Positions 1 through 64,000 of a stretch of 64,000 nucleotides of DNA are shown here, one piece after another. Position 1 is the stretch's first letter; each line of letters opens with the position of its first letter. This stretch comes from Tenacibaculum sp. SG-28 (GTDB lineage Bacteria; Bacteroidota; Bacteroidia; Flavobacteriales; Flavobacteriaceae): contig NZ_MQVY01000002.1 in assembly GCF_002954385.1 (NCBI RefSeq), positions 229,690 through 293,689 of the forward strand. The letters run 5' to 3'. The position numbers and the translations under genes were made by a program. Below the pieces are notes generated by a model. That model saw only the letters and a list, made by a program, of their open reading frames with translations, ran no database searches and was not told the origin of the DNA.

Positions 1-1162
1 CATTTTTATAAGCATCTGCATTCGTCCATAATTCAATCTGGGCTAACGTTTGGTTTGTAAAAGAATTAGACATTACAAAACTTGGATGCCCGGTTGCACA
101 TCCTAGATTTACCAGACGTCCTTCTGCTAGAATGATAATATCATTTCCGTTAACAGTATACTTATCTACCTGAGGTTTTATCTCCACTTTAGTACCGCCA
201 TGATTATCGTTTAACCAAGCCATGTCAATTTCATTATCAAAATGACCGATATTACACACGATAGTTTTGTCTTTCATTGCTTCAAAGTGTTGCGAACGAA
301 CAATATCTTTGTTTCCTGTAGTCGTTATAACAACATCAGCATTAGCGACTACCGATTCTAACCTCTTTACTTCAAAGCCATCCATTGCCGCTTGTAAGGC
401 ACAAATTGGATCAATTTCTGTTACGGTTACAATACTACCAGCTCCTCTAAAAGAGGCTGCAGTTCCCTTACCAACATCACCATAACCACAAACCACAACA
501 CGCTTTCCTGCCAACATTACATCCGTTGCTCTACGAATGGCATCTACTGCAGACTCTTTACATCCGTATTTATTATCAAACTTAGACTTGGTGACAGAAT
601 CGTTAACATTGATTGCCGGCATTGGCAATGTTCCGTTTTTCATACGCTCGTACAAGCGATGTACACCGGTTGTTGTTTCTTCCGATAATCCTTTAATATC
701 TCCTACTAAATGTGGGTATTTATCTAAAACCATATTGGTTAAGTCACCTCCATCGTCTAGAATCATATTCAAGGGTTTTTTGTCTTCACCAAAGAATAAG
801 GTTTGCTCGATACACCAATCAAACTCCTCTTCATTCATTCCTTTCCAAGCATAAACAGCTGTTCCAGCGGCAGCGATTGCAGCGGCAGCTTGATCTTGGG
901 TTGAAAAAATATTACAGGAACTCCAAGTTACCTCAGCACCAAGAGCTTGTAATGTTTCTATAAGTACCGCAGTTTGTATTGTCATGTGTAAACAACCAGC
1001 TATTCTAGCACCTTTCAAAGGTTGCTCCTCTTTATACTCTTCACGTAAGCTCATTAAACCTGGCATTTCAGCTTCGGCCAATTCAATCTCTTTCCTTCCC
1101 CAATCTGCCAAAGTGATATCTTTAACTTTAAAAGGAACGTATGTTGCTGTATTTGCACTCAT
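1..1162 (-). CDS. ahcY: S-adenosylhomocysteine hydrolase, 3' end outside window
   Basis: Adenosylhomocysteinase cleaves S-adenosylhomocysteine to adenosine and homocysteine with a tightly bound NAD, recycling the by-product of methylation reactions in the cytoplasm. I read an uninterrupted 387 codons from ATG at 1162 to the window edge. Visible family features are CLHMTIQTA near residue 55, DDGGD near 130, SEETTTG near 155, the lysine/aspartate stretch [13 protein letters not shown] near 185 and the NAD-binding loop CGYGDVGKG near 220-230. The family is usually 430-440 residues long, so about 50 C-terminal residues lie outside the window. The gene is divergent from the phosphopantetheinyl transferase. 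A perfect minus-strand -7 box (TAACTTTG) lies at 1197-1204, about 35 bases upstream of the start. Identity is very secure. Confidence 0.97.
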
Positions 1163-1196
1163 ATTTTTTGTATATTTATTATCAACTTTCGAACTG

Positions 1197-1204
1197 CAAA
1201 GTTA
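1197..1204 (-). promoter_or_regulatory. -7 promoter element for ahcY
   Basis: Read on the minus strand this is TAACTTTG, an exact match to the Bacteroidota housekeeping -7 consensus TAnnTTTG. It sits 34 bases upstream of the ahcY ATG. No convincing -33 TTG is visible at the usual 19-21 base spacing. Confidence 0.55.
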
Positions 1205-1223
1205 CGGAATAACTTTTTAATTT

Positions 1224-1855
1224 ATGCCGCTATATAAAACTGTAACCGTTAATAAAAATACAAACTTTTGGTATGGAAAATTACAGAAACCTCAGAGGAA
1301 CTTTTTGAGGGTATTGTACTGACAGAGCAAAGTTTAAACAGGGTAAATAGCATGAAATCTGAACTGCATCAGAAAGGTTTTTTAAGCATTCGCCATTTGT
1401 TAAAATTAGCAGGTTATTCCGACGCAGATGTTGTATATGACACCTTCGGTAAACCGCACCTAAGCAACGGAAAATTTATTTCCATTACGCACTCTTTTGA
1501 ATATACGGGAATTATCATTTCTGAAGACAGTCCGGTTGGCATAGATATAGAGAAGCGCAGGGATAAAATAGTGAAAATCGCAAGGAAATTTACACCGCTT
1601 GAAGAGTATAAAACCATTGCCAATCACAGTGCATTAGTAAGTAAGTTAACTATTGTTTGGGGGGCAAAGGAAAGCTTGTATAAAATTTACGGAAAAAAAC
1701 AGTTACTTTTCAAAGAACACATATATATCGAAGACTTTGCTTTTAAAGATGAAAAAACAATAGGGACTATAAACTTCAACGGAACGAAATCATCGTATAC
1801 CATTCATTTCTTCGAATTTGACGATTTTACATGTGTCTACGGATATGCCGCCTAA
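1224..1855 (+). CDS. 4'-phosphopantetheinyl transferase (one-base frameshift near the start)
   Basis: Sfp/AcpS-superfamily enzyme that moves the phosphopantetheine arm of coenzyme A onto acyl- or peptidyl-carrier proteins. The conserved motifs are VGIDIEKR near residue 110 and WGAKESLYK near 150. The intact frame downstream of about 1268 lacks a normal N-terminus. The ATG at 1224 opens with MPLYKTVTVNKNTNF, the N-terminus expected for flavobacterial members, in a different frame. Adding one T to the run of four at 1266-1269 joins the two parts into ...NTNFLVWKITETSEEL. I therefore annotate one gene of about 210 residues with a one-base loss, most likely a sequencing error. A TTG at 1268 would be a poor start because it would remove the conserved first strand. 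The gene is divergent from ahcY. Confidence 0.85.
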
Positions 1856-1937
1856 AAAGTTAGGTTTACATCGCACATAGTTTTTGTAATTTTATAAAAA
1901 TTAGTAGTAAATACCTAAGACATCTAAGATTAGAAAC

Positions 1938-1945
1938 TATCTTTG
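1938..1945 (+). promoter_or_regulatory. -7 promoter element for pnuC
   Basis: TATCTTTG matches the Bacteroidota consensus TAnnTTTG exactly and lies 20 bases upstream of the pnuC ATG. There is no riboswitch-like sequence between this element and the gene. Confidence 0.5.
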
Positions 1946-1965
1946 TTTTTGGAAAACATAATTCG

Positions 1966-2598
1966 ATGCAAACCATGATAGATTTCTTATTCGGTCAGTA
2001 TACCAACGCTTCTCCTCTAGACATTGGCATGGAAATTACTGCTGTTATCTTTGGTTTTTTATCGGTTTGGTGCTCTAAAAAAAATAGTATTTGGGTCTTT
2101 CCTACAGGTATGATTAGTACCGCTATTTTTGTGTATTTATTGCTAAAATGGAGTCTTCTCGGAGACATGATGATTAACGCTTATTACTTTATAATGAGTG
2201 TCTATGGCTGGTATATTTGGACAAGAAAAATCAATGAGAATGAAGTAACTCCAATAAGCACAACATCAAAAAAGGAACAAAAAATCAGTGGTGCTATTTT
2301 TATTACCACCTTGCTTTTCGTGTACACAGTCTATGTAAGCTTCGACAAATGGAACCATTGGACTGCATATGTGGATACTGTAACAACAGCAATATTCTTC
2401 GTGGGTATGTGGTTAATGGCAAAACGAAAAATTGAAAATTGGATCTATTGGATTATTGGAGATATTATCTCGGTTCCTTTGTATTTTTACAAGGGATTTA
2501 CCTTTACTAGTTTTCAGTATTTACTATTTACTATTATCGCCATTTCAGGATATTTATCATGGAAAAAAATCGTGTATAAAAAAACACTACTTACATAA
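1966..2598 (+). CDS. pnuC: PnuC-family vitamin precursor transporter
   Basis: Integral membrane protein of 210 residues, normal for the family, with about seven hydrophobic segments. PnuC proteins carry nicotinamide riboside, or in the PnuT subgroup thiamin, by facilitated diffusion, with trapping by a cytoplasmic kinase. Diagnostic stretches are YGWYIWTRK near residue 85 and NWIYWIIGD near 165, which contains the WxxW pair that contacts the substrate ring in characterised PnuC. Two starts are possible, ATG at 1966 or at 1975. The substrate cannot be fixed from sequence alone. A TPP-riboswitch-controlled TonB receptor lies 6 kb away, but this gene has no riboswitch and no kinase beside it, so nicotinamide riboside is as likely as thiamin. 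Confidence 0.88.
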   Translation: MQTMIDFLFGQYTNASPLDIGMEITAVIFGFLSVWCSKKNSIWVFPTGMISTAIFVYLLLKWSLLGDMMINAYYFIMSVYGWYIWTRKINENEVTPISTTSKKEQKISGAIFITTLLFVYTVYVSFDKWNHWTAYVDTVTTAIFFVGMWLMAKRKIENWIYWIIGDIISVPLYFYKGFTFTSFQYLLFTIIAISGYLSWKKIVYKKTLLT

Positions 2599-2637
2599 AA
2601 TTTGTTAGTCTTTAACAAAGTGAACAAGGGAATTCTC

Positions 2638-2668
2638 AAAAAAACCACGGACAAAAACTCATCCGTGG
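2638..2668 (-). terminator. Rho-independent terminator of the carboxylase operon
   Basis: Read on the minus strand, a perfect 7-bp stem (CCACGGA/TCCGTGG) with a 10-base loop is followed by seven T. It lies about 50 bases past the stop of the carboxylase beta subunit. Confidence 0.8.
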
Positions 2669-2720
2669 CAATGCTTAAAAAAAGCAGTAAACGTTAAAAA
2701 TAGGGTATTGTACTTAAAAA

Positions 2721-4261
2721 TTACAACGGAATATTTCCGTGCTTTCTATTGGGTCTTTCTATTTTTTTACCTTCCAACATCGCAAAGGCTTTAATTAACT
2801 TTCTGCGCGTTTCTTTTGGTAAAATTACTTCATCTATAAAACCTCTTTCTGCTGCTACATATGGATTTGCAAACAAAGAGGCGTATTCTGCTTCTTTCTC
2901 TGCTAACTTTTCTTCCTTATTTACGGCATTTGCGATTTCTTTTTTAAATATAATTTCACTTGCACCCTTGGCTCCCATAACCGCAATCTCTGCCAATGGC
3001 CAAGCAAAATTCATGTCAGATCCAATATGCTTTGAATTCATCACATCATAAGCACCTCCGTAGGCTTTTCTGGTAATAACGCTAATTCTAGGCACAGTTG
3101 CTTCACTCAATGCATACAATAATTTGGCACCATTAGTAATTATTGCATTCCACTCTTGATCTGTTCCTGGTAAAAACCCTGGAACATCTACCAATACTAA
3201 TAATGGAATATTAAAACAATCACAAAAACGTGTAAATCGAGCCGCTTTTTTAGAACTGTTAACGTCCAAGCATCCTGCAAGACTAATCGGTTGATTGGCA
3301 ACTATTCCAATACTTCTCCCTGCGATTCTTGCAAAGCCAACGATTATATTATCAGCATAGTCTTTATGAATTTCAAAAAAAGAGTTTGCATCTACGATTC
3401 CATGAATAACCTGATGCATATCGTATGGTTTATTTGCATTCTCTGGAACTATGTTATTCAATTCTTCCCGAAGTTCATTTCCAAGCTCGTAGGGCTGCTG
3501 TAGGGTAGTTTCTTGATTATTTTGAGGCATGTAGCTTAAAAGACTTTTAATATCCTCTAAACATTGCACATCATTTGCAGCCGTGCGATGTGTAACTCCA
3601 GATTTCGTTGCGTGTGTACTTGCTCCTCCTAACTCCTCTGAGGTTACCTCTTCATTCGTAACTGTTTTTACCACATTCGGTCCTGTTACAAACATATAAC
3701 TGGAGTTTTCAACCATAACGGTAAAATCTGTCATTGCTGGAGAATACACTGCTCCACCGGCACAGGGCCCCATGATTGCAGAAATTTGGGGAATGACACC
3801 GGAAGACTGCACGTTTCGATAAAAGATATCCGCATATCCTCCTAAAGATCTAACACCTTCTTGAATTCTGGCACCACCTGAATCATTCAAACCAATTAAA
3901 GGAGCACCAACTTTAACTGCTAAATCCATAATTTTACAAATCTTTTCAGCATGTGTTTCAGACAAGGAGCCTCCAAAAACGGTAAAGTCTTGTGCAAAAA
4001 CATATACTAATCTACCATTTACTGTTCCGTATCCTGTAACTACACCATCTCCATAAAATTTTGGTTTTCCATACCAAAATCATTGGTTCTATGCGTAACC
4101 AACATACCTACCTCTTCGAAAGAGCCCTCATCTAATAAATAAGCAATACGTTCTCTAGCGGTTAACTTACCTTGTTGGTGTTGTCTATCAATTCTTTTTT
4201 GCCCTCCTCCTTCTTTAGCGGTATGAATTTTAGCTTGTAATTGTTGTATTTTAGATTTCAC
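2721..4261 (-). CDS. Acyl-CoA (probably propionyl-CoA) carboxylase beta subunit, frameshifted
   Basis: Carboxyltransferase subunit that passes the carboxyl group from biotin to an acyl-CoA. The reading frame breaks after residue 68, and the remainder (from the [17 protein letters not shown] region to the C-terminal KHGNIPL) continues in another frame. Adding one T to the plus-strand run of four at 4059-4062 (one A on the coding strand) restores a continuous 513-residue protein, the normal length. Family features are [21 protein letters not shown], the second half-domain VANQP...[14 protein letters not shown] and the pocket VDVPGFLPG. The C-terminus KHGNIPL closely resembles that of propionyl-CoA carboxylase beta, so propionyl-CoA is the favoured substrate. 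The start at 4261 overlaps the biotin carboxylase stop by 11 bases, which shows translational coupling in a three-gene operon. The break is probably a sequencing artefact. Confidence 0.9.
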
Positions 4262-5699
4262 GAGTTGGTACTTTTAAAATTTGTTTTTCTTTTAAATATA
4301 GTTGCAATGCTACTTTAGCAGCAATCTCTGCTTCTCTTTGATAAATGGCTTGTAATTTATCGGTAGCATAATACTTTTTTACAAAATGCGTATCGAAATT
4401 CCCTGAAATAAAGGCTTCGTGTTCACAAACGAACTTACCAAAAGATAAGGTAGTTTCGATCCCTTTGATAGTATAAGCAACAATTGCTTTTTTCATTAAT
4501 TCTATTGCCTCCTCACGTGATTTACCATAAGTTATAAGTTTTGAAATCATCGGATCGTAATAAATTGGCACTTCCATACCTTCCTCAAAACCGTCGTCTA
4601 CTCGGATGTTCTCTCCTTTTGGAGTCTGGTAAGTTTCTAAAACACCTATACTTGGTTTAAAACCATCTAAAGGATCTTCCGCATATACACGAAGTTCAAG
4701 AGCATGACCAGTAATGGTAAGATCTTCCTGTGTAAAAGACAAGCGCTCCCCTCTTGCTATTCTAATTTGTTCTTCGACCAAATCAACACCAGTTATCATT
4801 TCCGTAACAGGGTGCTCCACCTGCAAACGTGTATTCATTTCTAAAAAATAAAAATTCATATTTTCATCCAATAAAAACTCAACAGTTCCGGCTCCAAGAT
4901 AATCACAAGCCTTGGCAACCTTTATTGCCGCTTGTCCCATTTTTTGACGTATCTCTGGTGTTAGAACAGAAGAAGGCGCTTCTTCCACTACTTTTTGGTG
5001 CCGTCTTTGCACAGAGCATTCTCGTTCAAACAAATGCACCACGTTTCCATGGCTATCTGCTAAAACTTGAATTTCGATATGGCGAGGAGATCCAACGTAC
5101 TTTTCTATAAATACAGCTCCATCTCCGAAAGCAGAAGTGGCCTCCGAAATCGCTCGTTGCATTTGTTCTTTTATGTTCTCCACTTTATCTACAACTCGCA
5201 TTCCTTTACCGCCACCTCCAGCCGATGCTTTTATCAAAATAGGGTATCCTATTTTAGCAGCAATCTCTGTTGCATATGCGATATCTGTAATAGAATGGTC
5301 TATTCCTGGCACCATCGGTATGTCGTACTTTTTGACAGCCTCTTTTGCTGCCAATTTGCTTCCCATTACCTGAATAGCCTCTGCCTTTGGCCCAATAAAA
5401 GTAATACCGCTTTTAGTAACTGCCTGGCTAAAATCAGCATTTTCACTCAAAAAACCATACCCAGGATGAATCCCATCAACATGCAAGTCTTTGGCTATCT
5501 CAATAATTTTATCTCCTAATAAATACGATTGATTCGAAGGAGCAGGACCAACACAAACCGCCTCATCTGCAAAGGCTACATGCGGTGAATTCCTATCTAC
5601 TTCTGAAAAAATAGCAACTGTTTTTATGCCCATCTTTTTAGCTGTTCGCATGACACGAAGTGCAATTTCTCCTCTATTGGCTACTAATATTTTTTTCAT
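4251..5699 (-). CDS. Biotin carboxylase subunit of acyl-CoA carboxylase
   Basis: ATP-grasp enzyme of 482 residues that carboxylates biotin on its carrier partner using ATP and bicarbonate. The N-terminal domain begins [19 protein letters not shown]. The ATP-binding glycine loop [14 protein letters not shown] lies near residue 160, the active-site stretch [18 protein letters not shown] near 200, [18 protein letters not shown] near 230 and the catalytic region [14 protein letters not shown] near 290. Length is typical for AccC-like subunits plus a short extra tail. It is the middle gene of the operon: the carrier protein ends one base upstream of its start and the beta subunit overlaps its 3' end. 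Because carrier and carboxylase are separate polypeptides but linked to a propionyl-type beta subunit, this is probably a propionyl-CoA carboxylase rather than the fatty-acid-synthesis AccC. Confidence 0.93.
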
Positions 5700-5700
5700 T

Positions 5701-6189
5701 CTACCCCTCTAATTCAATTAAAATTGTGTTCTTCTCGACCCGATCACCATTTGCTACAGCAATTGATTTTATTACGCCATCTTTAGGAGACACAAGGGTG
5801 TTCTCCATTTTCATAGCTTCTAACACCAACAAGCCATCGTTTTCTTTAACCTCTTGACCAACTTCTACGTTTATTGCAACAATAAGCCCAGGCATAGGTG
5901 CTTTCAAATCGTTTTCTTTCTTTTCTGCAGTAACCTCCATTCCGAGATCACTAATTAATAAATCTAAAGCATCGGAAATAGCTACATCATAGACGTTGCC
6001 ATTTATTGCGATAGCATATTTTTTTTTATTAAAATTCTCATACACGACTTCTGCTTTGTACGAGGTTTTATTCTCAAGAACATGATACTCAGAACTAGAT
6101 TGCGGTACAATGTCGAGTTGTTCAATCTGGTTTTCATCAAAATGAAAATCATAGGATGAATTTACCGTGGTTTTAAAGGATGTTTTCAT
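5701..6189 (-). CDS. Biotin carboxyl carrier protein
   Basis: The 162-residue carrier has an N-terminal segment of about 90 residues without clear motifs and a C-terminal biotinyl-lipoyl domain starting near APMPGLIVAI. The biotin attachment motif EAMKMEN is near residue 128; its central lysine is the site modified by biotin ligase. It shuttles carboxybiotin between the downstream biotin carboxylase and the carboxyltransferase. It is the first gene of the operon, with one base between its stop and the next start. Biotin made by the cluster at 34.6-40.7 kb would supply this enzyme. Confidence 0.93.
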   Translation of the reverse strand: MKTSFKTTVNSSYDFHFDENQIEQLDIVPQSSSEYHVLENKTSYKAEVVYENFNKKKYAIAINGNVYDVAISDALDLLISDLGMEVTAEKKENDLKAPMPGLIVAINVEVGQEVKENDGLLVLEAMKMENTLVSPKDGVIKSIAVANGDRVEKNTILIELEG

Positions 6190-6360
6190 ATGTATTGATA
6201 TTGCGGTTACTAAATTATTAAAATATTTTAGTACTACACAACTCTAAACTGCATATAAAAACACAAAACGATAATTAAAAAAAGAGAAAATAAAATAAAC
6301 AATTAAGCTAGAATTCTTCAGGCCAAAAGCTATGGAAATTATATCCATACAATAATTAGA

Positions 6361-7064
6361 TTATTTACTTTTTATAAAAGGAAAGCTCAATAGTACAGAG
6401 AAATAACTCGATCTGTTCGTGTTGGCACTAAAGGCATCGGAAAAAGCATCGTTCCAACCATAGTAATAACGCAGGTGAATATGAATCTCCTTATTCGGCT
6501 TAAAATCCTTTAATATGTAGGCTATATCGGTGATAAAACCAAAATCTTGCGAATTCATATTCGATTTAAAATTTTCCGTAAATTCTCCTTCTTCCCCAAA
6601 ATAAACCATATTAGCACTTTGTAAAAATGAAAATTGAGGACCAATACTGTATTTAAAATTCCCTTTTTTATTCATGTAAGAGAACAAGATAGGGATGTCT
6701 AAATAATTTAGATTCAAATCGGTAGGAACATTTTGGAAATTTGAGTTCAGACTTGAAGATCCAGTATTTAGGGATAAATTTTCAAATTTCATTTTTCTAT
6801 TTCCTAGGAAAAAATTGCAGGACTGATATAAAAACGTTCCGAAACCTTAACATTACCGGCAATACCAAAATTGATTCCTAACTTAGTTCTGTCGTAGTTA
6901 TCTAGGCTGGAATAATGGTTAAAATTACCTCCGATTTCCATACTCAGATTAAACTTTTCAGAGGCTACTTTATCTCCAAAAATAAGTGCTAGTATTGCAG
7001 CTTGTCCTTGAACGAGCGAAGGTGCTGCAAATAAAAATAAAATACCAATAACAATTTTTTTCAT
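6361..7064 (-). CDS. Outer-membrane beta-barrel protein (frameshifted)
   Basis: The first 86 codons give a signal peptide (MKKIVIGILFLFAAPSLVQG) and a barrel-like segment ending in SERFYISPAIF, then a stop. The next frame continues at once with KMKFENLSLNTGSS and several alternating hydrophobic strands to a C-terminal LLSFPFIKSK. Adding one base to the run of six A at 6809-6814 fuses the two into a protein of about 234 residues, as in PorT/OmpW-like barrel families of Flavobacteriia. Eight bases separate its start from the stop of the next barrel gene upstream, so the two are co-transcribed. The cargo or function is unknown. The break is probably a homopolymer error. Confidence 0.75.
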
Positions 7065-7072
7065 AACTTTTT

Positions 7073-8161
7073 TTATTTAATTCCAAATCTGTATTGTAAG
7101 CCTGTTAAAATAAAACGTTGGGAACCAGAAATACCATATTCTCCGCGCAACATAAAATGTTTATTCATTTGTAAATTAAATCCAAACTGAAAAGTATAGG
7201 TTTGAATCATCTCTTTTTTGATAAAGTAATTTATGGAAGTTGAAAATACATCATTGTCATTTACGGTACTTTGTATTTCTCGTAATGCTAAATTTTGTGC
7301 TTTTAACTTTATAATACGATCTGCATCTAAAATGGGGTTTAAGCCCTGGATTTCTTGATTATTACTCTCCACTTTAGAGTTTATTTTTTCATTAAAAACC
7401 GTATCAATCTCAGGAAAAACTTCATTGAATTGAATAGATCCTCTACTGCCCTTTGCTCCAACGAAATCTCTATTCATAATACCCACATACGGCGCTAGAA
7501 AGAAATCTGGATTCTTTTTAGACAGATCAAACTTATACCCTAACCTAGCCGATAGATTTAAAATTCCTATTTGATTTTCTAACAATTCGGTATCTGTAGC
7601 AGAATAATTAAGATCAGTACTTAAAAAATAATTTTGATAACCAAATACAAGTGTTGTACCAATACCGTAGGCTTGTGCTTTAAAATCTACATCCGCACTA
7701 AATTCAGGTAATTGCAGAATGATGTTCCCTAACTCATCTCTCCAAGTTGGTTGTAAACTTACGTTTGTACCACCAGAAACATTAGAATATAAACCATAAA
7801 TATTCATAAATGGAAATAGCCAAAAATCTGCTCTAAGATTAATACCATTAGACAACGCAGAAACTTCTGTAAAATTTAGGGTCTCTATATTGATTATATT
7901 AGATACATCTGTATTCCCTACATTAAGCTCAAACTCCGTGATTTTCATATCAATAAACGTATTGACATAATTCAGATTAACACCTAATGGAAGTTGTAAT
8001 TGGTCTCCATAACCTTTTTCAAAAGCTTTTTGACCCCAAATCGGTAATTTGTATGGGTAGGTTTCTTTTGGAATGGAATCATTAATCTTTGCATCTAATT
8101 GAGAATAGCTGAAATAACTAACTAAAAGGACCAAAAAACACAAATATTTTGTCTTATTCAT
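7073..8161 (-). CDS. Putative outer-membrane barrel protein of unknown function
   Basis: The protein has 362 residues and a clear signal peptide (MNKTKYLCFLVLLVSYFSYSQ). Many alternating-residue strands follow (for example GINLRADFWLFPFMNIYGLY, GIGTTLVFGYQNYFLSTDLN and LSARLGYKFDLSK), and the last strand ends LTGLQYRFGIK. This is the pattern of a 12-16 strand barrel, and I do not recognise a named family. A charged, coil-like insertion between about residues 255 and 300 could be an extracellular loop or a periplasmic segment. It is the first gene of a two-gene unit with the smaller barrel protein and is divergent from the TPP-regulated TonB receptor. Confidence 0.7.
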   Translation of the reverse strand: MNKTKYLCFLVLLVSYFSYSQLDAKINDSIPKETYPYKLPIWGQKAFEKGYGDQLQLPLGVNLNYVNTFIDMKITEFELNVGNTDVSNIINIETLNFTEVSALSNGINLRADFWLFPFMNIYGLYSNVSGGTNVSLQPTWRDELGNIILQLPEFSADVDFKAQAYGIGTTLVFGYQNYFLSTDLNYSATDTELLENQIGILNLSARLGYKFDLSKKNPDFFLAPYVGIMNRDFVGAKGSRGSIQFNEVFPEIDTVFNEKINSKVESNNQEIQGLNPILDADRIIKLKAQNLALREIQSTVNDNDVFSTSINYFIKKEMIQTYTFQFGFNLQMNKHFMLRGEYGISGSQRFILTGLQYRFGIK

Positions 8162-8279
8162 ATTTATTTCTTTTCATTTTTTTAAAGATAAAAAAAATAT
8201 AAAATCCAAGAATTAAAAATCATAAAAAATTAACCATAGATTTATCCTAGTAATTCTTTAGAATCTCCTAAATGCGAAG

Positions 8280-8287
8280 TATCTTTG
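8280..8287 (+). promoter_or_regulatory. -7 promoter element for the TPP riboswitch transcript
   Basis: TATCTTTG is an exact TAnnTTTG match. Transcription would start near 8294, a few bases before the first stem of the riboswitch. Confidence 0.6.
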
Positions 8288-8299
8288 CATTGTTCTCAA

Positions 8300-8408
8300 A
8301 AAGGGGTGCCTAAAAGAGGATTTTAATATAGTTAACCTATCAAAATTCAATTGGCTGAGATCATACCCGTAGAACCTAGAACAGGTAATGCTGTTTAGGG
8401 AACGCTAT
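8300..8408 (+). promoter_or_regulatory. TPP (thiamin pyrophosphate) riboswitch
   Basis: The THI-box core is recognisable in order: GGGGTGCC at 8303-8310, the pyrimidine-sensing GGCTGAGA at 8353-8360, then CCCGTAGAACCTA, and the diphosphate-sensing helix around GGTAATGCTGTTTAGGGAA. The stretch of about 35 bases between GGGGTGCC and GGCTGAGA can hold the variable P3 arm. The element lies about 115 bases upstream of a TonB-dependent receptor. When the cell has enough TPP it should turn the receptor off. I do not see an obvious terminator between it and the gene, so the control mechanism (anti-termination or translation) is open. Confidence 0.93.
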
Positions 8409-8521
8409 ATTTTTACTTACATTAGTTGCTAGCGATTGGCGTGTCGTATTATACACGGGTTATAATTATTAATAGTAAAGAATAATAGCCTCTTTTATTC
8501 CAAAAAAATTAAAAGAAAAAC

Positions 8522-10897
8522 ATGAGTAACCAGTCTTTAATTAGAAAAGTGAAGAAAGTAACTTTTCTAGTGGCCTTATTCACTTGTATTCATGCAAATG
8601 CTCAAAAATATTCTATTTCGGGTTCTGTTGTAGACCAAAACCAGGAGCCATTACCGAATGCAAGTATTCGTATCACCGCATTAAATAAGGGAGCAAGCAG
8701 CGATTTTAATGGTACTTTTCAGTTTAAGATTCCCAAAGGAACATACCTGATAGAAGCTTCCTATGTGGGGTTTAAAACAGAAAAAAAGCGTATTGAGGTT
8801 TATAATAATCAAACGATTAATTTTGTGTTAGTCGAAGGAGACACCATGCTAGATGAAGTTTTGGTTTCTGCAGTTAGAGTAAAGGCGGATGCACCAGTAA
8901 CCCACTCTAACCTCACAAAAAAAGAAATTGAAAAACGGAATCTTGGTCAAGATATTCCTATTTTACTGAATTATTTACCTTCTGTTACTACTTCGTCTGA
9001 TGCAGGAGCAGGTATTGGATATACCTATCTTAGAGTTCGTGGTTCTGATGCAAGTAGAGTTAATGTGACAATTAACGGAATCCCATATAACGATAGTGAA
9101 AGTCAGGGAACTTTTTGGGTTAATTTAGGAGACTTTGCATCTTCCACAGAAAGCTTACAATTGCAACGAGGAGTTGGAACCTCTACCAATGGATCGGGAG
9201 CATTTGGAGCAAGTTTGAATATTTTAACAGACGGCATCTCCGAGGAGGCAGGTGGTGAAATTGCAAATTCTTTTGGTTCTTTTGGAACGAGAAAGCACAC
9301 GGTGAAATTTACTACTGGGAAAATAAACGATAATTTTGAACTTGCAGGACGGCTGTCTAAGATCTACTCCGATGGGTATGTAGACCGCGCCTTTACCGAT
9401 CTAAAATCTTATTTTCTTCAAGGTAGTTATACCGATGACACTACTTTAATTAAGGCTATTGTTTTTGGAGGCTCGGAAAAAACCTATCAGGCGTGGGCAG
9501 GGCTTACAAAAGAACAACTGGAGGAAGACCGGAGGCAAAATCCATACACCTACGACAACGAAACTGATAATTATTGGCAAGATCATTTTCAATTGCATTG
9601 GAATGAAAAACTATCGGAGAACTGGAACAGTATGATTAGTTTAAATTATACTAGAGGTAAGGGATATTTTGAACAGTATAAAACAGAAGAAGCAGCGAGT
9701 GATTACAACGACCTAATTAACGAGGATAGTGATGTTATTGTGCAACGGTGGTTAGACAATCATTTTTATGTTATCAATGGAACTTTAACGTATGACGACA
9801 AAGATAATTTGGAAGTTATATCTGGAGTTTCATACAACACCTACGACAATGATCACTATGGCGAGGTGATTTGGGGAAGTGACCTATCGGCAGGAACTAG
9901 CTGGGGAGATCGATATTACTTTAGTCAATCTAAAAAGACAGACTTTAGTATATTTTCCAAAGCATCCTATAGTATTTCCGAAAAGTTAAAGGCGTATTTA
10001 GATCTTCAAGGACGCTTTGTACACTATGAAACTGCAGGATTAACCTCTGATAGAAGCCCAATAGATGTAAATCAAAATTACAATTTTTTCAACCCAAAAA
10101 TTGGGGTAACTTACTTTATAGATGGCAATCATAGCCTATATGCATCGTATGCAAGAGCGAATAGAGAGCCTAATAGAAGTGATTTTGAAGGAGGAAACTC
10201 ACAGCACGAGAGCCTCGACGATTTTGAAATCGGATGGCGATTTGCCTCAGATAATTTTAAAGTAAATACGAATGTGTATTATATGGACTATCAAAATCAA
10301 TTAATTTTAAGTGGAGCCATAGACCCATTAACAGGAGAACCGCTGCGAACTTCTAGCGGAAATAGTTACCGCTTAGGATTAGAAATTGATGCAGATTTAA
10401 AATTGGCAGAAAATCTTTCTATGCGTCCTAACATCGCTCTTAGTAAAAACAGAAATCAAGACTACTATCAAAAAATAAATGGTGCGCTTATTAACCTAGG
10501 AGATACACCTATTGCCTTTTCACCAGACATTATTTTCGGAAATGCATTTGTTTATGAGCCTGTAGAGAATTTACAAATTGGATTTTTATACAAATACGTC
10601 GGCAAACAATACATGAGCAACTTGAATAGCGCCATTTCGGAAAATGATGTCTTGGAGGATTTCTTTACCAGTGATTTAAATCTTATCTATGAAATTCCAC
10701 TTAATAAAGTTTTTAAATCTATTGTATTTACCACGACTATTAACAACATATTTAACAAAGAATACGTAGATCGAGGCTATTACTTTACCTATGACGATAC
10801 TTGGTCTGACCCAAATTTTGTAACCACTTTAGATGGCGCTGGGTATTACCCACAGGCTACCATAAATTTCCTAAGTGGTATAACCCTAAAATTTTAA
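8522..10897 (+). CDS. TonB-dependent outer-membrane receptor, probably for thiamin
   Basis: The receptor has 791 residues. A signal peptide (cleavage likely after HANAQ) is followed by a carboxypeptidase-regulatory-like domain at about residues 30-115, a plug domain at about 120-235 with TYLRVRGSDASRVNVTING and GVGTSTNGSGAFGASLNI, and a 22-strand barrel that ends in phenylalanine (SGITLKF), as outer-membrane barrels do. It would bring a scarce ligand across the outer membrane with energy from TonB-ExbBD. The TPP riboswitch directly upstream says the ligand is thiamin or a thiamin precursor, as proposed for thiamin-regulated receptors in Bacteroidota. The start ATG at 8522 follows an A-rich stretch with no Shine-Dalgarno sequence, which is normal here. 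No thiamin kinase or pyrophosphokinase is beside it. Confidence 0.93.
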   Translation: MSNQSLIRKVKKVTFLVALFTCIHANAQKYSISGSVVDQNQEPLPNASIRITALNKGASSDFNGTFQFKIPKGTYLIEASYVGFKTEKKRIEVYNNQTINFVLVEGDTMLDEVLVSAVRVKADAPVTHSNLTKKEIEKRNLGQDIPILLNYLPSVTTSSDAGAGIGYTYLRVRGSDASRVNVTINGIPYNDSESQGTFWVNLGDFASSTESLQLQRGVGTSTNGSGAFGASLNILTDGISEEAGGEIANSFGSFGTRKHTVKFTTGKINDNFELAGRLSKIYSDGYVDRAFTDLKSYFLQGSYTDDTTLIKAIVFGGSEKTYQAWAGLTKEQLEEDRRQNPYTYDNETDNYWQDHFQLHWNEKLSENWNSMISLNYTRGKGYFEQYKTEEAASDYNDLINEDSDVIVQRWLDNHFYVINGTLTYDDKDNLEVISGVSYNTYDNDHYGEVIWGSDLSAGTSWGDRYYFSQSKKTDFSIFSKASYSISEKLKAYLDLQGRFVHYETAGLTSDRSPIDVNQNYNFFNPKIGVTYFIDGNHSLYASYARANREPNRSDFEGGNSQHESLDDFEIGWRFASDNFKVNTNVYYMDYQNQLILSGAIDPLTGEPLRTSSGNSYRLGLEIDADLKLAENLSMRPNIALSKNRNQDYYQKINGALINLGDTPIAFSPDIIFGNAFVYEPVENLQIGFLYKYVGKQYMSNLNSAISENDVLEDFFTSDLNLIYEIPLNKVFKSIVFTTTINNIFNKEYVDRGYYFTYDDTWSDPNFVTTLDGAGYYPQATINFLSGITLKF

Positions 10898-10898
10898 T

Positions 10899-10928
10899 AA
10901 AAAATCCGAGTATTAACTCGGATTTTTA
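10899..10928. terminator. Bidirectional terminator
   Basis: Stem ATCCGAGT/ACTCGGAT with a four-base loop, flanked by an A run on the left and a T run on the right. It can therefore stop the TonB receptor transcript and the convergent small gene. It overlaps the stop codon of the latter. Confidence 0.9.
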
Positions 10929-11345
10929 ATTTTGCCTACTCAATTCAAATACTTTCTCTAGGAGCTTTTGCAAAGGAACTGGTGGTGCTCCTGCATCAAA
11001 AGCCTGAGACGAATACGTGCTGTCTCTTAGGTACACGGAAACATTAGCCTGCATAGCTTTGTCTCTAGCCCTTTCGTTTGTAGGTGCTTTAAAGCTTGGT
11101 ATTTTCGATGCATCAATTTCATTTAATAAATCGGAAAGCTCTTGGTAATCGTTTGCAGTGATTGGATGATTTTTATAGCTATCTCCATTTACGTAAATAA
11201 TTTTGTCTGGAAATACCGTTAGTTGCGAAAAACTGCCTCTTGCCTTAATTTTATATACAAGTTTATCAAATTTTGGAGTATCTGTTTGAGTATAGCCCAT
11301 TGCTGTGACTATAAATGTCAAAATAAGTAAATAAAAATATCTCAT
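10926..11345 (-). CDS. Small secreted protein of unknown function
   Basis: The protein has 139 residues and an N-terminal signal peptide (MRYFYLLILTFIVTAMGYTQ). The mature part is mixed alpha/beta with the stretch KLVYKIKARGSFSQLTVFPD. It has no cysteines after the signal, so it is probably a soluble periplasmic protein and not a lipoprotein. I recognise no catalytic motif or named family. It is convergent with the TonB receptor and divergent from the Bax-inhibitor-like gene. It appears to be transcribed alone. Confidence 0.7.
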   Translation of the reverse strand: MRYFYLLILTFIVTAMGYTQTDTPKFDKLVYKIKARGSFSQLTVFPDKIIYVNGDSYKNHPITANDYQELSDLLNEIDASKIPSFKAPTNERARDKAMQANVSVYLRDSTYSSQAFDAGAPPVPLQKLLEKVFELSRQN

Positions 11346-11463
11346 ATCTGTAACAATAGTAAAAATAGAGAAAAAGATTCATATTTAATCGAACTAATAA
11401 CCATTAAAATTATTTTTTATATGTTGTTGTTAAAAGATATATTTACCAAAACAATAATCAAAT

Positions 11464-12165
11464 ATGGAAAACACAATTAATACTAAAGTATTAGTTTCAG
11501 AAGTTTCTGAAACGGAAAGAATCGCTTTTTACAAGAAAACTTATGCACATGTTGCAGGAGGGGTTTTACTATTTATTCTCTTTGAATATTTACTCTTACA
11601 GAGTGCCACTATAGTAGAGTTTGCCCTTTCAATGACACAAGGCTATCGATGGCTTTTACTTTTAGGAGGATTTATGCTTATTACTAATTATGCGGAAAGC
11701 ACTGCTTTAAAAACTACCGATAAAAACTTGCAATACCTGGCCTATGCAGGTTATATTTTCGCAGAGGCTTTTATTTTTATCCCATTAATATACATGGCAA
11801 TCGTATATACCAATAGTGTTGAACTTTTACAACAAGCAGCAATAGTGACCATTGGATTATTTGCGGGTATTTCTTCAATAGTATTCCTTACTAAAAAAGA
11901 TTTTTCGTTTCTACGAGCAGGAATCACCATAGGATTTTTTATTGCTCTCGGACTTATTATTGCAGGTACTTTATTTGGATTCACACTTGGATTGTGGTTT
12001 TCTGTTGGAATGTGTGTTTTGGCTGCAGGATCTATTTTATACCAAACCTCTAATTTAGTCCATAAATTTTCTACCGATGACTACATTCCGGCTGCCTTAG
12101 GTTTATTTGCCTCTCTAATGTTGTTGTTTTGGTATGTCATTCAAATATTTATGTCTCGAGATTAA
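11464..12165 (+). CDS. Bax inhibitor-1/YccA-like membrane protein
   Basis: A 233-residue polytopic protein with seven hydrophobic segments after a charged N-terminus (SEVSETERIAFYKKTYAHVAGG), the typical opening of the BI-1/YccA family. The last segment ends FWYVIQIFMSRD. Family members act in the inner membrane. Some are pH-sensitive calcium leak channels and YccA modulates FtsH, but the role of the flavobacterial proteins has not been fixed. Length and topology are normal. It stands alone, with a strong terminator after it. Confidence 0.85.
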   Translation: MENTINTKVLVSEVSETERIAFYKKTYAHVAGGVLLFILFEYLLLQSATIVEFALSMTQGYRWLLLLGGFMLITNYAESTALKTTDKNLQYLAYAGYIFAEAFIFIPLIYMAIVYTNSVELLQQAAIVTIGLFAGISSIVFLTKKDFSFLRAGITIGFFIALGLIIAGTLFGFTLGLWFSVGMCVLAAGSILYQTSNLVHKFSTDDYIPAALGLFASLMLLFWYVIQIFMSRD

Positions 12166-12192
12166 TCGTATAAATTAAAATCTCAATAAACT

Positions 12193-12222
12193 AAAAAAGC
12201 AACCTTTTAGGGTTGCTTTTTT
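12193..12222. terminator. Bidirectional terminator
   Basis: A perfect 12-bp stem (A6-GCAACC paired with GGTTGC-T6) with a six-base loop lies between two convergent genes and has T runs on both strands. Confidence 0.9.
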
Positions 12223-12236
12223 AGTGATATAGTTTT

Positions 12237-13448
12237 TTAACACAACATCATTTGGGCCTTCTTGACGGCATTAACAAATACATCAATCTCTTCTTTGGTA
12301 TTGTAAAAAGCAAAGGAAGCTCTTACTGTACCAGGTATTTCATAATAATCCATAATGGGCTGTGTGCAATGTTGGCCTGTTCTTACAGCGATCCCTAATT
12401 TATCTAAAATAGCCCCTATATCGTATGGATGTACACCATCTATGTTGAAAGAGATTACAGAAGTTTTTTTCGATGTTCCGTATATTTTTAGTCCTTCAAT
12501 TTTTTCTAATTGCGCAGTTCCGTAGGTTAACAATTCATTTTCTCGAGTTGCAATAGCATCAAATCCAATAGAATTCATATAATCTAAGGCTACGCCAAAG
12601 GCGATTCCACCACAAATATTAGGCGTACCTGCTTCAAATTTATGTGGTAACCCAGCATAAGTGGTTTTTTCAAAGGTGACAGTTTCGATCATTTCGCCAC
12701 CTCCTTGGTATGGCGGCAACATTTGCAACAATTCCTCTTTACCATACAGCATACCAACTCCTGTTGGCCCACACATTTTATGAGCTGAAGCGACATAAAA
12801 ATCTACGTTAAGCTCCTGTAAATCTGGTTTTATATGGGGGCAAGCTTGAGCACCATCAATTAAAACATAGGCACCAAAGCTATGTGCTGCCGCAATTATT
12901 TCCTCAATTGGGTTAATGGTTCCTAGTGCATTGGAAATATGATTACAGAATACTAGTTTTGTTTTTTCATTCAACAAGCTATGAAATACTTCCATCTGCA
13001 AAGAACCATCTTGCTGCATTGGAATAACCTTCAGAATAGCTCCAGTTTTTTCACATAGCATTTGCCAAGGAACAATGTTAGCGTGATGTTCAAGAGCAGA
13101 CACCAAAATTTCGTCTCCTTCGTTTAGTAAAGTAGAGAATCCTGAGGCAACAATATTTATACTATTGGTAGTGCCTGCGGTTAAAATTATTTCATAGGAA
13201 TGTTTTGCATTAAAATGCTTCTGTATTTTGATACGAGCTTCCTCGTATTTATCAGTTGCTTCCTGACTCAACGTATGTACTCCACGGTGGATGTTTGCAT
13301 TGTAATTAGAATAATAATCTACGATTGCGTCAATAACCACCTTTGGAGTTTGTGAGGTAGCAGCATTGTCAAAATACACTAAAGGTTTCCCGTGTACTTT
13401 TCTATTCAGTACCGGAAAATCTGCTCTAATTTTATCTATTGCAAACAT
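12237..13448 (-). CDS. sufS: Cysteine desulfurase, SufS type
   Basis: PLP enzyme of 403 residues that removes sulfur from cysteine as an enzyme persulfide for iron-sulfur cluster assembly. Features in order: YFDNAATSQTP near residue 25, NIHRGVHTLS near 53, HHANIVPW near 122, the PLP-binding lysine in ASAHKMCGPTG near 225 and the active-site cysteine in RTGQHCTQP near 360. The cysteine lies in a short loop of the SufS/CsdA type. No sufB, sufC, sufD or sufE lies next to it, so this may be a stand-alone copy supplying other acceptors. A -7 promoter box is at 13465-13472. A convergent terminator follows the stop. Confidence 0.93.
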   Translation of the reverse strand: MFAIDKIRADFPVLNRKVHGKPLVYFDNAATSQTPKVVIDAIVDYYSNYNANIHRGVHTLSQEATDKYEEARIKIQKHFNAKHSYEIILTAGTTNSINIVASGFSTLLNEGDEILVSALEHHANIVPWQMLCEKTGAILKVIPMQQDGSLQMEVFHSLLNEKTKLVFCNHISNALGTINPIEEIIAAAHSFGAYVLIDGAQACPHIKPDLQELNVDFYVASAHKMCGPTGVGMLYGKEELLQMLPPYQGGGEMIETVTFEKTTYAGLPHKFEAGTPNICGGIAFGVALDYMNSIGFDAIATRENELLTYGTAQLEKIEGLKIYGTSKKTSVISFNIDGVHPYDIGAILDKLGIAVRTGQHCTQPIMDYYEIPGTVRASFAFYNTKEEIDVFVNAVKKAQMMLC

Positions 13449-13464
13449 TTTCTATAATTTACTA

Positions 13465-13472
13465 CAAAGATA
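13465..13472 (-). promoter_or_regulatory. -7 promoter element for sufS
   Basis: On the minus strand this reads TATCTTTG, an exact consensus match, 16 bases upstream of the sufS ATG. Confidence 0.5.
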
Positions 13473-13512
13473 ATACTTGGTTTATTAAAAATCATGTAAA
13501 CAATTAAATTAT

Positions 13513-13520
13513 TACATTTG
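13513..13520 (+). promoter_or_regulatory. -7 promoter element for the serine hydrolase
   Basis: TACATTTG matches TAnnTTTG exactly and ends six bases before the first possible ATG (13527). The transcript should start at or next to that codon, so the mRNA may be leaderless. Confidence 0.55.
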
Positions 13521-13526
13521 TGAAAA

Positions 13527-14861
13527 ATGAATTTCATGAAGTTATTTAAAAGACTAATCCTGCTAATACTTATTGTTATTGGAATTGTAGTTTACCGCAA
13601 CTATCCTAGACTAAATCTACTAGCTGGATATGCCGCTAAAAACACCGCCTCCTCTGTTTTTCTTGCCAACAGAACATTAACTTTTACAGATAGCACTGAC
13701 AATAACTTCTCCCCTGTAAACCTGGCTTCTAATACAATTAATACCGAGGAAGAATCTGCCACTAGTTCTGCTTTTGGATTGCTTTCCAGAAAGGCAATTT
13801 ACAGACGAGGTTTAGGAGCTGTTTTGGTGCCAAAAAACGCAGATGTTTCCAAATCTTATCGAACTCCAAATCGAAATACAAAACCTAAAAATATCCCATA
13901 TCCATATGGGAATGGAAAACAAAAAGACACTTTATTTCAAAATATTAACTACGATAAAGTAAATAAGGCTGTAGCAAACATGTTTAACGATACCAACAAA
14001 ACTAGAGCTGTTATCGTAATTTATAAAGATCAGATAATTGCTGAAAAATACGATACTGATTTTACGAAAGAATCTAGAATTTTGGGCTGGTCTATGACAA
14101 AAAGTATCACTGCTACTATGTTTGGTATATTACAACACAAAGGTAAAATAAATGTAAAAGACACTCCAAATTTTCAGGAATGGCAAAACGATGCTCGTAG
14201 AGATATTACCATTCATAATTTGCTACAAATGAATTCTGGGCTAGAATGGGAGGAAGATTACAATACTATCTGTGATGTTACCGAGATGTTGTTTCTTTCG
14301 GAAGACATGACCAAAACGCAAATAAATAAACCATTAATAGGTGAACCAAACAAAACATGGAATTACTCTTCGGGCACTACTAATCTTTTATCTGGTTTAC
14401 TACGCGAGCAATTTAACAGTCATCAAGAGTACCTTGATTTTTGGTATACTGCCTTATTAGACAAAATTGGTATGCATTCTATGGTTTTAGAGGCAGATAT
14501 GTCTGGAAATTATGTTGGTTCTTCTTATGGTTGGGCAACACCAAGAGATTGGGCAAAACTTGGTTTACTCTATTTACATAAAGGAAATTGGAACGGAGAA
14601 CAAATCTTTGCAAAAGAATGGGTCACCTATGCCACTACGCCAACACCCAGCTCAAACGGTTGGTATGGTGCGCAAATTTGGCTTAATGCTGGGAAACGCT
14701 ATCCCGATGTTCCCGAAAACATGTATTCCTTTAATGGTTATCAGGGGCAAAATGTTTTTATTTTACCCGATCAAGAAATGGTAATTGTTCGAATGGGCTT
14801 AACTAAAAATGCAGATATTAATGTATTTTTGAAAGAAATTATTTCTGGTGTAAAAAATTAG
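13527..14861 (+). CDS. Serine hydrolase of the class C beta-lactamase/PBP family
   Basis: A 444-residue protein with an N-terminal membrane anchor (LILLILIVIGIVVY), a low-complexity linker of about 100 residues and a beta-lactamase-fold domain from about residue 140. The nucleophile motif SxxK is SMTK near residue 190 (GWSMTKSITATM). The second motif position reads NYSSGTTN near 290, so the usual YxN is Tyr-Ser-Ser. A late SFNGYQGQNVFILP segment matches the HxG/KTG-like strand region. Members hydrolyse esters, D-amino-acid peptides or beta-lactams, and the substrate here is unknown. ATG at 13527 and ATG at 13536 are both usable. An SdpI-like gene follows three bases after the stop, which indicates co-transcription. 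Confidence 0.88.
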   Translation: MNFMKLFKRLILLILIVIGIVVYRNYPRLNLLAGYAAKNTASSVFLANRTLTFTDSTDNNFSPVNLASNTINTEEESATSSAFGLLSRKAIYRRGLGAVLVPKNADVSKSYRTPNRNTKPKNIPYPYGNGKQKDTLFQNINYDKVNKAVANMFNDTNKTRAVIVIYKDQIIAEKYDTDFTKESRILGWSMTKSITATMFGILQHKGKINVKDTPNFQEWQNDARRDITIHNLLQMNSGLEWEEDYNTICDVTEMLFLSEDMTKTQINKPLIGEPNKTWNYSSGTTNLLSGLLREQFNSHQEYLDFWYTALLDKIGMHSMVLEADMSGNYVGSSYGWATPRDWAKLGLLYLHKGNWNGEQIFAKEWVTYATTPTPSSNGWYGAQIWLNAGKRYPDVPENMYSFNGYQGQNVFILPDQEMVIVRMGLTKNADINVFLKEIISGVKN

Positions 14862-14864
14862 CAT

Positions 14865-15206
14865 ATGAATCCTTTTTACTACGTACTATCTATCAATGGT
14901 TTACTTTTTATTTTCAGTATTCTCTTTTATTTTTTTCCTCCTAAAAACATAAATTCTTTTTATGGATATCGCACCAATAAAACAATGAAAAATGAGACGA
15001 TTTGGAATTTCGCCAATGATTTTTTCACAAAACAGTTACTAAAGTATGCAGGGTTTTCATTAGCAGCTGCAATTCTTTTCGTTTATCTCGGAAAAGAGGT
15101 AACATGGCAACCTATGGCTATTATGCTACTTTCTTTAGCAGTAGCCGTTATAAAAACGGAGCAAGAACTCAGTAAAAATTTTGATGATGATGGAAACAAA
15201 AAATAA
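14865..15206 (+). CDS. SdpI-like membrane protein
   Basis: A 113-residue protein with three hydrophobic helices. The family signature (FYGYRTxxxMKNxxxWxFAN) is near residues 32-52, matching the SdpI/YhfL C-terminal domain. In Bacillus the SdpI family gives immunity to a secreted killing factor, but most homologues in other bacteria have no known role. It begins three bases after the serine hydrolase stop, so the two form one unit. It is convergent with the SCO1 gene, and only seven bases separate the two stops. Confidence 0.8.
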   Translation: MNPFYYVLSINGLLFIFSILFYFFPPKNINSFYGYRTNKTMKNETIWNFANDFFTKQLLKYAGFSLAAAILFVYLGKEVTWQPMAIMLLSLAVAVIKTEQELSKNFDDDGNKK

Positions 15207-15213
15207 TAACTGC

Positions 15214-15887
15214 TTACTTATATTCTTCTTTTAATGTTGTAATATCTGCAATAATTTTCTGCATGTTCTCTTTTTTAGTACCGTCATAGATACCTCGGAT
15301 TCTTCGGTCTTTATCGATGAGTACAAAATTTTCTGTATGGATAAAATCGTTTTCATCACCATTGCCCTCATCTAAAACTGCAAAATAACTTTTACGTGCT
15401 AAATCGTAAATATCTTTTTTGTTCCCTGTAGTAACATTCCATTTTCCATCGATTACACCTTTTTATCTGCGTAAGCTCGTAACACGGAAACACTATCTAT
15501 ATCAGGAGTAACCGAATGTGACAAAAACATTACATCCTCATCATTTTTAAAGTGCTCTTGTAGTTCAGCCATATTGTAGGCCATGACAATACAGATAGAC
15601 TGGCATCTTGTGAAGAAAAAGTCTGCGATGTAAATTTTACCTTTATAGTCATTTTGCGTGACAGTATCACCGTTTTGATTAAGCAAGGTGAAATCAGCAA
15701 CCGTATGATTTTTGGCTTTATTTCTTACCGAAGCATCCACTAACTTTGGGTTCACATCAATGGGATTATATATTGGTAAACGGGTATCTACTTTTAATAA
15801 GTAAAAAAAGATCGGTAATACAACAATTGTAAAAACCGCGAAAAACCGAAGGGTATTTTTAGACTTTTTGAAGAATTTTAAATCCAT
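15214..15887 (-). CDS. SCO1/SenC-type copper chaperone (frameshifted)
   Basis: Thioredoxin-fold membrane-anchored protein that delivers copper to, or reduces, the CuA centre of cytochrome oxidase. An N-terminal anchor (LRFFAVFTIVVLPIFFYLL) is followed by DFTLLNQNGD and IYIADFFFTRCQSICIVM, with the metal-binding CxxxC near residue 100. The frame closes early at YADKKV. Adding one base to the T run at 15450-15454 (AAAAA on the coding strand becoming six) restores ADKKGVIDGKWNVTTG and the rest, including the conserved histidine in DENDFIHTENFVLID and the C-terminal TTLKEEYK. The repaired protein has 224 residues, typical for the family. The break is most likely a sequencing error. Confidence 0.87.
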
Positions 15888-16008
15888 TTAAGCTAAATTT
15901 TAAACAAAAATACAACTTATAAAATCTAATATTTACAGGAAGATTAAAAAGTTTGTTAAATCAACAGCACTCGTGACTTACAAACTTTTAGAACTCTTAT
16001 GAAAAGCG

Positions 16009-16016
16009 TACATTTG
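16009..16016 (+). promoter_or_regulatory. -7 promoter element for rseP
   Basis: TACATTTG is an exact consensus match, 27 bases upstream of the rseP ATG. A TTTA at 15986-15989 lies close to the usual -33 spacing. Confidence 0.5.
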
Positions 16017-16043
16017 CAACATTGAAAATTAGAAAAATACTAT

Positions 16044-17390
16044 ATGGAGATTTTAATAAAAGCATCTCAATTTATTTTAAGCTTATCGCTTTTAATAGTT
16101 TTACACGAGCTCGGTCATTTCATACCTGCCAAGCTTTTTAAAACTAGGGTAGAGAAATTCTACCTATTTTTTGATTATAAGTTTTCGTTATTTAAAAAGA
16201 AAATCGGAGAGACGGTTTATGGAATCGGTTGGATACCTCTTGGTGGCTATGTAAAAATATCAGGTATGATTGATGAAAGCATGGATACCGATCAAATGAA
16301 AGAGGAACCAAAACCTTGGGAATTTAGATCCAAACCTGCATGGCAAAGACTTATTATTATGCTTGGTGGTGTTACTGTTAATTTTATCCTCGGTATACTT
16401 ATTTACATCTTATTAATGTATACCTACGGGGAAAAGTACTTACCAAATGAAAGTGTGAAAGATGGTATTTGGGCACAAGATGAACTGGCCACAGAATTAG
16501 GATTGGAAACTGGTGATAAAATACTTAGTATCGATGGTAAGTCGGTGCAAAAATTTAGAGAACTCCCATTAGAATTTATTAACGGGTCGGAATACACAGT
16601 AGAGAGAAATGGAGAAAACGTACAAAAGAAAATTCCCGTTGACTTTATCTCAAAATTAGTAGATCGAGGTAAAAGTGCTGGGGCTTTTTTATTACCGAGA
16701 TATCCTTTTATAATTGCAGAGGTAAGCCAAGATTCTATTAATGGTGGAGCAGACATTCAACCAAAAGATATCGTTGTAGGCATTAATGGAACTCCCATAA
16801 AATATTACGATGAAGCCAAACCTATCATAGAAACTTTGAAAGGGCAAGACATTACCCTAACTGTTCGCAGAGGAGAAGAAACAAAATCAATACCTGCTAA
16901 AGTTTCAAAGCATGGTAATTTAGGCGTAGTTTGGTCGGCAGTTTCCTTACCTGATTTGGAAAAATTAGGATACTATCAATTGGCCGAAAAATCCTATTCC
17001 TTTGCCGAAGCAGTTCCTGCAGGAACAAAGAAAGCCTGGACAACACTAACCAATTATGTAAAACAGTTAAAAAAAATAGTTAATCCAAGTACAGGAGCAT
17101 ACAAAGGTCTCGGTGGGTTCATCTCTATTGGAAGTATATTTCCATCGCAATGGAGCTGGCAAACATTTTGGAGCATTACCGCATTTTTATCCATTATGCT
17201 TGGTTTTATGAATCTACTTCCAATTCCTGCTTTAGATGGCGGACATGTTGTATTCACCTTATGGGAAATGATCACGGGTAAAAAACCTAGCGATAAGTTC
17301 TTAGAATATGCACAAGTAACTGGTTTTGTAATTCTTGTTGCATTACTGCTGTTTGCCAATGGAAATGATATTTTTAGAGCTTTTAAATAG
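16044..17390 (+). CDS. rseP: Site-2 metalloprotease RseP
   Basis: An inner-membrane zinc protease of 448 residues that cuts membrane-embedded substrates such as anti-sigma factors and leftover signal peptides. The zinc motif HELGH is near residue 22 in the first transmembrane helix. Two PDZ-like regions lie in the periplasmic portion at about residues 130-290 (LGLETGDKILSIDGKSV and GGADIQPKDIVVGINGTP). The third zinc ligand motif, NLLPIPALDGGH, lies near 395 in a later helix. The length is normal for the Bacteroidota version. It is flanked by the SCO1 gene (divergent) and dinB (same strand, 99 bases downstream with its own promoter). Confidence 0.95.
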   Translation: MEILIKASQFILSLSLLIVLHELGHFIPAKLFKTRVEKFYLFFDYKFSLFKKKIGETVYGIGWIPLGGYVKISGMIDESMDTDQMKEEPKPWEFRSKPAWQRLIIMLGGVTVNFILGILIYILLMYTYGEKYLPNESVKDGIWAQDELATELGLETGDKILSIDGKSVQKFRELPLEFINGSEYTVERNGENVQKKIPVDFISKLVDRGKSAGAFLLPRYPFIIAEVSQDSINGGADIQPKDIVVGINGTPIKYYDEAKPIIETLKGQDITLTVRRGEETKSIPAKVSKHGNLGVVWSAVSLPDLEKLGYYQLAEKSYSFAEAVPAGTKKAWTTLTNYVKQLKKIVNPSTGAYKGLGGFISIGSIFPSQWSWQTFWSITAFLSIMLGFMNLLPIPALDGGHVVFTLWEMITGKKPSDKFLEYAQVTGFVILVALLLFANGNDIFRAFK

Positions 17391-17477
17391 GCATTAATCT
17401 AAAAACCATAAAAGGAATCTCCCAAGTTAACAATTGCCTCGGTAGTTTTTTTAATTTCAAAATTGTGCTGTATTTCG

Positions 17478-17485
17478 TAATTTTG
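17478..17485 (+). promoter_or_regulatory. -7 promoter element for dinB
   Basis: TAATTTTG is an exact consensus match that ends four bases before the dinB ATG at 17490. The transcript would begin at about the start codon, so it may be leaderless. I see no LexA-type palindrome. Confidence 0.55.
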
Positions 17486-17489
17486 TAGG

Positions 17490-18572
17490 ATGGAATTGCA
17501 GCCCCCATTTAAGAAAATTATTCATGTGGACATGGATGCTTTTTATGCTTCCGTAGAACAACTAGACCATCCAGAACTTAGAGATAAACCTGTGGCTGTT
17601 GGGGGAAATGGAATTCGAGGAGTGGTGTCTGCTGCAAGTTACGAAGCAAGAAAATACGGTGTCCGTTCAGCCATGAGCGGTACCCTTGCAAAGCAAAAGT
17701 GTCCGGAGCTTATTTTTGTCACACCGAGGTTTGAAAGGTATAAAGAAATTTCAACTAAAATAAGAGCTATTTTTTTCGATTACACGGATTTAGTAGAGCC
17801 ATTATCTTTAGACGAAGCATATTTAGATGTCACACAAAACAAAAAAAAGAATCCTTCTGCAAATGCCATAGCGCGTGAGATTAGACAGCGAATTTGGGAC
17901 GAATTGGAACTGCGAGCCTCTGCAGGAATATCGATTAACAAATTCCTCGCTAAAGTAGCCTCAGATATCAATAAACCTAACGGACAAAAAACTATTCACC
18001 CTTCTGAAGTAATTTCATTCTTAGAAGAATTACCCGTGCATAAATTTTACGGTGTAGGAAAGGTGACTGCTGCAAAAATGCATAATAATGGAATTTTCAA
18101 AGGCAATGATTTAAAGCAAAAACCCCTTGCGGAACTTACCAAACTTTTCGGAAAAACTGGCGTACACTATTACAACATAGTTCGAGGCATTCAACGCAGT
18201 GCCGTAAAACCAAATAGAGTTCAAAAATCAATAGCAGCAGAAAGAACATTTCAAAAAAATATATCTTCAGAAATATTTCTTCTAGAGCGTTTGGAAATCA
18301 TAGCAGAAGAACTAGAACGAAGAATGGCAAAAACAAGAACTAAAGGAAAAACCATTACCCTAAAGATAAAATACAGCGATTTTACCCAACAAACAAGAAG
18401 TAAAACTACTACGAATTTTATGAGTCAAAAGAAAGAGTTTTTCCCGCTCGTAAAACAATTATTATACCAAGACAACTTACACAATTCGGTTCGATTACTA
18501 GGCCTTTCTTTTAGTAACTTAAACACCAAAAAACAAGCCCCTTTATGGGTTCAATTAAAATTTGAATTCTAG
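17490..18572 (+). CDS. dinB: DNA polymerase IV (Y family)
   Basis: Error-prone translesion polymerase of 360 residues. The first catalytic motif HVDMDAFYASVEQ starts near residue 12 and the second, LSLDEAYLDVT, near 103; the acidic residues hold the two metals. The helix-hairpin-helix stretch LPVHKFYGVGKVTAAKMH lies near 178, and a little-finger domain covers about 240-345. There is no long C-terminal extension, and the end (APLWVQLKFEF) does not show a clear clamp-binding QxxLF motif. The stop codon directly abuts the corrected stop codon of the convergent sensor kinase gene, with no terminator between. Confidence 0.96.
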   Translation: MELQPPFKKIIHVDMDAFYASVEQLDHPELRDKPVAVGGNGIRGVVSAASYEARKYGVRSAMSGTLAKQKCPELIFVTPRFERYKEISTKIRAIFFDYTDLVEPLSLDEAYLDVTQNKKKNPSANAIAREIRQRIWDELELRASAGISINKFLAKVASDINKPNGQKTIHPSEVISFLEELPVHKFYGVGKVTAAKMHNNGIFKGNDLKQKPLAELTKLFGKTGVHYYNIVRGIQRSAVKPNRVQKSIAAERTFQKNISSEIFLLERLEIIAEELERRMAKTRTKGKTITLKIKYSDFTQQTRSKTTTNFMSQKKEFFPLVKQLLYQDNLHNSVRLLGLSFSNLNTKKQAPLWVQLKFEF

Positions 18573-20494
18573 TTAAACTATTGGTAATCTCAAAGTAACC
18601 TTGGTACCATTGGCATATTGGCGTCATCATACAAATCGGTATATTCTAAGAAAAACTTATTCTCGAATTCATAGGAAAATATTTGGAGTCGTTGCTTGGT
18701 AAGCTCAATTCCGATAGACTCCCTTTGTAAAGATTTACTATTTTTTATTTTGAGAGCCTCTTCCCTTCCGATTCCATTATCGGTGATTGTTATCTTTATG
18801 AATCCTGACCCTATTTTTGTTACTGCTAAAGCTACTTTTTTTTCTCCTTTTTTAGAAGATAATCCATGCCATATCGCATTCTCTAAAAATGGCTGCAGAA
18901 TTAATGGTGGTACCTTAATCTTATCTAAATTTATAGTTTCATCAATGGATTCTGTGTATTGAATTTCGTTCAAAAATCGAATGTTTTCAATACTCATATA
19001 TATATCCATAGTTTTGAGTTCTTCTGAAAGAGATATCTCTTTAGCCTTTGAAGATTCAAGTATACTTCGAATTAACTTCGAAAATTTATTGAGATAATAG
19101 ACTGCATTTTTTTGTTCATTGTTAATAATGTACAATTTTATCGAATTTAAAGCATTAAACACAAAATGTGGATTCATCTGCGTTTGTAATGCCTCCTGTT
19201 CCAGCATAAGTATTTTCTTTTCATTGTTTAGTAATCTTTGCCCATAAAAAGCATATAACAACACCCCAAATAACGCGATAGAAACCAATGCGATTGTTAA
19301 TACATTTCTGTTTTGGGTTAGCTTTAACTTCGTAATTTCATTTTCTTTGCCTAAGCTCCTTTTCTGATTTGTTTTTACCTCATCGTCGAACCAATTAATT
19401 AAATTATTTACATATGCTGAGTTTTGACTATTAATTTTATCATTTTTTCCTTTCACAGATTTTTCATAATACACATAGGCATTTTCAAAATCCTGTCGCT
19501 CTCGATACACTTCTGAAAGATATTCATACGATTGGCTCACATTGTCAGCAATATTATATTTTAGTGCAACAGTTAATGCGTTTTCAATAGTTACTTGAGC
19601 AGAATCAATCGCACCAACTTTTAATAGAGAGTACCCTAATGTATTCCCTACTAGAGACCTGTAATAATTATTCCCAAGCTTTTGCGAGGCTTCCTTTACC
19701 TCTGAAATAAAGCGAAGTGCCTCGTTGAATTGTCCTTTCAAAATTAACACGCTACTAATTCTGTTGTGACATATAATTTTACCCAAATCAGAACCAATTT
19801 CGGTGTTGTAATTAAGAGACTCAAAATAATGTTTTAATGCTTTATCTAAATCGTCTAAATTTTGATGTACAACCCCAATACTTTGGTGTACTATTGCCAA
19901 TCCTCTATTGTCTTGAAGTTCCGTTTGAATCTCCAAAATTTTCGTAAATTTTTCCAAGGCAAGTGGATACTGTTGCAAATCCATATAGATATTTGCTATC
20001 CCACTCTCTGCAATAACCTTACTCTTTTTTAAATCGATAGTCTTTAACTTATACTTACTAATTAAATCTAAAGCATATTGATGGTAATTTAACGCCCTTC
20101 TAATTTTATCTTGACGCCGATATACAACGGCTATTTGGTTTAGAGTAACAATCTCTGCAAAAACAAGTTTCTCCTTACGAGAAATTTCTAAAGCCTTAAA
20201 GTGATAAGTTAAAGCATCCTCATACAACAAGTTAGTTCTGTTCAATCTTCCCAGAAAGTTATACGCATATATTTGTCCAAAATCATTAGAGGTAACTTTA
20301 CTCTTTGACAATAATAAATTAATGGATGATTCGTCTAAGTCGTACTGTCTAAAAAATGATTTTACTTGGTAAAAGTTATTATAATTAATATATAAGAAAT
20401 CATTAATTACGGAAGGATCTTGCTGCGAATACTCCTTTCCAAAAGCAAACGAAAATGATAAAAAAAACAAAAGTGTATACAAAAAACCTTTCAT
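18573..20494 (-). CDS. TPR-containing LytS-type sensor histidine kinase (frameshift at 3' end)
   Basis: The sensor has a signal peptide (ending SFAFGKEYS), a periplasmic region of tetratricopeptide repeats at about residues 60-360, one transmembrane helix at about 400-420 (NVLTIALVSIALFGVLLYAF), a coiled segment and a His_kinase domain with MNPHFVFNALNSIKLYI near 440 (phospho-accepting histidine). An ATPase domain follows with NAIWHGLSSKKG and ITDNGIGREEA. The open frame ends in the unnatural NMPMVPRLL. Adding one T at 18610-18611 gives NMPNGTKVTLRLPIV, the standard end of this family, with a stop at 18573-18575 and 640 residues in total. It lies four bases downstream of the LytTR response regulator and is surely its partner. 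The signal is unknown. Confidence 0.9.
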
Positions 20495-20498
20495 ACAC

Positions 20499-21233
20499 TT
20501 AAAATTTATCGAGAAAGTCTGCCTTTTTTTGCCTAGATACAGGAATCTTATAATTACCTTCTAAAATCACATAGCCGTCCGATTTCAAAAATTCTTTTAT
20601 TTTATTAAGATTGATAATGAAGGAATTATGAATTCTAAAAAAATGATCTTGTGGAAGCAATAAGTTAACTTCTTTAAGCTTTTTGGTAACTACTATTTTT
20701 TTTTGACTAGAGGTATGAATAGAGCAATAATTGCCATCCGATTCGACATACAGTATTTCTCCTTCTTCTAGAAAGATAAGTTTTCCGTCTGTGTTAATAG
20801 TGATTTTTCGTCGATCAAACTTTTCATTAAAACTATGTAGTATTTTATCGAACTTATTTTTACTACTATTTTTATGGAAGTACTTTTTTACACGAGTAAT
20901 TGTATCGGCTAAGTCATCACTGTCAATTGGTTTTAGCAGATAATCAATAGCCTGACTTTTCAATGCTTTAATTGCGTATTCATTATATGCTGTTGTTATT
21001 ACAATTGCAAAATCTTGAGCATCAATTTGTTGTAACAATTGAAAACCATCTATTGTAGGCATCTCAATGTCTAAAAATAAACAATCGAATTCATTAGAAT
21101 TAATAAATCTAATTGCCTCATCAGCATCGTTAAAGGTTTGGATAACCTCTATGTCTTCTTTGAAACTTGATAATTCCCACGATAGAATTTGAATAGCTTT
21201 TGGCTCATCATCAACAATAACTGCTTTTAACAT
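20499..21233 (-). CDS. LytTR-family response regulator
   Basis: A 244-residue regulator. The receiver domain at about residues 1-120 has the acidic pair in VIVDDEPKA, the phospho-accepting aspartate in CLFLDIEMP near 56, the threonine in VITTAYNE and the lysine in YLLKPI near 105. A LytTR DNA-binding domain at about 145-243 has LEEGEILYVESDGNYCSIHT and FFRIHNSFIINLNKI. It precedes its cognate kinase by four bases. Targets are unknown. The intergenic region just upstream contains the candidate small RNA, which is a reasonable first target to test. Confidence 0.93.
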   Translation of the reverse strand: MLKAVIVDDEPKAIQILSWELSSFKEDIEVIQTFNDADEAIRFINSNEFDCLFLDIEMPTIDGFQLLQQIDAQDFAIVITTAYNEYAIKALKSQAIDYLLKPIDSDDLADTITRVKKYFHKNSSKNKFDKILHSFNEKFDRRKITINTDGKLIFLEEGEILYVESDGNYCSIHTSSQKKIVVTKKLKEVNLLLPQDHFFRIHNSFIINLNKIKEFLKSDGYVILEGNYKIPVSRQKKADFLDKF

Positions 21234-21379
21234 GATTGGTACTTTATTTCAAAAATAAACTTTATAATTATAAAATTGCTACACAACATCATAAATATTA
21301 ACACAGCCCTGTATCATAACGTAATATACCAAAATATAAACTATCTATACAAGATTTAAGACCAATTACACATAAAGCA

Positions 21380-21410
21380 TTGAGTAATAGTTTATTTGTT
21401 TACATATTTG
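21380..21410 (+). promoter_or_regulatory. Promoter of the candidate small RNA
   Basis: TTG at 21380-21382 and CATATTTG at 21403-21410 are 20 bases apart. This is the Bacteroidota -33/-7 arrangement with one mismatch from TAnnTTTG. A transcript would begin near 21417, and no open reading frame of useful size follows. Confidence 0.55.
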
Positions 21411-21416
21411 CACCGT

Positions 21417-21509
21417 AGTACACATAAAAAAATCATTATGATGATTGGGGGATTTAATCAGTAATGATGATTACAAATAAAAGCACTTTATATTAAAGTG
21501 CTTTTTTTA
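21417..21509 (+). ncRNA. Candidate small RNA of about 90 nt
   Basis: The stretch between a promoter-like sequence and a strong terminator contains two short possible hairpins, AATCAT/ATGATT (about 21431-21446) and GTAAT/ATTAC (about 21461-21474). They surround an exposed GGGGGATTTAATC segment that is unusually G-rich for this genome. The two arms can also pair with each other in alternative ways. The only reading frames are a few codons long. I do not recognise the family with certainty, and a known flavobacterial motif such as Flavo-1 is one possibility. It lies divergent from the LytTR operon. The RNA call is an inference from promoter, structure and terminator. Confidence 0.5.
21479..21509 (+). 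terminator. Strong Rho-independent terminator
   Basis: AAAAGCACTTTA pairs with TAAAGTGCTTTT across a short loop, and the T run continues to seven. There is no protein gene immediately upstream on the plus strand, so it must serve a non-coding transcript. Confidence 0.85.
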
Positions 21510-21671
21510 TAAAAATAGATATAAAGTATACTACTATTAACACTACTTTATTCCATTATTGTATAAAGTTCTACAACATAGAATTTCTATGTGTTAATGA
21601 CAAGGTAATTTAAATCCTTTAACGTATTTTATGAAATAGTTTTAGATTTAAAATTATGAGTTTGTATATAT

Positions 21672-21703
21672 AAAAAAACTGCCTTTAAAAAGGCAGTTTT
21701 TTA
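21672..21703 (-). terminator. Terminator of the rplU-rpmA operon
   Basis: A7-CTGCCTTT paired with AAAGGCAG-T7 around a short loop lies about 20 bases past the rpmA stop, with T runs on both strands. Confidence 0.9.
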
Positions 21704-21724
21704 TTTTTCTAAATCGAGTTAGTA

Positions 21725-21985
21725 TTAAGCCTGAAACGGTTCAATAGAAACATATGATTTATTATCTCTTTTCTTTTGGAATTTAACAACACCATCAACT
21801 TTAGCATGCAATGTGTGATCTTTACCCATGTAAACATTTTCACCTGGATTGTGTTGTGTTCCTCTTTGACGAACAATTATATTACCTGCAATAGCAGCTT
21901 GTCCTCCAAAAATTTTTACTCCTAATCGTTTCGATTCCGATTCACGACCGTTTTTCGAACTTCCGACACCTTTTTTATGAGCCAT
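21725..21985 (-). CDS. rpmA: 50S ribosomal protein L27
   Basis: Ribosomal protein of 86 residues that reaches toward the peptidyl-transferase centre. It begins [20 protein letters not shown], without the cleavable N-terminal extension seen in Firmicutes. The rest ([21 protein letters not shown], then [12 protein letters not shown]) is typical. It follows rplU by about 34 bases in the usual L21-L27 operon and is followed by a strong terminator. Confidence 0.98.
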
Positions 21986-22019
21986 CTTAATTGAGTTTTA
22001 TATGGTTAAACTTACGGAT

Positions 22020-22633
22020 TTATTTTTCAACGCCTCCGTCTAACTTGTCTTGTAATTCTTTTAATTCATCCCACTTTCCAGCAGCAGCTAATCCAGCTTG
22101 CATTGGCCAAGTATCTGTTACGTGGTTTCCACGAACATTTGCAATAATTTCAGCAATTTTTGCAGGCTCAGATTTAGCTAAAGCAGCAAAGGTTTTAATT
22201 CCCGCTTCTGCCAATGTTTCAGCAATTTTAGGACCTATACCCTCAATTTTCTTTAAATCGTCCCCTTTTTTAGTCGCTTTTTTTGGCGCAGCTTTTTAGC
22301 TTCTTTTTTGGTTCCGGCACCTGATGCAGCGATATCTTCAATCTGAATCTCTGTTAGGTACTGTCTGTGACCATTTTTCTTTTTGTAACCTTTCCTTCTT
22401 TTTTTCTTGAAAACGATTACTTTGTCACCTTTTAGGTGTCCTAATACTTTTGCAGTTACTCCTGCTCCTTTTATAGCTGGGGCGCCAATAGTTACATCAC
22501 CACCATTGTCAATAAGCATCACTTTGTCAAAAGTAATTTTTGCTCCTTCTGCTTCTTGTAAACGGTGTACGTATACCTTTTGGTCTTTTGCTACTTTAAA
22601 TTGCTGCCCTGCTATCTCTACGATTGCGTACAT
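22020..22633 (-). CDS. rplU: 50S ribosomal protein L21 with C-terminal helix-hairpin-helix extension (frameshifted)
   Basis: L21 binds 23S rRNA in the large subunit. The canonical domain is residues 1-103 (MYAIVEIAGQQFKV through KKKRRKGYKKKNGHRQYLTEIQIEDI). A lysine- and alanine-rich linker follows, and then a tail of about 85 residues (IEGIGPKIAETLAEAGIKTF, then WPMQAGLAAAGKWDELKELQ) that resembles the helix-hairpin-helix fold. Flavobacterial L21 proteins carry this extension. The open frame is broken in the linker. Adding one base to the T run at 22293-22297 restores KKEAKKAAPKKATKKGDDLKKIEG and a 204-residue protein. L21 is normally essential, so this break is almost certainly an error in the sequence and not in the organism. 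Confidence 0.93.
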
Positions 22634-22686
22634 ACTTTTTGTTTTGCGTTTATACTTTTTGCAATAACTTAGTGAAATTGCGGGTG

Positions 22687-22716
22687 CAAATATAACAAAT
22701 AATAATCATTAAACAA
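22687..22716 (-). promoter_or_regulatory. Promoter of the rplU-rpmA operon
   Basis: On the minus strand TTG (22716-22714) is followed after 19 bases by TATATTTG (22694-22687), a perfect Bacteroidota promoter. Transcription should start near 22680, which leaves an untranslated leader of about 47 bases before the rplU ATG. Confidence 0.8.
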
Positions 22717-22857
22717 TTCAATTACAGGTAAAAATAAAAACAAAAGGTAGCATTTTAATCTAACTCCGCACAATTGTTCATTTTTAACAATTTTTATGAC
22801 ATATTTTCGTAACGAATAGTAATTTTAAACGTCCAAACAAAAACTAAATATTAACCA

Positions 22858-24174
22858 ATGAAAAATCAAATATTAACTCTAACAACTTTAGTATTGTTCG
22901 CATTTTCTTCTAATGCACAAAAAGTAGAGTTTGAAGAGTACGATCTCAACAACGGAATGCACGTTATTTTGCACCAAGATAATACAGCGCCTGTGGTAAC
23001 AACATCAGTGATGTATCACGTAGGAGCCAAGGACGAACAACCAGACAGAACTGGTATGGCTCACTTTTTTGAGCACCTTTTATTCGAAGGAACAAAAAAC
23101 ATCAAAAAGGGAGAATGGTTCAAAATTGTTTCTTCCAATGGAGGAACCAATAATGCAAATACAACCGATGACAGAACCTATTATTACGAAGTTTTTCCTT
23201 CTAACAACCTAGAGCTTGGTTTGTGGATGGAATCGGAGCGTTTATTACATCCAATTATAAAGCAAGGCGGGGTAGACACCCAAAACGAGGTTGTCAAAGA
23301 AGAAAAGCGTCTTCGCGTAGACAACCAACCGTATTCTCGTTTCCTAGAGAACGTAAAGAAAAACATGTTTAAAAAACATCCGTATAAAGGCACCACCATC
23401 GGGAAAATGGAACATTTAGATGCTGCAACCTTAGAAGAATTCTTAGCCTTTAACAAAAAATTCTACGTACCCAATAACGCTACTCTAGTAGTTGCTGGTG
23501 ACATTAATATAGGAAAAACTAAAAAGCTGATTGAATCTTATTTTGGTCCAATTCCAAGAGGTAAAGACATCGTTAGGAATTTCCCTAAGGAAGATCCTAT
23601 AACGGAAGAGTTTTTTGCAAAAGCTTACGACCCAAATATACAGATTCCTGCTATTGTACAAGCATACCGAACTCCTTCGATGAAAACTCGTGACGCGAGA
23701 GTTCTTGATATGATATCTTCTTACCTAACAAGTGGAAAAAGTTCTGTATTGTACAAAAAATTAGTAGACACAAAGAAAATGGCCCTTCAAGCAGGTGCAT
23801 TTAATCTCAGTCAGGAAGATTATGGAACCTATATCGTCTTTGCACTTCCATTAGGAGAAACTAAACTAGACGAAATCACCAAAGAGATTGATGCCGAAAT
23901 TCTTAAAATGCAAACGACGCTGATATCTGAAAAGGACTATCAAAAATTGCAAAACAAATTTGAAAACGACTTTGTAAATTCCAATTCCAGTGTAGAGGGA
24001 ATCGCAAACTCGCTCGCTAGATACAACGTATTATACGGAGACACCAACTTGATCAATAGTGAAATTGAAATATACAGATCTATTACACGAGAAGACATTA
24101 GAGCAGTAGCAAAAAAGTATCTTAACAAAAACCAACGTTTGGTGATGGAATATTTACCAGAGGCAAAAAAATAA
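22858..24174 (+). CDS. M16-family zinc peptidase (active subunit)
   Basis: A 438-residue insulinase-family peptidase with a signal peptide (LTLTTLVLFAFSSNAQ), hence periplasmic. The inverted zinc motif HxxEH is HFFEHLLFEG near residue 69, with the third ligand glutamate expected in QNEVVKEEKRLR near 145. The second half carries the non-catalytic repeat with DYGTYIVFALPLGE. Short M16B proteins work as heterodimers of one active and one inactive subunit, and the next gene, 17 bases downstream, provides the latter. Probable role: degradation of peptides or misfolded fragments in the periplasm. Confidence 0.92.
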   Translation: MKNQILTLTTLVLFAFSSNAQKVEFEEYDLNNGMHVILHQDNTAPVVTTSVMYHVGAKDEQPDRTGMAHFFEHLLFEGTKNIKKGEWFKIVSSNGGTNNANTTDDRTYYYEVFPSNNLELGLWMESERLLHPIIKQGGVDTQNEVVKEEKRLRVDNQPYSRFLENVKKNMFKKHPYKGTTIGKMEHLDAATLEEFLAFNKKFYVPNNATLVVAGDINIGKTKKLIESYFGPIPRGKDIVRNFPKEDPITEEFFAKAYDPNIQIPAIVQAYRTPSMKTRDARVLDMISSYLTSGKSSVLYKKLVDTKKMALQAGAFNLSQEDYGTYIVFALPLGETKLDEITKEIDAEILKMQTTLISEKDYQKLQNKFENDFVNSNSSVEGIANSLARYNVLYGDTNLINSEIEIYRSITREDIRAVAKKYLNKNQRLVMEYLPEAKK

Positions 24175-24191
24175 TTCAGTAACAAGACAAT

Positions 24192-26251
24192 ATGATGAAA
24201 AAAATAATAGTATCAGCAATCGCAATTGTAACCATGTCTTTTGCTGCAATAGCACAAGAAATTGATAGAAGTGTGCAACCAAAACCGGGTCCTGCACCAA
24301 AAATAAAAATGGGAAAAGCTGAAAAATTCAACTTATCCAATGGTTTGCAGGTTATTATGGTTGAAAACCACAAATTACCTCGTGTGTCCGTTTCGTTAAC
24401 TATCGATAACGATCCAATTTTAGAAGGAGACAAAGCGGGTCTTTCAAACCTAACAGGAAGTCTCATGGGGAACGGAACTATTTCGATGTCTAAAGATGAA
24501 TTTAACGAACGAATTGACTTTTTAGGCGCGTCTTTATTCTTTAGTAGTAGAGGTGCCAATGCTAATTCCTTGACCAAATATTTTCCTGAAATTTTAAGTT
24601 TAATGGCGAAAGGTGTAAAAGCGCCGCTATTTACCCAAGAAGAATTCGACAAATCGGTGAAGCGGACCTTGGACGGGATAAAATCAGATGAGAAAAGTGT
24701 AACTGCAGTAGCGGGAAGAGTTGAAAATGCTTTAGTGTATGGTAAAAACAATCCTTTCGGTGAATTTATCACCAAAGAAAGTATAGAAAACATTACGTTA
24801 AACGATGTTAAAAACTTTTACAATACTTATTATAAACCTAACAATGCCTATCTAGTAATTGTAGGAGATATCAGCCCGAGAACCACCAAAAAAATGGTGA
24901 AATCACTTTTTGGAGATTGGAAAAAAGGAAACATTCCTGCTACCAATATTAGTACGCCTACCAATGTAGTAACTACAGAAATTGACTTTATCAACATGCC
25001 AAATGCAGTACAGTCTGAAATCGCAGTAGTAAATACTGTTGATTTAACACTTGGTGATAAAGATTACTACGCTGCCTTATTGGCAAACAATATTTTAGGT
25101 GGTGGTGGAACGGCACGTTTGTTTATGAACTTGCGTGAAGACAAAGGATATACCTATGGTTCCTACTCACGAGTCTCTCAAAATAAAATGGAAGGATTTG
25201 GTAAATTTAAAGCAAGTGCAGCAGTAAGAAATACAGTAACCGATAGTGCGGTAGTTGAATTACAGAAAGAAATCAATAAAATACGCTATCAAGAAGTATC
25301 GGCCGAAGAACTCAAAAATTCTAAGGCACAATACATTGGTGATTTCGTAAGAAATGTCCAAAAACCAGAGACTGCAGCAAGATTCGCACTTAATATTGCG
25401 AGATACAACTTACCGACATCTTTTTATGAAAATTATTTAGAAAACATAAATGCCGTAACTGTAGAAGACGTTCAAAATGCTGCGATGACCTATTTCCGTG
25501 GAGACAAAGCAAGAATTATAATAACCGGTAAGGGAATCGAAGTGTTGGATAACCTGGAAAAAACAACAGATTACAAAATCAATTACTACGACGCCTATGC
25601 AAACCCAACCAATAAGCCAGAAATGACAGCTCCAATTCCGGCAGGTATAACGGCTAACTCTGTAATTGATAATTTCTATGCTGCCATTGGTGGAAAAGAA
25701 AAAGTAGCTGCGGTAAAAACCCTATATATGGTTTCCAATGCAAGTATTCAAGGTACTCCTGTAAAATTAACTTCTAAATCTTCAGCTCCAAATAAGCAAT
25801 CTAGTGTTATATCTGTAATGAATAATGTAATGCAAAAATCTGTATTTGATGGCAGCAATGGATATACAGAATTGAGAGGACAACGTAAAGATCTTGCAGG
25901 GGATGAACTTACAGAGGCAAAAGATACAAAAGCACCTTTTGCTGATGAAAGCTACAGAACGGGGAAATTAGACAGAATAGAGCCAATTGATGGAAAAAAT
26001 GCCTATGTTATAAAGCATGGTAAAAGTGAAATATACTACGATGTAGAGACTGGGTTAAAAGTAAAAATGGTAACTACTGCTAAAGGCCTCAAGGGGAAGT
26101 AAAAGTACCTGTATATTTTTCGGAATATAAAGAGGTAAATGGCATTAAATTCCCACATAAAGTAGAGCGCTCAATGGGGCCGATGAAAATGGAGTTTATA
26201 ACAGAAGAAATTAAAGTAAACGAAGGCGTTAGCGAAGAGGACTTTAAATAA
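24192..26251 (+). CDS. M16-family inactive partner with extra C-terminal domain (frameshift near 3' end)
   Basis: Signal peptide (IVSAIAIVTMSFAAIAQE), then the M16 fold at about residues 45-475. The place of the HxxEH motif reads LSNLTGSLMGNGT, so the zinc ligands are absent and this is the structural partner of the peptidase encoded just upstream. A further domain of about 185 residues (from NSVIDNFYAAIGGKEKVAAV) resembles the half-barrel fold of outer-membrane lipoprotein-sorting proteins. The frame ends at AKGLKGK. Adding one base in the AAAGGCCTC stretch near 26088-26093 gives AKGPQGEVKVPVYFSEYKEV and on to NEGVSEEDFK, with a stop at 26249-26251 and about 686 residues. This is the one break not in an A/T run. 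Confidence 0.87.
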
Positions 26252-26270
26252 TTTTTAAAATACTAATTAC

Positions 26271-26308
26271 AAAGGTCTAATCTTTACAGATTAGACCTTT
26301 GCTTTTTT
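26271..26308 (+). terminator. Terminator after the M16 pair
   Basis: AAAGGTCTAATC pairs perfectly with GATTAGACCTTT around a six-base loop, followed by GCTTTTTT. It overlaps the stop of the convergent EamA gene. Confidence 0.9.
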
Positions 26309-27169
26309 ATTTACCAAATACACGCCAAACAAAATAATAACTGCAGCAATTAACTGGTTAAAGCTTAGCTTTTCACCGTCAATAACACCCCAAATAACTG
26401 CTACAATAGGAATCAAGTACGTAACAGAGGAACTAAAAACCGGTGTGGATATTTGAATCAGTCTATTAAATAAAATTTTTGCAACACCCGTTCCTACCAC
26501 CGAAAGAATAGTGATATAGAGTAACGCAGACTCCGTCTTCTCATTTAGTGTAAAAGAAGAAAAAAAATCAGTAAACACTAACACTAAAAGAGCAGGTATA
26601 GTAATCCAAATAAAACTTCCAACAGCTATCGAAAAGGCATCCAAATCTTGTAAATGTGCTTTTATTATATTTACATTTAGTGCATAGCCTAAAGAAGAAA
26701 CTATTGGCAGTAAAGCATACCAATAATTTTGGTGAGGATTTAATTCAGCACCCGCCATTATAAGCATTATAGTTCCAAGTAATCCAATTAAAATACCCAA
26801 TAACTGTTTTCGCTGAAATACGACGCCGAAAAACAATACTCCAATCCAAAGGGCATTAAATGGAGTGACAGAATTTAATATGGACGCTATCGAACTATCA
26901 ATACCTTTAATTGCAAATGCATATAAAAAAGATGGAAAAAAAGTTCCAATCGAGGCACTTAACAACAACCACTTCCATTGTTCTTTTCGGATCTTTAACA
27001 CTCTTTTAAAACCTAGTAGAATAAGAAAAATAGCGGTAATTAAAACGCGCAAAGCTCCTAGTTGGACAGGAGACACTCCTAATAGAGCTTTTTTCATCAA
27101 AATAAAAGAACTTCCCCACACTAAAGAAAGTGTAAGTAAATAGAGCCATTTGTAATTTAATTTACCCAT
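26291..27169 (-). CDS. EamA/DMT-superfamily transporter
   Basis: Ten-helix inner-membrane protein of the drug/metabolite transporter superfamily, with two EamA repeats of about 140 residues. The first repeat has the characteristic LVWGSSFILMKKALLGVSP. The second has SYLIPIVAVIWGVIDGEKLS and ends VYLVNKKAKV. Such proteins usually export amino acids or related small metabolites, and the substrate cannot be read from sequence. I prefer the start MGKLNYKWLYLL at 27169 over an upstream in-frame codon at 27190, because the former fits the family N-terminus and follows Met with a charged residue before helix 1. Confidence 0.9.
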   Translation of the reverse strand: MGKLNYKWLYLLTLSLVWGSSFILMKKALLGVSPVQLGALRVLITAIFLILLGFKRVLKIRKEQWKWLLLSASIGTFFPSFLYAFAIKGIDSSIASILNSVTPFNALWIGVLFFGVVFQRKQLLGILIGLLGTIMLIMAGAELNPHQNYWYALLPIVSSLGYALNVNIIKAHLQDLDAFSIAVGSFIWITIPALLVLVFTDFFSSFTLNEKTESALLYITILSVVGTGVAKILFNRLIQISTPVFSSSVTYLIPIVAVIWGVIDGEKLSFNQLIAAVIILFGVYLVNKKAKV

Positions 27170-27229
27170 ACGTAATGTAAAAAATGACAAATTTCGACTT
27201 TTTAAAAAGTATTTACATGATATTATTGG

Positions 27230-27237
27230 TAAATTTG
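27230..27237 (+). promoter_or_regulatory. -7 promoter element for the HMA lipoprotein
   Basis: TAAATTTG is an exact consensus match, 24 bases upstream of the ATG. Confidence 0.5.
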
Positions 27238-27261
27238 CATTTTAATTTAATAATTTAAAAG

Positions 27262-27612
27262 ATGAAATTTTCTAAGATTATATTAGCAGTTGCTATTTTA
27301 AGCTTTGTTGCAATAGGCTGTAATAATGAAGCAAAAAAAGAAGTAGAAAATCAAAAAGAAGCGATAGCAGGGACAACAGAGGAAGCTAACTTTACTATTT
27401 CAGGGATGACTTGTGAAATGGGCTGTGCTAAGACAATAGAATCAAAACTAGCTAAAAAAGATGGAGTAATGGAAGCTACAGTAATATTCAATGATAGTAC
27501 TGCAGTGGTAAAGTATGACGCAAACAAAACTAGTAAGAAAGAACTTATTGAATTTATCGATGGTATTGCAGATGGAGAAACGTATAGAACTTCAGAAAAA
27601 ATTTTAAAATAA
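27262..27612 (+). CDS. Lipoprotein with heavy-metal-associated (HMA) domain
   Basis: The protein has 116 residues. The signal ends in a lipobox (FVAIGC, cysteine at residue 20), so it should be lipid-anchored in the envelope. A linker of about 25 residues is followed by a ferredoxin-like HMA domain (FTISGMTCEMGCAKTIESKL near 48). The metal loop reads C-E-M-G-C, three residues between the cysteines where copper chaperones have two. HMA proteins bind copper, mercury or zinc, and the altered spacing may change that. No copper ATPase or CusABC gene is adjacent. It is followed by a clear terminator. Confidence 0.88.
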   Translation: MKFSKIILAVAILSFVAIGCNNEAKKEVENQKEAIAGTTEEANFTISGMTCEMGCAKTIESKLAKKDGVMEATVIFNDSTAVVKYDANKTSKKELIEFIDGIADGETYRTSEKILK

Positions 27613-27634
27613 TTATTGGAGTAAAATAAATCAC

Positions 27635-27667
27635 AAAAAAGATTGTACATGGTACAGTCTTTTTTTT
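27635..27667 (+). terminator. Terminator of the HMA gene
   Basis: AGATTGTAC pairs with GTACAGTCT (one G-U pair) around a three-base loop, preceded by an A run and followed by eight T. Confidence 0.88.
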
Positions 27668-27752
27668 ACACCACAGGTAAAAATTCAAGCATACCCTATA
27701 ATTTGTATAAGGAAAATTATTTGTCTTTATTATTTTCTCATGTAACTGTAGA

Positions 27753-27892
27753 CTAGGTAAAAAAGTATAGAAATCTTGTAGAGCAAGAAGCTTCTTCTCG
27801 GAATGGAACCACGATATACTTTTAATTTATTTGCTCCAAAAATGAGTATTTATTCTATGTTGAAAAGATATCGTGCAATTCTTTATACCTAG
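27753..27892. other. Intergenic stretch with nested inverted repeats
   Basis: The 411-base gap between two convergent genes has no convincing reading frame. It does hold CTAGGTA (27753-27759) facing TACCTAG (27886-27892), and inside it CACGATAT (27810-27817) facing ATATCGTG (27868-27875) with partly complementary flanks. There is also a small CTTG/CAAG hairpin and a GAAGCTTC palindrome in between. This could be a structured RNA or a relic. I cannot tell which. Confidence 0.3.
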
Positions 27893-28023
27893 CCTCCCAT
27901 ACACATAGAAACATACAAAGCAGCATGTATATGAAAACCCATACTTTTTTATGCTAAACAGAAATATTACTAGTACAAATTTTAAACTTACATTCGTTTT
28001 TTAACATGTACGATTGGAAACGA

Positions 28024-29829
28024 CTACTTTGCAGTCTCAGCAGCTTTTCGTTCCAATTCTTCTTGGAACTCCTCCATGACAGGTTTTACAGTACTCTCCG
28101 GGATATCGGAAACTTTTATATACATTAAACCATCAACCGCATTGTTAAACTTTGGGTCTACATTGAAAGCAACTAGCCTAGCATTTTGCTTTACATACTT
28201 TTTAATTAAAACAGGGATTCGAAGTGCTCCTGGCTCAATTTCGTCAATAAACTTATCAAACTTTTGCATGTCTGATTTTGTCGCATCAAAAACGAAATCT
28301 TTATCTGCATCTTTCAACTTTACCTTAAATTCCTTTTTTGGATAGATATACTGCGCAATATATGGATCGTAATAATGAGACTTCATAAACTCGATCATTA
28401 AAGATTTGGAGAACTCCGAAAACTGGTTACTTATACTTACCCCTCCAATTAAAAACTTATGGTCAGGATAACGTAAAGTAACGTGGACAATACCTTTCCA
28501 AAGTAAAAAAAGAGGCATCGGTTTTTGCTGGTATTCTTTCACGATAAATGCCCGTCCCATTTCAATAGAAGATTCCATCATTGGGTGTAGTTCAGGCTCT
28601 ATTCGAAAAAGTGTTTGAATGTAGAATCCATCGATTCCATATTTTTTGTAAATTTCTCTACCAAGCCCCATTCTATAGGCGCCAACTAAGCAATCATTTT
28701 CACGATCCCAAAGAAACATATGATAGTAGTATTTGTCGTACTTATCTAGATCTAGCGAACCATTGGTTCCCTCTCCAACCTCTCTAAAAGTTACCTCACG
28801 CAATCTTCCAATCTCATGCAGTAAATTTGGGATTTGTTTAGCGTTAGCAAAAAAGACCTCATAATTTTTAGTACTCAAAAGCCTAGCGTCTAAATCTCTT
28901 AACTTGGCAACCTCTTTAATAAACAAATCTGGAAGTCTTTGCGAAGAAATTTTCTTTGCTTTTTTAGGGATTTTAAGATTTTGTGAAGATAGAATCTTTT
29001 GCGAACTTTTTTCAAAAGGATTAGCCAACATATACGTTTTGGTTCGCAAAAACTGGTAAAAATCGGGGATTTCAGGATATTCATTTTGATCCTGAACAGA
29101 AATGGGTTTACCAATTCTAACTTTTATGGTTCTATTTTTTTGTGATAATAATTCGGAAGGTAGTTTTGCGGTTCTAAGTGTATCATTAATTCTTGATAGC
29201 ACATAAAATAACCTACTGTTTTTTGCATGAAAGTATATTGGTATTACAGGCACCTTCGCTTTTTTAATTAAACGAACAGCCCCCTGCTCCCACTCTTTGT
29301 CTACCATTAATTTTCCATCGCGATAGGTAGAAACTTCCCCTGCTGGAAAAATCCCAAGAGGTTTACCCTCTCTAATATGAGATAACGCACTTTTAATACC
29401 TGCTACACTAGATTTAGCGTCTTTATGATTTTCAAAAGGATTCACAGGCATTACGTAAGGCTTGAGTGGATCCACTCTATGCAGTAAAAAATTTGCAATT
29501 ATTTTGTAATCAGGACGGTGTTCTACTAATAATTTTAGAAGTAGAATTCCGTCAATCCCGCCGAGTGGATGATTGGATATGGTAATAAATGGTCCCTCCT
29601 TTGGAATTCGTTTTAAATCTTCTTCTGGAATCTCAAACGAAATTTGAAATTCGTCTAATAATCCGTTTAAAAAAGGCAAGTCTTTTTTATGCTTGTGTTT
29701 ATTGTAAACTTCATTTGCTTTTGAAATACGAAGAACTTTCATTAACAGCCAACCTGAAAATGTACCCAAAAAACCATATTTGTCAGCACCAATTGCCTTG
29801 GCAATTTCTTTAGGCGTTACTAATCCCAT
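28024..29829 (-). CDS. olsF: OlsF-like bifunctional acyltransferase (aminolipid synthesis)
   Basis: The protein has 601 residues and two domains. The N-terminal one (about 60-270) is a PlsC-type O-acyltransferase with a modified HxxxxD box, NHPLGGIDG near residue 87, and FPAGEVSTY near 165. The C-terminal one (about 330-560) is a GNAT-like N-acyltransferase of the OlsB/hemolysin type with LREVTFREVGEGTNGSLDLD, YKKYGIDGFYIQTLF and MGRAFIVKEYQQ. This architecture matches OlsF, characterised in Serratia and reported from Flavobacterium johnsoniae, which makes ornithine lipids in two acylation steps. A related glycine-type lipid is an alternative product. It acts at the inner membrane. A -7 box lies at 29856-29863 in the 49 bases after the aspartate kinase gene, so it has its own promoter. 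Confidence 0.8.
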   Translation of the reverse strand: MGLVTPKEIAKAIGADKYGFLGTFSGWLLMKVLRISKANEVYNKHKHKKDLPFLNGLLDEFQISFEIPEEDLKRIPKEGPFITISNHPLGGIDGILLLKLLVEHRPDYKIIANFLLHRVDPLKPYVMPVNPFENHKDAKSSVAGIKSALSHIREGKPLGIFPAGEVSTYRDGKLMVDKEWEQGAVRLIKKAKVPVIPIYFHAKNSRLFYVLSRINDTLRTAKLPSELLSQKNRTIKVRIGKPISVQDQNEYPEIPDFYQFLRTKTYMLANPFEKSSQKILSSQNLKIPKKAKKISSQRLPDLFIKEVAKLRDLDARLLSTKNYEVFFANAKQIPNLLHEIGRLREVTFREVGEGTNGSLDLDKYDKYYYHMFLWDRENDCLVGAYRMGLGREIYKKYGIDGFYIQTLFRIEPELHPMMESSIEMGRAFIVKEYQQKPMPLFLLWKGIVHVTLRYPDHKFLIGGVSISNQFSEFSKSLMIEFMKSHYYDPYIAQYIYPKKEFKVKLKDADKDFVFDATKSDMQKFDKFIDEIEPGALRIPVLIKKYVKQNARLVAFNVDPKFNNAVDGLMYIKVSDIPESTVKPVMEEFQEELERKAAETAK

Positions 29830-29855
29830 AAATTACAAACACTTTGAAGTAGGGA

Positions 29856-29863
29856 CAAATATA
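29856..29863 (-). promoter_or_regulatory. -7 promoter element for the OlsF-like gene
   Basis: On the minus strand this reads TATATTTG, an exact consensus match 26 bases upstream of the ATG. Confidence 0.5.
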
Positions 29864-29878
29864 ACTCAAATTATGTGA

Positions 29879-31138
29879 TTATATATTTTCTTGCAATACT
29901 AATTGCGCGGTTTTAGTATTTATCTGGCGTAAAATTGCCTTTCCTCTATTTCTAATTGAGGCAATCGCTTTATCATCAAAATGACGTATAGTATACAGAC
30001 TTACATCCTTGTAGGACTTAATGGTATATTGTGCTTTAAGCTCTTGGTGAAAATGTTCAAAATTTCCATATTTATCATCTACACAAACTGAAAAACTAAG
30101 CGCTGAGTTTTGAATCATATTTACTTTCAACTTGTACTCGTGTAATTTACGAAAAACATGACTAATATTATCTTCCACCATAAACGAAAAATCCTTGGCA
30201 GAAATACCAATTAATATCTGTTTCTTTTTTACAATGAAACATGAAACTAATGGTTTTAGTAAAACACCCTTGCTAACTTTGGTACCTTTATTATTTAAAT
30301 CATAAAAAGAACGAACAAACAAAGGAATTTCCCTTTTTTCAAGTGGTTGTATCGTTTTAGGATGAATTACTGACGCACCATAAAATGCCATTTCAATAGC
30401 TTCTGCATAGGAAATTTCTTTCAATAAATCCGTCTCTTTGAACACTCTTGGATCTGCGTTGAGAACTCCCTCTACATCTTTCCAAATAGTTACACTCTCC
30501 GCTTGCAAACAATAGGCAAATATTCCTGCAGAATAATCCGAACCTTCCCGACCAAGTGTGGTGGTAACATCATCATTACTACCGATAAAACCCTGTGTAA
30601 TATTTAATTGCTTGGTATCCACATTTTTTTGAATTAAATTTTCAGTAACCTCCCATTGCACCTTGGCATCCCTGTAATTTTTATCTGTTTTAATTACCTC
30701 TCTTACATCCAACCAGGTATTTGAAATACCTACTGACTGCAAATATTCACTTACAATAGTTGTAGATAAAAGCTCTCCATAGCACACCATTTGATCGTAC
30801 ACATAATTGTAATCGCGTATTTTATTCCGAATCATAAAACCATTTAATTCGCCGAATAAATGGTGTACTTTATCAACGATAGCACTGTGGCCTTGATCTG
30901 AAAATAAGGTAGCAATGATATCGAGGTGATAATTCTGAATAAAATCTAAAGCCTCTTGTAAGAAATCTGTACCATCAAAATATGCTTGAATTAACTTTTC
31001 AAAAGCATTTGTCATTTTACCCATCGCAGAAATAACCACCAAGGTATTTTCTGTACCCTCGTGCTGCAATACTCGAACAACATTTCTTACCGCCTGGGCG
31101 TCTTTAACAGAAGCACCACCAAATTTAAATACTCTCAC
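29879..31138 (-). CDS. lysC: Aspartate kinase (monofunctional)
   Basis: Phosphorylates aspartate as the first step toward lysine, threonine, methionine and diaminopimelate. 419 residues. The N-terminal kinase domain begins MRVFKFGGASVKDA, the catalytic stretch GFIGSNDDVTTTLGREGSDYSAG lies near residue 180, and WKDVEGVLNADPRVF near 220. Two short ACT-like regulatory regions follow from about residue 300 (LIGISAKDFSFMVEDNISHV). There is no fused homoserine dehydrogenase. The start follows the GNAT gene by two bases, so the pair is translated from one mRNA. Confidence 0.93.
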   Translation of the reverse strand: MRVFKFGGASVKDAQAVRNVVRVLQHEGTENTLVVISAMGKMTNAFEKLIQAYFDGTDFLQEALDFIQNYHLDIIATLFSDQGHSAIVDKVHHLFGELNGFMIRNKIRDYNYVYDQMVCYGELLSTTIVSEYLQSVGISNTWLDVREVIKTDKNYRDAKVQWEVTENLIQKNVDTKQLNITQGFIGSNDDVTTTLGREGSDYSAGIFAYCLQAESVTIWKDVEGVLNADPRVFKETDLLKEISYAEAIEMAFYGASVIHPKTIQPLEKREIPLFVRSFYDLNNKGTKVSKGVLLKPLVSCFIVKKKQILIGISAKDFSFMVEDNISHVFRKLHEYKLKVNMIQNSALSFSVCVDDKYGNFEHFHQELKAQYTIKSYKDVSLYTIRHFDDKAIASIRNRGKAILRQINTKTAQLVLQENI

Positions 31139-31140
31139 GA

Positions 31141-31623
31141 TTACTTATTCTCTATAAATTCTTTTAAATTCTTTTCTTTCATTTTCACAACATACCAACC
31201 CTTATCAATAACAGCACCTGTGCTTTCGTAAAAAGCAATAGCATTAGAATTCCAATCTAATACTTCCCAACAAACCCTTTTCAAATTACGTTCATACGCA
31301 TAGTTTAAAACTGCAGTATATAAAGCTTTCCCTGCTCCAATTCCTCTTTTATTTTGAGTTACCATCAAATCTTCCAGATGAATAACAGTGCCTTTCCAAG
31401 TGGAATAACGTTCGTAAAACAGTGCCATCCCAAAAACATAACCTTCTTTATCTTCCGCGACGAAAGTTTCAAATTTTGGCGTTTTTGAGAAACCGTCTAT
31501 ACGTAAATCATCAATGGTTATTTCTACCTCTTTGGGTAACTTTTCAAACACCGCTAATTCATGAATTAAATCTAAAATAGCTTGTGCGTCCTGTATCTCT
31601 CCTTTTCGAATTATAAAGTCCAT
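31141..31623 (-). CDS. GNAT-family N-acetyltransferase
   Basis: A 160-residue acetyl-CoA-dependent acetyltransferase. The fold opens FIIRKGEIQDAQAILDLIHELA. The acetyl-CoA-binding loop is QNKRGIGAGKALYTAVLNYA near residue 92, preceded by VIHLEDLMV, and the end is WNSNAIAFYESTGAVIDKGW. Overall it resembles the spermidine/thialysine acetyltransferase (SSAT) group, so a polyamine or lysine analogue is a plausible substrate. It is the first gene of a pair with aspartate kinase. Confidence 0.88.
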   Translation of the reverse strand: MDFIIRKGEIQDAQAILDLIHELAVFEKLPKEVEITIDDLRIDGFSKTPKFETFVAEDKEGYVFGMALFYERYSTWKGTVIHLEDLMVTQNKRGIGAGKALYTAVLNYAYERNLKRVCWEVLDWNSNAIAFYESTGAVIDKGWYVVKMKEKNLKEFIENK

Positions 31624-31725
31624 TGAATTTTTCTGTAAATATAGTTGGAATACTTTTGCTTAAAAATAAATCTAAAAATTAAAACATATCATTTTTATTT
31701 GTTGAAAATTAAAAAAGGATAATCG

Positions 31726-31756
31726 TTGTAGAAACGTAAAAAAGGTAAGATATTTG
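31726..31756 (+). promoter_or_regulatory. Promoter of fbp
   Basis: TTG at 31726-31728 and GATATTTG at 31749-31756 (one mismatch from TAnnTTTG) are 20 bases apart, about 21 bases upstream of the fbp ATG. Confidence 0.5.
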
Positions 31757-31777
31757 TAGTAAATTCAAATATATATC

Positions 31778-32815
31778 ATGAATAACAAGCACATGACCCT
31801 CGGTGAATTTATCATCAGTAACCAAAATTATTTCAAGTATTCTTCTGGTGAATTATCTCGTTTAATCAATTCGATCCGATTAGCTGCTAAAGTTGTTAAC
31901 CATGAGATAAGAAAGGCTGGTTTGGTAGACATTACAGGAGCAGCCGGTGACATAAACATCCAAGGAGAAGCACAGCAAAAATTGGATGTTTTAGCAAATG
32001 ATTTATTCAAACAAACTTTAATTAACAGAGAAATAGTTTGTGGTATCGCCAGCGAAGAAGAAGATGATTTTGTAATTGTAGAAGGAAAAAATAAAACCAA
32101 TGAAAATAAATATGTGCTACTGATGGACCCCTTAGACGGTTCTTCCAATATTGACGTTAATGTTTCTGTTGGAACAATCTTTTCTATCTACAGAAGAGTA
32201 TCTCCTATTGGAACTCCAGTGACAATTGACGATTTCTTACAAAAAGGTAGTGAACAAGTAGCGGCAGGATACGTTGCATATGGTACCTCAACAATGTTGG
32301 TCTTCACAACGGGAAATGGCGTAAACGGATTTACTTTAAACCCGGCGATTGGAACATTTTATTTGTCGCATCCCAACATGCAATATCCAGAAATTGGAAA
32401 AATCTATTCGGTTAGTGAGGGATATTTTACCCATTTTCAAGAAGGAATGAAACGCTTTTTAATCCACTGTAAAGAATTAAACAAAGAAGACAACAGACCA
32501 TACACAGCCAGATACATTGGTTCGTTGGTTACCGATTTTCATAGAAATATGGTAAAGGGAGGAGTATATATTTATCCGGCTACCGCCATTGCTCCTAACG
32601 GAAAATTACGACTTTTATACGAGTGTAATCCGATGGCATTCATATGCGAACAAGCAGGAGGAAAAGCCTCCGATGGATTTACGCGAATTCTAGACATACA
32701 ACCATCAGAATTACACCAACGCGTTCCCTTCTATTGTGGAAGTAAGAAACTAGTTGATAAAGCGGAAGGTTTTATGCAGGAATTTTCTATAGAAGAAAAA
32801 CCTAACTATTCGTGA
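31778..32815 (+). CDS. fbp: Fructose-1,6-bisphosphatase, class 1
   Basis: Gluconeogenic phosphatase of 345 residues that hydrolyses fructose 1,6-bisphosphate to fructose 6-phosphate. The metal-binding loop [19 protein letters not shown] is near residue 112, the glutamates of SEEEDD near 88, the substrate loop [20 protein letters not shown] near 250 and [19 protein letters not shown] near 280. It is complete and of normal length. It appears to be monocistronic, since superoxide dismutase starts 127 bases downstream with its own promoter-like sequence. Confidence 0.97.
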
Positions 32816-32867
32816 TTAATAAATAGTTTTTAGTTATCGTTAGATAAGCATACAATTTACGCAGGGG

Positions 32868-32898
32868 TTGTTTGCATGAGTTTTTTCATTTAAATTTA
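32868..32898 (+). promoter_or_regulatory. Possible promoter of the superoxide dismutase gene
   Basis: TTG at 32868-32870 is followed after 20 bases by TAAATTTA (32891-32898), one mismatch from TAnnTTTG. Confidence 0.4.
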
Positions 32899-32942
32899 CC
32901 GCAGGAAAAATATAAAATAAACCATTTAAAAAACAAATACTT

Positions 32943-33551
32943 ATGGCTTTTGAACTACCAGAATTAGGATATTCTTACGATGCTTTGGAACCAAATATAG
33001 ATGCTAGAACTATGGAAATTCACCACAGCAAGCATCATAACGGATATACCACTAAATTAAATGGAGCTGTAGCTGGTACAGCATTAGAAAATAAATCTAT
33101 TGAGGATATCCTTGAAAATCTAGACATGACGAACATGGCTGTTAGAAATAATGGTGGTGGCTATTACAACCACTCTTTGTTTTGGTCTGTGATGAATCCG
33201 GAAGGAAAAGGACGTTTATCAGGAGAATTAAAAGATGCTATTGAAGCAGAATTTGGATCATTTGATGCTTTTAAAGATGCTTTTTCGAAAGCTGCTGCAA
33301 CGCAGTTTGGTTCAGGTTGGGCGTGGCTATGTGTACACAAAGGTGGAAAAGTGGAAGTGTGTTCGACACCAAACCAAGACAATCCATTAATGCCTGGTGT
33401 TACTTGTGGAGGAACTCCTATTTTAGGTTTAGATGTTTGGGAACATGCGTATTACTTAAACTATCAAAACCGTCGTCCGGATTACATTGAAGCTTTTTTC
33501 AATGTTATCAACTGGAACGAGGTAGAAAGAAGATATGCTGAAGCGAAATAA
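32943..33551 (+). CDS. sodA: Superoxide dismutase, Mn-type residues
   Basis: A 202-residue cytoplasmic dismutase that converts superoxide to oxygen and peroxide. Metal ligands lie in [12 protein letters not shown] (first His), YYNHSLFW (second His) and [15 protein letters not shown] (Asp and third His). The residues that separate manganese from iron enzymes point to manganese: glycine in GGGYYNHS, where iron enzymes have glutamine, and glutamine in PNQDNPLM. Metal use in this family is sometimes flexible, so activity with iron cannot be excluded. There is no signal peptide. A strong terminator follows, and the gene stands alone. Confidence 0.95.
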
Positions 33552-33569
33552 TTTTCACTAAACTAGTAT

Positions 33570-33603
33570 AAAAAAGGACTTCCAATCATGGAAGTCCTTT
33601 TTT
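33570..33603. terminator. Terminator between sod and the cupin gene
   Basis: AAAAAAGGACTTCC pairs perfectly with GGAAGTCCTTTTTT around a six-base loop. T runs occur on both strands, so it can serve both convergent genes. Confidence 0.9.
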
Positions 33604-33628
33604 ATGATATCAGCTTTTCTATACTTTT

Positions 33629-34495
33629 TTACAAACCATTCGCCTTATTTGTTTTAATTATAGCCTGTGCATTTTTCCAATCAATCCAATTTTGTCCTTT
33701 CATACGTCGCATGATATTATCAATAGTTCGCATCACAAAAACATTGTAAATTGCTTTGGAAAGATTTTTAGGCTTTCTAGCAATAGCACGTAAACTCATT
33801 GAAAAACCCGGTGTGATATATCGCATATAATGCCAATACCCTTCTGGCATATATAATACGTTCCCGTGCTCTAATTCGGTAACAAAACCTTTGGCATTTT
33901 TTAACGCTGGCCATTTTTCAAAATCCGGATTGTTAAAATCTATATCTTCTCGGGTGATTAAAGAATGTGGAATCTTATACAGATACTTGTTCTGTTGTTG
34001 ATCAAATAGTATACATTTCTTCTTTCCTTCAAAATGAAAATGGAAAATATTTGCCAAATCAATATCATAGTGCATGAAAGTATAGGAGTCTCTGCCTCCA
34101 AAAAACAACATTGGTAGTCCTTTCATTAAACGCAATCCAAAGTCTGGAAATGTAAAATCTTTCTGTAGTTGAGGCACTTCTTTTAAAACATTCCACAAGA
34201 ATATTCTAAATTTAGTAGGCTCTCGCTTTAATAAATCTACATATTCACTCATTTTCATGGTAGCGTGCGGTTCGTTAAAACCATCTTTATAATCTACAGG
34301 TCTATCGTCGTATAGAGGAACAATTTTATCTCCTGCAACCTCTTTCATATAGTCTAAAGACCATTTAGAATAGGCAGGCCAATCTTCAATAAAACGCTCA
34401 ATAACAACAGGCTTTTGAGGTTTAAAATAGTTGTTTATAAAATCTTCTTTGGTAATGGTTGAAACTCTATCGATACTTTCTAACTGTAGTCCCAT
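33629..34495 (-). CDS. Cupin-like (JmjC-type) protein
   Basis: The protein has 288 residues. The cupin_8 fold covers about residues 15-245: PVVIERFIEDWPAYSKWSLDYM is the typical entry, and MHYDIDLANIFHFHFEGKKK near residue 140 and MPEGYWHYMRYI near 215 hold candidate metal ligands. The first ligand motif reads HYD and a histidine sits in YWHYM, consistent with an iron- and 2-oxoglutarate-dependent hydroxylase. The substrate (protein or small molecule) is unknown. A C-terminal basic tail of about 40 residues follows. It appears to be monocistronic with a perfect -7 box upstream. Confidence 0.82.
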   Translation of the reverse strand: MGLQLESIDRVSTITKEDFINNYFKPQKPVVIERFIEDWPAYSKWSLDYMKEVAGDKIVPLYDDRPVDYKDGFNEPHATMKMSEYVDLLKREPTKFRIFLWNVLKEVPQLQKDFTFPDFGLRLMKGLPMLFFGGRDSYTFMHYDIDLANIFHFHFEGKKKCILFDQQQNKYLYKIPHSLITREDIDFNNPDFEKWPALKNAKGFVTELEHGNVLYMPEGYWHYMRYITPGFSMSLRAIARKPKNLSKAIYNVFVMRTIDNIMRRMKGQNWIDWKNAQAIIKTNKANGL

Positions 34496-34520
34496 AATTC
34501 AATTATTCAATTGTAAGTAG

Positions 34521-34528
34521 CAAAGTTA
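34521..34528 (-). promoter_or_regulatory. -7 promoter element for the cupin gene
   Basis: On the minus strand this reads TAACTTTG, an exact consensus match 25 bases upstream of the ATG. Confidence 0.5.
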
Positions 34529-34565
34529 AGAAATTGTTATGAAGATAAATGTAAAATGAATTGCC

Positions 34566-34592
34566 AAAAAAAACCTGCAGAAATCTACAGGT
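34566..34592 (-). terminator. Terminator of bioB
   Basis: On the minus strand ACCTGTA pairs with TGCAGGT (one mismatch) around a six-base loop and is followed by eight T, about 30 bases after the bioB stop. Confidence 0.7.
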
Positions 34593-34621
34593 GTTATTGG
34601 ATATATAAATTAAAAGTTCTT

Positions 34622-35722
34622 TTATTTTCTTCGAATAGCCAAAGCTTCTTTTTTCTTAAGCTCGTTTCTTTCAATCTTGTGCCCAGGTCGCGTCCATTTT
34701 GGTTTTTCACCAAGGGCCTTAAACTGAGATGCCTCCTGCGCGACAGATTCACGTTGTTCGTGTTTGTAAAATGCTTTCTGTGGATTTAATCCTAGATCTT
34801 CAAACATTTTCATATCTTCTTTAATATCCGGATTTGGTGTTGTTAACAACTTGTCACCAGCAAATATAGAGTTTGCTCCTGCAAAGAAACACATGGCTTG
34901 CCCTTCTCTGCTCATTTGTGTTCTTCCGGCAGATAATCTTACTTGTGATTCTGGTAAAACAATTCGTGCTGTAGCAACCATTCGAACCATTTCAAAAATA
35001 TTCACTGGAGGTTGCTCTTCCATCGGCGTCCCCTCTACGGCAACTAAAGCGTTAATTGGCACCGATTCCGGATGCGGTGAGAAGCGTGTTAATGTCTCTA
35101 ACATTCCCGCTCTATCCTCTAAACTTTCTCCCATTCCAATAATTCCTCCAGAACAAACGGTAACGTTCGTTTTACGGACATTTTCAATCGTATCAATTCT
35201 GTCTTTAAAGGCTCGTGTAGAAATCACGTCGTCATAATAATCTTCTGAAGTATCGATATTGTGATTATACGCATACAAACCTGCTTCTGCCAATCTTTTT
35301 GCTTGATTTTCTGTAACCATACCTAAGGTACAACACACCTCCATATCTAGTTGGTTTATCGTACGCACCATCTCCAAAACCTGATCAAACTCCGGTCCAT
35401 CTTTTACATTTCGCCATGAAGCTCCCATACAAACTCGAGAGGAACCACCAGACTTAGCTCGTAATGCTTGTGCTTTTACCTGGTTAACCGTCATCAAATC
35501 ATTCCCTTCTATTCCAGTATGGTATCTTGCTGCTTGCGGACAATACCCACAATCTTCCGAACATCCGCCTGTTTTAATCGATATCAGGGTAGATACTTGT
35601 ACCGTATTAGGGTCGTGATGTTTTCTATGGATTGAAGCGGCATCGTATAACAATTCCATTAAAGGTCTATTATAAATCGCTAAAATCTCTTCTTTTGTCC
35701 AGTCATTTCTTACTTCGCTCAT
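34622..35722 (-). CDS. bioB: Biotin synthase
   Basis: Radical SAM enzyme of 366 residues that inserts sulfur into dethiobiotin, the last step of biotin synthesis. The cluster motif CxxxCxxC is GGCSEDCGYCPQA near residue 55. Further conserved blocks are CMGASWRNVKDG near 98, AYNHNIDTS near 153, the arginine in RLSAGRTQMSREGQ near 263 and GANSIFAGDKLLTTPNP near 283. A C-terminal extension of about 30 basic residues follows the conserved domain. It has its own promoter but lies 66 bases behind the ketoacyl synthase gene, so it may be both read through and separately transcribed. Confidence 0.97.
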   Translation of the reverse strand: MSEVRNDWTKEEILAIYNRPLMELLYDAASIHRKHHDPNTVQVSTLISIKTGGCSEDCGYCPQAARYHTGIEGNDLMTVNQVKAQALRAKSGGSSRVCMGASWRNVKDGPEFDQVLEMVRTINQLDMEVCCTLGMVTENQAKRLAEAGLYAYNHNIDTSEDYYDDVISTRAFKDRIDTIENVRKTNVTVCSGGIIGMGESLEDRAGMLETLTRFSPHPESVPINALVAVEGTPMEEQPPVNIFEMVRMVATARIVLPESQVRLSAGRTQMSREGQAMCFFAGANSIFAGDKLLTTPNPDIKEDMKMFEDLGLNPQKAFYKHEQRESVAQEASQFKALGEKPKWTRPGHKIERNELKKKEALAIRRK

Positions 35723-35760
35723 AAACTTATGTTTATTAGTTAGTTGTTTGTTTGAGGTTC

Positions 35761-35768
35761 CAAAAATA
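35761..35768 (-). promoter_or_regulatory. -7 promoter element for bioB
   Basis: On the minus strand this reads TATTTTTG, an exact consensus match 38 bases upstream of the bioB ATG. I see no biotin-repressor palindrome around it. Confidence 0.5.
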
Positions 35769-35788
35769 GTAATAATATTATAGGTTTT

Positions 35789-36946
35789 CTATTTTTTACA
35801 CAATAATACAGATACTGCATTGCCTCCAAAACCAACCGAATTTACTAAAATTTTTTCGATTCGTTTCGGTCTTTTTTGTTTTGTTATAAACGGTACATGG
35901 ATAACCTCCTGATGCTGTAGCATTAAGATTGCTAATTCGATACTCAATAGCCCTGAAGTAGCAAAAGTATGTCCTAACTTCCATTTATTTGTAGTTAAGA
36001 AAGGAACGGAGTCCCCAAATACCTTTTTAATTGCATTCCATTCCGAAAGATCGCCTTTAATGGTTCCCGGTGCATGCATTACGATGACATCGACCTCGGA
36101 AGGCACAATGTCTTTTAGTGCCATCGTCATGGATTTTTGAAAACACATGGCATCAGTAGAAATCGATATATTGTGCTTTAAAACCTCTGTAGCATAACCG
36201 ATCCCTTCAACTAAAGCTATAGCATTATCTGTGTTCCCATTTTCTAAACAGAGAACAGCAGCCCCTTCACCTAAAACCATCGTATTTTGTTTCTTTTGCA
36301 AATCAAACGCCTTACATGGATATGGGTCTTTGTTCTTGGCATATACTTTCAAAGCTTGCATCTGTGCGATGGTAAAACCTGTAAGTGATGCTTCACTAGC
36401 CCCTACCAAAAACGTATCTGTCATATCCGACTGTAACCAAGCGATTCCATTTAAAAGAGAGTGCAACCCGGTTGAGCAAGTTATTGAATGGGATATTTCA
36501 GGACCTTCAGTTTGTAGGTCATGTGCTACCCAAGAAGAAATATTCCCTAAAGTGGTAGTGGGCGAACTCAACGTAGAAGAAGTATTAGTTTCGATAAACT
36601 CTTTGTGATATTTTTCAAATAGGGAAGTAGCCCCTCGAGAAGAACCTATATTTATTCCAAAATTATGCTTATTATCCCATCTAGCCTGTGCAACTGCTTT
36701 TCTTGACACATATATAGCATACAATACAGAAGCGTCTAAATCTTTATACTTTATATCCTCCTGACGAAGCTTTTCAATTTTAGCAAGCTCCGGTGTTTGG
36801 ACCGCAGCAACCCAAGCTTTAAAGTCACCGAAGTCTTTAACCTTCAAATATGGAATATCGTTAGAATACTGACTCCAGATAGTTTCCAATCCACTTCCCA
36901 AAGCCGAAACAGAAGCCATCGCTGTTATGGAAATACTATTTTTCAA
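35789..36946 (-). CDS. Beta-ketoacyl-ACP synthase in the biotin cluster
   Basis: Thiolase-fold condensing enzyme of the FabB/FabF type, about 385 residues. The active-site cysteine is in SHSITCSTGLHSL near residue 157. The two histidines are in VMHAPGTIKGD near 290 and NKWKLGHTFATSGLLSIELA near 325. The end, SVGFGGNAVSVLL, is typical. A TTG at 36946 gives the standard family start MKNSISITAMASVSALG. A TTG at 36964 lies inside the promoter and is less likely. Its place between bioA and bioB suggests a dedicated role in making the pimeloyl chain, since no bioC, bioH or bioW is visible in this window. That role is inference. It could also be an ordinary fatty-acid enzyme. Confidence 0.85.
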   Translation of the reverse strand: MKNSISITAMASVSALGSGLETIWSQYSNDIPYLKVKDFGDFKAWVAAVQTPELAKIEKLRQEDIKYKDLDASVLYAIYVSRKAVAQARWDNKHNFGINIGSSRGATSLFEKYHKEFIETNTSSTLSSPTTTLGNISSWVAHDLQTEGPEISHSITCSTGLHSLLNGIAWLQSDMTDTFLVGASEASLTGFTIAQMQALKVYAKNKDPYPCKAFDLQKKQNTMVLGEGAAVLCLENGNTDNAIALVEGIGYATEVLKHNISISTDAMCFQKSMTMALKDIVPSEVDVIVMHAPGTIKGDLSEWNAIKKVFGDSVPFLTTNKWKLGHTFATSGLLSIELAILMLQHQEVIHVPFITKQKRPKRIEKILVNSVGFGGNAVSVLLCKK

Positions 36947-36961
36947 ATTTTGAAATTTTGG

Positions 36962-36969
36962 CAAAAATA
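36962..36969 (-). promoter_or_regulatory. -7 promoter element for the ketoacyl synthase gene
   Basis: On the minus strand this reads TATTTTTG, an exact consensus match ending 15 bases upstream of the chosen TTG start. The rest of the 270-base gap up to the bioA stop shows no gene and no clear terminator. Confidence 0.5.
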
Positions 36970-37236
36970 AAACTATTTATACCGAATTTAAGAGTAAAGA
37001 GGTAGAGTTTTCAGGTTTTTTTTAAATTAAACATATTTTCATAATCTATTTGAATTTATACTTAATTCTACATTATTTTTTAAGTATTCACGCTAAAATT
37101 TAGCAAGGTCTTAAAGGAGACAAAGTAAAAAACTGGTATAAACGAAAGCATTACCGTTAAAGACGATGACAGGGTTATAGTCGAATGCCTTCCTTAATAA
37201 GTAATACTAAACTAAATTTAGGTAATGGAAGCAGCA

Positions 37237-38505
37237 TTAGAACGTAGCTAATACTTTTTCAATAGTAGCATAAATTTTATGTAGCTGTTTTTTGGTGATG
37301 ACGTAAGGTGCTAAAATATAAATTGTATTGCCGAGTGGACGCAGGCAAACGCCGTGTTGCATAAAAAAATCAAACAACTGGTATCTCAAATTACCATAAC
37401 GCTCTATAGTAACATTTAAATCAATAGCATAGATAACACCATACTGACGTGTTTCTTTTATTTTCGGATGGTTTCTTATTTTAGCATCAAAAGCTGCATG
37501 TGAAGCAATAATTTGTTGTATGTTCTCTTGAATTTCCTCCGATTGTAACAAGGCAATTCCCGCTAATGCAGCCGTGCAAGAAATAGGGTTCGCTGAGTAG
37601 GTGTGCCCGTGAAAGAAACCTTTACTCATATCATCACTTAAAAAAGCACTGTATATTTCTTCAGAGCAGGTAGTAATTGCCATCGGAACTAAACCAGCTG
37701 TAAGTGCTTTAGAAAGGCACATAATATCCGGTTTATTCTCCATGTGCAGGGATGCAAAATGTTTTCCAGTTTTTCCAAAACCAGTCATCACCTCATCTGC
37801 AATAGTTACAACGCCATAATCTTTGGCTATTGCTAGTAATGTGTTTAAGCATTCCGGGTCAAACATTTTCATTGCTGCTGCCCCTTGCACGAGTGGTTCG
37901 TAAACAAATGCAGCTACATCTCCTTTGGATAACAGCTTTTTAAACAAGTCTTCTACGAGCGGCATATTAGCTTTTGTCGGGGCCGGAATTCTTGCCACAT
38001 CAATAAAAAAGTCTTCAAATGGCCCATTATAAACAGACAACCCAGAAACAGACATTGCTCCGAAAGTATCCCCGTGAAACCCGTCTTCTAAAGCGATTAT
38101 TTTACTTCGTTTTCCCCCTTTATTGAAATGGTATTGTAATGCCATTTTTATGGCAACATCGACCGCAGTCGAACCATTATCTGAAAAAAATACTTTTTCC
38201 TGATTTTCTGGTAAAATAGCAATCAATGCTTCCGATAGCTTAATAGCGGGTTCATGGGTAAAACCTGCAAAAACAACGTGATCTAATTCTTGCATTTGCT
38301 GGGCTACTCTATCGGTAATAAAACTATTGCAATGACCATACATACAGGTATACCATGAAGCGATGCCATCAATATATTCGTTTCCTTGATCATCATACAA
38401 TAAAGCCCCTTTCGCACTGGTAATTGCAATATGATCTGGATGCAACTTGTGTTGAGTTAATGGATGCCAGAGATGTTTTTTGTCTCGCTCTTTTAGTGTC
38501 ATCAT
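37237..38505 (-). CDS. bioA: Adenosylmethionine-8-amino-7-oxononanoate aminotransferase
   Basis: PLP enzyme of 422 residues that uses S-adenosylmethionine as amino donor to make 7,8-diaminopelargonate. Marks are DGIASWYTCMYGHC near residue 47, DNGSTAVDVAIKMALQYH near 109, DGFHGDTFGAMSVSG near 142, DEVMTGFGKTGKHF near 238 and the PLP lysine in CLSKALTAGLVPM near 268. The N-terminal LTQHK motif of the DAPA aminotransferase subgroup is present (HLWHPLTQHKLHP). The start overlaps the bioD stop by four bases, so the two are translationally coupled. Confidence 0.96.
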   Translation of the reverse strand: MMTLKERDKKHLWHPLTQHKLHPDHIAITSAKGALLYDDQGNEYIDGIASWYTCMYGHCNSFITDRVAQQMQELDHVVFAGFTHEPAIKLSEALIAILPENQEKVFFSDNGSTAVDVAIKMALQYHFNKGGKRSKIIALEDGFHGDTFGAMSVSGLSVYNGPFEDFFIDVARIPAPTKANMPLVEDLFKKLLSKGDVAAFVYEPLVQGAAAMKMFDPECLNTLLAIAKDYGVVTIADEVMTGFGKTGKHFASLHMENKPDIMCLSKALTAGLVPMAITTCSEEIYSAFLSDDMSKGFFHGHTYSANPISCTAALAGIALLQSEEIQENIQQIIASHAAFDAKIRNHPKIKETRQYGVIYAIDLNVTIERYGNLRYQLFDFFMQHGVCLRPLGNTIYILAPYVITKKQLHKIYATIEKVLATF

Positions 38506-39113
38506 AATTTATCCTTAAATATTGCTGCGTATTCCTTTACGACATTACTGTCGAAATAAGGTTCTTCGTCAATTCTTCCAATAACAGGAACACCTGTCTT
38601 CTTTTTTAGTATTTCTTCGGTCGTTTGGTGTTCTTTTCCAGAAAAAATAATAGCTACGTCATATCCTTTTTCTTTCAATAGATCTACCGTTAATAGTGTA
38701 TGATTTATACTACCTAAATAATGACGAGAAACTACAATTACTTTGTATTCGTGTTTTATTATATCGAGTATAGTTTGCGATTCATTTATGGGTACTAATA
38801 CCCCCCCTGCTCCTTCAATAACTAAATTATTCGTTGTTTCTGGCTCCTTAATTTTATCCAATTCTATACGCACACCATCAATTGCAGCGGCGGCATGCGG
38901 ACTCATTGGGGTACGCAAGGCATAAGAGTTTTGGTGGACTGTTGTTTTGGAATTAGATATAAGTTTAGCTATTTTATCTTTATCCCCGAATTCTAATTCT
39001 CCTGCTTGAACTGGTTTCCAATAATCTGCCTTTAATGCTTCCGTTAAAATCGCGGAAGCGATTGTTTTTCCGACCTCTGTGGATATTCCTGTTACAAAAT
39101 ATTTTTTCTGCAT
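38502..39113 (-). CDS. bioD: Dethiobiotin synthetase
   Basis: ATP-dependent carboxylase of 203 residues that closes the ureido ring. The P-loop GISTEVGKTIASA is near residue 9, the substrate lysine region DYWKPVQAGE near 30, and NNLVIEGAGGVLVPINES near 95 is the second nucleotide-binding block. It is slightly shorter than E. coli BioD but complete. It lies between the DUF2007 gene (stop and start overlap by one base) and bioA (four-base overlap). Confidence 0.95.
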   Translation of the reverse strand: MQKKYFVTGISTEVGKTIASAILTEALKADYWKPVQAGELEFGDKDKIAKLISNSKTTVHQNSYALRTPMSPHAAAAIDGVRIELDKIKEPETTNNLVIEGAGGVLVPINESQTILDIIKHEYKVIVVSRHYLGSINHTLLTVDLLKEKGYDVAIIFSGKEHQTTEEILKKKTGVPVIGRIDEEPYFDSNVVKEYAAIFKDKL

Positions 39114-39490
39114 TAAAAAATAGTTTTACATTCATTACATATGAGTTTCCTTTTTTCAAAAAAAGGAAATAACATAAAAAATAGTGTTCTTCTTTGTGGT
39201 GGTGCTACTAAAATAGTTGTTGCATCACAGTTAGGGCAAGGTATTGGGTTGCCTTTCTGATCTTTCTCATAATCGCGAACGGCATTGAAAATTTTAATAG
39301 CCTTATCGCTATCTTTCTCATGTACAAGCACCTTAACCCCACCGATTGCTTGGCTAATTAAAGGATCGGCATCAATAGTTTTTTCATCCATGAGCATCGA
39401 AGTTACACCCTCCGAATCTAACTTTGATTTTAACAACTGTGCTTCGGTAGAATATTCAAAAACTGTTAAAAGTACGTAGTCACTTCGCAT
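39113..39490 (-). CDS. DUF2007-type protein with zinc ribbon, inside the biotin operon
   Basis: A protein of about 125 residues. The first 70 (YVLLTVFEYSTEAQLLKSKLDSEG to AIKIFNAVRDYE) match the DUF2007 fold, described as a putative signal-transducing domain. The C-terminal part has two cysteine pairs, CPNC near 88 and CNEC near 120, around a short hydrophobic hairpin (TLFFMLFPFF), which suggests a zinc ribbon at the membrane surface. I chose the ATG at 39490 (MRSDYVLL). An in-frame start at 39511 would overlap the end of bioF. It is coupled to bioD by a one-base overlap. A role in biotin synthesis is not established. Confidence 0.78.
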   Translation of the reverse strand: MRSDYVLLTVFEYSTEAQLLKSKLDSEGVTSMLMDEKTIDADPLISQAIGGVKVLVHEKDSDKAIKIFNAVRDYEKDQKGNPIPCPNCDATTILVAPPQRRTLFFMLFPFFEKRKLICNECKTIF

Positions 39491-39497
39491 CCTTTTC

Positions 39498-40654
39498 CTA
39501 ATTATGAACAAAGGTAGTGAGGTTCACTAAAACTTGAGTAATTTCTGCTCTAGAATTAGTGCTATGTAGACAAAATCTAAGACGCTCCTCTCCTTTTTTT
39601 ACTGTTGGATGTAAAATAGCCTTCACATCAAAGCCAGTTTCTTGAAGTTGCAATGCTATTTTTTGGTATGTGTAGTTCCCTGTATCACAGTACACTGGAT
39701 TGCTGAGGCACTTGGAATAAAAGATAGTCCTAATCGGGCTACTTCTGAATTAAAATGTTGTATGTTGCACCGCAGTTTTTGCATTTCTTGCACCCCTTCG
39801 GCGCCTCGTAAGAATTGGTAGGCGATCTTTATGGTAGCTAAGGCATGTGGGGAAATCCCTGTGGTGTAAATAAAACTTCTAGAAAAATTTACTAAAAACG
39901 AAATCAATTCCTTACTTCCAAGCACCACGGCCCCATGGCAGCCTAAAGCTTTTCCAAAAGTTGCTATTCTTGCAAAAACTTTCTCCTCTAGTTCTAATTT
40001 TTGTACCAAGCCTAGCCCATTCTGACCGAAAACACCTAAAGCATGTGCTTCATCTACAATCAAATAAGCGGAATTTTCTCTACAAATCGCTGCTATTTTT
40101 TGCAAGTCAGGAGTATCTCCATCCATAGAAAATACAGACTCCGTAACCACGTATAAAGTAGCGTTGGCGTACTTTAAACTTCCTTTTATATTTGCAATAC
40201 GTTTTGCTAAGTCTTGCAGATCATTGTGACGAAACTTATAGGAACTAGCATGTGATAGTTGCACTCCATCGCGGATAGAAGCATGAATAAATTCGTCGTA
40301 AAAGATAACATCCCCTTTTTGAAGCACCGCAGAAAAGAAACCAACATTAGCAGAATATCCCGAATTAAAAAGCAAAGCTGCTTCCGAATTATGATAGAAA
40401 CTCAGTTCTTGTTCTACTTGTGCGTACAAAGAATAGTTTCCTGATAAAAGGCGAGAACCTGTGGCTCCATTTTCACAAATACCCGTATCGAGCATATACT
40501 GATGCGTATTTTCAAATATGGTTTTAGATTTTGAAAAACCTAAATAGTCATTGGAGGAAAAATCAATTAAATCTGTATTTAAACCCAATTTTCTAAAAGC
40601 ATTTTTCGCCTTTCTCTCTGCTATTTTCTTATGTAGCTTGTCTGGTAACTTCAC
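39498..40654 (-). CDS. bioF: 8-amino-7-oxononanoate synthase (frameshifted)
   Basis: PLP enzyme that joins pimeloyl thioester and alanine, the first step of biotin ring assembly. Conserved blocks are DFSSNDYLGFSKS near residue 35, GATGSRLLSGNYSLY near 67, DEFIHASIRDGVQLS near 130, VDEAHALGVFGQNG near 200 and the PLP lysine in ATFGKALGCHGAV near 232. The frame breaks at GTTHTKK. Adding one base to the T run at 39659-39664 continues KKIALQLQETGFDVKAILHP to the end, about 385 residues from the GTG at 40654. A TTG at 40669 falls within the promoter, so the GTG start (MKLPDKLHKK) is preferred. The transcript would begin almost at that codon. It is the first gene of a bioF-DUF2007-bioD-bioA operon. 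Confidence 0.92.
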
Positions 40655-40658
40655 CGAA

Positions 40659-40666
40659 CAAAAATA
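40659..40666 (-). promoter_or_regulatory. -7 promoter element for the bioF operon
   Basis: On the minus strand this reads TATTTTTG, an exact consensus match ending four bases before the GTG start. The operon mRNA is therefore probably leaderless. Confidence 0.55.
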
Positions 40667-40791
40667 CAAGAGTTTTTAGAAAATAGGAACATCTTCAGCA
40701 AGATAGTTCTTTAAGTAAAAGATCAAGCAAAGCACTATTAATTGCTATTTATTGCGAAAAACCTATAAAGGGATATGAAATCTTAATACAA

Positions 40792-42276
40792 TTACTTTTG
40801 TGATAGCATACGAATTTTAATTCTAAAAGCTGCAAAAAGTAGTGTCATGAATGGACTCAACCAATTAAACATGGCATACATAGCGTAATCTACAACAGGA
40901 ACACCCAATACTCCTGAGTGATAGGCTCCACAGGTATTCCAGGGGATTAAAACAGAAGTCACCGTTCCGGAGTCTTCTAGGGTTCTACTTAAATTTTCTG
41001 GAGCTAGTCCCTTGTCTTTGTATGCTTGTGCATACATTTTACCCGGAACAACTATAGCTAAATACTGGTCTGATGCAGTAAAATTTAAACCAATACACGT
41101 TCCTACTGTACTTGCAAATAAACCAAACACAGAATCAAACAAACCCAACATAAAACTACTTATTCTGGCCAAAGCACCGATGGCATCCATAATACCTCCA
41201 AAAACCATTGCAAGTAATATTAGCCACACTGTACCTAACATTTTTTTCATACCGCCGGCTGTAAATAAATCTTTTAAAACTTCATTTTCTGTGGCAACAG
41301 AAGTCTCTACAGTAATAGCTTGCATTACTCCTTTATATGCAGAAGAAAAGTCTAAACGTTCTACCCCTGTTAACTGAAGCAACACCTGAGGTTGAAAAAT
41401 AATAGCAAATATACCTCCTAAGATAGTTCCGGCTAGTAGTGCAATTAAAGGAGGCGTCTTTTTTATAATTAAAATAATAACTAGTACTGGAACTAAAAAC
41501 AACCAAGGCGTAATATGAAAAGCTTTTTCAATATCTGCCAACATAACTTGCGTGTTTGCTTCTCCGGTAGCTTGTTGAGTAAATCCTAAAATAACAAAAA
41601 AGAACATGGTAACCACAAAAGTTGGTACCGTGGTGTATGCCATATATTTAATGTGGGTAAACAAATCGGTCCCTGCCATGGCTGGCGCTAGGTTTGTAGT
41701 GTCTGACATCGGGGACATTTTATCTCCAAAATAAGCACCTGATAAAACAGCACCTGCAGTCATTCCTAGGGAAATTCCTAAGGCCTCTCCAATTCCAACA
41801 AGCGCGATTCCTACCGTTGCAGCGGTGGTCCAAGAACTACCTGTGGCAATGGATATTACTGCACATATTACCAAACAAGCCACCAAAAAAATTGTTGGAT
41901 TTAAAACTTGAAGCCCATAATAAATCATCGAAGGGATTATCCCGCTAATGAGCCAAGTTCCTGCTAAAGATCCAACCATTAGCAATATTAATATTGCACT
42001 TGCCGTTGACTTAATATTTTCAGCAACCTCCTCCATCATTTTTTTATAAGTAACCTTATTCCTAAAACCAATGACAGCAGCTACTGCTCCTCCCAAAAGT
42101 AAAATAAACTGATTACTACCACTCAAAGCATCATCCCCAAAAACATACACGTTGTAGGCAAGCATTAGGATTAATGCGAAAACAGGAATTAAAGCTTCCC
42201 AAATACTTAATTCTTTATTCTCAATAATTTGCTCTTGTGCTACTTTGTTTTGTAATGGTTTATTACCTGCTTCCAT
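40792..42276 (-). CDS. nhaC: Na+/H+ antiporter, NhaC family
   Basis: A polytopic inner-membrane antiporter of 494 residues from ATG at 42276 (MEAGNKPLQNKVAQEQ), with about 12 hydrophobic segments. Conserved stretches include GSSWTTAATVGIALVGIGEA, SGAYFGDKMSPMSDTTNLAPA near residue 185 (the family signature) and EDSGTVTSVLIPWNTCGAYHSG near 435. NhaC proteins exchange sodium for protons and help keep internal sodium low, as expected in a marine bacterium. An in-frame extension of 39 codons upstream lacks a family-like N-terminus, so the shorter start is preferred. It appears to be monocistronic. Confidence 0.92.
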   Translation of the reverse strand: MEAGNKPLQNKVAQEQIIENKELSIWEALIPVFALILMLAYNVYVFGDDALSGSNQFILLLGGAVAAVIGFRNKVTYKKMMEEVAENIKSTASAILILLMVGSLAGTWLISGIIPSMIYYGLQVLNPTIFLVACLVICAVISIATGSSWTTAATVGIALVGIGEALGISLGMTAGAVLSGAYFGDKMSPMSDTTNLAPAMAGTDLFTHIKYMAYTTVPTFVVTMFFFVILGFTQQATGEANTQVMLADIEKAFHITPWLFLVPVLVIILIIKKTPPLIALLAGTILGGIFAIIFQPQVLLQLTGVERLDFSSAYKGVMQAITVETSVATENEVLKDLFTAGGMKKMLGTVWLILLAMVFGGIMDAIGALARISSFMLGLFDSVFGLFASTVGTCIGLNFTASDQYLAIVVPGKMYAQAYKDKGLAPENLSRTLEDSGTVTSVLIPWNTCGAYHSGVLGVPVVDYAMYAMFNWLSPFMTLLFAAFRIKIRMLSQK

Positions 42277-42442
42277 GAATTCGTTTTTTGTGAGTGTAAT
42301 GTTACGATTTTGAATAGAATTACACAAGTAGAAAACTAGTTGACATTGCTGTTGCATTAGAGAAAAAATAAATTTCAAACGTGTAATAAACACCTTAGTA
42401 AAAGTACGATTATATCCTACTGCTCATTTTAGGAATAGGGAT

Positions 42443-42475
42443 AAAAAAAAGCCTTGCTAATGCGAGACTTTTTGT
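42443..42475 (-). terminator. Probable terminator of the PLP lyase gene
   Basis: On the minus strand an imperfect stem (AGTCTCGC/GCAAGGCT type, with a wobble and a mismatch) is followed by eight T, about 20 bases after the stop. Confidence 0.6.
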
Positions 42476-42493
42476 TCCGTGTAAAAAGCTAAT

Positions 42494-43711
42494 TTACAAC
42501 GACAGCTCTTCTTTCAAAACTCCAACGGCAATCATACACTGTTTCATCATTGCATACGTTCTTTCAATGTCATTATCTAAACCTATTGAAAATCTAATCA
42601 GACCATCCGTTAGTCCCATTTCTTTTTGTTCCTCTTCCGGAATTTCAGAGGAAGTTGAGGTACCTGGGGCAGAAAAAAGAGTTTTATAAAACCCTAAACT
42701 TACCGCTAAATAACCTAAATTTTTATCTTGCATTAATTCCATGAGAGCATTCGCTTTCTCTAAGGATCCTGCATCTATAGTAAGCATTCCTCCATACCCG
42801 TATTCTGCATTCATCATAGATTTAAAAATTTCATGAGAAGGATGTGAGGCCAATCCTGGATATACTGTTTTAACGCCATCCTCTTCAAACTTTGTGGCTA
42901 AATACATGGCATTTTTACTGTGTTGTTTCATGCGAATATGTAAGGTTCTCATATTTTTCAAAATGGAAGCAGAACGCAATGAATCCATAGAAGACCCCAA
43001 CAACATACTAGCTCCATCAATAACACTTTTTTGTGCATTTATAAATTCTGCAGAACCGCACATTACACCGCCCATAGTATCGGAACTTCCATTGATAAAC
43101 TTGGTCAAACTGTGAATTACTATATCCGCTCCGAGTTGCGCTGGTGAAATAGACAGAGGAGAAAAGGTATTGTCTACGACCAACATTAAATTGTATTTTT
43201 TTGCCAGTTTTGCTAGACCTTTTATGTCTGCTACCTCCAATAGAGGATTACTCACTGTTTCGCAATAAATCATTTTGGTGCTTTCTTGTATTGCAGCCTC
43301 TACCGCATCTAACTTTGTGATATCTACAAAGGAAGTTGCAATGTTCATTCTTGGTGTAAAATTCTTTAAAAAAGCATAGGTTCCTCCGTAAATAGTTCTA
43401 CTAGATACCAAATGATCCCCAGCACCACAAACTTGCATAATAGTAGGTGTAATTGCACCCATTCCAGACGCGGTTACATTCGCTGTTTCTGTTCCCTCCA
43501 TCGCTGCCAATGCTTCTCCCAAGTACAAATTAGAAGGAGATGTGTGGCGGGAATACAAATAACATCCATCAGTATTACCTTCGAAAGTATCAAACATTGT
43601 TTTTGCTTCTAGAAAAGTATAGGTTGATGAATCTGAAATAGATGGATTAACTCCTCCGAATTCTCCGAAATATTGTAAATCTTGAATATTATTTGCTGGC
43701 TTAAATCCCAT
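42494..43711 (-). CDS. Cys/Met-metabolism PLP enzyme (cystathionine/methionine gamma-lyase type)
   Basis: A 405-residue fold-type I PLP enzyme of the trans-sulfuration family. Marks are YSRHTSPSNLYLGEALAAMEGTE near residue 57, ASGMGAI near 83, YGGTYAFL near 110, CETVSNPLLEVADIKGL near 155, VVDNTFSPL near 182 and the PLP lysine in IHSLTKFINGSSD near 205. Methionine gamma-lyases usually have cysteine in the YGCT position, but here it is glycine, which leaves cystathionine gamma-lyase/synthase or a methionine gamma-lyase variant open. The divergent Lrp/AsnC gene 163 bases away is a likely regulator responding to the amino acid handled. Confidence 0.88.
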   Translation of the reverse strand: MGFKPANNIQDLQYFGEFGGVNPSISDSSTYTFLEAKTMFDTFEGNTDGCYLYSRHTSPSNLYLGEALAAMEGTETANVTASGMGAITPTIMQVCGAGDHLVSSRTIYGGTYAFLKNFTPRMNIATSFVDITKLDAVEAAIQESTKMIYCETVSNPLLEVADIKGLAKLAKKYNLMLVVDNTFSPLSISPAQLGADIVIHSLTKFINGSSDTMGGVMCGSAEFINAQKSVIDGASMLLGSSMDSLRSASILKNMRTLHIRMKQHSKNAMYLATKFEEDGVKTVYPGLASHPSHEIFKSMMNAEYGYGGMLTIDAGSLEKANALMELMQDKNLGYLAVSLGFYKTLFSAPGTSTSSEIPEEEQKEMGLTDGLIRFSIGLDNDIERTYAMMKQCMIAVGVLKEELSL

Positions 43712-43874
43712 AACTTATTAATTTTGTTGTTTATTTATTACAAAAAAGCTATTTTTTTGATTAAAAATCAATAGTTTTGAATATATAAAGAATTATTTTC
43801 GGTATTTTTTTATTTTAAACTAAAAATTATCCTAAAAAATTTACCTTCCTCTTCGTATTTAGAATATTTTTCAG

Positions 43875-44333
43875 ATGAAAATAGACAGTATAGACAAACA
43901 TTTACTAACAGAACTACAAAGCGACAGCAAACAAACTACAAAAAGCTTATCGTTAAAACTAAACTTATCTGTAACAGCCGTATACGAACGTATAAAAAAA
44001 CTTGAAAGAGAGGGGTTTATCAAAGAATATGTAGCCATTATCGACAAAAATAAAATCGAAAAATCATTGCTAGTTTTCTGCCACGTCAAACTCATTAAAC
44101 ACAGCAAAGAATTTATTGCAGATTTTGAAAAAGAAATTAAAAACTTACAAGAGGTTTCGGAGTGCTTCCACGTCAGTGGAGAATACGATTACGTCTTAAA
44201 AATCTACATTAAAGACATGCTCGCCTACAGGGAATTCATGCTTAATAAAATTACCGGTCTAAAGCATATTGGAAGTACACATAGTATATTTACTATAGGT
44301 GAAGTAAAAAACACAATAGCTATTTCGCTGTAA
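43875..44333 (+). CDS. Lrp/AsnC-family transcription regulator
   Basis: A 152-residue regulator. An N-terminal winged helix-turn-helix at about residues 1-60 (DKHLLTELQSDSKQTTKSLS and VYERIKKLEREGFIKEYVA) is followed by a RAM/ASNC ligand-binding domain at about 65-145 with CFHVSGEYDYVLKIYIKDM. Such proteins form octamers and sense amino acids. It is divergent from the trans-sulfuration enzyme, which suggests that this enzyme is its target and a sulfur amino acid its effector. Its 3' end overlaps the convergent retropepsin-like gene by 14 bases. Confidence 0.94.
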   Translation: MKIDSIDKHLLTELQSDSKQTTKSLSLKLNLSVTAVYERIKKLEREGFIKEYVAIIDKNKIEKSLLVFCHVKLIKHSKEFIADFEKEIKNLQEVSECFHVSGEYDYVLKIYIKDMLAYREFMLNKITGLKHIGSTHSIFTIGEVKNTIAISL

Positions 44334-44808
44334 ACTTAAAAAGGTAATCGTATAACCTTTTTTCTCTTGTGTCTTTTAAGGTATAAATGTTTTTTTGGTA
44401 ATCAATAAATGCTTTTCCAGACTCCAACACATCTGCTCCAATGATACCGTGAACTTCTTTTGCATTGTGCTGAGTTAATGCTGTGTTAACATGAGACAAA
44501 TCAAACAAAACTAAATCACAAGTACGCATTTTCCATTTTCCAATACGAAGGATATTATTAGAAGATTTTTTCGTTTCCATATTCATGGCTCCTGCTCCTG
44601 CTGCTTTAATTTCACTGTCTTCAGAAATCAATTGGAAATACTCTATCAAATCAAGACCAACACAAGAGTTTGAAGCACCTGTATCTAAAATAAACCTCCC
44701 TTTCACACCATTTATGGTAGCCTTTAACTCTAGGTGGTTTGTAGCAATTTTTTTTAGTTTTACTTTTAGGTACTTCTTTTTCTTCAATACTTTTTTCAAA
44801 CTTGCCAT
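44320..44808 (-). CDS. Retropepsin-like aspartic protease family protein
   Basis: A protein of about 162 residues from ATG at 44808 (MASLKKVLKKKKYLKVKL). The single-chain aspartic protease signature is FILDTGASNSCVGLDLIEYF near residue 40, with the DTG catalytic triplet, and the later hydrophobic-glycine block GIIGADVL is near 125. This matches clan AA retropepsin-like proteins that would work as dimers. There is no signal peptide, and the N-terminus is strongly basic. Substrate and role are unknown. The 3' end overlaps the Lrp gene, and the promoter overlaps that of tatD (see 44815-44835). Confidence 0.82.
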   Translation of the reverse strand: MASLKKVLKKKKYLKVKLKKIATNHLELKATINGVKGRFILDTGASNSCVGLDLIEYFQLISEDSEIKAAGAGAMNMETKKSSNNILRIGKWKMRTCDLVLFDLSHVNTALTQHNAKEVHGIIGADVLESGKAFIDYQKNIYTLKDTREKRLYDYLFKFTAK

Positions 44809-44814
44809 TTCTCG

Positions 44815-44822
44815 TACTTTTG
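44815..44822 (+). promoter_or_regulatory. -7 promoter element for tatD
   Basis: TACTTTTG is an exact consensus match, 30 bases upstream of the tatD ATG. It lies within the predicted start region of the opposing retropepsin promoter. Confidence 0.55.
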
Positions 44823-44827
44823 TACCG

Positions 44828-44835
44828 CAAAGATA
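44828..44835 (-). promoter_or_regulatory. -7 promoter element for the retropepsin-like gene
   Basis: On the minus strand this reads TATCTTTG, an exact consensus match 19 bases upstream of the start at 44808. It faces the tatD promoter only five bases away. Confidence 0.55.
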
Positions 44836-44852
44836 CAACGCAAATATTGAAA

Positions 44853-45617
44853 ATGATTACCGATACCCACACACATTTATACTCGGAGCAATTTGATGAA
44901 GACAGAAAAGAGATGATAGCTCGTGCAAAAGAGGCTGGTGTTTCTCGTTTTTTTATTCCCGCTATTGATAGCACATACACAAAAAGAATGCTAGAACTGG
45001 AAAAAGACTACCCAGAAAGTATGTTTTTAATGATGGGCTTGCATCCAACCTCTGTAAAAGAAAATTATCAAGAGGAGCTTGCTTTAGTTAAAAACTGGAT
45101 CGACCAACGAAATTTTTACGCACTAGGAGAAATCGGAATTGATTTATATTGGGACAAAACATATTTGACACAGCAACAAGAAGCCTTTAGAATTCAAATA
45201 CGGTGGGCAAAGGAAAAAAACTTACCAATTGTTATTCATTGTAGAGAAGCATTTGATGAAATTTTTGAAATTTTGGAAGAAGAAAAAGGAGAAAATTTAC
45301 GTGGTGTTTTTCATTGCTTTACCGGAACCTTAACACAAGCAAAAAGAGCACTATCTTTCAATATGAAATTAGGTATTGGTGGTGTAGCTACTTTTAAAAA
45401 TGGTAAAATCGATCAGTTCTTACAGGAGATTAACTTGAACCATATCGTTTTGGAAACCGATTCTCCGTACCTCGCTCCAAAACCTTATCGAGGAAAGAGA
45501 AATGAAAGCAGCTATATAACAAGAGTAATCGATAAATTAGTAAGTATCTATGGGGTTCCGTATCAGGATATTGTGGCAATTACCACGAAGAACTCTAAGG
45601 ATATTTTTGGTGTTTGA
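44853..45617 (+). CDS. tatD: TatD-family metal-dependent hydrolase
   Basis: A 254-residue TIM-barrel deoxyribonuclease-like enzyme from ATG at 44853. Metal ligands are in ITDTHTHLYSEQF (HxH at the start), GEIGIDLYWDKT near 90, VIHCREAFDE near 127, GVFHCFTGT near 150 and LETDSPYLAPKPYRGKRNE near 200. TatD proteins have 3'-5' exonuclease activity and take part in DNA repair or quality control. The in-frame sequence further upstream runs through the promoter and is not part of the gene. Confidence 0.94.
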   Translation: MITDTHTHLYSEQFDEDRKEMIARAKEAGVSRFFIPAIDSTYTKRMLELEKDYPESMFLMMGLHPTSVKENYQEELALVKNWIDQRNFYALGEIGIDLYWDKTYLTQQQEAFRIQIRWAKEKNLPIVIHCREAFDEIFEILEEEKGENLRGVFHCFTGTLTQAKRALSFNMKLGIGGVATFKNGKIDQFLQEINLNHIVLETDSPYLAPKPYRGKRNESSYITRVIDKLVSIYGVPYQDIVAITTKNSKDIFGV

Positions 45618-45627
45618 CCAGAAATTT

Positions 45628-46074
45628 TTAATTTAAATTTCGTTTTTCAATAAAAAATTTTTTCAAAAGAAATGCACAATCTTCTTCTAGAACTCCGGAA
45701 ACAACCTTAGTTTTAGGGTGCAACTTTGTCTGCAAAACACGAAATCCTAATTTAGGTTCACTTGCACCGTAAACTATTTTTCCTATTTGTGTCCAATAAC
45801 TCGCACCAGCACACATTTGACAGGGCTCCAAGGTTACATATAAGGTACAATTTTTTAAGTATTTACCCCCTAAAAAATCAGCAGCAGCAGTAAATGCTTG
45901 CATTTCTGCGTGCGCTGTAACATCGTTTAGGGTCTCTGTTAAATTGTGTGCTCTTGCAATTATTTGATTGTTAAACGTAATTACAGCACCAACAGGAACC
46001 TCCCCTTTGTCAAAGGCAAATTGTGCCTCTTGAAGGGCTCTTCTCATAAAATAAACATCGTCAAAAACATCCAC
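45628..46074 (-). CDS. tadA: tRNA adenosine(34) deaminase-type nucleoside deaminase
   Basis: A 148-residue zinc deaminase. HAEMQAF near residue 55 holds the ligand histidine and catalytic glutamate, and PCQMCAGA near 85 holds the two zinc cysteines. The N-terminus DDVYFMRRALQEAQFAFDKGEVPVGAVI is characteristic of TadA, which converts adenosine 34 of tRNA-Arg to inosine. A guanine-deaminase-like role is a less likely alternative. It is convergent with tatD (10 bases between the stops) and divergent from lpxH. Confidence 0.9.
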   Translation of the reverse strand: MDVFDDVYFMRRALQEAQFAFDKGEVPVGAVITFNNQIIARAHNLTETLNDVTAHAEMQAFTAAADFLGGKYLKNCTLYVTLEPCQMCAGASYWTQIGKIVYGASEPKLGFRVLQTKLHPKTKVVSGVLEEDCAFLLKKFFIEKRNLN

Positions 46075-46143
46075 AAATAAAAAGATTTAGGCGAAAAACA
46101 AATGTAACTAAAATTTTACGGAGCAGACTCTTGTCAAAATACT

Positions 46144-46151
46144 TATTTTTG
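46144..46151 (+). promoter_or_regulatory. -7 promoter element for lpxH
   Basis: TATTTTTG is an exact consensus match. It lies downstream of an in-frame TTG at 46131, which argues that translation begins at the later TTG (46167). Confidence 0.45.
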
Positions 46152-46166
46152 CTAAAATTATTCAGT

Positions 46167-46946
46167 TTGACAACAATCGAAATTCCAAATACTAAAAAAG
46201 TTTATTTTGCATCCGACCAGCACCTAGGCGCTCCTACCCCTGAGGCAAGTTTTCCACGAGAAAAACTCTTTGTAAAGTGGCTCGAAGAAATAAGAAAAGA
46301 TGCAGGAGTAATTTTTTTATTAGGAGATTTATTTGATTTTTGGTTTGAATATAAAACTGTGGTTCCTAAGGGTTTTGTTAGAGTATTGGGAAAACTAGCT
46401 GAGATTCGAGACAGTGGCATACCAATATATTTTTTTGTGGGAAATCACGATTTATGGATGCAAGATTACTTTGAAAAAGAATTAAATATTCCGGTATACC
46501 ACAAACCGAAAGAATTTCAACTTAATTCTAAAACTTTTTTAATCGGACACGGAGACGGACTTGGCCCAAATGACATAGGATACAAACGAATGAAAAAAGT
46601 ATTTACATTTCCATTGTTTAAATGGATGTTTAAATGGTTACATCCAGATCTTGGAGTAAGACTAGGGCAATACATGTCTGTGAAAAACAAACTTATATCT
46701 GGTGACGAGGATGCCAAATTTTTAGGTGAGGATAAAGAATGGCTGGTACAGTATTGTAAACGAAAATTAGAAACAAAACAATACAATTATTTTGTTTTTG
46801 GCCACAGACATCTTCCTCTAAGCATCTCCCTAGGTAAAGAAAGTGACTATATTAATCTTGGCGATTGGATTGTTTATTTTACCTATGGGATATTTGAAAA
46901 TGACACCCTAACTTTGAAAAAATACCTTCAAGAACACGAAATCTAA
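46167..46946 (+). CDS. lpxH: UDP-2,3-diacylglucosamine diphosphatase (LpxH type)
   Basis: Metallophosphoesterase of the lipid A pathway that splits UDP-2,3-diacylglucosamine to lipid X and UMP at the inner membrane. About 259 residues. All five metal motifs are visible: FASDQHLGAP near 14, LLGDLFDFWFEY near 50, FVGNHDLWMQD near 87, GHGDGLGPND near 123 and FGHRHLPLS near 210. The TTG at 46167 gives MTTIEIPNTKKVYFASD, the usual family start. The TTG at 46131 lies in front of the -7 box and cannot belong to that transcript. No neighbour belongs to lipid A synthesis. Confidence 0.9.
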   Translation: MTTIEIPNTKKVYFASDQHLGAPTPEASFPREKLFVKWLEEIRKDAGVIFLLGDLFDFWFEYKTVVPKGFVRVLGKLAEIRDSGIPIYFFVGNHDLWMQDYFEKELNIPVYHKPKEFQLNSKTFLIGHGDGLGPNDIGYKRMKKVFTFPLFKWMFKWLHPDLGVRLGQYMSVKNKLISGDEDAKFLGEDKEWLVQYCKRKLETKQYNYFVFGHRHLPLSISLGKESDYINLGDWIVYFTYGIFENDTLTLKKYLQEHEI

Positions 46947-47147
46947 CAGTAAAGAGTTCTCGTCCTTTAACACGATAAAAACACCACTAATTTAACTGCC
47001 TTTATTCAAGAACATCTATTTCTTACTTGAGAGAGTTCCACTTATATTTAATGAATAAAAATTAGACCATAGCTCATATTTTTAGTCCATTTATAAAAAA
47101 AAACAACTTTTTTTGTAAGTATTATGAATTTTTATGTTTAACCATAC

Positions 47148-47183
47148 TTTAACACATGTAAAAGTGTTAATATTGTAGCTTTG
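47148..47183 (+). promoter_or_regulatory. Promoter of the moxR-bat operon
   Basis: TAGCTTTG at 47176-47183 is an exact -7 match, preceded about 24 bases upstream by TTTAAC. It lies 34 bases before the moxR ATG at the end of a 271-base gap that otherwise shows nothing. Confidence 0.55.
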
Positions 47184-47217
47184 TGAGACAAAAAGCTAAA
47201 ATAAAATTGAGTTTACC

Positions 47218-48207
47218 ATGGATGTAGATGTTAGAGCAATTAACGAAAAAATAGAACAAGAAAGTGCCTTCATAGATTTGCTAACCGCTGAGATGAATAA
47301 AGTAATTGTTGGTCAAAAACACATGATCGAACGCTTGCTTATTGGCCTTCTGGGAAATGGCCATATTCTATTAGAGGGAGTTCCTGGTTTGGCAAAAACA
47401 CTAGCTATAAACACCCTATCCAAAGCAGTACAAGGTAGTTTTAGTAGAGTTCAGTTTACACCAGATTTATTGCCGGCCGATGTAGTTGGGACCATGATAT
47501 ACAACATTAAAGAAAATGATTTTTCGATTAAAAAAGGTCCGATTTTTGCCAACTTTGTTTTGGCAGACGAAATAAACCGTGCACCGGCAAAAGTACAATC
47601 TGCTTTGTTAGAAGCAATGCAAGAACGTCAAATCACCATTGGAGATGAAACCTTTAAACTGGATGAGCCTTTCTTGGTAATGGCAACACAAAACCCTGTA
47701 GAACAAGAAGGAACCTACCCTTTACCAGAGGCTCAGGTAGACCGATTCATGTTAAAAACAGTCATAGACTATCCAAAACTACAAGACGAACAAACTATTC
47801 TACGCCAAAATTTAAGTGGAGGATTCCAAAAAGTAAACCCTGTAGTATCTATAGCGCAAATTATAAAAGCGAGAGCCATAGTAAACGAGGTGTATATGGA
47901 TGAAAAAATAGAAAAATACATCCTTGATATTGTTTTTGCTACGAGGTACCCTGAAAAATACAACCTTGAAAAGCTGCAAGGGTTAATTAGTTTTGGTTCT
48001 TCACCTCGTGGAAGTATCTCTTTAGCAAAAGCTGCAAAATGCTATGCATTTATTAAAAGAAGAGGATATGTAATCCCTGAGGATGTGAGAGCTGTTGTAT
48101 ACGATGTTTTAAGACATCGTATCGGAATTACCTACGAGGCAGAGGCAGAAAATATCACATCTGTTGATATTATCAACACTATTATCAACGAGGTTCAAGT
48201 ACCCTAA
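47218..48207 (+). CDS. moxR: MoxR-family AAA+ ATPase
   Basis: A 329-residue AAA+ protein with Walker A in EGVPGLAKT near residue 57, Walker B FVLADEINRAP near 118, sensor 1 MATQNPVEQEGTYPLPEAQVDRF near 158 and a C-terminal helical lid. MoxR proteins act with von Willebrand A-domain proteins in maturing or assembling other proteins. Here it is the first gene of the classic Bacteroidota bat (Bacteroides aerotolerance) operon, whose BatA and BatB are VWA proteins. The start ATG at 47218 gives MDVDVRAINEKIEQE. Confidence 0.95.
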   Translation: MDVDVRAINEKIEQESAFIDLLTAEMNKVIVGQKHMIERLLIGLLGNGHILLEGVPGLAKTLAINTLSKAVQGSFSRVQFTPDLLPADVVGTMIYNIKENDFSIKKGPIFANFVLADEINRAPAKVQSALLEAMQERQITIGDETFKLDEPFLVMATQNPVEQEGTYPLPEAQVDRFMLKTVIDYPKLQDEQTILRQNLSGGFQKVNPVVSIAQIIKARAIVNEVYMDEKIEKYILDIVFATRYPEKYNLEKLQGLISFGSSPRGSISLAKAAKCYAFIKRRGYVIPEDVRAVVYDVLRHRIGITYEAEAENITSVDIINTIINEVQVP

Positions 48208-48265
48208 GCAAATAAAACAAACTAACACCGCTAGAAGTTTTAGCCCCCTTTAAAAAAATCTAGAG

Positions 48266-48598
48266 ATGCCAAAATTTAAATTAACGACTTATAAAACACT
48301 AAAAGGAACACAAGAATTTTTAGAATTAACAGAAAAAAAATCTACAGAAGCCATTGTGTACCAAGATGACGAGCCTAAGTACTATGTAAATTGTTTTGAC
48401 TTACAGACAGAGTCTAACATTATCATGAATAGTTTAGTTTTAGGGCAGAGTCAAAAAATGGAAGATGTTATCAAAAAAATCGCCCAAAAAAACAATGTAA
48501 ATATCGCAATCAAAAAGGTGCCATTATTTTCAATAGAAAAATCTTTTGAATACAAACATTTGGATTTACCTCCATTGCCCGAAAATTGGTTAAGCTAA
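48266..48598 (+). CDS. Small protein of unknown function within the bat operon
   Basis: The protein has 110 residues and no signal peptide, membrane helix or cysteine cluster apart from one CF pair. It begins MPKFKLTTYKTLKGTQEFLE and ends LDLPPLPENWLS. Composition is mixed alpha/beta and lysine rich. It lies 58 bases after moxR and three bases before the DUF58 gene, so it is surely translated with the operon. I recognise no family. Position suggests a cytoplasmic partner of MoxR or DUF58, which is inference only. Confidence 0.7.
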   Translation: MPKFKLTTYKTLKGTQEFLELTEKKSTEAIVYQDDEPKYYVNCFDLQTESNIIMNSLVLGQSQKMEDVIKKIAQKNNVNIAIKKVPLFSIEKSFEYKHLDLPPLPENWLS

Positions 48599-48601
48599 TT
48601 A

Positions 48602-49468
48602 ATGGATACAAAAGAATTACTCAAAAAAGTTCGAAAAATAGAAATAAAGACACGTAGGTTGTCTAATCATATTTTTGGAGGAGAATACCATTCTACTTTT
48701 AAAGGAAGAGGTATGACTTTTTCTGAAGTAAGACAATATCAATTTGGAGATGATATCCGTGCTATTGACTGGAATGTCACTGCGAGATACAACGAGCCAT
48801 ATGTTAAAGTTTTCGAGGAGGAACGAGAATTAACCATGCTACTGATGGTAGATATTTCAGGTTCAGAATTCTTTGGAACATCGCAACAGTTCAAAAAAGA
48901 TACTATTACTGAAATTGCAGCGACTTTGGCATTTTCGGCAACGCAAAACAATGACAAAGTTGGCCTACTCTTGTTTTCAGATCAAATAGAGCTCTTTATT
49001 CCCCCTAAAAAAGGAAGAAGTCACGTATTGCGAATTATTCGTGAACTTATAGAGTTCCGCCCTAATAGCAAACAAACTAGTATTAATGGGGCGCTAAAAT
49101 ACGTGTCTAATGTGGTTAAGAAAAGAGCAATTGTATTTGTCCTTTCTGATTTTATGGACGAAGCATACGAACATTCCCTGAAGATTCTTGGAAACAAGCA
49201 CGATGTCACGGGAATAAGAATTTACGACAAGCACGACATGGAAATACCCAATTTAGGTATGGTCCCAATGATAGATGCAGAAACAGGAAGAGTACAACTA
49301 GTAAACACCAGTTCCTCCGCAGTTCGAAAGCAGTACAAAACGAATGCAATACGCTTAGAATCATATTTTAAGACAACCTTTAAAAAAAGCGGAGCTGGAG
49401 TAATTAACATGGCAACTGATGAGAGTTATGTTAAAAAATTACTGGGATACTTTAAACAAAAAGCATAG
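48602..49468 (+). CDS. DUF58-domain protein (VWA-like)
   Basis: The protein has 288 residues. The DUF58 signature GRGMTFSEVRQYQFGDDIRAIDWNVTAR runs across residues 37-64, followed by a VWA-like core with MLLMVDISGSEFFG (DxSxS-like) near 78. There is no membrane segment, unlike many DUF58 proteins, so it is cytoplasmic. DUF58 proteins nearly always accompany MoxR ATPases and are thought to be their substrates or adaptors. It begins three bases after the preceding small gene and is followed 30 bases later by the next bat gene. Confidence 0.92.
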   Translation: MDTKELLKKVRKIEIKTRRLSNHIFGGEYHSTFKGRGMTFSEVRQYQFGDDIRAIDWNVTARYNEPYVKVFEEERELTMLLMVDISGSEFFGTSQQFKKDTITEIAATLAFSATQNNDKVGLLLFSDQIELFIPPKKGRSHVLRIIRELIEFRPNSKQTSINGALKYVSNVVKKRAIVFVLSDFMDEAYEHSLKILGNKHDVTGIRIYDKHDMEIPNLGMVPMIDAETGRVQLVNTSSSAVRKQYKTNAIRLESYFKTTFKKSGAGVINMATDESYVKKLLGYFKQKA

Positions 49469-49498
49469 AATTCATTTGTTCAAAAGACAAAGCCGACA

Positions 49499-50587
49499 AT
49501 GAAACACACTATATTTTACATATTATTTCTCGCCACGTTATCTATTTGCAATGCACAATCTGAGCTAGTAAAGATAGAGGCAGACACTACCAACATTAGA
49601 ATTGGAGAACAATTTGAGATAAAGATATCGGTAGGAGAAACAGAAAATGTAATTATTCCGAAATTAAGTAAACTAAACGGTTTAGAGGTAATCGATTCCT
49701 TAAAAACAGATACGCTTAAAAATACAATTTCAAAAAAATACATACTTACTGGGTTCGATAGTGGTGCTTTTTATGTGCCTAAACAGCAAATATTTATTAA
49801 AAATCAAGTTTACGAAACAGACAGTCTTTTAATCAATGTTGCTACGGTAAAAATTGACACAACGAAGGTTAAAAAATTCCCTATTAAGGGAATTAAAGGA
49901 GAACCGTATCAATTTGACGACTACAAAAATATAGTCCTAATAGCGTTGCTTTTAATAAGCATCGTGCTCACTACTTTATATTTTGCGCTTAAAAGATCAA
50001 AAGATGACCAAGTAAAAACTTTTGTACCAAAACTTGCTCCTTACCAGGAAGCTTTGCGCAATCTTAAACTTTTAGATGCTAAACTACTATGGCAAAACAA
50101 TAAAATAAAACCCTATTACAGTGAACTAACGACTATTGTTAGAAATTACATTGAAAGAGAATTACACGTACCCGCGCTAGAGCAAACTACCAATCAAATT
50201 ATTGAAAGTTTATTTGATTTTAGTGACGCCAAGGTAATTGAAACGGAAAGAGATACCATAAAAAAATTAAAACGGCTTTTTGAACAAGCCGATCTCGTAA
50301 AATTTGCCAAAGCTAAGCCGCTTGCAGAGGACATTACCTCCGACAGAAAAATAGCAGAGTACATAATAAATAACATGCAACCAATTCTTGAAGAAGAAAA
50401 TTCAGAAGTGAGTTACAGCACACCGGTGGTTATTGTGCAAAAGCCAGTAATTGAAAAGCCAAATACTCTTGCTAAAGTAGTACTTATCCTAGTTACTGCA
50501 GCCGTAATTTTAATACTATCTATTGGTCTGGGAAAAGTAATTTCGATGTCAAAAACTTCAAAAAATCAAATGGAAAATGTTCAGTAA
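49499..50587 (+). CDS. Membrane protein of the bat operon (BatD-like N-terminal half)
   Basis: A 362-residue protein with a signal peptide (FYILFLATLSICNAQ), a periplasmic immunoglobulin-like region at about residues 20-130 (KIEADTTNIRIGEQFEIKIS), a transmembrane helix at about 142-162, a cytoplasmic region of about 130 residues (KLAPYQEALRNLKLLDAKLLW) and a second helix near 325-345. The periplasmic part resembles that of BatD, so it may be a shortened paralogue. It overlaps the start of batA by 11 bases. The exact function is unknown. Confidence 0.78.
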   Translation: MKHTIFYILFLATLSICNAQSELVKIEADTTNIRIGEQFEIKISVGETENVIIPKLSKLNGLEVIDSLKTDTLKNTISKKYILTGFDSGAFYVPKQQIFIKNQVYETDSLLINVATVKIDTTKVKKFPIKGIKGEPYQFDDYKNIVLIALLLISIVLTTLYFALKRSKDDQVKTFVPKLAPYQEALRNLKLLDAKLLWQNNKIKPYYSELTTIVRNYIERELHVPALEQTTNQIIESLFDFSDAKVIETERDTIKKLKRLFEQADLVKFAKAKPLAEDITSDRKIAEYIINNMQPILEEENSEVSYSTPVVIVQKPVIEKPNTLAKVVLILVTAAVILILSIGLGKVISMSKTSKNQMENVQ

Positions 50588-51581
50588 TTTCGAATTTTAC
50601 ACACCCCAATTTTTATGGTTATTGGTATTGATTCCATTATTCGTTATTTGGAAATTTTTGACCAATAAAAAGGATAAAGCAATTTTAAAAATAACCAGTC
50701 TGAAAGGATTTTCAGCAGAGACATCTTGGGTTACTAAATTAGAACCACTGCTTTATGTTTTGCGATTATTAGCACTTTCGGCTATCATAGTTGCATTGGC
50801 GAGACCGAGAAATGTTAGTATTAGTAAAAAGACAAAAACAAACAGAGGTATAGATATTGTTATGGCCATTGATGTTTCTGCCAGTATGCTTGCAAAAGAC
50901 CTAAAACCAAATCGACTAGAGGCTTTAAAAAGAGTTGCTACCGATTTCACCAACAGAAGGCCAAACGACCGAATAGGAATCGTGGTATATGCCGGAGAAA
51001 GCTTTACACAAACACCAATAACCAGTGACAAATCAATCGTAAAAAGAACTATATCTGAAATAAAATGGGGCCAATTAGAAGGAGGAACTGCCATAGGAAT
51101 GGGACTTGGTTCTGCAGTAAATAGGTTAAAAGAAAGTAAAGCAAAAAGTAAGGTTATAATTTTACTTACAGATGGTGTAAACAATGCAGGGTTTGTAGAT
51201 CCTAAAACCGCAACAGAACTAGCAAAAGGCAACAATATAAAAGTATATACCATCGGAATTGGAACCAATGGAATGGCTCCTTTTCCGTATGCTAGAGATC
51301 CAAGAACTGGACAAATTTCTTTTAGGAACCAGCAGGTTGAAATTGATGAAGATTTACTGAAATTTGTAGCAAAAGAAACAGACGGTAGGTATTTTAGAGC
51401 AACCAACAACAATAAACTCAAAGCGATTTATGATGAAATTGACAAATTAGAGAAGACAAAAATAGAAGAATTTAAATACTACAACTACACGGAACAGTTT
51501 CGTTTTTGGGTATTCTTGGCGGGAATATTTTTGTTACTAGAATTTATTTTAAAGAATACAATTTTTAAAAGTTTTATTTAA
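50577..51581 (+). CDS. batA: BatA, VWA-domain membrane protein
   Basis: A 334-residue protein with two N-terminal membrane helices (FLWLLVLIPLFVIWKFL and a second near 60), a VWA domain at about residues 90-290 with the metal-ion site DVSASM near 100 and LTDGVNNAG near 200, and a C-terminal helix (FWVFLAGIFLLLEFIL). BatA and BatB are thought to form a periplasmic-face complex that, with MoxR, helps the cell survive oxygen or envelope stress. The VWA domain is between helices 2 and 3. The start overlaps the previous gene. Confidence 0.93.
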   Translation: MFSNFEFYTPQFLWLLVLIPLFVIWKFLTNKKDKAILKITSLKGFSAETSWVTKLEPLLYVLRLLALSAIIVALARPRNVSISKKTKTNRGIDIVMAIDVSASMLAKDLKPNRLEALKRVATDFTNRRPNDRIGIVVYAGESFTQTPITSDKSIVKRTISEIKWGQLEGGTAIGMGLGSAVNRLKESKAKSKVIILLTDGVNNAGFVDPKTATELAKGNNIKVYTIGIGTNGMAPFPYARDPRTGQISFRNQQVEIDEDLLKFVAKETDGRYFRATNNNKLKAIYDEIDKLEKTKIEEFKYYNYTEQFRFWVFLAGIFLLLEFILKNTIFKSFI

Positions 51582-51593
51582 GAAAACATTGAT

Positions 51594-52637
51594 ATGTATA
51601 AAATTGAGGCACCTATATACTTTTACTTGTTGGCAATTATCCCAGTGTTACTTGTTATATATGCACTTGTGTTTTGGTGGAAAAAGAAAGCTCAGAAAAA
51701 TTTTTCTTCCAGTGAACTTTTGGAAAAATTAGCTCCAAATACATCTTCCTTTAAGCCAATTTTAAAATTGGTGTTTTTCAGCCTAGGATTATCCTTTTTA
51801 ATAATTGCCTTAGTAAACCCTAAAATGGGAACTAAATTAAAAACAGTAAAAAGAGAAGGGGTGGATATTGTTTTTGCTTTAGACGTATCCAAAAGTATGT
51901 TAGCAGAAGATATTGCTCCAAACAGATTAGATAAAGCGAAACAAATTATTTCACGAATTATAGACAATCTAGGTAGTGACCGAATAGGAATTATAATTTA
52001 TGCTGGCAATGCTTATCCATTATTACCTATTACGACCGACCAAGCAGCTGCTAAAATGTTTTTACAAAACGCTAATCCGGATATGGTCTCTAGTCAGGGA
52101 ACCGCAATTAATGAAGCTTTGGAACTAGCAAAAACATATTATAACAATGAAGAACAAACAAATAAATTCTTAATTGTAATTTCCGACGGAGAAGATCATC
52201 AAGAAGAAACAAAGCAAATAGCACAAAATACCACAAACGAAGGTATTAAAATTTACACCATTGGCGTAGGTACTGAAAAAGGTGCTCCTATTCCTCTGAA
52301 AGTCGATGGATCATTAATTGGATACAAGAAAGATCGAAAAGGAGAAACAGTAATTACACAAAGAAAAACGAATATATTAAAGGAAATAGCTCGGATTGCA
52401 AACGGAGCGTATGTAGATGGCAATAAAACGGACACCCCTGTAAATGAAATTACAAAAATCATTGGAAATGCACAAAAAAGTGAATTTGAAACCAAACAAT
52501 TCGCAGACTACAAAGACCAATTTCAATGGTTCTTAGGATTTGGATTACTATTTCTTATCATAGATGTTTTCTTGTTTGAGAGAAAAACAAAATGGATTAA
52601 AAGTATCGATTTATTTAATGAAAAAAATAAAAGATAG
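51594..52637 (+). CDS. batB: BatB, VWA-domain membrane protein
   Basis: A 347-residue paralogue of BatA with the same layout: two helices near the N-terminus (PIYFYLLAIIPVLLVIYALV and a second near 62), VWA with DVSKSM near residue 100 and VISDGEDHQEE near 195, and a C-terminal helix (FLGFGLLFLIIDVFLF). It starts 12 bases after batA, and the pair most likely assemble together. The metal site residues appear complete. Confidence 0.93.
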   Translation: MYKIEAPIYFYLLAIIPVLLVIYALVFWWKKKAQKNFSSSELLEKLAPNTSSFKPILKLVFFSLGLSFLIIALVNPKMGTKLKTVKREGVDIVFALDVSKSMLAEDIAPNRLDKAKQIISRIIDNLGSDRIGIIIYAGNAYPLLPITTDQAAAKMFLQNANPDMVSSQGTAINEALELAKTYYNNEEQTNKFLIVISDGEDHQEETKQIAQNTTNEGIKIYTIGVGTEKGAPIPLKVDGSLIGYKKDRKGETVITQRKTNILKEIARIANGAYVDGNKTDTPVNEITKIIGNAQKSEFETKQFADYKDQFQWFLGFGLLFLIIDVFLFERKTKWIKSIDLFNEKNKR

Positions 52638-52641
52638 TGTT

Positions 52642-53520
52642 ATGAAAATTAAAATATCAAAACTTTTATACGCTCTAATTGGATTAATGCCACTGCTATG
52701 TAGTGCTCAGAAAGATACCATACAAGCAAATAGAGAGGCACGTGCTTTTGTTCGTGAAGGAAATAAACTATATAATAAACAAAATTACAAAGAAGCTTCC
52801 ATTTCATACAGAAAAGCACTAAGTCAAAATAGCACCTATGACAAAGCGAGTTATAACTATGGAAACGCCTTGTACCAAAACAAATCCTTTAAGGAAGCAA
52901 TTTCACAATACGAATTAACAACCAAAGCGACCACAAATAAAATTGAAAAAGCAGAAGCTTTCCACAACATTGGAAATGCAATGTTAGAACAAAAACAATT
53001 TGGCGCTGCTGTGGAAGCCTATAAAAATGCATTGCGTAACAATCCAAATGATGATGAAACACGATATAATTTAGCAGTAGCACAAAAAGAATTGGAGAAA
53101 GAGCAGAATAAAGACAACAAGGATAACAAGGATAACAAGGATAACAAGGATAACAAGGATAACAAGGATAACAAAGATAACAAAGATAACAAAGACAACA
53201 AGGACAACAAGGACAACAAGGATAACAAGGACAACAAGGACAACAAGGATAACAAGGATAACAAAGACAACAAGGACAACAAGGATAACAAAGACAACAA
53301 AGACAACAAGGATAACAAAGACAACCAGGATAATAAGGACAACAAAGACAACCAGGATAACAAGGAAAAGCAAAAACAGAAACCTTCTCCAGGAAAAATG
53401 ACTCCTGAACAAATGAAACAATTGTTGGAAAGTCTTAATAACGAAGAAAAAAAGACGCAAAAGAAAATGAACGTAAAAAAATCGAAAGGGAAAAAAGTAA
53501 AACAAGAAAAAGATTGGTAA
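52642..53520 (+). CDS. batC: BatC, TPR protein with long Asn-Lys-Asp repeat
   Basis: A protein of about 292 residues from ATG at 52642 (MKIKISKLLYALIGLMPLLCSAQ), with a signal peptide ending CSAQ. Three tetratricopeptide repeats at about residues 28-145 include AEAFHNIGNAMLEQKQFGAA. A segment of 28 perfect or near-perfect Asn-Lys-Asp triplets follows (about residues 156-241), two of them Asn-Gln-Asp, and then a lysine-rich tail with MTPEQMKQLLESLNNEEKK. The TPR part probably binds BatA/BatB or BatE. The repeat is highly charged and likely unfolded. Starting at 52642 puts the gene four bases after the batB stop. The upstream in-frame codons lie inside batB. Confidence 0.9.
   Translation: MKIKISKLLYALIGLMPLLCSAQKDTIQANREARAFVREGNKLYNKQNYKEASISYRKALSQNSTYDKASYNYGNALYQNKSFKEAISQYELTTKATTNKIEKAEAFHNIGNAMLEQKQFGAAVEAYKNALRNNPNDDETRYNLAVAQKELEKEQNKDNKDNKDNKDNKDNKDNKDNKDNKDNKDNKDNKDNKDNKDNKDNKDNKDNKDNKDNKDNKDNKDNKDNKDNQDNKDNKDNQDNKEKQKQKPSPGKMTPEQMKQLLESLNNEEKKTQKKMNVKKSKGKKVKQEKDW
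53107..53364 (+). repeat. Nine-base tandem repeat inside batC
   Basis: Twenty-eight copies of a nine-base unit (AAYAARGAY, encoding Asn-Lys-Asp) plus a partial copy, with synonymous changes at the third positions and two Lys-to-Gln changes near the 3' end. The frame is preserved. Copy number is likely to vary between strains and is hard to assemble from short reads. Confidence 0.95.
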
Positions 53521-53580
53521 CTCTTATTCGATTTTGAAAAAATAAAGAGCTTAAACGGTCTCAAAATATTATTTTTAAAT

Positions 53581-55365
53581 ATGTTTAATACTAAAGAAAA
53601 TATACATTTTTATTTCTTCTTCATCTTAAGTTGCTTCTCACTGCTGACCTATGCGCAAGAAAACGAGTTAAAGGCAAGCGTAAGTAAAAATAAACTTGGC
53701 ATTAATCAGAGATTTAGAATTCAATTTACGATTAACAAACAAGGTGGTGATAATTTTAAGGCTCCAAATTTTAAAAATGTAAGTGTAATTGGAGGTCCAA
53801 GTCAATCTATAAGCCAATCTTGGATAAACGGTAAACAGACATTTTCGCAATCGTATACCTATATCCTACAACCAAAAAGAAAAGGAGAAATTACCATAGG
53901 GCCAGCCACCATCGAGATGGAGGGTAAAATACTAACTTCGAATACCGTAAAAATACTTGTTTTAGATGCAGTTGAAATACCTAAAAACCCAAACGACCCT
54001 GATTATATCGCCTCGCAAAATATTCACTTAGTTGCCGAAATATCCAAGGGACAACCCTATGTAGGGGAAGGTGTATATGTAGAGTACCGTTTGTATGTTA
54101 GTGAAAACATATCTATTTATGAAAATGGGATAACAGAATCACCGCAATATAATGGCTTCTGGAATCAAGAACTAAATAACCAAGGAGCTTCCGTAAAACA
54201 AGGTACATACAACGGTGAGAAATACCGATATGCTGTTTTACACAAAGCACTCCTCATACCAACTAAATCTGGTAAACTAACCATTGACCCCATGAAAATG
54301 GATATTATTGTAGGTGTGCCAACAGGGAGATCAGACTTTTTTGGAAATATGGTAGAAAGAAGGGTACGTAAAGAATTTTCTTCTGCAAAAAAGGTAATTA
54401 AAGCGAGAGAATTACCGACAGCTAACAAACCCATTGATTTTAGTGGAGCTGTAGGACAATTTTCCTTTGCTGTTGGACTAGATAAAGATGCTTTAAAAGC
54501 AAACGAATCTTCTCAAATTTCGGTTACTGTATCTGGTAAAGGTAACTTAAAGCTATTTGAACTGCCAAAAATTGAAACACCAAAAGAATTGGAAGTATAC
54601 CAACCAGAAAGAAAAGAAAAAGTGAATATTTCCTATGGTGGAATTAGTGGAACAATATCAGACAACTATACTGTGGTTCCAGAATTTAAAGGAAAATATA
54701 AAATTCCTGCAGTGACTTTTTCTTATTTTGATCCAAAAGAAGAAAAGTACAAGACCATAACTTCAGAAGACGTATATGTTGATGTACTAGAAGGGAAAGA
54801 GATTACTGAGAGCACAAATACCACAGATACTGTTATTAAAAAGAAAGACATAGAAGTTAAAGGAACGAACTTTAGGTACATACAAACTGATTCTTCCTTG
54901 GGACCATTGGAGACTGACGATTTTTATAAATCTACATGGTATTTTGTGCTACTACTTTTACCGGTAGTCATCGTACCAATTGTTGTTTTTACACATAGAA
55001 AAAAAGAAGAAAGGAATAAAGATATACTTGGAAATAAAAGAAGAAAAGCAGATCGACTAGCTAAAAAATACTTATCGGTGGCTGCAAAACAATTAGGAGA
55101 TAAAGAACGATTTTACGAATCCCTTGAACGAGCAATGCACAATTATTTGAAAGCAAAACTTAGAGTGGAAACAGCAGACATAAGTAAAGACAAAATTAAA
55201 GCAATGCTTGAGAACAAAGCAATTAGCGAGACCAGTATTACCGAATTAATGGAAGTACTAAATAACTGTGAGTTTGCAAGGTATACTCCAATTGACAATT
55301 TGATGATGCGTCAGGAATTAGAAAAGGCTCAAAAGGTAATAACCCAATTAGACAAACAATTATGA
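53581..55365 (+). CDS. batD: BatD
   Basis: A 594-residue protein with a signal peptide (FFFILSCFSLLTYAQ), several beta-sandwich domains in the periplasm at about residues 25-430 (ELKASVSKNKLGINQRFRIQ, then GGPSQSISQSWINGKQTFSQ), a transmembrane helix near 455-475 (FVLLLLPVVIVPIVVFT) and a basic cytoplasmic tail of about 110 residues. This is the BatD/oxygen-tolerance family architecture and length. It probably recognises envelope partners for the BatA/BatB complex. It lies 60 bases after batC, without a terminator between, and overlaps batE by four bases. Confidence 0.92.
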   Translation: MFNTKENIHFYFFFILSCFSLLTYAQENELKASVSKNKLGINQRFRIQFTINKQGGDNFKAPNFKNVSVIGGPSQSISQSWINGKQTFSQSYTYILQPKRKGEITIGPATIEMEGKILTSNTVKILVLDAVEIPKNPNDPDYIASQNIHLVAEISKGQPYVGEGVYVEYRLYVSENISIYENGITESPQYNGFWNQELNNQGASVKQGTYNGEKYRYAVLHKALLIPTKSGKLTIDPMKMDIIVGVPTGRSDFFGNMVERRVRKEFSSAKKVIKARELPTANKPIDFSGAVGQFSFAVGLDKDALKANESSQISVTVSGKGNLKLFELPKIETPKELEVYQPERKEKVNISYGGISGTISDNYTVVPEFKGKYKIPAVTFSYFDPKEEKYKTITSEDVYVDVLEGKEITESTNTTDTVIKKKDIEVKGTNFRYIQTDSSLGPLETDDFYKSTWYFVLLLLPVVIVPIVVFTHRKKEERNKDILGNKRRKADRLAKKYLSVAAKQLGDKERFYESLERAMHNYLKAKLRVETADISKDKIKAMLENKAISETSITELMEVLNNCEFARYTPIDNLMMRQELEKAQKVITQLDKQL

Positions 55366-56117
55366 TGAAGTATATTATCCTAATAGCATTAGGGATTTCG
55401 AGTATGGCAATTGGACAAGATGTAAACGCCTTGTTTGAAAAAGCAAATCAAGAGTACAAGAACGGTAAATACGAGGATGCACTTTCACTGTATGAAGAAA
55501 TAGAAGCCACAGGTAAAATTTCATCGGCGCTTTATCACAATATTGGAAATTGTCTGTACAAGATGAACAATGTGCCCGGTAGCATTTATAATTTCGAAAC
55601 AGCCTTAGCCATAGACCCTGCAAATGATGATGCAAGAAATAATTTAGAAATTGCAAAAAAACTAACATTAGACAGAATTGAAGAACTGCCAAAAAATATC
55701 TTCCAAAAATTTCATTCGAAATACATTGCTTCAATATCATATAATTCTTGGGCCTATATATGTATTGTTTTATCCATACTTGCAGGGATATTGTTTATCC
55801 TGTATTACTTCGCTGTAAATCCTGCACTAAAGCGATTATATTTTGTGTTGTTTAGCATTAGTGTTCTTTCTCTTTCTGGGACGCTCTACATCACCTCATC
55901 ACAATTTACTAGCCATAAGAATTCTGTATACGCCATCGTATTTGAAAAGGAAACATCCATAAAAAATGAACCAACACGAAATTCTGAAGAAATATTTTTA
56001 CTACATGAAGGAACGAAAGTAAAAATTATAGATACGCTTGACGAATGGAGTAAAATTAAACTTGTAGATGGAAAGATAGGGTGGTTGAAAACTTCAGAAG
56101 TCAAAGTGATTATATAA
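55362..56117 (+). CDS. batE: BatE, TPR and SH3-like membrane protein
   Basis: A 251-residue protein with a signal peptide (IILIALGISSMAIGQ), two tetratricopeptide repeats at about residues 20-95 (NQEYKNGKYEDALSLYEEIE, SALYHNIGNCLYKM), two transmembrane helices near 125-180 and a C-terminal bacterial SH3 domain (NSVYAIVFEKETSIKNEPTR to GKIGWLKTSEV). The start overlaps the batD stop in the ATGA manner, so the two are coupled. It closes the operon. The SH3 domain probably touches peptidoglycan or a partner's peptide in the periplasm. Confidence 0.9.
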   Translation: MMKYIILIALGISSMAIGQDVNALFEKANQEYKNGKYEDALSLYEEIEATGKISSALYHNIGNCLYKMNNVPGSIYNFETALAIDPANDDARNNLEIAKKLTLDRIEELPKNIFQKFHSKYIASISYNSWAYICIVLSILAGILFILYYFAVNPALKRLYFVLFSISVLSLSGTLYITSSQFTSHKNSVYAIVFEKETSIKNEPTRNSEEIFLLHEGTKVKIIDTLDEWSKIKLVDGKIGWLKTSEVKVII

Positions 56118-56173
56118 AATTTTACTTTTTTTAACAAAAAATTATAAAATAATATATATTTTCACAGAAGTTT

Positions 56174-56455
56174 ATGCGAAAATATATAATTATACATTTT
56201 TTAATAACCTCAATTGTTCTTTCAATTGGTATTCCTTCTTATTTAATATTATCTAATATTTCCGAAGATACTACGCATGTATTAGTAGATGCAGATTCGG
56301 AAGAAAATGCCGAAGAATTTGAATTAGAAATAGTACAATTTAAAAATGTATTTCCTTTCTTTAAACAAGTGGAATTCTCAGGAGAAACTATATATGTATT
56401 TCGCTATTTTTCCTCTATAGATGTTACCCTAGAATCACCCCCGCCAGAACTGTGA
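56174..56455 (+). CDS. Small membrane-anchored protein of unknown function
   Basis: The protein has 93 residues with one N-terminal hydrophobic segment (IIIHFLITSIVLSIGIPSYLIL), an acidic stretch (DADSEENAEEFELEIVQ) and a C-terminus SPPPEL with three consecutive prolines. It lies 57 bases after batE and 165 bases before the SulP gene. I recognise no named family. Short proteins with a proline-rich end are frequent in Flavobacteriia, but I cannot assign a role. A weak CGCAG/CTGCG hairpin follows at 56486-56503, so it may end the bat transcript. Confidence 0.6.
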   Translation: MRKYIIIHFLITSIVLSIGIPSYLILSNISEDTTHVLVDADSEENAEEFELEIVQFKNVFPFFKQVEFSGETIYVFRYFSSIDVTLESPPPEL

Positions 56456-56620
56456 GGTATTACAACCTAATTTTTTAGGTCCCATCGCAGTTTTCTATCT
56501 GCGCTTTTCGATTATTGAATAGTTATAATAATTTTTTGAATGACAGTAAAAGCTATTCAAAAGCAAGTATCAAATTTATTTAAAAACAATCAACTTTTGA
56601 GTTGATAAAACTTAATTTAC

Positions 56621-58149
56621 ATGTTTAAGACAATTAAAAATGATTTACCAGCAAGTATAGTGGTATTTTTTGTTGCACTACCCTTATGTCTTGGTATTGC
56701 ATTAGCCAGTGGCGCACCTTTATTTTCAGGATTAATAGCCGGAATCGTCGGTGGTATCGTAGTAGGAGCATTGAGTGGCTCTAATATAGGAGTTAGTGGC
56801 CCTGCAGCAGGATTGGCAGCTATTGTTCTTTCTGCGATAAGTACCTTAGGTGGATATGAAAACTTCTTGGTAGCAGTAGTTATTGGAGGAGTTATTCAAA
56901 TCATACTGGGCGTTGTAAAAGCCGGTGTTATTGGTTATTACTTTCCATCTTCTGTCATAAAAGGAATGTTAACAGGTATTGGTATTATCATTATCATTAA
57001 ACAAGTTCCGGTGTTTTTGGATATGATAAAGCAGCTGGTAGTATTTCTATGGAGACCATTAGTCTTGGATCAACCATTGTTGGGGTAGTAGGTTTAGCGA
57101 TTCTAATTTTATGGGACAGAGTTTTATCCAAAAAAGGTAAAATATTTCAATTGGTACAAGGACCACTAGTTGCAGTAGTGGTTGGAATAGTTTTTTATAT
57201 GATTACTAAAGACAACGAGGCCTTAGCAATAAATGCAAGTCAATTGGTAAATGTACCCGTACCGGATAGCTTAGATTCTTTTTTAGGACAATTTAGTTTT
57301 CCTAACTTCGCAGCAATTGGTAATAAGGATATATGGATTGTTGCTTTTACCATTGCTCTAGTTGCTAGTTTAGAAACACTATTATGTGTAGAGGCAACCG
57401 ATAAAATAGATCCGAACAAAAATGTAACACCGACCAATAGAGAACTACTAGCTCAGGGAACAGGAAATATACTTTCTGGTATGATCGGAGGACTACCAAT
57501 TACACAAGTAATTGTTCGAAGTTCTGCTAATATTCAGTCTGGAGGCCGCAGTAAATTATCTGCAATTATCCATGGGTTTTTACTTTTAATTTCGATAATA
57601 ATAATTCCAAACTTACTAAATAACATTCCGCTTTCAGCCTTAGCTGCAGTACTTTTTATCGTAGGTTATAAATTAGCAAAACCCGCCTTATTTTTTCAAA
57701 TGTATAAATTGGGGTGGAAACAATTCGTTCCGTTTATTGTTACAATTCTCGGAATCGTGTTCGCAGATTTACTAATAGGAATTGGATTGGGATTATTTGT
57801 TGGCATCATCGTTATTTTATACAAAAGCTACCAAAATTCACACTTCTTACACATTGAAGATAAAAGTGATGGCGTTCATAAAATTAAAATGACCCTTGCA
57901 GAAGAAGTAACTTTCTTCAACAAAGGAGCTATACTGAAGGAACTTGATAGTCTTCCAAAGAACACTTACCTAGAATTAGACGTTAGAAAAACAAGATATC
58001 TAGACAATGATATTATTGAAATATTAGAAGATTTTGCCTTTAAGGCAAAAGAGAGAAATATTAATATAAAATTAAATTCGGAAAGGGGAGTTGTAGAAAA
58101 CCCCGAAAGCTTTATCGATTTTTTTAAATTGAGACCAAAGACAGCTTAA
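56621..58149 (+). CDS. SulP-family anion transporter with STAS domain (frameshifted)
   Basis: Inner-membrane anion transporter, about 509 residues when repaired. The first part ([22 protein letters not shown], then [20 protein letters not shown]) is the SulP signature region. The frame breaks after [10 protein letters not shown]. Adding one T to the run at 57014-57018 gives [21 protein letters not shown] and continues through [20 protein letters not shown] to a cytoplasmic STAS domain at about residues 420-500. With a second SulP gene and a carbonic anhydrase downstream, bicarbonate is the favoured substrate over sulfate. The break is most likely a homopolymer error. Confidence 0.88.
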
Positions 58150-58176
58150 CATGAATTGTTTATGGTCATAGTATAC

Positions 58177-58216
58177 AAAAACTGTATTGCTAGCTACGAC
58201 TGACAGTACAGTTTTT
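58177..58216 (+). terminator. Terminator after the first SulP gene
   Basis: AAAAACTGTA pairs perfectly with TACAGTTTTT around a 20-base loop, about 30 bases after the stop. Confidence 0.7.
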
Positions 58217-58532
58217 GTTGATTTATAATGCTTTAAGTTTTATATTGGTAGACACAGTGTTACTCCTAAAGTATAACCTTTATTTATATTGGGTGAACAT
58301 AAAAGTTAATTCGAAGCGAGAATTGGTCCAATGTTTTAAAATTCAGACACTATTTTACATGTATGCATAAAGCTATACCTAGTAATAAAAACGATAAAAG
58401 ACCGCAGCTCGTCCAACACTATAAAAGATACCCATAACTTATTTAAAACGTAATCGAAACGAAAAAACAGAGACTTTACAGAGGTACTCAAAAAAATAGT
58501 AGCCTTTTCTGTTTTTCCCTGTAATAATAAAA
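58217..58532. other. Intergenic stretch without a recognisable feature
   Basis: No reading frame or RNA motif is convincing. On the minus strand a short run near 58240-58290 could encode NKGYTLGVTLCLPI before a stop, reminiscent of a terminal barrel strand, but upstream frames are closed. No exact -7 element is seen before the second SulP gene. Confidence 0.5.
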
Positions 58533-60389
58533 ATGAAACATCTATTCACAAATCTTAAAGGAGATTTATTTGGAGGTATTACTGCTGGAATTGTTGCTTT
58601 ACCATTGGCCTTAGCTTTTGGTGTATCCTCAGGATTAGGGCCTAGTGCTGGTTTATACGGCGCGATATTTATTGCTTTTTTCGCTGCATTATTTGGCGGT
58701 ACTGCCACGCAAATATCGGGTCCTACAGCACCGATGACTGCAGTAAGTATGGTTTTAATTGGCGGTCTGATCGCTAGTAATGATGGCGACGTAGCCAAAG
58801 CATTGCCCGCCATTTTAACGGTTTTTTTATTAGCTGGAATCTTTCAAATAGCCTTAGGTTTATTTGGTCTTGGAAAATACATAAAATACATACCCTATCC
58901 GGTCGTATCTGGATTTATGACTGCCATTGGGATTATTATACTTATCACACAAATACTTCCAGCTGTTGGATATTATGCAAAGGAGGATGCAGAACTCGTA
59001 GCACAATTTAAACCAAAAGCAAAAGAAATAATCCTAACGAAAATTCTAGAAAAGGAGTCCTCAGAAAACGCACTAGTTTTAGAGGATTTTGAGGCAGCTA
59101 TTGAAAAAGGAAAAGTTATAACCAACGAAGAGATTCTCAAGGAAAGTAAAACCTTAGCAAACAAAAAAGCATCAGGAGTAGCAGGAACCCTGAACGTATT
59201 ACCACGAGCATTACAAAATATAAATTGGTTGGAACTACTCTTAGCTATAGGTACGATAGTTATTATTTATGGATTCAAAAAAATCACCACAGCCATACCA
59301 AGCACCCTAGTTGCTTTAGTTGTAATGACTTCAATAGCCTTGCTTTTCAATTTACAATATATCCCTATTGAAGAAATACCTGGAGGGTTTCCAATGCCAA
59401 ACATGAAAATTTTCTCCAGTTTTAGACTAAGCAATATCACACCATATATATTTACAGCTTTGACCTTAGCATTATTAGGAGCCATAGATTCTCTATTGAC
59501 TTCGGTGGTAGCAGATAACATGACCAAAACAAAACACAAGCCAAACAAAGAACTCATAGGACAAGGTATTGGAAATAGTATTACTGCTATTTTTGGAGGG
59601 ATTCCTGGAGCAGGAGCAACCATACGAACCGTAGTAAATATAAATGCGGGAGGAAAGACAAAATTATCGGGTATGATTGCAGGAATTGTATTGTTAATTA
59701 TTCTGCTCGGACTAGGCCCCATAGCCTCTAAAATACCTGCGGCGGTTTTAGCAGGAATCTTGATAACCGTTGGTATTGGAGTTATGGATTACAAAGGATT
59801 AAAAGCCATTCCAAAACTACCGAAAGACCTTAAAATTGGCCCGATTCGCTTTAGTTCTGAGGTGGTTATAATGTTCATAGTTATGGTTCTTTCCACATTC
59901 TGGAATCTCGTTTATGCAGTTGGAATTGGTCTGGTTATTGCCTCTATATTTTCATGAAAAATTGGCGATATGACGGGCGAACAATCTGGAGTTAAACCAC
60001 TCAAAGAAACTGCGTGGGAAGATGAAGCATCATTTCCAGAAGCATTGCTCTCAAAAGTCTTCATTAAACACATTAATGGACCATTGTTTTTTGGGTCTAC
60101 CAGTGATTTTCAGCAATTGATAAAACAAATCCCTGCCACAACAACTACGATTATAATTAGACTAGACAAAATGCAATATATAGATCAATCTGGCTTATAC
60201 GCCCTAGAAGATGTTCTATTAAACTTAAAAAAAGAAAATAAAACCATACTGTTTGTCAATCTGCAAAGACAACCGAGGAATATGATGGAACGAATCGGAA
60301 TCCTCCCAAATCTTGTTGGGGAAGAATTCGTGTTTTCTAATTTCCAAAATTGTTTGCAATGGATACAACAGAATAATGCGTATAATTAA
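58533..60389 (+). CDS. SulP-family transporter with STAS domain, interrupted by an in-frame TGA
   Basis: The membrane part of 474 codons begins MKHLFTNLKGDLFGGITAGI and contains SGPTAPMTAVSMVLIGG and FGGIPGAGATIRTVVNINAGG. It ends at TGA (59955-59957) after GIGLVIASIFS. The STAS domain (GPLFFGSTSDFQQLIKQIPA, QYIDQSGLYALEDVLLNLKK) follows in the same frame from about 59970. Homologues continue as IASxxFMKKIxDxT. The sequence ATTTTCATGAAAAATTGG encodes part of this in another frame, so two nearby indels in the T and A runs (59949-59961) would restore one protein of about 619 residues. A true split into transporter and separate STAS protein is possible but less likely. Bicarbonate is the favoured substrate because carbonic anhydrase follows 18 bases later. 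Confidence 0.85.
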
Positions 60390-60407
60390 TAACCTAAAAC
60401 AATAACG

Positions 60408-61037
60408 ATGAGAAATACAGCGATCTCAAAAGAAGTTCAAAATGCCCTTACTCCGGAGAGTGTATTGGTAGATTTATTAGAAGGAAATGCAAGATACACC
60501 AACAACAATGTATCTTCATCTGAAATTACCGAATTGGTAAAACAAACAACAGGAGGGCAATTCCCTAAGGCAGTTATTTTGTCTTGTATTGATTCTCGAG
60601 TACCCGTGGAAATGGTTTTCGATCAAACTATTGGAGATGTTTTCGTAGCGCGTGTAGCAGGAAATTTTGAAAACACAGATATTTTAGGTAGCATGGAATA
60701 TTCGTGTGCCGTAGCAGGAAGCAAATTAGTTTTTGTGTTAGGACATGAAAGTTGCGGTGCTGTTAAAGCTGCCTGTGATGGTGTTCAATTGGGAAATATA
60801 ACGGCGATGCTAGACAATATTATTCCTGCGGCAAAATTATCAGCAGAACAAGTAGCAGGAGTAACCGATTCTAGCAATAGTGAATTTGTTGCAAAAACAG
60901 TTGAAAACAATGTGAAATTGACCATGGACAGAATTCGTCAAAAAAGTGCTATTTTGAAAGACATGGAAAATAAAGGAGAAATCAAGATTGTAGGCGGTGT
61001 ATATTCTCTAACAACCGGGAAAGTAACCATGCTTTAA
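60408..61037 (+). CDS. Beta-class carbonic anhydrase
   Basis: A 209-residue zinc enzyme that interconverts CO2 and bicarbonate. The zinc ligands are the cysteine in ILSCIDSRVPVE near residue 60 (with the CxDSR aspartate-arginine pair) and HESCGAVKAAC near 115 (HxxC). There is no cleavable signal peptide, so it is probably cytoplasmic. It begins 18 bases after the second SulP gene and is surely in its operon. Together they would pull in bicarbonate for anaplerotic carboxylases, including the acyl-CoA carboxylase encoded at 2.7-6.2 kb. A terminator follows. Confidence 0.95.
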   Translation: MRNTAISKEVQNALTPESVLVDLLEGNARYTNNNVSSSEITELVKQTTGGQFPKAVILSCIDSRVPVEMVFDQTIGDVFVARVAGNFENTDILGSMEYSCAVAGSKLVFVLGHESCGAVKAACDGVQLGNITAMLDNIIPAAKLSAEQVAGVTDSSNSEFVAKTVENNVKLTMDRIRQKSAILKDMENKGEIKIVGGVYSLTTGKVTML

Positions 61038-61056
61038 AGACACTTACTTGGTAAAG

Positions 61057-61088
61057 AAAGCAGTATTCTACTCTAGAATACTGCTTTT
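61057..61088 (+). terminator. Terminator of the SulP-carbonic anhydrase operon
   Basis: AGCAGTATTCTA pairs perfectly with TAGAATACTGCT around a three-base loop and is followed by TTTTT. Confidence 0.9.
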
Positions 61089-61660
61089 TATTTATTCAGA
61101 AATCTTTACCAACTTAAGATTGGTATTTTGGAACATTACCATACTGTATTCAAAAAATTTAACTGCTACAATAAATCTAACCCTACAACGCAACCATACA
61201 TTACGAGTAAAGACAAAAAATATTTGCACTGAACTAATCCGACAAACAAATTGCTTTTGAGTATTAAAATTTTCTTCTTTTAACATCGGAACTTCTTTCT
61301 TTGTTCTTTAGCCATGTAACACTTTCTATTAATTTCTCTACATAATGAAATTGCAATAATTATTTCAAAAAAGGCAAGAAACTCCTGAATTCTTTGGAGT
61401 AATAAAAATAATAGAAATATATTCTAATTACTAAAAGTAGTTGCTACACTCATATAAAATGGAGAGGGCTATTTATCTATACTAAAAGACTCCATCTTGA
61501 GCTACTACAATATGCTATACTTCATTAGACTGCATCATTTAGGCCTACTAAAAATTCAAAGCGTAAAGGCTAAGTAATATAGAAATACACTATTCTATGA
61601 TGCCATGCATCCCTATTTTAAAACTTAATTAAAAAAATAAAACTAGTAACAAAGTTAATT
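61089..61660. other. Long intergenic stretch without a recognisable feature
   Basis: Nearly 600 bases between the convergent carbonic anhydrase and phosphate transporter genes are very AT-rich, with stop codons in all frames. I see no promoter with both elements, no RNA motif and no repeat. Confidence 0.55.
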
Positions 61661-63916
61661 TTAAGAAATCACACTTTTAGTACTCACGTAAAACTCTTCA
61701 TAAGTTTCTAGAAGACTCATTAAGCCAGAAACTAAATCTTGGGTCTCAATTAAAATACTAAAGTATAAGGTAGTATTCTTAGGACTTGTTTCATCTGTTC
61801 GTATACGCTCTACTTGTTTTTCAATAGATTTCGATACCTCTTTTAGAAGTTCCTTTTTATCTTCGATAACTGTTACTAGGCTATCAAAGTCTTTGGTTTC
61901 AAAAATTACACCAACATCTTCGAGTATTTTTGATAATTTATTATCAATACTTTTTAAATCTTTTAACTGACCCTTTTTAAGATTTTTATGATTGTTGTTC
62001 ACGTGTTTATACGTTGCTCTTGAGATATAACTAATAGATTGGGCAACGTCTTGCAAATAACCCAAAATTAATATGTAAAACCTACTTGCCTGAACAGAGG
62101 TATCGTCTAAAGATTTTATAAAGTAAAAAACGCCATCTTTCAAACTATCAATCTCTTCATTCAATTTGGTTACGTATTTATCGGTCTTTCTTAATTTAAC
62201 TAAATCATGATTAGCCAAATCATTTACTACACTAGAATACAATTTATTGATTCGCTTCGCGACACTGGCAATGTGGTCTGAACTTTCATTAATTACACCA
62301 TTTATAGAGATTAACTCCGCTCTTTCCATAAACACCTGGTTCTTTTCTTCTTTTGCCTTTTTACGATGTCTAATCGTATTTCTACCAATCAATAAACCAA
62401 CTACAAGAAGTAATATTGGAATCATTACTTTATCAAAACTGATGAGATATGCAACGATTGCAGCCACAATAAATGCCGTAATTGCCGTTAAGAACCAACC
62501 TCCTACTACATTGATTACCCCTGCTACTCTATACACCGCACTTTCTCTACCCCAAGCTCTGTCCGCAAGTGAGGTACCCATTGCTACCATAAAAGTAACA
62601 TAGGTTGTTGAAAGAGGGAGCTTCATAGACGTCGCAATAGAAATTAAAATTCCGGCTACCACCAGATTGACCGAAGCCCTTACCAAATCAAAGGCTGGCA
62701 TTTCATAGGTTTTATCTTTTGGTAAAGAAATTACTGGTTTTTGAAATTTTGAATCTATGTATTGCAATGTTTCTTTGGGTAATATATATGCGAATCCGGC
62801 GTTAATTCCCATGGCCGCTCTTACTACGACTCTGGAAACTGGGTTTGGTTGAAATTTTTCATGCCCTTCTCCTTGCCTTGACAAATCAATACCTGTTTTA
62901 ATTACATTCCTCGCTTTACTAGAAGTCCACAAGGTAGCAACCATAATTCCTCCTGCTAATAAAAGAAGCCAAACATTCGAAGGAACTTTGTTCGCTAAAA
63001 TACCCATAGAAAATTCTGTTGCTGCAACCCCTGATACTTCCCAAGCTTGATAAGAATTCCATGCCGCAATTGGTACACCGATAAAATTAACGAGATCATT
63101 TCCTGAAAATGCCATTGCTAAAGAAAAAGTTCCTACACCTATGATAAGCTTCAAAATATTAACCTTAAAGACACCAATAAGGAATTGCGACAAGCCACTC
63201 CACAACACAAAACTTCCAAGTATAATCCAGGTGGTATTCCCTTCTACTAAATGTTTGATATCTGCATAAAAAGGGGTTCCCTTCATCCCTTTAATTATAA
63301 TAAAATAGGTAATTGCTGTGATGGCAAACCCTCCAAATAAAGCATGTATATAGGTAGGTCGAGTTTCAAAATTAAAGGAATAAATTAATCGCGAAACAAA
63401 TTGAACCAAGGCACCAATTGAAAACGCAACCACTACCGAAAGTAAAATTCCATTAATAATTTCTACTGCCTTCTTGTGGTTGATGTAATTCCAAATATCC
63501 GAAATGGTTTGTGCCTCGTTTTGAGAAATTTTTATTAAGGAGATACAAACTGCAGCACCGAGTAATTCAAACACAATGGATACCGTCGTAGAGGTTGGCA
63601 TTCCGAGAGAATTAAAAACATCTAACAATAGAATATCGGTAATCATAACCGCCATAAAAATGAACATAATGTCTTGAAAAACAAACATCCCTGGGTTAAA
63701 TATTCCTTTTCGTGCCACTTCCATCATACCACTTGAAGTAACCGCACCAAAGAAAACACCAACACTAGCAATTAGCATTATATTTCGAATTTTTATGGCT
63801 TTAGAACCGATAGCTGAATTTAAAAAATTCACAGCATCATTACTCACACCAACCACCAAGTCAACGATAGCAAGAATTGCTAGCGCTATCAACATTAAAA
63901 TGTACGGATCTCCCAT
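61661..63916 (-). CDS. PiT-family phosphate transporter fused to a PhoU-like domain
   Basis: A 751-residue protein. Two PiT repeats cover about residues 1-520, with the signatures VGVSNDAVNFLNSAIGSKAI near 25, GMPTSTTVSIVFELLGAAV near 105, FSGNDLVNFIGVPIAAW near 265 and MKLPLSTTYVTFMVAMGTSLADRAWG near 432. After a last helix and a basic linker (GRNTIRHRKKAKEEK), a helical region of about 200 residues (540-751) resembles the PhoU/DUF47 fold, with conserved-looking acidic helices such as LRKTDKYVTKLNEEIDSLK. PiT proteins import metal-phosphate with protons or sodium, and the PhoU-like part may regulate flux. No pst genes are adjacent. Confidence 0.93.
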   Translation of the reverse strand: MGDPYILMLIALAILAIVDLVVGVSNDAVNFLNSAIGSKAIKIRNIMLIASVGVFFGAVTSSGMMEVARKGIFNPGMFVFQDIMFIFMAVMITDILLLDVFNSLGMPTSTTVSIVFELLGAAVCISLIKISQNEAQTISDIWNYINHKKAVEIINGILLSVVVAFSIGALVQFVSRLIYSFNFETRPTYIHALFGGFAITAITYFIIIKGMKGTPFYADIKHLVEGNTTWIILGSFVLWSGLSQFLIGVFKVNILKLIIGVGTFSLAMAFSGNDLVNFIGVPIAAWNSYQAWEVSGVAATEFSMGILANKVPSNVWLLLLAGGIMVATLWTSSKARNVIKTGIDLSRQGEGHEKFQPNPVSRVVVRAAMGINAGFAYILPKETLQYIDSKFQKPVISLPKDKTYEMPAFDLVRASVNLVVAGILISIATSMKLPLSTTYVTFMVAMGTSLADRAWGRESAVYRVAGVINVVGGWFLTAITAFIVAAIVAYLISFDKVMIPILLLVVGLLIGRNTIRHRKKAKEEKNQVFMERAELISINGVINESSDHIASVAKRINKLYSSVVNDLANHDLVKLRKTDKYVTKLNEEIDSLKDGVFYFIKSLDDTSVQASRFYILILGYLQDVAQSISYISRATYKHVNNNHKNLKKGQLKDLKSIDNKLSKILEDVGVIFETKDFDSLVTVIEDKKELLKEVSKSIEKQVERIRTDETSPKNTTLYFSILIETQDLVSGLMSLLETYEEFYVSTKSVIS

Positions 63917-63939
63917 TTCTTCTCTCTAATTAAGTTTTG

Positions 63940-63947
63940 CAAAAGTA
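63940..63947 (-). promoter_or_regulatory. -7 promoter element for the phosphate transporter
   Basis: On the minus strand this reads TACTTTTG, an exact consensus match 23 bases upstream of the ATG. I see no clear Pho-box-like direct repeats next to it. Confidence 0.5.
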
Positions 63948-64000
63948 ACAACATAACCAAAAGGTAATGTTACGTGTATGTTATATTTAACGTAGCGAAT

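Follow-up and report, generated by a model that had tools for sequence, protein, structure and literature searches.

A conserved small RNA gene predicted beside a LytTR two-component system in Tenacibaculum, with candidate pairing to TonB_C-domain gene starts in relatives

The locus

The window, that is, the whole stretch of 64,000 nucleotides from Tenacibaculum sp. SG-28 that was analysed, carries a two-component system on the minus strand. The intergenic region between its LytTR response regulator gene and rpmA was found to hold a single plus-strand unit, made up of repeats, a -7 box, an RNA of approximately 95 nt and a terminator. The features of the region are as follows.

18590..20494, minus strand: sensor histidine kinase with TPR repeats, one TM-like segment (residues 395-419) and a His_kinase domain (PF06580)
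20499..21233, minus strand: response regulator with a receiver and a LytTR DNA-binding domain
21340..21351, plus strand: LytTR-type site 1, ACTATCTATACA, two mismatches to the family consensus
21361..21372, plus strand: LytTR-type site 2, ACCAATTACACA, 21 bp after site 1, one mismatch to the family consensus
21403..21410, plus strand: -7 promoter element CATATTTG, approximately 43 bp past the start of site 2
21415..21511, plus strand: small RNA gene, with the 5' end inferred from the promoter and the 3' end from the terminator
21420..21436, plus strand: 5' segment, AAGGGGAATC in most relatives, decayed in the window to ATAAAAAAATC
21431..21472, plus strand: main hairpin, with GGGGG at its tip (21447-21451)
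21479..21508, plus strand: intrinsic terminator, a 12-bp stem (21479-21505) followed by seven T
21725-21985, minus strand: rpmA

The element at 21403-21410 is a -7 box of the Bacteroidota type. A first-pass annotation had proposed a small RNA at 21380-21510, and the elements that it listed were all present: a TTG at 21380-21382, a spacer of 20 nucleotides, CATATTTG at 21403-21410, and the 12-bp terminator stem with its seven T. Its exposed loop was confirmed as GGGGGATTTAATC at 21447-21459. Both of the hairpins that it described were there, although the second is the terminator itself, and the conserved upstream repeats (21340-21351 and 21361-21372) fall outside the proposed interval. A further 13-bp terminator hairpin, bidirectional in appearance, was seen at 21673-21702, near the end of the minus-strand rpmA gene.

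The predicted fold of the window RNA had an energy of -24.3 kcal/mol, compared to a mean of -11.1 for shuffled sequences (z -5.58), and none of 200 shuffles was as low. In the Rfam search that the first-pass annotation had suggested as a check, which included the Flavo-1 and 6S families, the window gave no match at the curated gathering threshold and locally none better than E 0.44; eight related loci gave no match at E≤1.

A family of RNA genes in Tenacibaculum

A DNA search of the window's own genome and 58 relatives gave long matches in two relatives, which adjoined the same regulator. Examination of 17 orthologues of the regulator, the window's own included, revealed the divergent unit upstream of ten; two of these ten units had different stems, and one of the two was present in two tandem copies. 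The G-rich tip was kept on quite different stems in genomes G029 and G031. A covariance model built from eight sequences gave 50 strong matches (E≤1.2e-5; 48 distinct) in 35 of 166 Tenacibaculum genomes, counts that leave out ten weak Tenacibaculum matches (E 0.002-0.05). Five of the latter were inspected (L113-L117): L116, in G473, has the sites, adjoins the regulator and looks real, and L113, in G458, adjoins the regulator and may be real. There were five copies in T. haliotis (G472) and four each in T. soleae (G498) and G462, and tandem RNA pairs occurred in five genomes.

The family-level search covered 397 genomes including the window's own and, at more than 40 genomes, used stricter filters by which weak matches are lost; under these filters the best match in the 394 genomes of other genera had an E value of 0.008. 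Matches at E 0.008-0.05 in seven of the 394 were taken as chance, their loci having been scanned for GGGGGA only. A sequence-pattern scan of genome contigs gave 21 named matches, of which 20 were from Tenacibaculum and the other, from Sporobacter, was also taken as chance. Conservation in related genomes, another check named in the first-pass annotation, was found within Tenacibaculum but was not convincing beyond the genus.

Over the 50 matches (48 distinct), 96% of hairpin pairs were standard and four pairs had both sides changed. None of 500 shuffles reached any of five measures of hairpin covariation, computed on an alignment that was fitted to the structure. When the partner strand was slid, pairing dropped to 15-59%; the +3 slide also gave four doubly changed pairs, though just 53% of its cells paired. 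Under a loose criterion, a terminator was recognised in all 49 distinct members, and their stems comprise 36 different sequences.

The possibility that the unit encodes a short peptide is raised by related promoters, which elsewhere drive genes for 33-residue peptides (see below). However, as the first-pass annotation had held, there is no useful reading frame: in 49 distinct RNAs, the window's included, the longest closed ATG frame had 10 codons, and the longest of all, when frames running beyond the 3' end were counted, had 22, so that a coding function is next to inconceivable. It is also very improbable that the hairpin and terminator are merely the terminator or leader of a neighbouring gene. 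The window terminator is near-symmetrical, and the scan had flagged it for the minus strand, but although rpmA is the next gene at six of ten unit loci, it was not found within 1.5 kb at L032 and L033, where the unit is still there, and copies elsewhere in the genome have both the -7 box and the terminator.

Judged by sequence comparison, 21415-21511 (+) is a genuine small RNA gene of an apparently undescribed family, with no match in Rfam. The attributes of a trans-acting bacterial sRNA that were found comprise its own promoter, an intrinsic terminator, a lack of coding potential and compensatory changes, the last of which depend on the structure-fitted alignment. The original proposal of a small RNA beside a LytTR two-component system is borne out by conservation in the genus, covariation, terminators that are constant while their sequences change, and the lack of coding potential.

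The promoter and the LytTR regulator

Two direct repeats (consensus ACCATTTAYACA) lie 64 and 43 bp upstream of the -7 box. They were in register (≤6 mismatches in 24) in 44 of 48 usable distinct promoters, a count that leaves out the L111 promoter, which has no recognisable -7 box; at 24 other offsets there were no in-register promoters or, once, a single one. One of the four out-of-register promoters is off by one base. For the copies far from the regulator (G472, G498 and G462), both sites were in register in six of ten and were not in four. The strict form CCAnTT-N15-CCAnTT was present in 20 of 49 promoters; the window's own does not fit it.

There was no conserved -33 box. Since TTG was found at -33 in 4 of 49 promoters, the TTG at 21380-21382, which had been read as a promoter element, is probably incidental. 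A scan with a sigma-70 pattern was uninformative (31 found, 31.3 expected).

The double site (≤3 mismatches) was found at 118 places in 72 of 166 genomes, whereas the reversed pattern gave 11. The window's own genome has it once, at the promoter of this RNA. An orthologue of the regulator (E≤1e-80) was present once in each of 84 of the 166 Tenacibaculum genomes; these included all 35 RNA-bearing genomes, as against 49 of the 131 others. An RNA copy starts 170-190 bp from the regulator, in divergent orientation, in 34 of the 35 genomes, and the only copy in G483 is 2.1 kb away.

Paired direct repeats approximately 21 bp apart, at a fixed distance from the promoter, constitute the layout of a LytTR-controlled promoter. 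A passage of PMC4963840 gives the VirR motif as CCAnTT-N15-CCAGTT-N3-Cac, and a passage of PMC6193735 describes repeats 12 bp apart in LytTR regulatory systems. The 21-bp period and the CCAnTT core of the Tenacibaculum repeats match the VirR motif. The RNA is probably driven by the adjacent LytTR regulator; the suggestion that the system may regulate it gained weight from the LytTR-type repeats in register and from co-inheritance with the regulator. The TPR repeats of the kinase (18590-20494) come before its single TM-like segment; they are therefore likely to be in the periplasm, where a peptide could bind to them.

Complementarity to the starts of TonB_C-domain genes

The sequence complementary to the conserved 5' box was searched for in 12 genomes and occurred at 50 places, including 12 self-matches, compared to 25 for the control. 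Twelve of the 38 non-self places were inspected, and a start codon was found only at the TonB_C gene (PF03544) of G003 and G002. The other ten were set aside, three being sense and four antisense in open frames and three having no open frame. By eye, the first residues of the TonB_C target resemble a signal peptide. When 10 genomes were searched for sequences complementary to the tip of the hairpin (15 bases, ≤3 mismatches), 1829 places were found, compared to 1909 for the reversed sequence, and hence no enrichment.

Close TonB_C orthologues (E<1e-115) were present in 35 of 36 genomes with the class-1 RNA, that is, the RNA described above, G473 being included despite its weak RNA match, as it is in the target counts that follow; the single miss, G529, is a genome that is 59% complete. 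None of eight genomes lacking a strong RNA of class 1 or of the second class (see below) had a close orthologue, and three class-2 genomes had distant orthologues only. With a target and four-base thresholds that were picked after the matches had been seen, CCCC occurred within -30 to +25 of the start in 29 of 35 TonB_C orthologues, compared to 23 of 404 control starts; the controls were open frames of ≥150 residues on both strands of the window and the examined loci, a set in which some frames are not genes, related genomes recur and some TonB_C genes may be present. Early prolines were encoded by CCC in 25 of 29 cases in the orthologues and in 54 of 561 in the window ORFs. TonB_C paralogues carried a C-box in 8 of 14 cases in one set (15 regions, less one without a start call; starts were assigned by rule, and that of L252 is doubtful); a second, partly overlapping set gave 12 of 19 and 5 of 9.

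The C-box was found in all 27 genomes with an intact G-box (at least four G in the best 5' box) and in two of eight without, related genomes being counted separately; since the 35 orthologues and RNAs share ancestry, the independence of such counts is overstated, and our guess is that the joint losses of G-box and C-box fall in about three lineages. T. soleae and G483 have a C-box without an intact G-box. The T. soleae RNA has a run of three G, and the coding C-run is likewise down to three. For G483, whose C-box may instead have the hairpin tip as its pairing partner, the tip duplex was predicted at -15.3 kcal/mol, a level reached by 0.5% of controls.

With one chosen RNA per genome, the 5'-box duplex fell in the best 5% of the 404 controls in 25 of 35 genomes; with the best RNA copy, the 5'-box duplex did so in 27 of the 35 and the tip duplex in 28. 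Five genomes (G018, G465, G466, G468 and G487) have kept the RNA with no convincing pairing. From this complementarity, it appears that in relatives the RNA probably pairs with the messages of TonB_C-domain envelope genes and so silences them.

In the window's own genome the 5' G-box has been lost (ATAAAAAAATC), the start of the TonB_C orthologue has CCC only, and the duplex between tip and TonB_C start is marginal (-13.4 kcal/mol, a level reached by 5.4% of controls), for which reasons the target in this genome is uncertain. Two further TonB_C matches are present there. The earlier idea that the RNA may act on envelope genes is therefore supported for relatives, by the complementarity to TonB_C-domain gene starts, but weakly for the genome in which it was put forward. 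At most of the loci L247 and L221-L250, two or three TonB_C-domain genes were seen clustered together, and C-rich boxes mark the starts of many of them.

Proposed mechanism and relation to known systems

We consider it likely that the RNA is the output of the adjacent TPR-histidine-kinase/LytTR system and that it pairs with TonB_C starts in relatives. The phosphorylated regulator would bind the two direct repeats and activate the divergent promoter, where a -7 box is present but no -33 box is conserved; the comparative evidence for this step is strong. A non-coding RNA of approximately 95 nt, ending at the intrinsic terminator, would then be made, as the comparisons also support. Its G-rich segments, the 5'-proximal AAGGGGAA and the UUGGGGGA of the hairpin tip, would pair with CCCCUU boxes at TonB_C starts, a step that in the window's own genome would depend on the hairpin tip alone. 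Pairing across the start region is assumed, from its position alone, to repress translation.

To our knowledge, few Flavobacteriaceae regulatory RNAs have an activator and a target that are both known, and in the present case the two are predicted at base resolution. If the prediction is true, the LytTR-to-small-RNA logic of VirR and AgrA extends to another phylum.

By analogy, the RNA probably works like VirR/VR-RNA and agr/RNAIII. RNAIII is approximately 0.5 kb long and also encodes a peptide, whereas the Tenacibaculum RNA is approximately 95 nt, non-coding and sometimes multicopy, and its kinase is of the TPR type. The agr P2/P3-RNAIII system of Staphylococcus aureus, as presented in a passage of PMC4227749, is alike in having a LytTR regulator and a single intergenic region in which direct repeats precede P2 and P3. 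According to passages of PMC4963840 and PMC2838878, the VirS/VirR-VR-RNA system of Clostridium perfringens likewise has a LytTR regulator, a promoter preceded by two direct repeats with CCAnTT cores at a distance of 21 bp, and a regulatory RNA that is a direct output. VR-RNA differs in its length (386 nt), in a gene scattered from virSR, in phylum and in targets; its sequence was compared via Rfam only.

Two Bacteroidota systems were set apart by their descriptions. In a passage of PMC11697453, the FopS/GibS sRNAs of Bacteroides form a multicopy family that pairs close to start codons and thereby represses the translation of envelope proteins, but the promoters of FopS are canonical, possibly enhanced by an unknown regulator, and its targets are SusC homologues. 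Rfp18 of Flavobacterium psychrophilum is, in a passage of PMC9723704, a conserved flavobacterial sRNA affecting secreted proteins, but it targets protease mRNAs by predicted pairing; neither LytTR nor Tenacibaculum occurs in the main text of that paper. Literature searches on Tenacibaculum sRNAs, transcriptomes and LytTR and on flavobacterial sRNAs found the RNA in no title or abstract opening, and a search on LytTR binding sites in Bacteroidetes found none, with subscription papers largely outside the coverage in both cases. The review PMC9029176 includes Tenacibaculum in an sRNA survey, in a passage from which the RNA meant is not evident.

Other genes behind the double sites

Forty site regions, out of the 118 double-site places, were inspected. 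A second small-RNA class with a related tip was found behind the same double sites (L139, L141-L144, L158 and L169). Of 166 genomes, 11 have an identical 47-bp core of this class, from which the L139 variant differs, and no regulator match was found in the examined stretches around these loci. A two-hairpin RNA class with G-rich tips also lies behind double sites. In several genomes the RNA is replaced, at the same divergent promoter position adjoining the regulator, by a protein with a signal-peptide-like start; a basic motif of the (F/I)WKK type follows such a start at L040-L042, L044, L045, L159, L161, L165, L167 and L172.

Short peptide genes are also preceded by double sites. On inspection, the -7 box was 10 bp further off, which is one helical turn, at nine of eleven such loci (L145-L153). 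At the examined loci the peptides have 33 residues in 52 of 55 genes and 34 in the other three. They are basic, have no evident signal peptide and end in EFGKAAGYAINH-like motifs; 47 of 166 genomes encode them, with tandem arrays a common arrangement. The genes are located as follows.

C3:263568-263666, minus strand: peptide gene in the window's own genome (G000)
C2:494759-494857, plus strand: peptide gene in the window's own genome (G000)
L145-L153, L173, L177, L179-L208: peptide loci in relatives

GGG was present within 45 nt before the peptide start in 53 of 55 genes, compared to 4 of 58 window ORFs, with the G-box most commonly at -23. Three members searched against NCBIfam gave no match and against Pfam one sub-threshold match (E 0.18); twelve members searched against PHROGs gave none, and the best match of a profile against PDB had an E value of 0.76. 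These 33-residue peptides appear to be a family not described before, in a genus with fish pathogens among its members. RNA of class 1 or 2 and peptides occurred together in 38 genomes, RNA only in eight, peptides only in nine and neither in 111, kin genomes being counted separately.

These leaders bear on a reading in which the RNA is a decoy like CsrB/RsmZ, its GGGGA motifs titrating a protein that also binds same-sense G-boxes in the mRNA leaders of the 33-residue peptides. The GGG of the peptide leaders favours such a decoy, as do leaders that, by eye, are often laid out like the 5' end of the RNA (a short hairpin and then AAGGGGAA) and a tip motif that stays where the 5' box and the target are gone. 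However, CsrA was found in none of 12 genomes by a search that detected it in 3 of 14 named control genomes, and CsrA-type titration was for this reason demoted to a rival. There is, moreover, no known candidate protein to titrate, and a decoy leaves unexplained both the complementary C-boxes at TonB_C starts and the loss of these boxes together with the 5' box; we regard it as unlikely. A conserved RNA gene with another regulator or other targets would agree with the 23 LytTR-regulator matches in the window's own genome and with the weak pairing there, but it seems rather improbable given that the RNA adjoins this one regulator in 34 of 35 genomes and that the regulator is present in all 35. 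Activation by the adjacent regulator and pairing with TonB_C messages is the reading that we prefer.

Since the same G-box occurs in both, the peptide mRNAs and the small RNA could compete for the C-box messages. In a quorum-type Bacteroidota circuit built on this idea, the periplasmic TPR kinase would sense a peptide, the LytTR regulator would induce the G-box RNA together with the leaderless 33-residue peptides, and both RNAs would compete for the C-box TonB_C messages, giving an independently evolved network like agr/PSM/RNAIII with one shared seed. We offer this circuit as a speculation that is probably wrong.

Most of the examined peptide arrays lie behind a repeat of the GCGGAAA type, and therefore the LytTR regulator does not drive all of them. 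By eye, a second direct-repeat element, GCGGAAAATTACA...TGCGGAAATCCC, with a period of approximately 22 bp, precedes a -7 box of the TATATTTG type; it was observed upstream of peptide arrays at, for example, L191-L195, L197, L200 and L201, and is probably the site of another regulator.
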